Assembly (NCBI GenBank): GCA_023150835.1
Contig: JAKLKB010000130.1
Span: 1 to 19,537 of the forward strand
Source of the DNA: Myxococcota bacterium
Lineage (GTDB): Bacteria; Myxococcota_C; UBA6777
Reading direction: 5' to 3'
DNA length: 19,537 nucleotides
Shown: positions 1-19,537 of the stretch, piece by piece
How positions within the stretch are numbered: the first letter of the stretch is position 1
How the letters are laid out: every line of letters begins with the position of its first letter
Made by a program: the position numbers and the translations under genes
Notes under the pieces: generated by a model
The model's database searches: none
Told to the model about the DNA's origin: nothing
The model's input: only the letters and a program-made list of their open reading frames with translations

Positions 1-1847
1 GAGGCTTCTTGAGCGGAGGGTTGGGGAGAACAAGGGATATCGCGATCAGGGAGAAGAACAACGGAAGTTGCGGCGTCGGTGGTCGAGATATCTTTTTCTG
101 AGGGGGGGGACAGATTGGGGGAGGTAATGGAGGGAGGCAACGAAAGAGGCGCGGGGCTGTGGGGAGAAGAGAGCGGAGCGAGGTTGTGGGACGAAGAGGG
201 GGGTTGCGGCGACATCATCTCAAGAAACGAGGGGGCAGGCATCGGAACAGTAGGAGGTGCAGGGAGCCTAGACAAGGGGCTTTGAGAGAGAGGGGGTGGC
301 GAAGCAAGGCCGGGAAAAGGCAGCGCGTTTGGAGAAGAAGGCGCAAGGGCTTGTGGCAAGGGCGAGGGGACACCTGCCAAAGAAGTCTCGCTGCTGCGAG
401 GTAAAAAGGGAGATGGCAGGCCAGATATCGAGCGTTCGGGATGTTGTGAAGTCGCGGATGGACGGGAAAGATTGGCGTTTAACGGAGGAAGGGAGCCTTG
501 GACATTTGGATAGGAGGTTGAGGAGGGTGCGGTTTGAGGAGGCCAGCTTTGGGCGGACTTTCCGGCAGCTTGGGAATCTTCGACGAGTTCGGAAGTGGTG
601 GTTGAGATGCTTTTACTGCCCACAAAAGAGCCTGTGTTGGCGGTTTCGTCGCGCCTTTCTTGGTGGGGGTCTTTTTCGCAAGGTTCTTGTGGGGGTTGTT
701 TTGCTCGATGTATCGAGCGTTCGACAAAAGGAGAAGAAGCAGCAAGACTCTCTCGTTCTCGGGGGTTGGAGCGTTGCTGAAGGAAACGCTGTGGATCAGA
801 AAGAACAGCAGAGACATCACCATCCATATCAAGAGTTGTGGTGTCCTCTTCGGGGCGATCATCGTAAGTCGATTCGAGTTCGTCCTTTTGGGGGCGAAAG
901 GCGGCGCGCAGGGATTCATAGATCTGCCAAGCGGAAGCAAAACGCTGCGAAGGATCTTTGGCGAGGGCTTTGGCAAGCAAGGCTTCTAACGCTGGATTGG
1001 GCGGAAGATCGGGGCGGATATCGGAAAGGCGGGGAGGCGTGTGGGTAATGTGACCGAGCATTACTTCGGTGGGTGTTTTGCCTTGAAAGGGAGTGCGGCC
1101 TGAGACGGCCTCAAAAAGGATCACCCCAACAGAGTACAGATCCGAGCGTGGAGTGATCTGTGACAAGTCACCACGGGCTTGTTCGGGAGACATATAGGTG
1201 GGCGAGCCGTAGACTTCGCCGTCGACGGTGAACTCGGAGGGGATACCGGTTTGGGCGATGCGTGCGATGCCAAAGTCGAGGATCTTGAGGACTTCACGGC
1301 CACGACGTTGAAGTAGAAAGAGGTTTTCAGGTTTGAGATCGCGGTGGACGATATCTTTTTCGTGGGCTTCTTCGAGAGCGCCGCAAAGCTGTTCAAACAG
1401 GTTGAGGATGCGTGCGGGTGGAAGGGCCTCGCCGCCGCGAATGACTTGCTTGAGGGTTTTGCCTTCAAGGTACTCCATCACAAGGTAAAAGCCGAAGCCA
1501 TCGAACCAACCAAAGTCTGTTTCGCGGATGATGTTTTCGTGGTCCAAAGAAGCGATCACACGGGCTTCTCGGCGAAAGCGCTCGACGACTTCTTGGTCAG
1601 CAGCAAACTGTGGATGGAGGAACTTGATGGCGTAGGGTTTTCCGAGGTTAACGTGTTCAGCGAGATAGACGACCCCCATCCCTCCCGAGCCGATACGCTT
1701 GACAAGACGGAGGTTTCCGACTTGGCGTCCGACCAGCGGATCAGACGAGCGATTTTGGGATATCTCATTCAACTGCGCGCCACACTGCAAGCAAAACTTT
1801 GCAGCGGGCGGATTGGCGTGGCGGCACTTGGGGCAGGCGATCTCCAT
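1..1847 (-). CDS. Zinc-ribbon Ser/Thr protein kinase, partial (C-terminus beyond left edge)
   Basis: Eukaryotic-type (Hanks/PknB family) Ser/Thr kinase, probably cytosolic over the visible part. At least 615 codons stay open from the ATG at 1847 to the window edge. Residues 5-22 form a zinc ribbon with paired Cys (C5, C8, C19, C22). The kinase domain spans about 45-315: glycine loop GSGGMG (53-58), catalytic Lys K75 in AIKF, Glu E94, HRD at 168-170 with N175, DFG at 191-193, and SPE at 220-222 in place of APE. All catalytic residues are present, so it should be active. From about 320 the chain is a low-complexity Pro/Ser-rich tail with no recognisable domain; a membrane helix or sensor may lie beyond the edge. 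The ribosome site is weak (GAGAAA, GCGAG upstream), but the start fits the usual beginning of such zinc ribbons. It follows the esterase gene after 20 nt, so co-transcription is likely. Substrate unknown. Confidence 0.93.
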   Translation of the reverse strand, partial: MEIACPKCRHANPPAAKFCLQCGAQLNEISQNRSSDPLVGRQVGNLRLVKRIGSGGMGVVYLAEHVNLGKPYAIKFLHPQFAADQEVVERFRREARVIASLDHENIIRETDFGWFDGFGFYLVMEYLEGKTLKQVIRGGEALPPARILNLFEQLCGALEEAHEKDIVHRDLKPENLFLLQRRGREVLKILDFGIARIAQTGIPSEFTVDGEVYGSPTYMSPEQARGDLSQITPRSDLYSVGVILFEAVSGRTPFQGKTPTEVMLGHITHTPPRLSDIRPDLPPNPALEALLAKALAKDPSQRFASAWQIYESLRAAFRPQKDELESTYDDRPEEDTTTLDMDGDVSAVLSDPQRFLQQRSNPRERESLAASSPFVERSIHRAKQPPQEPCEKDPHQERRDETANTGSFVGSKSISTTTSELVEDSQAAGKSAQSWPPQTAPSSTSYPNVQGSLPPLNANLSRPSATSQHPERSISGLPSPFLPRSSETSLAGVPSPLPQALAPSSPNALPFPGLASPPPLSQSPLSRLPAPPTVPMPAPSFLEMMSPQPPSSSHNLAPLSSPHSPAPLSLPPSITSPNLSPPSEKDISTTDAATSVVLLPDRDIPCSPQPSAQEA

Positions 1848-1867
1848 GCTTTGCTCGCTATTTCTCG

Positions 1868-3862
1868 TTATTTTGTCGCAGGGATGGGGAGTTTGTAGAT
1901 GCGCGTTTCAGGTTTGCGGATGCGGTCGCCATAGCGCTTTTCGACTTCGCTCACCACCTCAAAAAAGGCAGATTCCATTTGGGGTCCATCGGAACCCGAA
2001 AAGCCTTTGTTGTCAACATAGAAAGAGCCTTTGTGGCAGGCTTCAGCCTTTTCGGAGCGCAGGCGCTTGGGATTTTCGGGATCAGGATAAATGCGCTCAC
2101 AAGAACCATGCACACTGACGCCGATCATCTTGGTGAGTTGACCTTCTTTCATCAAGCCCGCACCAACGGCCAAGAGAGAGGCCATGCCGGGTCCATCCAT
2201 CCCGTAGCCGTGTCCAAAGTAGATTACAGGATAGCGCTTGTTGGGTTCGGCATGAAAGCCGGGAGGCAACACGACAGAGTAGATATTTTGGCGTTTGAGG
2301 GCTTTGGATTCATAGAAGAAGTGTTGGACATCGCCTTCTTTTTTCTCTTTGTCAAAGTCGATGCGGTTGGTATCGGGATCGGGGAGATGGTGGGAGACGT
2401 AGCTAAAGAAGGCCAAGACGCGGTTGATCATCCCGTCGACGCCGTGGATGTGGTCGCCGTCGCCTGCGGCGATCTTTTCGGGAGAAGCGTTGGGATCGCC
2501 GTATTGAATATAGAGGTGTTGGCCTTTGGTGGACCAGTCGACTTTGTTGGCATCAAAAGGCCCCTTGGCATCGGGCATAAGCGAGACAAAGCGTTCGTGC
2601 AAGACAGCCAAGCGCAGATCGCTGGTTTTTGCGCGGATGGCTCCGAGAAGGTTCATTCCTGTGACGTGGAAGTTGAACAGATCGCGGATACCGCCGTCGA
2701 TGTAGACGTTCAAGCGCGCAAGCTGATCGGGAGTCATCTTGCCCACCAAGGTATGCGGATCGTGGGCCATAAAATTCTCAAAGCCCCGTGTCATCGTAAA
2801 CTTGCCGTCGCCTTCGCCGAAGTCTTTGGTGTTCGGGACACCGTCGAGGCCGTTGTCTTGGAAGGGTTCTCCTTCGTCGCGGGTCATATTGCCTTGTGTG
2901 CCTTTGGGGTTGGTGATGGGGTGATAGTTGTCTTTGTTGGGATCGTCGCCGCCAACGCCTTTTTGACCGACAGGGACACAACCGCCTTTTCCATCTTCGC
3001 GGTCATCGGGGCATCCGTCTGTTCCGACATCTTCGTAAGGCTCATAAGGCGTCAGGATGATCGGTTCGCCGTAATCGCGCTTGCCGTTGCCGTTGATATC
3101 GACAGCGAGGATGATCTCGGTGGATGCGGTGTGCTCTTCGGGTTTGTCTGCCCGATAAGTTCCGCTGCGCTCGCTGGTTCCGTCGCAAAAGGTGATCACA
3201 TCGTATTTTCCGTCGGGGTTGTAGACGTGGTGGCGGAAGTTTTTGAGGCGGATGGGGTTGTTGCAACGGTCGGGTTGATCGCGCCAATTGTTGGGGATAC
3301 CGGGCGGATAATAGGTGCTTTCGGGATTTTGGTAGGAAGGATTACCGAGCGCAAAGATCAGATCTTGGACAACGCGGATCATCGCGTTTCGGTTCCAGTT
3401 TCCGCCTGCGTCGTCGTAGTACCAGTTGTTAAAATCGGAGACGATCTCGAAAGGAAACCGCGCTTTGGGGAGAGATTGGTTGCAATACGCAGAGGCTTCG
3501 TTGATCGTGCCGGCCTTTGCGGCCTCTTGGATCTTGTTGAGATCACAGAAACCATTGCCGAGCATGGATTGAATAAAATGCAACAGGTAGGTGTGATCGT
3601 TGGGGCCGCCCAACGTGCCGATGATGTCGAACTTGTCATGGTTGCGAAGTCCGACCATCGCGGCCATCCCTCCGCCCATCGAGATCCCCGCGATTATCCG
3701 ATAATTCCAACGGCGCTCGATGGTTTGGCCTTGGACGATCGGAGGATCTTTTTTGGGATCGTCTTTCTTTGGATCTTCGGGCGTTGTACACGCCAATCCC
3801 GCCACCACCACGAACCCAAACACCCACAAACCAACCCATACCCATCCAGATCTGATTCTCAC
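1868..3862 (-). CDS. Lipoprotein esterase of the alpha/beta-hydrolase fold, apparently circularly permuted
   Basis: Secreted lipoprotein of 664 aa, related to the putative-esterase family (esterase D, feruloyl esterase type); substrate unknown. The signal peptide has a basic start, a hydrophobic core at 7-23 and a lipobox AGLAC with C25, followed by a Lys/Asp/Pro linker. The nucleophile elbow GISMGGG lies at 59-65 (Ser61), only about 35 residues after the lipid Cys. Asp/Gly-rich motifs (DINGNGKRDYGEP at 255-267, then 274-287 and 329-355) look like calcium sites. A likely catalytic His is in DGDHIHG (468-474). Residues 528-664 hold what normally opens the fold: LPPGF (532-536), YPVIYFGHGYG (544-554), SFYVDN (613-618) and EKRYGDR (641-647), which usually directly precede the elbow. 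GTG at 3862 is chosen because GGAG lies 7 nt upstream and the signal peptide then has normal length; in-frame ATGs at 3883 and 3997 lack a good ribosome site. The kinase gene follows after 20 nt. Confidence 0.85.
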   Translation of the reverse strand: MRIRSGWVWVGLWVFGFVVVAGLACTTPEDPKKDDPKKDPPIVQGQTIERRWNYRIIAGISMGGGMAAMVGLRNHDKFDIIGTLGGPNDHTYLLHFIQSMLGNGFCDLNKIQEAAKAGTINEASAYCNQSLPKARFPFEIVSDFNNWYYDDAGGNWNRNAMIRVVQDLIFALGNPSYQNPESTYYPPGIPNNWRDQPDRCNNPIRLKNFRHHVYNPDGKYDVITFCDGTSERSGTYRADKPEEHTASTEIILAVDINGNGKRDYGEPIILTPYEPYEDVGTDGCPDDREDGKGGCVPVGQKGVGGDDPNKDNYHPITNPKGTQGNMTRDEGEPFQDNGLDGVPNTKDFGEGDGKFTMTRGFENFMAHDPHTLVGKMTPDQLARLNVYIDGGIRDLFNFHVTGMNLLGAIRAKTSDLRLAVLHERFVSLMPDAKGPFDANKVDWSTKGQHLYIQYGDPNASPEKIAAGDGDHIHGVDGMINRVLAFFSYVSHHLPDPDTNRIDFDKEKKEGDVQHFFYESKALKRQNIYSVVLPPGFHAEPNKRYPVIYFGHGYGMDGPGMASLLAVGAGLMKEGQLTKMIGVSVHGSCERIYPDPENPKRLRSEKAEACHKGSFYVDNKGFSGSDGPQMESAFFEVVSEVEKRYGDRIRKPETRIYKLPIPATK

Positions 3863-3869
3863 GACACCA

Positions 3870-3873
3870 CTCC
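3870..3873 (-). promoter_or_regulatory. Ribosome binding site deciding the GTG start of the esterase
   Basis: GGAG on the minus strand, 7 nt before the GTG at 3862. It is the only good Shine-Dalgarno match near the candidate starts, and translation from this GTG gives a compact lipoprotein signal peptide (MRIRSGWVWV...). Confidence 0.55.
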
Positions 3874-4371
3874 ATGCAGCCATGCGCAAAAACGGGGCCT
3901 GACAATACGCCAACAGAGCGCAGAGCGCGCCCCCCTTGACTTTCTGATGCGGAAGATGGAAACACCCAAAGCATCGCCACCACCCCATCCGATCCATGCG
4001 CCGTCCACACTAAACCCATTACAAAAAACATGCAAGCCATCACCACCACCGAAAGAAAAAAGCCAACCTGCTCTCGCTGTGCTTTTTGACCGCTCCATCG
4101 GCCCCAATGCCCCCGAAACAGTGCCAAAGAACATCCCCCGCTCCAGAGTCCGACCAGCGCCAATCAAGGACGAAACAACAAGACAGCAGACTGCTCAAGG
4201 GTCAAGGGATGCCGAGAAAGCGCGTGCGATAAGCATCCTTGCGGTCGTCGAACCTTGTCGCGCCCTTGCCTTGGACGCGCAACAAAAAGCATTGTACAGA
4301 TGCGTATCGGCTGGCAACGCCCCTCAAGCAGGCGCAGCAGACCGAAGATTCAGACAACAAGAAGACTTGTC
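3874..4371. other. Divergent intergenic spacer without a convincing gene
   Basis: Most of the 678-nt gap between two divergently transcribed lipoprotein hydrolase genes. Short open frames exist on the minus strand (to 4163 and 4167), but they begin with TTG, lack ribosome sites and match no family I recognise; one encodes a hydrophobic stretch around 4010-4100. The plus strand is rich in Pro, Thr and Lys codons without a credible start. The stretch probably holds the esterase-kinase operon promoter and untranslated leader, but I cannot place a clear minus-strand promoter. Confidence 0.5.
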
Positions 4372-4400
4372 TTGACACAAATCTCGGGGAATACGATATC
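4372..4400 (+). promoter_or_regulatory. Candidate sigma-70-type promoter for the lipase-like gene
   Basis: A perfect TTGACA hexamer at 4372-4377 is followed after 17 nt by GATATC (4395-4400), which matches TATAAT at only three positions. The -35 box is good and the -10 box poor. Transcription from here would give a leader of roughly 130 nt that contains the palindromic repeat at 4454-4475. Confidence 0.25.
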
Positions 4401-4435
4401 CGTGAGAAGTGTACACGAAGGGTAGATGCGACCGT

Positions 4436-4514
4436 TGTAAACGCCCGGTGATTGGGCAGCCCCCTGTGGCTGCCCCTACCTTTTTCGATCACACCCCCTG
4501 CGGATTTCGCACAA
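4436..4514 (+). repeat. REP-like palindromic repeat, copy A
   Basis: Imperfect repeat of about 79 nt, similar over its whole length to 6541-6619. The core is a hairpin with stem GGGCAGCC (4454-4461) and GGCTGCCC (4468-4475) around a 6-nt loop. Both copies start TGTA-ACGCCC (one base differs) and continue CCCCTAC after the stem, with a similar CGGAT-TCG-ACAA tail. In this copy the stem is followed by CTACC and five T, so it could also weaken transcription in the plus direction. It lies in the presumed leader of the lipase-like gene. Confidence 0.7.
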
Positions 4515-4529
4515 TCGGAGAAGAGCAGC

Positions 4530-4533
4530 GGAG
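4530..4533 (+). promoter_or_regulatory. Ribosome binding site deciding the GTG start of the lipase-like gene
   Basis: GGAG lies 7 nt before the GTG at 4541. The open frame extends upstream to an ATG at 4409, but that extension has no ribosome site, covers the palindromic repeat and would bury the signal peptide, so the GTG is preferred. Confidence 0.6.
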
Positions 4534-4540
4534 AGCATCG

Positions 4541-6520
4541 GTGATAAAGCGTAGGAATCTGTTTTTTGGGATGTTTGGTTTGACTTGGTTTGTCCTGTAC
4601 GCGGCATCGTTGGCGGGTTGTCCAGCGGCTCCGCAGGGCGGGGATGGTGGGCCACAAGAACAAGATCCGCCGCAGCGTTCGCCTCTGCGTGCGATCTTTC
4701 AGCTTGATCCGAGCGCCCCAAAGATGCCGTTTCCTTGCGATATCTTGACCCAAGAAGACCCCAAGACTCCCACAGGACGGCGAATATCGCTGAAAGAGGG
4801 CAAAAACAACGGACTGATCGACGAAGGTCTGACCTTGTTTGGGGATATCTATGTCAAGATGCTCAATCAACTGGATGGATGGTCTGCAGCAGGCTCGATC
4901 TGGGTGCCGCTTGAAGGCGAGATCCGACAAGATAACCTGCCAAGTTTTTTGAGTGAAACCCCGAAAGACGCGCCTGTTGTGGTGATGGATATGGATCCCG
5001 CGTCCCCCGATCAACACAAACGTATCCCTATCTCGGTGTCTTTGCTGACTTTTTCGGACGCCAAACAAGGCCACCCACATATCCTCAAGATCCAACCCTT
5101 GTTTCCGCTTCGCCCGCACACACGCTATCTTGTCGCGCTGACCGCGTCGCTCCAAGACAAACAAAACAGGTCGCTCGCTGCATCCGAAGACTTTCTTTAC
5201 ATGAGCGGCCAAAAAACCATCCCAGCCGAACATCCAGCGAAAGCGCGGATCGAAGAAGCGAAACTCCGCCTCCAAGAGCCACTTGCGACATTAGAAAAAG
5301 AAGGGATCGCCAAATCATCCCTGAGTTTGGCCTTTTTGGTGACCACAGGCAGCGGTCCCAAAGACCTCCTCGCTGCGCGTGATACGATCCTCAAAGAAAA
5401 TAAACTCGACTACACCTTCGATCCTGACAAAGACGGAAAGCCCAATCTGTACAACAATCCGCTGGAGGTTCCCAACGTTCCCGCCAAGACTCGAACCGAC
5501 GATATCCTTGCGATCTTGAAAGGAACCTTTGAGGCCCCCGAGTTTCGCAACACCAAAGGGGAATGGGAAGTCGAGGCAGGACGCCCCAAACTCCAAGGTT
5601 GGCTCGCGATCCCATTCCTCTTGATCTTGCCCAAAGCCATCGCCCAAGGTCCCGTCCCGATCGCCGTTGTCCAACACGGGCTTTCTTCCTACAAAGAAAA
5701 TATGGTGAAGATCGCGCATACCTTTACGACACGAGGCGTAGCCGTCATCGCCATCGACACCGTGGCACACGGAGAACGCAGCAAAACCCCCGCACAAGCC
5801 GGCCTCGAATACATGGCTTTCACTTCGGGACTGCGCTTTCTCGACAACTTTCGCCAAAGCGCGATCGAACACGTCCAACTCGACCGACTGGTCGCTTCTT
5901 TTGAAAAGCTCGACCTCTACCCACTCGGCCAGCCCGATGGAAAGCCCGACTTTTTACTCACAGGTCGCGCTTATCTCGGCCACTCTTTGGGCGGGATCAT
6001 CGGCGGTTTGCTTTGGGGTCTTCGACCCGAAACCACGATGGTGATCGCCGCAAGCGGTGGTCGGTTTGAAGATCTCATGGGCGGGATCTTGGGCAACGTG
6101 CTTCCAAAAGGAAACGAGTCACTGATCCTTCAAACCACCGCCGTGATCCAGCAATTTTTGGATCGCGCCGATCCGATCAATAGCCTCGCTTGGTCACAAC
6201 GCGACACCCCGACGCTTTGGGAGAAACGACAGATCCTGATGCAGCAAGCGATGAAAGATGAAACTATGCCTGCCGCTGCCACATGGTCGATGGCAAGGGT
6301 CTTTTCTCTACCACAGATCGCCCCCATCCTCCAAGCCGTCAACGGTCTCGATCCGAACGCCACCACCCAACGCGGCCTCACGCAGTTCCCAGACGCCCTG
6401 CACAACTACATCCTCGACGAAGAATACTCCCCCTTAACCCTCCAAGCCCAAGCCCAAGCCGCCCACTTCCTCGTCTCCGCTCTCAAACACGGAAAAGCCG
6501 AAGTCAAATCCACCCCATAA
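4541..6520 (+). CDS. Lipase/esterase-like lipoprotein (alpha/beta hydrolase, bacterial virulence-factor lipase type)
   Basis: Exported lipoprotein of 659 aa, probably an ester hydrolase at the cell envelope. The signal peptide begins VIKRRN (GTG start), has a hydrophobic core at 8-24 and a clear lipobox LAGC with C27, then a Gly/Pro/Gln linker. Residues about 48-220 (KMPFPCDIL at 61-69) resemble the beta-rich N-terminal domain of bacterial virulence-factor lipases. The hydrolase domain has the normal order: VVQHG (376-380, oxyanion His-Gly), AIDTVAHGER (404-413), nucleophile elbow GHSLGG (480-485, Ser482), a likely acid Asp in DRADP (541-545) and a likely catalytic His in DALHNYI (618-624). 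Copies of one palindromic repeat lie on both sides. It is divergent from the esterase operon and convergent with dihydroorotase. The natural substrate cannot be read from the sequence. Confidence 0.85.
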   Translation: MIKRRNLFFGMFGLTWFVLYAASLAGCPAAPQGGDGGPQEQDPPQRSPLRAIFQLDPSAPKMPFPCDILTQEDPKTPTGRRISLKEGKNNGLIDEGLTLFGDIYVKMLNQLDGWSAAGSIWVPLEGEIRQDNLPSFLSETPKDAPVVVMDMDPASPDQHKRIPISVSLLTFSDAKQGHPHILKIQPLFPLRPHTRYLVALTASLQDKQNRSLAASEDFLYMSGQKTIPAEHPAKARIEEAKLRLQEPLATLEKEGIAKSSLSLAFLVTTGSGPKDLLAARDTILKENKLDYTFDPDKDGKPNLYNNPLEVPNVPAKTRTDDILAILKGTFEAPEFRNTKGEWEVEAGRPKLQGWLAIPFLLILPKAIAQGPVPIAVVQHGLSSYKENMVKIAHTFTTRGVAVIAIDTVAHGERSKTPAQAGLEYMAFTSGLRFLDNFRQSAIEHVQLDRLVASFEKLDLYPLGQPDGKPDFLLTGRAYLGHSLGGIIGGLLWGLRPETTMVIAASGGRFEDLMGGILGNVLPKGNESLILQTTAVIQQFLDRADPINSLAWSQRDTPTLWEKRQILMQQAMKDETMPAAATWSMARVFSLPQIAPILQAVNGLDPNATTQRGLTQFPDALHNYILDEEYSPLTLQAQAQAAHFLVSALKHGKAEVKSTP

Positions 6521-6540
6521 TTACGATACACGAGAGAAGC

Positions 6541-6619
6541 TGTAGACGCCCTGTGCTTGGGCAGCCACGTAGGGCTGCCCCTACATATTGGCGCACACCG
6601 TAGGCGGATCTCGTACAAG
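6541..6619 (+). repeat. REP-like palindromic repeat, copy B
   Basis: Second copy of the repeat at 4436-4514, in the 120-nt gap between the convergent lipase-like and dihydroorotase genes. Stem GGGCAGCC (6559-6566) and GGCTGCCC (6573-6580) is identical to copy A, while the 6-nt loop is ACGTAG instead of CCCTGT. A conserved stem with a free loop suggests selection for the hairpin or a mobile palindrome. No T-tract follows, so it is not a classical terminator, though it may protect 3' ends of both converging messages. Confidence 0.7.
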
Positions 6620-6640
6620 CCTCCCCCTCGTTTGCTGCGA

Positions 6641-7987
6641 TCAGATCTTCCTATCTTTGTGAAATCGCAGCGGCTGACCTGCTGCATGGGGATGAAGCTG
6701 TCCATCGTGCCACGCCAAATGCCCCGATACAAGGGTACTATCGACTCGTGCAGGGAAAGTATGTCCCAAAAATGGCGACCACCCACAGCGATACGCCAAA
6801 GACTCCTCTGTCACTTGCGTTGGGGCGTGCGGGTCCACCAAGACAAGATCCGCCCAGTACCCCTCGCGAATATAACCGCGATCTTCGAGGCCAAAGATCG
6901 TCGCCACGTTATGACTGGTCTTTTGCACAACTTCCTCGATCGAAAGCCTGTGGTGATGGACGTGTTCGAGCAAAGAAAGCAAGCTATGTTGCACCAACGG
7001 CAGACCTGACGGCGCTTTTCGATAGGGCTGGGCTTTTTCTTCGCGGGTGTGCGGGGCGTGATCGGTGGCGATCACATCGATCACACCGTCGCGCAGCGCC
7101 TGCAAGATAGCATCCCGATCTTGCGCTCGTTTGATCGCAGGATTGCACTTGATCCATGTCCCAAGCCTCGGATAATCAGCATCGCAAAAGAACAAATGAT
7201 GCACGCACGCTTCCGCTGTGATGCGTTTTTGCGCCACAGGAGCATCCGAGAAAAGCCCCAACTCGCGGGCCGTACTGATGTGCAAAACGTGCAGGCGTGT
7301 TCCGTGTCGCTTCGCCAAGGCAACGGCCAGCGAAGACGAAGCATAACAAGCCTCTTCGCTTCGGATCATCGGGTGCATGGAGATCGGGATCTGCTCTCCA
7401 TAACGCGCCAACGCAGCCTGTTCGTTGTCTTGGATGATGGGCGTGTCTTCGCAATGCGTCGCCACAAGCGTCGGAGCATGGGCAAAGATCCCCTCCAAGA
7501 TCACCTCTTGATCGACGAGCATATTCCCTGTCGAAGATCCCATAAAGACCTTGATCCCGCAGATCTCGTTGGGATCGGCGCGTTTGATCTGTTCGAGGTT
7601 GTCATTGGTCGCGCCAAGATAAAAGCTGTAATTGGCGAAGGATCGGCCTTTTGCACGCGCCAGCTTGTCTTGTAGAGCGCTGCGATCGGTCGTGGTCGGG
7701 ATGCAGTTCGGCATCTCCATATAACTTGTCACACCGCCGATCACCGCTGCGCGAGATTCACTTTGGATATCGCCCTTGTGCGTCAGTCCGGGCTCGCGAA
7801 AATGGACTTGATCGTCGATCAACCCCGGCAACAACCAACGCCCCCTGCCCTCGATCACCACATCTGCGTTCGCAACATCCGCGATCGCCCCGATCTGCTT
7901 GATCCGACCGGCCTCGATCCACAGATCCCCTTGTGTCTGTTGCCCTTCGTTGATCACGCAAACATCGCGTATCCATATCCTAGACAT
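6641..7987 (-). CDS. pyrC: Dihydroorotase, Bacteroidetes-type subfamily
   Basis: Zinc amidohydrolase that interconverts N-carbamoyl-aspartate and dihydroorotate, the third step of de novo pyrimidine synthesis, in the cytosol. It has 448 aa, normal for the family. Visible motifs: LLPGLIDDQVHFREPG (52-67), EMPN (91-94), GIKVFMGSSTGN (144-155) with the likely carboxylated Lys K146, ATHCED (176-181, H178), LHVLHIS (232-238, H236), ATDHAPH (307-313, metal Asp D309) and APSGLPLVQH (325-334). The first His of the usual HxH pair is Gln60, while H62 is kept; this DDQVHFREPG form is typical of the subfamily I remember from Bacteroidetes, so it is not read as decay. The ATG at 7987 has AGGA 10 nt upstream. 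The gene is single, not in a pyr operon, and divergent from the kinase at 8103. Confidence 0.95.
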   Translation of the reverse strand: MSRIWIRDVCVINEGQQTQGDLWIEAGRIKQIGAIADVANADVVIEGRGRWLLPGLIDDQVHFREPGLTHKGDIQSESRAAVIGGVTSYMEMPNCIPTTTDRSALQDKLARAKGRSFANYSFYLGATNDNLEQIKRADPNEICGIKVFMGSSTGNMLVDQEVILEGIFAHAPTLVATHCEDTPIIQDNEQAALARYGEQIPISMHPMIRSEEACYASSSLAVALAKRHGTRLHVLHISTARELGLFSDAPVAQKRITAEACVHHLFFCDADYPRLGTWIKCNPAIKRAQDRDAILQALRDGVIDVIATDHAPHTREEKAQPYRKAPSGLPLVQHSLLSLLEHVHHHRLSIEEVVQKTSHNVATIFGLEDRGYIREGYWADLVLVDPHAPTQVTEESLAYRCGWSPFLGHTFPARVDSTLVSGHLAWHDGQLHPHAAGQPLRFHKDRKI

Positions 7988-8040
7988 CTTGTGTTTTTCC
8001 TTGTATGTTTGGGCTTTCTGTACACTTCTCGCGGTGCGTG

Positions 8041-8092
8041 TTTGTTGTTCGGGCCAGATGCCCCCTCGCATGGCGCGAAAGCGCAACAAAGG
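8041..8092 (+). promoter_or_regulatory. Possible structured leader (three-way junction) before the second kinase
   Basis: An outer stem TTTGTT (8041-8046) pairs with AACAAA (8085-8090). It encloses hairpin GGGC-CAGAT-GCCC (8051-8063) and hairpin GCGC-GAAA-GCGC (8073-8084), the latter capped by a GNRA tetraloop. The 3' strand of the outer stem overlaps the ribosome site AAGG (8089-8092), so folding could limit translation. The start site is unknown (a weak TACACT box at 8021-8026 is possible), and a short GC-rich stretch can form such pairs by chance. Confidence 0.25.
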
Positions 8093-8102
8093 TATATTCT
8101 GC

Positions 8103-10556
8103 ATGGACGTCAGGCTACAAGAACGCTTGATCACGTCAGGTTTGCTTTCGCAAGACCAACTCAACCAAGCCATCCAACAAAACCAACAACAAGGCGGTAG
8201 CTTACGCGAAGCCCTTGTGGGCTTAGGCTATCTTTCCGATACCCTGATCCAACGCATCCAAGCCGAGATGTTGGGGAAAAAATTCTACACGCTCGAAGAG
8301 CTTTTGGGACTCAACATCTCCACCGAGCCGATGCAGCGGATATCCTACACACAAGCCCTCGAATGGATGGTCCTTCCGCATGGAGACGAACACAGCCACA
8401 CATTAGAACTGATCTGTGCATCGCCCCCTACCCTCGAACAACAACGACTGATGACCCAGATCTGCAACGCGGCCCTTGGCGGTGTAGCCTTGGCCTCTCA
8501 CGCAGCCCTACAAAAAGCCATCCGCTACCACTATGGGCGTTTTATGCTCGAAGCGTTGGGAAAAAACGAAAGCGATCTCCCCAGCGCTGAACCGACCACG
8601 CCCCAAACATCAGCCTCTGCCCAAAAACTATCTTCCACACAAAGCCAGATCTTGTTGCGACAAGAAGCGCTCTGTCCCGCATGTCAGTATCCTTACGAAC
8701 GAGGTATGCGCCATTGTATGCAGTGCGGTTGCGATCTCGATACAGGTCGAACCGATCCGTTGATCGGCGAAGTCGTTGGAAAACGCTGGCGATTGTTGCG
8801 CCAACTTGGCGAAGGCGGCATGGGCCTTGTTTACCAAGGCCAAGAACTCGACACCAAGGAACTTTGCGCGATCAAATTCCTGCGCTCCCACGCAGAACGC
8901 GCCCCCGAAGAAAAAGAGATCAAACGCTTTGAAAAAGAGGCCCAGATCCTCAGCGATCTGCACCATCCTCACATCCTACAGTTGCGGGCCTATGGAGTCA
9001 GCCGCAGCTTGGGCTTCTACCTCGTCACCGAATTTTTGGATGGCCTCAGCCTCGATCGCTACGCCGAAAAACACGCGCCGTACATCCCCTTTATGCGGGT
9101 CTGTCAGATCCTTTGCCAAGTTTGCGAAGCGATGGATTTTGCCCATCAACAGGGCGTGATCCACCGTGATATCAAACCCGAAAACATCTTTATGACCCAC
9201 GACGAACAAGGCAACGAATGGGTCAAGATCATCGACTTTGGGATCGCCCATAAACAAAAACCGCACGAAGCGCGCCTAACATCGACAGGCATGATGATCG
9301 GAACCCCCCGCTACATCGCCCCCGAACAAATCCTCGGAAAAGAAGTCGGCACTGCCGCCGATATCTACGCCCTCTCCGTGATCTTGTTTGAACTGCTCAC
9401 GTTCAAAGACTTGTTCGTTGCAGACAACGTGTACGAATACTTGATGCGTCACGTCTACGCCGAACCTCCGCGACTTCAAGACCTCTGCCCTGAACGCCAT
9501 TACCCTCGCGAACTACAAGCCTTGGTCGATGATGGACTGGCCAAAAAGCCCGAACATCGGCCTGCATCCATGAATCTATTTCGAGAGCGGCTGCTTCGCG
9601 TTGCCGCGCTGCCTTGGGCACGTCAAGAAAAAGAGACAGGTGGCTTTCTACGACCCGGGTTTGATGTCCTCCGCCTAAGCGAGGAGATCGCACAACTCCC
9701 CACCAGCCTCTCCATCCATCCCCCTCCAACGTACGCCAGCCAAGCTCCCTCCTTGGCTTTTGCCCCCACAGATGCTGCACTCGACGCTGTCCGCCGCCCC
9801 CTCCTCTCCTCAAACGCCCCAAGCGCCAAACCCGCTCAAGCATGGCCCCATCACCTCGATCCACCCGATATATGGGTCGATGATGAACCCTCTTCCTCCA
9901 AACTCACCGAACTTAGCGCGGCCCTCGATAAACATTACGGTGGAACCGCCACTTCCCCTGCATCTTCCAAATCCCATCCTGCCAACCCCAAACCACAAGC
10001 CGCGAAACCACACCTCCCTTCGTCTAAACCAGCGCCGCCCTCCGAGGAACGACGCCTTCCATCCAACGAACCCACGTCCGTCAAAGAACAGGCCCTCCCC
10101 CGCCCTGTGCGTGCAAGCACACCGCGCTCCCAAGCCCTCTGGACTTCCGAACAGACACAACGCAAAGGCATCGGTCGTTGGCTGTTTTTGCTTCTTCTGC
10201 TGCTTTGCTTCGGTGCCGCCGCCTTCGTTTATTTCTTTCCGCAACAAGCCAACCTTCTTTGGCTGCGCCTGCGGCTCTACACCACAGGCGCGGACGCCCT
10301 CGAAAAACAATTCCCCAAACGCAAAAAAAGAACACGACCTCCCCAACAACAACAATCCAAACCGCCCAACCCACCGCTAAAACGGAACACCGACACGACC
10401 CCAGAAGATCCACCCGACCCTCCGCCTCGATCCAGAACACCACCCACCCGGCGCAAAGCCCAACCCACCCGGCGCAAAGCTCAACCCACTCGGCGCAAAA
10501 GAAAGAAGAAAAAAGTCCCCGTGAAACCCCGCCCGCCAGAACCCGAAGACGATTAA
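8103..10556 (+). CDS. Ser/Thr protein kinase with MshEN-like N-terminus, zinc ribbon and membrane-anchored basic tail
   Basis: Hanks-type Ser/Thr kinase of 817 aa. Residues 1-140 resemble the MshEN/T2SSE N-terminal domain (LLSQDQLNQAI, SLREALVGLGYLSDTLI, then an ELLGLN segment), a module that in type II secretion and type IV pilus ATPases can bind cyclic di-GMP. A zinc ribbon follows (C191, C194, C205, C208). The kinase spans about 228-500: GEGGMG (236-241), K258, E279, HRD (354-356) with N361, DFG (378-380) and APE (406-408), so it should be active. Residues 520-690 are a Pro/Ser-rich linker, 693-711 a single membrane helix, and the tail is Lys/Arg/Pro-rich with three 7-residue repeats. The N-terminal kinase is expected in the cytosol and the tail across the membrane. 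The ATG at 8103 has AAGG 10 nt upstream; ATGs at 8058 and 8070 are possible. Substrate unknown. Confidence 0.93.
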   Translation: MDVRLQERLITSGLLSQDQLNQAIQQNQQQGGSLREALVGLGYLSDTLIQRIQAEMLGKKFYTLEELLGLNISTEPMQRISYTQALEWMVLPHGDEHSHTLELICASPPTLEQQRLMTQICNAALGGVALASHAALQKAIRYHYGRFMLEALGKNESDLPSAEPTTPQTSASAQKLSSTQSQILLRQEALCPACQYPYERGMRHCMQCGCDLDTGRTDPLIGEVVGKRWRLLRQLGEGGMGLVYQGQELDTKELCAIKFLRSHAERAPEEKEIKRFEKEAQILSDLHHPHILQLRAYGVSRSLGFYLVTEFLDGLSLDRYAEKHAPYIPFMRVCQILCQVCEAMDFAHQQGVIHRDIKPENIFMTHDEQGNEWVKIIDFGIAHKQKPHEARLTSTGMMIGTPRYIAPEQILGKEVGTAADIYALSVILFELLTFKDLFVADNVYEYLMRHVYAEPPRLQDLCPERHYPRELQALVDDGLAKKPEHRPASMNLFRERLLRVAALPWARQEKETGGFLRPGFDVLRLSEEIAQLPTSLSIHPPPTYASQAPSLAFAPTDAALDAVRRPLLSSNAPSAKPAQAWPHHLDPPDIWVDDEPSSSKLTELSAALDKHYGGTATSPASSKSHPANPKPQAAKPHLPSSKPAPPSEERRLPSNEPTSVKEQALPRPVRASTPRSQALWTSEQTQRKGIGRWLFLLLLLLCFGAAAFVYFFPQQANLLWLRLRLYTTGADALEKQFPKRKKRTRPPQQQQSKPPNPPLKRNTDTTPEDPPDPPPRSRTPPTRRKAQPTRRKAQPTRRKRKKKKVPVKPRPPEPEDD
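10443..10505 (+). repeat. Three 21-nt tandem repeats in the kinase tail
   Basis: Three in-frame copies of a 21-nt unit encoding PTRRKAQ, PTRRKAQ and PTRRKRK. The first two differ by one base; the third diverges at its end. Unit length is a multiple of three, so copy-number change would keep the frame and alter the number of basic blocks in the tail. Confidence 0.85.
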
Positions 10557-10557
10557 A

Positions 10558-11025
10558 TCAGCTCGGGGGGAGGGAGACTGCACGCGAAACCGCCCATTTC
10601 GCTGCATAATTTTTGTACGCATCCGTCTCAAAATACCGAAACGGTCGGCCTTTGTGCAAGCAAACGAACTTGATCAAACAAGTGATCACTTCTTGCTGCT
10701 CTTCGCTGCGAAGATTAAACACACAAGCCTTTGTTTCTACCAAGATCGAAGATTTCCCGATCCCTTGTGTCCGACAATAGATCTGCACCGAATCGCCGAT
10801 ATGAACGGGTGTGACAAAGACGATGTTGTCGACGCTGACCGTCACGATGTTGTCGTAGCCGATGGCCTCGATCACATAAAGCGCCGAGCTTTCATCCAGC
10901 CACGAAAGCATCACACCACCAAAGAGATTTCCAAACGCATTGAGATCACGCGACATCACAAGATGCCGATTCACCAAACGATACCCTTCACGTCGCAGGG
11001 CTTCTTCTGAATATTCGGTATGCAT
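10558..11025 (-). CDS. Acyl-CoA thioesterase, hotdog fold (YciA/BACH type)
   Basis: Small cytosolic hotdog protein of 155 aa that hydrolyses acyl-CoA thioesters. Motifs match the YciA/acyl-CoA hydrolase group: RLVNRHLVM (16-24), DLNAFGNLFGGVMLSWLDE (27-45) with the helix Asp D44 that is catalytic in this family, VDNIVFVTPVHIGDSVQIYC (65-84) and FVCLHKGRP (120-128). Chain-length preference cannot be told. ATG at 11025 is chosen (AAGG about 10 nt upstream); an in-frame ATG at 11061 adds 12 residues but lacks a ribosome site. Its stop codon is separated from the stop of the convergent kinase gene by a single nucleotide, with no terminator between them. Confidence 0.9.
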   Translation of the reverse strand: MHTEYSEEALRREGYRLVNRHLVMSRDLNAFGNLFGGVMLSWLDESSALYVIEAIGYDNIVTVSVDNIVFVTPVHIGDSVQIYCRTQGIGKSSILVETKACVFNLRSEEQQEVITCLIKFVCLHKGRPFRYFETDAYKNYAAKWAVSRAVSLPPS

Positions 11026-11300
11026 CGCAGTCCAGCCTTCTTTGTTCGAGAAGCAAAGCATTTAGAACAGAAACATCCAACAAGACGCCCTTGATGCGGG
11101 GTTTTGCTGCGGCCCAAAGAGCTTGGAGCATGGGGTAGCATCGTTTGTGGTTGGGCGCAAGAAGCCCGCTGTAGGGTTTGCATTGACGTGCTTTGTCTGC
11201 GTATGCTAGTGCAAAAACGTTGCGTGGTGCGGGTAAAAGATCACGCATGCAAGGCCATTGAAGCGTCGAAGGCGCGAAGAACAAGGGAGCAAAAGAGCCG
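11026..11300. other. Divergent spacer between thioesterase and glutamate synthase
   Basis: The 275 nt between two divergent starts must hold promoters for both. TTGACG at about 11184 and a TATGCT-like box follow each other at too short a spacing (13 nt) to be called a promoter with confidence. The ribosome site of the glutamate synthase is GGGAG about 11 nt before its ATG. A minus-strand frame across 10988-11284 (98 codons) matches no family I know and is not called. Confidence 0.4.
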
Positions 11301-14300
11301 ATGCTGGATTGGAATCGAGAACGTTCGTCGTGTGGGGTGGGATTTTTGGCGAGCTTGCGAGGCGTGTGGAGCCACGAGCATCTGCGTCATGGGCTTCATG
11401 CGTTGCGCTGTGTGGAGCATCGGGGAGCTTGTGGAGCGGATCAACAAACAGGCGATGGGGCGGGGATCATGACGGATATCCCGTACAAACTGTTTGGTTT
11501 GTCCGAAGGAGAGATCGCGGTTGCGATGTTGTTTTTGCCCTCTGATTCGGGGCGTCGCCATACAGCCCAACATATCTTTGAAGACACCTTTGGCTTTTTG
11601 GGCCTCGAAGTCCTGCGTTATCGGGATGTACCTGTGGATCCGTCCGTGTTGGGAGCGGACGCCCGAACCAAGATGCCCTTGATCCGACAAGCGTTTATCC
11701 GCCGCCCCGTGCATTGCCGCACGGCTTACAGCTTTGACAAGCTGCTTTACACGGCCAAGCGCACCACCCGCCTCAAAGAACATGAGCGCGGGATCAAAGA
11801 AGACTTTTTCTTTTCGTCGCTCTCCGCCAAAACCATCGTATACAAGGCGCTCGTGCGTTCGGAAGCCCTCGACCGTTTTTACTTGGATCTGCAAGAACCT
11901 TCGTACACGACGCGCTTTGCGTTGTTTCATCGGCGTTTCAGTACCAATACTTCGTCCTCATGGGACAAAGTACAACCGTTCCGTTTGATCGGACACAACG
12001 GCGAGATCAACACCATCGCGGGCAACCGCGCATGGGGTCGAGCGCGAGAGATGTCGCTCGAAGCACAGACAGGGGAGTTGTTGACGCCCGAAGCGATCAG
12101 CGATTCAGGAAGCCTCAACGAGATGGTCGAAGCCCTGCGTTACCGCAGCGGGGTTCCACACGTCGAGGATATCTTGGCGTTGATGATCCCTCCAGCCGAC
12201 CAAAACAACGAGTTTTACAAGTTTTGGAGCCGAGCAATGGAGCCGTGGGATGGGCCAGCCTTTTTGACTTTCTCGGAAGGTCGGCATGTTGGGGCTCGGT
12301 TGGACCGAAACGGTTTTCGTCCATGCCGATGGGTCCGCACAAAAGAACACTTCTTCCTTGCTTCGGAGGCGGGAGTCTTTGAGGTGGACGAACGAGAGGC
12401 GCTCTCGAAAGGCACTCTTGCAGCGGGGCGCGGTGTCGTGGTCGATCTGGAAAATGGCGCGGTGATGTTTCGTGATCCAAGCCAATCGATCGAGCATCGC
12501 GCCGCCCATTACGACGCTCGGCTTGTCCCGTTGCCCCACAGCGGATCCTTGGGCGAAGTCGCTCCATCGACGTTGGATCTGCCGACAGATTCGCCGTTTG
12601 TGGCGGTATCGTTGTTTGAAGAACCCACAGGCGAAGCCTTACAAGCCTCGATGCTTTCCATGCGCAGCCATCTCCAAGCCCAGCACTTTTCGCCCGAGGC
12701 ATCGGCCTCTCAGATCAGCAAAGCAGGACTCTTTCTTTACAACGAAGAAGATATCCGCGTGATCTTGGGACCGATGGTCGAGTCAGGCAAAGAGCCGATC
12801 GGCTCGATGGGAGATACCGCAAGGATGGCGATCCTCTCGAATGAACCGCGATCTTTGTTTGATTACTTCTATCAAAATTTTTCGCAAGTGACCAATCCAC
12901 CGCTCGATTATATCCGCGAAGCGATGGTCACGGATCTTCGGGTGTATCTCGGTCGAAAGCCCAACCTGTTCCAGCCCAAAGAGTTGATCCCGCCTGCACC
13001 TGCTTTTGCGCTAGAAAGCCCTGTGATGTCGCTCGAACAGATCAATGCGCTGGCTTCTTTGTTGGGCCGCGAACTGCCCGAAACGCGGCTTGCTCCGCAC
13101 GCATTGGAGATGACCTTTTTGCGTGAGCATGGTGCGGTGGGGATGAAGGAGCGCTTGCGCGCCCTTGGAGAAGAAGCGGTGTTGGCGGCGAGGCGGGGTT
13201 ATTCGATCTTGATCTTGACCGATCGTGGAGCGGATGCGGAACACTTGCCGATCCCGAGCCTGTTGGCGTTGCGGGCCGTGTTGTACGCCTTGGGCGAAGC
13301 AGGGCTGCGACTGCGCGTCTCGCTGGTGGTGGACAGCGGAGAGATCCGAGGAACCCATCATGTCGCGGCGTTGGTCAGTTTCGGAGCAACAGCGGTTTGC
13401 CCGTACCTTGCGCTGTCTTTGGCGCGAGACGGCATGGGGATGCGCCATCTTCCCGAAGAGGCCGACACACGCGAAGAGCATTTGCGTCATGCCCTTGAGA
13501 TGGGGCTGATGAAAGTCATGGCAAAGTGCGGGATCTCGGTGGTACGCAGTTATCAAGGCTCGATGTTGATGACTCCCTTGGGTCTAGGGGCCACGCTGCT
13601 CAAAGATTACTTCGATGCGATGCCGTCTTTGATTGGAGGGATCGAGCTGGAGGATATCGCACGAGGCATCCTTGCTCGTGCCGCCGAATGGTCCGAAGAA
13701 GGAGACAAATGGACCCCCCCCAAGCTGTACCTCTACAAAGAACACAATCGCGGTCAAACAGGCGAGAAACATTCGATGACCAACACGCGCTCCAAGCTAC
13801 TGCACCAGATCGCACGCCATGAAGGCGATGTGATGGAGAAGATGGAGACTTATCAAGAATATCTCGCGATCGGTGAGGCCGACGCTCCCGTCAACTTGCG
13901 ACACCTTATCAAGATCCGTCCCACAGGCCCAAGCATCCCCCTCGAAGAAGTCGAGCCTTGGCGAGCGATCACGCGACGCATGGGATCAGGGGCGATGTCT
14001 TTTGGGGCGATCAGTGCGGAGTCTCAGCGCGATATCATCTTGGCCATGCGCGAGGTTGGTGGTCGTAGCAACAGCGGCGAAGGCGGCGAAAATCCGTTCT
14101 ACTTTACAGAAGGGATCACCGCGAGCGCCAAGCAAGTCGCCTCGGCACGTTTTGGCGTTACTGCCGAGTACCTTGTGTCGGGCGAAGAGATCCAGATCAA
14201 GATCTGCCAAGGAGCCAAACCGGGCGAAGGAGGCCAACTGATGGGCCTCAAGGTGACGCCTGATATCGCTCGCGCTCGTTATGCCCCCGAAGGAGTCGAC

Positions 14301-15926
14301 CTGATATCACCCCCGCCGCTTCACGATATCTACAGCATCGAAGATCTCAAACAACTGATCTACGAACTCAAACAAGTCGCCCCACACGCCCTTGTCAGCG
14401 TCAAACTGGTCGCAGGTCCCGGCATCGGAACGATCGCTGTTGGAGTGGCCAAAGCAGGAGCCGATATCATCCAAGTCTCAGGCGGAGACGGCGGAACAGG
14501 CGCGGCTTCCTTGAGCTCGATGAAACACGCGGGGCTTCCGTGGGAACTCGGCGTGCTGGAGGTTCATCAAGCCCTTGCAGCCAACCATCTGCGCGAACAT
14601 TTGATCTTGCGCGCAGATGGGGGCCTGTCGACAGGGATGGATATCGTGATGGCCGCGATCTTGGGCGCGGATGAGATGGACTTTGGAAAGCTACTGCTGA
14701 TCGCCGAAGGCTGCGTCATGGCCCGAATCTGCGAGAAAAATACTTGTCCCACAGGGATCGCGACCCACGATCCTCGCTTCAAGTCCAAGTACAAAGGCCA
14801 AAAAGAACACATCGTGCGTGTATTGCAGGTCTTGGCCGAAGATGCACGGCAGATCATGGCGCGACTGGGCGTCCACCAGATCAGCGATCTCATCGGACGC
14901 ACCGAGCTTTTGGAGATCAACGAGCGTCATGCGATGCTGCTCAAAGAACGGCGGCTGGATCTGTCTTTCTTCTTTTCACCCGCCCAAAGCGGAGGATGCG
15001 CTTGGTGGGAGAACATCGCAACACACGCATCCGAAAACACCGAAACACGGGCAAACCAAGCCAAAGCGCTTTCTCGTTCACGCCTCCGCGATCCCAAAGC
15101 TCCTTACGCCGAAGGAAACGCGATCAGCCCGCTGAATGCGGAGATATTGGCGCGCATCGAAGCCCTCGCCCATACAGGACAACCTGTCGAAGAAACCTTT
15201 TCGATCCGTTCGACCGATCGGGCGGTATTGGCACGATACGCGGGCTGGATCGCAGCCCAAAAGCAGCAAGCACGCCTCCAATCCCCCACCCGCACAGACG
15301 AAACAGGGCCTTTTGTACATCTGCGTTTTCGAGGCAGTGCAGGCCAAGGCTTTGGTGTCTTTCTCACAGGCAACACGCACATCACCCTCGAAGGCGAAGC
15401 AAACGACTCCGTATGCAAAGGAATGTCCGATGGTTTCGTCGTGATCAAACCCTCTCCCGAAGCGCGATTTGTCCCCGAAGAGGCAAGTATCCTCGGAAAC
15501 TGTGCGCTTTATGGCGCAACAGGTGGAAAGCTGTTTGTGTACGGACGCGCAGGCGATCGTTTTGCCGTCCGAAACAGCGGAGCTATCGCCGTTGTCGAAG
15601 GAACGGGGCTGCACGCTTGCGAATACATGACCAACGGAAAAGTCGTGATCTTGGGCCGCAGTTCAGCCAACTTGGGCGCAGGGATGACAGGTGGCGAAGT
15701 GATCGGCCCCCCCAGTCTACAACCCTTCCTCCATCCCGATTTTCTTACGGAAGTTCCGATGGATGGCGGTGAGTTACAAGCTCTGCGTTTGCTTCTCGAA
15801 GAGTATGTCGCTGCAACCTCCTCCGCAACGGCACAAAAGCTCCTCCAAGCGTGGTCTTTCCAAACTCCGCCCCTATGCCGTTATCGCTCGATCCACCAAA
15901 AACAACCCCAAGAACGTGCCGCATAA
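11301..15926 (+). CDS. gltB: Glutamate synthase, large (alpha) subunit
   Basis: Iron-sulfur flavoprotein that makes two glutamates from glutamine and 2-oxoglutarate. At 1541 aa it has the normal full length and all four domains. The glutaminase domain begins at the nucleophile Cys11 (SCGVGF) after a 10-residue propeptide that should be removed; HNGEIN is at 232-237 and the domain ends near 400. The central domain follows to about 720. The FMN/2-oxoglutarate barrel is about 800-1190, with SGAMSFGAIS near 896 and the [3Fe-4S] cysteines C1138, C1144 and C1149 in CVMARICEKNTC. The GXGXG beta-helix domain is about 1340-1485 (GSAGQGFG, then GMTGGE). No small subunit gltD lies beside it, so it either pairs with a distant gltD or accepts electrons from ferredoxin; this cannot be decided here. 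Confidence 0.97.
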   Translation: MLDWNRERSSCGVGFLASLRGVWSHEHLRHGLHALRCVEHRGACGADQQTGDGAGIMTDIPYKLFGLSEGEIAVAMLFLPSDSGRRHTAQHIFEDTFGFLGLEVLRYRDVPVDPSVLGADARTKMPLIRQAFIRRPVHCRTAYSFDKLLYTAKRTTRLKEHERGIKEDFFFSSLSAKTIVYKALVRSEALDRFYLDLQEPSYTTRFALFHRRFSTNTSSSWDKVQPFRLIGHNGEINTIAGNRAWGRAREMSLEAQTGELLTPEAISDSGSLNEMVEALRYRSGVPHVEDILALMIPPADQNNEFYKFWSRAMEPWDGPAFLTFSEGRHVGARLDRNGFRPCRWVRTKEHFFLASEAGVFEVDEREALSKGTLAAGRGVVVDLENGAVMFRDPSQSIEHRAAHYDARLVPLPHSGSLGEVAPSTLDLPTDSPFVAVSLFEEPTGEALQASMLSMRSHLQAQHFSPEASASQISKAGLFLYNEEDIRVILGPMVESGKEPIGSMGDTARMAILSNEPRSLFDYFYQNFSQVTNPPLDYIREAMVTDLRVYLGRKPNLFQPKELIPPAPAFALESPVMSLEQINALASLLGRELPETRLAPHALEMTFLREHGAVGMKERLRALGEEAVLAARRGYSILILTDRGADAEHLPIPSLLALRAVLYALGEAGLRLRVSLVVDSGEIRGTHHVAALVSFGATAVCPYLALSLARDGMGMRHLPEEADTREEHLRHALEMGLMKVMAKCGISVVRSYQGSMLMTPLGLGATLLKDYFDAMPSLIGGIELEDIARGILARAAEWSEEGDKWTPPKLYLYKEHNRGQTGEKHSMTNTRSKLLHQIARHEGDVMEKMETYQEYLAIGEADAPVNLRHLIKIRPTGPSIPLEEVEPWRAITRRMGSGAMSFGAISAESQRDIILAMREVGGRSNSGEGGENPFYFTEGITASAKQVASARFGVTAEYLVSGEEIQIKICQGAKPGEGGQLMGLKVTPDIARARYAPEGVDLISPPPLHDIYSIEDLKQLIYELKQVAPHALVSVKLVAGPGIGTIAVGVAKAGADIIQVSGGDGGTGAASLSSMKHAGLPWELGVLEVHQALAANHLREHLILRADGGLSTGMDIVMAAILGADEMDFGKLLLIAEGCVMARICEKNTCPTGIATHDPRFKSKYKGQKEHIVRVLQVLAEDARQIMARLGVHQISDLIGRTELLEINERHAMLLKERRLDLSFFFSPAQSGGCAWWENIATHASENTETRANQAKALSRSRLRDPKAPYAEGNAISPLNAEILARIEALAHTGQPVEETFSIRSTDRAVLARYAGWIAAQKQQARLQSPTRTDETGPFVHLRFRGSAGQGFGVFLTGNTHITLEGEANDSVCKGMSDGFVVIKPSPEARFVPEEASILGNCALYGATGGKLFVYGRAGDRFAVRNSGAIAVVEGTGLHACEYMTNGKVVILGRSSANLGAGMTGGEVIGPPSLQPFLHPDFLTEVPMDGGELQALRLLLEEYVAATSSATAQKLLQAWSFQTPPLCRYRSIHQKQPQERAA

Positions 15927-16311
15927 CCCACCCACCCCACCCTCCATTTCGCCGTTGCTGTCTCTGTTTTCTGGGGTAAAATTTAGACAGATGCTCTGTT
16001 TTCTGGGGCGCTGCCCCATAGCCCGTCATAGAGCGCGGCTCCCTCGACCCCGTGTAGGCGAAAAGAGCTTCGTTTTTTACCCCAACGGCCCTGTCGCTTG
16101 AAGTGCTGCGAACACGGGTTTTTTGGCCAAGAAGTGATGCCTCTCTCTTCTTAACACCCACACGCTGCGCTTGCTTTTTTGCGGTGGATGCGTTTTTGTG
16201 AGAAAGACAAGCCATACCGTTGTTCGGAGATGGATGCGCGGCTTGTTTTGCGACCTTCCAAGCCAACGTTTCTGCAATCCCCCCCTTGCCGTCTGAGGAG
16301 CCAGCGATCGG
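15927..16311. other. Intergenic region between gltB and the nucleotidase operon
   Basis: 385 nt without a supported gene. It begins C/A-rich, then carries a 15-nt direct repeat (15962-15976 and 15994-16008) and a short GC hairpin (16004-16018). The rest (16020-16290) has several T-runs but no hairpin directly before one, so no clear intrinsic terminator for gltB and no promoter I can place. GAGGAG at 16295-16300 is the ribosome site of the next gene. A long minus-strand open frame here (15745-16329) overlaps the end of gltB and is regarded as chance. Confidence 0.5.
15962..16018 (+). repeat. 15-nt direct repeat followed by a GC hairpin
   Basis: CTCTGTTTTCTGGGG occurs twice, at 15962-15976 and 15994-16008, a 32-nt period. 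The second copy runs into the hairpin TGGGGC-GCT-GCCCCA (16004-16018, 6-bp stem, 3-nt loop). No T-tract follows. It may be the remnant of a palindromic intergenic element or a protein-binding site; it is not similar to the repeat at 4436 and 6541. Confidence 0.6.
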
Positions 16312-17268
16312 ATGCGATACACCACCCACAAGAGTCTTTCCTGTTTGCTTCTTGTTTGGCTTGGGGGATGGTGTGTCTTACAAACGTCCTGCACAACCGA
16401 GCTTCCGCACAAAGCAACCCCACACACAACACGCCACCCGCAGCCTCCCACGCAACATGCCACATGGCTTCCCCTTCGGCTTCCTTTTGCCCGTCTCCCC
16501 GCGCTCTCCCATCCTCGCCCAAAGACGCCCACGCCACCCACCCGCCCTCGCCGTGTCCATCTGTCTTATCGCGTGCATATCATCCGCGCTGAGGCCCCTC
16601 GCCACACAGGCGTCGAAGCGATCATCGCCCCCTACCGCAAGCGCTTGGGCGAGCGGATGAATACTGTTCTTGCCACAACCCCTCTCCCGCTGTCTCGCGG
16701 CACGCCAGAAAGCCGCCTTGGCTCGCTGGTCGCCGAAGCCTGCTTGGGTCGGATGCGCGCCCTCGGTTGGCAAGTCGATCTCTTTGTCACCAACTTGGGC
16801 GGAATCCGCAAAGATCTCGGGGCAGGAGATATCCAAGTGCGCGATGTATACGAGCTTTTGCCATTCGAAAATATCTTGGTGCGGGTCTCTTTGCGTGGAA
16901 AAGAATTGCGGACGCTGATCGGACTTCTCGCCAAACAAGGCGGGGAACCTTTGGCAGGAGCCCGCGTGTTGCTCGATCACCAACATCGCGTCAAAAGCGT
17001 CTGGATCGATGGAAAAGCACTCGACGACAAAGCCCATTATATCCTCGGAACGTCGGATTATTTGGCAAAGACAGGATGGATGTCCCCGATACTTCGGAAA
17101 AAACACCTTGAATCTACTGATCTCACGCTGCGAGATGCGATGATCTGGGCTTTGGCCGAACAAGGGCTGCGCTGGCCTCACGATCTCGACGGACGTATCC
17201 GCATCGAATCCCACACCTCCGCTCCGCATCGTCCAGCAAGTCGCCAAGCCCCCCTGAAAAGGAGATAA
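16312..17268 (+). CDS. 5'-nucleotidase C-terminal (substrate-binding) domain protein, exported
   Basis: Exported protein of 318 aa that carries only the C-terminal domain of UshA-type 5'-nucleotidases, the part that recognises the nucleotide base. It has a hydrophobic signal segment (9-24) ending QTSC (C27), a weak lipobox, so lipid attachment is uncertain. A Pro/His/Thr-rich linker covers about 31-82. The domain covers about 100-300: ESRLGSLVAEA (133-143), NLGGIRKDLGAGDIQVRD (161-178), LLPFENILV (182-190) and GTSDYLAKTG (246-255), all family signatures. The start has GAGGAG 11 nt upstream. The metal-binding catalytic half is the next gene, only 5 nt downstream, so the two should act as one enzyme. 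The separate-gene arrangement with this half first is one I recall from Bacteroidetes. Confidence 0.9.
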   Translation: MRYTTHKSLSCLLLVWLGGWCVLQTSCTTELPHKATPHTTRHPQPPTQHATWLPLRLPFARLPALSHPRPKTPTPPTRPRRVHLSYRVHIIRAEAPRHTGVEAIIAPYRKRLGERMNTVLATTPLPLSRGTPESRLGSLVAEACLGRMRALGWQVDLFVTNLGGIRKDLGAGDIQVRDVYELLPFENILVRVSLRGKELRTLIGLLAKQGGEPLAGARVLLDHQHRVKSVWIDGKALDDKAHYILGTSDYLAKTGWMSPILRKKHLESTDLTLRDAMIWALAEQGLRWPHDLDGRIRIESHTSAPHRPASRQAPLKRR

Positions 17269-17273
17269 CCTGC

Positions 17274-18194
17274 ATGGATCGCCGACTGTTTCTCCAACGC
17301 ATCGGGCAAGCTGCCTGTGCGGCTTCGCTGACAGGGTGTTCCGCTTGGGCCGCCCCTCCGCCCAAAGCAAAGGTGATCACCCTGTTGCACACCAACGATA
17401 CCCACAGCCGCATCGATCCGTTCACAACAGGCCCCTACAAAGGACAAGGCGGTATCGCACAACGTGCCGCGTGGATACGAGCCTTTCGCGCCAAACACCC
17501 CCACACGCTGGTGATCGACGCGGGAGATATCTTCCAAGGAACCCCCTATTTCAACCTGTTTCATGGCCGCGTCGAGTTGGAAACCATGAGTCTCGCGGGT
17601 TATGATATCGCCACGATCGGCAACCATGACTTTGATCTAGGCGCAGAGTGGCTGCTCACCGCCATCGAACGATACGCCAAGTTCTCTTTTTGTTCGGCCA
17701 ATCTCCAGTTTTCCCAAGCCGCCGCTCAAAAATGGATACGACCTTACCTCCTCCGAACCATCGGAGGCCGAAAGATCGGGTTCTTTGGATTGGGGGTCCG
17801 CTGCGAAGGCTTGATCCCGACACACCTTTGGCGCGGCGTACGCTACCTTGACCCGATCGCAGTCTCCCGAAAGATGGTGCAGCTTTTACGCGGAACTCAC
17901 CAATGCGACGCTGTGATCGCTCTCAGCCATCTCGGATTCGTGGGCTACCGCAGCGAACCCGGGGACATGGATCTCGCCCAACAAGTCCGTGGGATCGACT
18001 TGATCGTTGGAGGACACACCCACACCTTTTTGAACGCCCCCAAACGCATCTCCAACGCATTCCAAGAACAAACACACATCGTCCAAGTCGGACACTCGGG
18101 CGTTTGGCTCGGACAAGTCGATCTCCACTTCACCGACGGACACGTCCACGTCCAAGGAACGACCCACCCCATCACTCCCGAACAAACCCCCTAA
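17274..18194 (+). CDS. Metallophosphatase, catalytic half of a UshA-type 5'-nucleotidase, Tat lipoprotein
   Basis: Calcineurin-like metallophosphoesterase of 306 aa, the catalytic N-terminal half of 5'-nucleotidases. The start DRRLFLQ (2-8) is a twin-arginine export motif and LTGC (19-22) a lipobox, so it is likely exported folded, with metals loaded, and lipid-anchored. Two-metal ligands are all visible: D42 and H44 in HTNDTH, D85 in DAGDIFQG, N117 and H118 in GNHDFD, H219 in SHLG, and H248 and H250 in GGHTHTF. It ends shortly after this domain and lacks the C-terminal substrate domain, which is supplied by the gene 5 nt upstream. AAGGAG overlaps the upstream stop region about 9 nt before the ATG. 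Expected function: release of phosphate and nucleoside from external nucleotides. Confidence 0.93.
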   Translation: MDRRLFLQRIGQAACAASLTGCSAWAAPPPKAKVITLLHTNDTHSRIDPFTTGPYKGQGGIAQRAAWIRAFRAKHPHTLVIDAGDIFQGTPYFNLFHGRVELETMSLAGYDIATIGNHDFDLGAEWLLTAIERYAKFSFCSANLQFSQAAAQKWIRPYLLRTIGGRKIGFFGLGVRCEGLIPTHLWRGVRYLDPIAVSRKMVQLLRGTHQCDAVIALSHLGFVGYRSEPGDMDLAQQVRGIDLIVGGHTHTFLNAPKRISNAFQEQTHIVQVGHSGVWLGQVDLHFTDGHVHVQGTTHPITPEQTP

Positions 18195-18436
18195 GGATCT
18201 TTGATCTTGCGCGGGCCATGCGATGGTGTTATCCTCTGCGGGATTTTGGACGGCATACGCAGGGGCTCTTGTGGCGTGTGTTGTCTGTGGCCGTTGCTTC
18301 GCAAGGTTCATCAAGATATCCCTAATACGTACATCGCAAAGCCCACCACAGGGCTTTGGCCTAGATATCCTCGGACGGTTCTAGGCACCCCCCGCGCTCG
18401 ACCTTAGCCCAAACTTGCCGATCGGAGAAGTCGCTG
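18195..18436 (+). promoter_or_regulatory. Leader region of the receiver gene with two adjacent hairpins
   Basis: 242 nt without a gene. Two inverted repeats lie back to back: CAAAGCCC (18337-18344) with GGGCTTTG (18351-18358), 6-nt loop, and GCCTAGA (18359-18365) with TCTAGGC (18380-18386), 14-nt loop. No T-run follows either, so an intrinsic terminator is unlikely; they could be regulator sites or a folded leader. GGAG (18424-18427) lies 9 nt before the next ATG. No convincing -35/-10 pair is visible. Confidence 0.45.
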
Positions 18437-19537
18437 ATGGCACAAAAAATTCTGGTATGTGACGACAGTCGGACAATTCAACAAGCCGTAGCAGTCGCCC
18501 TCTTTGAGATGAAAACCGAGATCGTGACGGTGAGTGATCCTGCGCAGGTCGTCTCCTCCGCCTTGGCCGAATCCCCCAAACTGATCTTGCTCGACAATCG
18601 CATGAATCGCGAAGGCCGCGACGATGGTTACGCGCTCTGCCAACAAATCAAAAACCACGATGACCTCAAGCATATCCCTGTGATCTTTTTGGCGGGGCGC
18701 TCTTACGAACCCCAAAAAGGACGCGATGCTGGCGCGTTTGACTTCATCGAAAAACCCTTTGAAACCCAAATGCTCGCCGACAAAGTCCAAGCAGGACTCT
18801 CCGCTTCCCCCGGTGAAGTCGTCCGCCCCAAGATGCCCACATCCTCCGGCCCTTCCGACTTCCGCGCCACGACCGCTCTCCCCACCTTCTCTCCTGTTGA
18901 TCTCCAAAATATGCTCCCACCCGACGCTTCCGCACGCCTCGCTCCTCCCCCTCTCGCCAATGTCGCCGATCTCGCTCCTCCCCCCCTGTCTTTCGCTGAT
19001 AACGATGAAGATCTTTCTCCCCCTCCTCCACCCTCTCTGTCTTTTGCCGACGACGCCGAAGAAGATCTCTCGCCTCCCATCGCCCCCCCTTCTTTTCACT
19101 TTGGCGACAACAAAGAAGAAGTCCTTGCACCCCCTCCCGCTCTCTCCTTTGCCGACGAAGAGGACGCTTTGCCGCCTCCTCCTCCCTTTGGCTTTGAAAA
19201 ACCTACCCCACCCGCCCCTCCACCCCTGAGCTTTCACAAGCCCTCTCCGCCTCCTTTGTCGTTTAACAACCCCGCTGACGACGACGATCTCTCGCCCGAT
19301 GAAGTCCCCGCACCCCCACCCTTCGGCTTCGCCAAGACCCCCGCACCCCCTTCCGAGTCCCGCGCACTCAAACAAACCCCTGTCATCCCCGCACCCACAG
19401 ACTCACCCAAAGAATTCCCTGTGCGTGAACTCTTCCGCCCCGCCGAAGAACCACCCCGTCCCCCTGCATTTGACAGCGAGCCTGAAAACACCATCGTCGC
19501 CATGCCCGCACCCAAAGCCCCCCCTGCTGCGGCCTTT
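18437..19537 (+). CDS. Receiver-domain protein with Pro/Asp-rich repetitive tail, partial (C-terminus beyond right edge)
   Basis: Response-regulator receiver (1-121) followed by at least 245 residues of low-complexity chain, open to the edge (367 codons). Receiver residues: acidic pair D9/D10, phospho-acceptor D53 (ILLD), and K106 in EKPF. The conserved Thr/Ser after the fourth strand is replaced by Ala86 (VIFLAGRS), so signalling may use a non-standard switch. The tail repeats Pro blocks, an aromatic pair (LSFAD, FHFGD, FGFEK, LSFHK) and Asp/Glu-rich segments ending DLSP. No DNA-binding or enzyme domain is seen. A receiver with an LAG motif, D53 and a disordered Pro-rich output resembles Myxococcus RomR, a polarity protein for gliding; this is analogy from memory and orthology is unproven. 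Start ATG with GGAG 9 nt upstream. Confidence 0.85.
   Translation, partial: MAQKILVCDDSRTIQQAVAVALFEMKTEIVTVSDPAQVVSSALAESPKLILLDNRMNREGRDDGYALCQQIKNHDDLKHIPVIFLAGRSYEPQKGRDAGAFDFIEKPFETQMLADKVQAGLSASPGEVVRPKMPTSSGPSDFRATTALPTFSPVDLQNMLPPDASARLAPPPLANVADLAPPPLSFADNDEDLSPPPPPSLSFADDAEEDLSPPIAPPSFHFGDNKEEVLAPPPALSFADEEDALPPPPPFGFEKPTPPAPPPLSFHKPSPPPLSFNNPADDDDLSPDEVPAPPPFGFAKTPAPPSESRALKQTPVIPAPTDSPKEFPVRELFRPAEEPPRPPAFDSEPENTIVAMPAPKAPPAAAF

Follow-up and report, generated by a model that had tools for sequence, protein, structure and literature searches.

The locus at positions 1868 to 3862 of the window, that is, of the whole stretch of 19,537 nucleotides that was analysed, raises the question of whether an esterase-like protein whose motifs stand in an unfamiliar order is a genuine circular permutation of its family and, if so, what kind of enzyme such a protein would be. 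An earlier note on this DNA had claimed that the two halves of the domain are swapped relative to the putative-esterase family, the nucleophile elbow and the His region preceding LPPGF, HGYG, SFYVDN and EKRYGDR, and that joining the C-terminus to residue 55 restores the normal order.

The gene and its landmarks

The gene is located on the minus strand, a detail absent from the earlier note, and its features are collected in Table 1. When the landmarks were relocated on the translation, the motif positions given before proved exact: Cys25, GISMGG at 59-64 with Ser61, GDGDH at 467-471, LPPGF at 532-536, HGYG at 551-554, SFYVDN at 613-618 and EKRYGDR at 641-647. Translation of positions 1868-3862 (minus strand) yields an open frame of 664 codons without any break, and the next gene begins 20 nt further on (kinase start at 1847, esterase stop at 1868), just as had been stated. 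A frameshift as the source of the unusual order was rejected because the frame is open over its entire length.

Table 1. Features of the permuted hydrolase gene and of its downstream neighbour; positions refer to the window.
Feature	Positions	Strand	Remarks
Ser/Thr protein kinase with N-terminal zinc ribbon	3..1847	minus	Pfam Pkinase, 4.7e-48; directly downstream, starts 20 nt past the esterase stop
Permuted hydrolase lipoprotein gene, 664 aa	1868..3862	minus	GTG start at 3862, stop 1868-1870, coding 1871-3862
Signal peptide (inferred), residues 1-24	3791..3862	minus	basic start, then hydrophobic stretch up to the Cys
Candidate lipid-attachment Cys25	3788..3790	minus	Cys almost invariant in this column; GLAC is unlike the usual lipobox at position -3
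Second half of canonical domain, piece 1, residues 45-130	3473..3730	minus	b5, nucleophile elbow, aC, b6
Ser61, predicted nucleophile (GISMGG)	3680..3682	minus	Ser in 99/104 members
Cap-position insert, residues 131-374, ~245 residues	2741..3472	minus	Asp/Gly-rich repeats DINGNGKRDYGE, DVGTDG, GLDGVPNTKDFGEGDG
Second half of canonical domain, piece 2, residues 375-499	2366..2740	minus	b7-Asp, b8-His, helix aF
Asp394, predicted catalytic acid	2681..2683	minus	Asp in 104/104 members; aligned to canonical Asp
His471, predicted catalytic base (GDGDH)	2450..2452	minus	His in 101/104 members
First half of canonical domain, C-terminal, residues 500-664	1871..2365	minus	b1-b4, oxyanion loop, aB
HGYG, residues 551-554, oxyanion-hole loop	2201..2212	minus	conservation in 104 members

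Both halves of a CE1 esterase domain are present in swapped order

Pfam family PF00756 recognizes the window protein with 36.2 bits, the cut-off being 22, and matches 40 of 42 family members at E<=0.01; the better of the two matched stretches places residues 40-100 on profile positions 103-156. In a phmmer search against the PDB, query residues 509-583 aligned with residues 29-105 of the XynZ feruloyl esterase (1jjf) while query residues 48-89 aligned with 140-182 of the same chain, that is, in reversed order, and the same reversed arrangement was obtained on 7b5v. With a profile of ten family members, the ferulic acid esterase 7xrt was hit by two stretches adjoining each other in the target, at 24-141 and 144-187, the former corresponding to residues 500-664 of the window protein, and with the profile of all 42 members it was found at an E-value of 1.5e-22. 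Residues 45-130 match canonical CE1 esterases directly after the stretch matched by residues 500-650.

A further comparison is a profile-profile alignment (hhalign) of the permuted family with a canonical CE1 domain profile built from the searched genomes. In native order the family gave two swapped blocks, scored 167.8 and 82.6, whose junction lies at template columns 206-207, and rotation at residue 500 merged them into one block with a score of 233.5, or 248.8 once the insert was removed. With cuts at residues 560, 600 or 630 the two blocks persisted; good scores were also obtained with cuts at 80, 420 and 460, as expected because the joint between the halves then stays intact. As E-values from pairwise hhalign runs are uncalibrated against a database, the block structure is the evidence here. 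When rotated copies were compared with Pfam the score hardly changed, since insert and tail interrupt the match, and profile-profile alignment was used instead.

Profile searches and rotation thus agree with the earlier note, both on the swapped halves and on the order restored by rejoining. Compared at this level, the domain is shown to be permuted with both halves homologous to CE1 esterases, and the swap is confirmed to be real and more than chance. The window protein does not have the oxyanion loop ahead of the elbow, the order canonical for CE1/PF00756, and is therefore considered a permuted relative of CE1 enzymes and not an ordinary member.

Packing of the two halves

Homology implies that the protein would have the eight-stranded core fold. 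AlphaFold2 returned a pLDDT of 28.5 from an input of only two near-identical sequences, the window protein and L009, which is too shallow an alignment. A mean-field coupling analysis, itself shallow with 99 members and 78-85 effective sequences, pointed to a ladder in which residues 49-55 run antiparallel with 655-649, i.e. between the two new termini. This ladder ranked first among 74,128 seven-residue windows when the phyla of the window and of G193/G048 were excluded, and third when all sequences were included. Since such windows overlap with one another, the ends of an alignment easily generate artefacts and several other pairs of high score resemble noise, we count the ladder as suggestive of new termini that meet in space.

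The halves could also complement each other between chains, forming an obligate domain-swapped dimer or oligomer with elbow and oxyanion loop contributed by different molecules. The sequence evidence is blind to the difference between intra- and intermolecular packing, and the linker between the old C- and N-termini is short (~25 residues). However, the ladder is explained most simply as an intrachain contact, although a swap might produce it as well, and the same order is an established type of catalytic domain in type 2 PHA depolymerases (PMC2666664). We regard such an exchange between chains as improbable and prefer the folding of both halves within a single chain.

Relationship to type 2 PHA depolymerases

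The earlier note knew of no described permuted lipoprotein esterase of this kind. This holds insofar as the open-access journal literature that was searched yielded no account of a CE1 or feruloyl esterase in permuted form; it does not hold for the order as such, which is known from type 2 PHA depolymerases. The window protein might accordingly be viewed as a divergent type 2 enzyme, in which case its permutation would not be new. In fact, type 2 enzymes share with it the succession of Ser, Asp, His and oxyanion loop as well as the cut point (L103; PMC2666664). L103 is an authentic type 2 member (337 bits with NF050059, the curated NCBIfam model of this type) in which GISAGG, NDT, GHGW and HGC follow one another. 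Against a type 1-like protein from genome G441, NF050059 aligns as two pieces in swapped order, so type 2 is permuted relative to that protein; G441 also holds the permuted family described here, on a different contig.

While the oxyanion loop of the window protein does lie C-terminal to the triad, a match to NF050059 is lacking: the model matched none of the 42 family members at E<=0.01, nothing in family-holding genomes such as G251, G386, G387 and G392 at E<=1e-5, and nothing in the window's own phylum at E<=1e-10. L103 aligned with the family profile over only 29 residues at the elbow with a score of 21, compared with 170 for canonical CE1. Furthermore, 2d80/2d81 were missing from the family-profile search of the PDB at E<=10. 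These entries are the Penicillium funiculosum enzyme, a type 2 extracellular short-chain-length PHA depolymerase, which the authors of the structure reportedly described as a circularly permuted alpha/beta hydrolase. Identity with type 2 PHA depolymerases was therefore rejected, NF050059 being unmatched and the similarity to L103 confined to the elbow, and we judge such membership quite unlikely. Since neither the model nor an authentic member matches the family, the permutation in the window protein looks like a second, independent one.

Predicted active site, cap insert and probable lipid anchor

The triad typical of alpha/beta hydrolases is found at the expected places, Ser at the elbow, Asp after b7 and His after b8. 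YIDGGIRD aligned to the canonical b7-Asp in the profile-profile comparison, whereas the His segment was set by conservation, motif and position because the alignment to canonical enzymes ends before His471. All five exceptions at the Ser61 position belong to one degenerate lineage of the G184/G318 phylum, and the three sequences without His471 are gaps in that same lineage. The His of HGYG is kept in 89 of the 104 aligned members and replaced by Pro in 13 and by Leu in two; Gly552 is present in 99. The 13 members with PG for HG (L150, L151, L155, L156, L159-L167) are otherwise intact; this substitution weighs against the enzyme reading proposed below.

In the lineage without the serine (L013, L014, L070, L071, L072) the HG oxyanion loop is lost as well, with the permuted order and Asp394 retained. 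These proteins are likely pseudoenzymes, and because Ser61 and HG are lost there, the fold can apparently persist without catalysis. One might extend this reading to the window protein and see in it a non-catalytic structural or binding lipoprotein with a permuted fold, as the lineage just described retains that fold. Ser, Asp and His are, however, kept together in each of the 99 remaining aligned members, the window protein among them, which leaves a non-catalytic role for the latter very doubtful. An active enzyme is the reading that we follow.

The insert separates b6 from b7, where caps are commonly located in the alpha/beta-hydrolase superfamily (PMC11878206), and contains acidic residues that are invariant in the family alignment. 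It probably binds calcium, as judged from its pattern of Asp, Asn and Gly. Similar acidic repeats, DVGxDGxxDxxEDGKGGC and GEPFxDxGxDGVxxTxDxGEGDG, occur in unrelated large proteins (L018, L020, L024, L025, L029, L032, L067); one carrier, L025, is a TonB receptor with CarboxypepD_reg and TonB plug domains. These repeats give the impression of a mobile module to which no Pfam family corresponds.

The designation as a lipoprotein stands in part. A signal stretch and a nearly invariant Cys25 speak in its favour, but the GLAC lipobox in the window's phylum is atypical; members from another phylum carry LSSC or LFSC. On these features a lipid anchor is likely.

Distribution and phylogeny

The order is not peculiar to one sequence. 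A paralogue with 69% identity lies on a different contig of the same genome, and full-length members with the same order in open single frames occur in all five genomes of the window's small phylum; the stop flagged within two matches turned out, on translation, to be the natural end of the protein. Orthologues are 54-97% identical (97% for L009) and are read in single open frames from independent genomes, some of them from large contigs. Among 386 genomes spread over the domain, distant members were found in G193, G048, G251, G184 and G318. Searches at phylum level recovered the same order in both genomes of a second phylum (G193/G048), matches in the large phylum of G251 in 83 of 282 genomes at 1e-6 and in 100 of 377 at 1e-30, and the degenerate members that have lost Ser in six of seven genomes of a fourth phylum (G184/G318). 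The permuted order is common to more than 100 bacterial genomes from at least four phyla. Scans of viral contigs for further usable homologues gave none.

Homologues with the same order, which the earlier note had called for, thus exist in the paralogue and in the genomes of four phyla, and complete homologues in normal order, which it had named as a potential refutation, were not seen with the same insert in the searched genomes. The remaining explanation, an assembly or recombination artefact or what is left of a tandem gene pair in decay, is negligible: no point in its support was found, and an assembly error or rearrangement is excluded by the paralogue and the independent genomes that carry the same order.

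In a tree of 42 members three of the four phyla, namely those of the window, of G193/G048 and of G184/G318, come out as single groups with full support, and the four phyla require three label changes in all, the least possible. The tree is consistent with a single origin of the permutation and also compatible with lateral transfer.

Genomic neighbourhood

The downstream kinase gene is kept beside the esterase gene in L009 (98% identical) and in L086 from another genus (68%). Kinase and esterase are possibly co-transcribed, and the conserved adjacency hints at shared regulation, no more than that. In three genomes of the large phylum a conserved protein of ~1000 residues is encoded beside the permuted esterase (L087 2589-5657, L093 1980-5222, L089 10228-14790); it has only marginal BNR/Asp-box similarity in Pfam, and the L089 frame is longer with an uncertain start. 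Elsewhere in the window, positions 7899-10556 (plus strand) hold a second Ser/Thr kinase frame with an MshEN domain upstream of the kinase domain, and two long frames on opposite strands overlap at 4409-6520 (plus) and 4202-5275 (minus); neither has a Pfam match, and one of them may be a gene.

Proposed architecture and significance

Taken together, the window protein is very probably a secreted, presumably lipid-anchored serine carboxylesterase of the CE1/putative-esterase lineage with a capped, circularly permuted alpha/beta-hydrolase domain; its three-dimensional packing, lipidation, calcium binding, catalysis and substrate are what we infer from the comparisons above. In the proposed architecture the loop that connects helix aB to strand b5 would contain the new chain ends, and a short linker at about residues 490-515 would join the old ones. 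The chain would then run from b5 with Ser61 through b6, the cap insert of ~245 residues, b7 with Asp394, b8 with His471 and aF to b1-b2-b3 with the HGYG oxyanion loop, b4 and aB. Both halves would fold together into one normal Ser-Asp-His active site with Ser61 as nucleophile, Asp394 as acid and His471 as base, its oxyanion hole formed by the backbone after HG and after Ser61. The cap, probably stabilized by calcium, would cover this site and shape the choice of substrate, and the protein would be anchored at the surface. Because of the relationship to CE1, one may guess that the substrate is a polymer or small molecule bearing an acyl or feruloyl ester.

As to its origin, we consider it probable that the permutation is a second, independent one located at the joint also used by type 2 PHA depolymerases, that it arose once from a CE1-type esterase and was combined with a calcium-dependent cap, that it was spread or inherited over at least four bacterial phyla, and that in one of these a lineage became a pseudoenzyme. 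To our knowledge, circular permutation has rarely occurred in nature in the alpha/beta-hydrolase fold. Two apparently unrelated families, one of them large and old-looking, are thus cut at an identical point, which suggests a preferred joint in the loop ahead of the nucleophile elbow. Order-dependent annotation splits such esterases, for which Pfam gives partial 'Putative esterase' matches only, and the coexistence of active and Ser-less lineages allows one to compare, in a natural setting, for what purpose the fold is retained.

Comparison with known systems

With the CE1/PF00756 esterases (1jjf, 7xrt, 7b5v) the window family shares homology over both halves, the GxSMGG elbow, the LPPGY, HGxG and YR motifs and the position of the Asp, but it differs in its swapped halves, the large cap insert at b6-b7 and the probable lipid anchor. 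Tandem CE1 esterases (L015, L021, L030, L031) carry two complete canonical domains per chain. They resemble the state through which duplication and trimming would pass, but both of their domains are complete and in canonical order, and no sequence evidence ties the permuted family to such an ancestor. The route by tandem duplication suggested in the earlier note is plausible because such proteins exist, and they do so in several of the searched genomes, in which an intermediate was not seen. With type 2 PHA depolymerases, finally, the family has in common the lipase box followed by Asp, His and then the oxyanion loop, and a cut at the same topological point; on the other hand, the two differ in that significant sequence similarity does not extend past the elbow and L103 does not contain the acidic cap insert.
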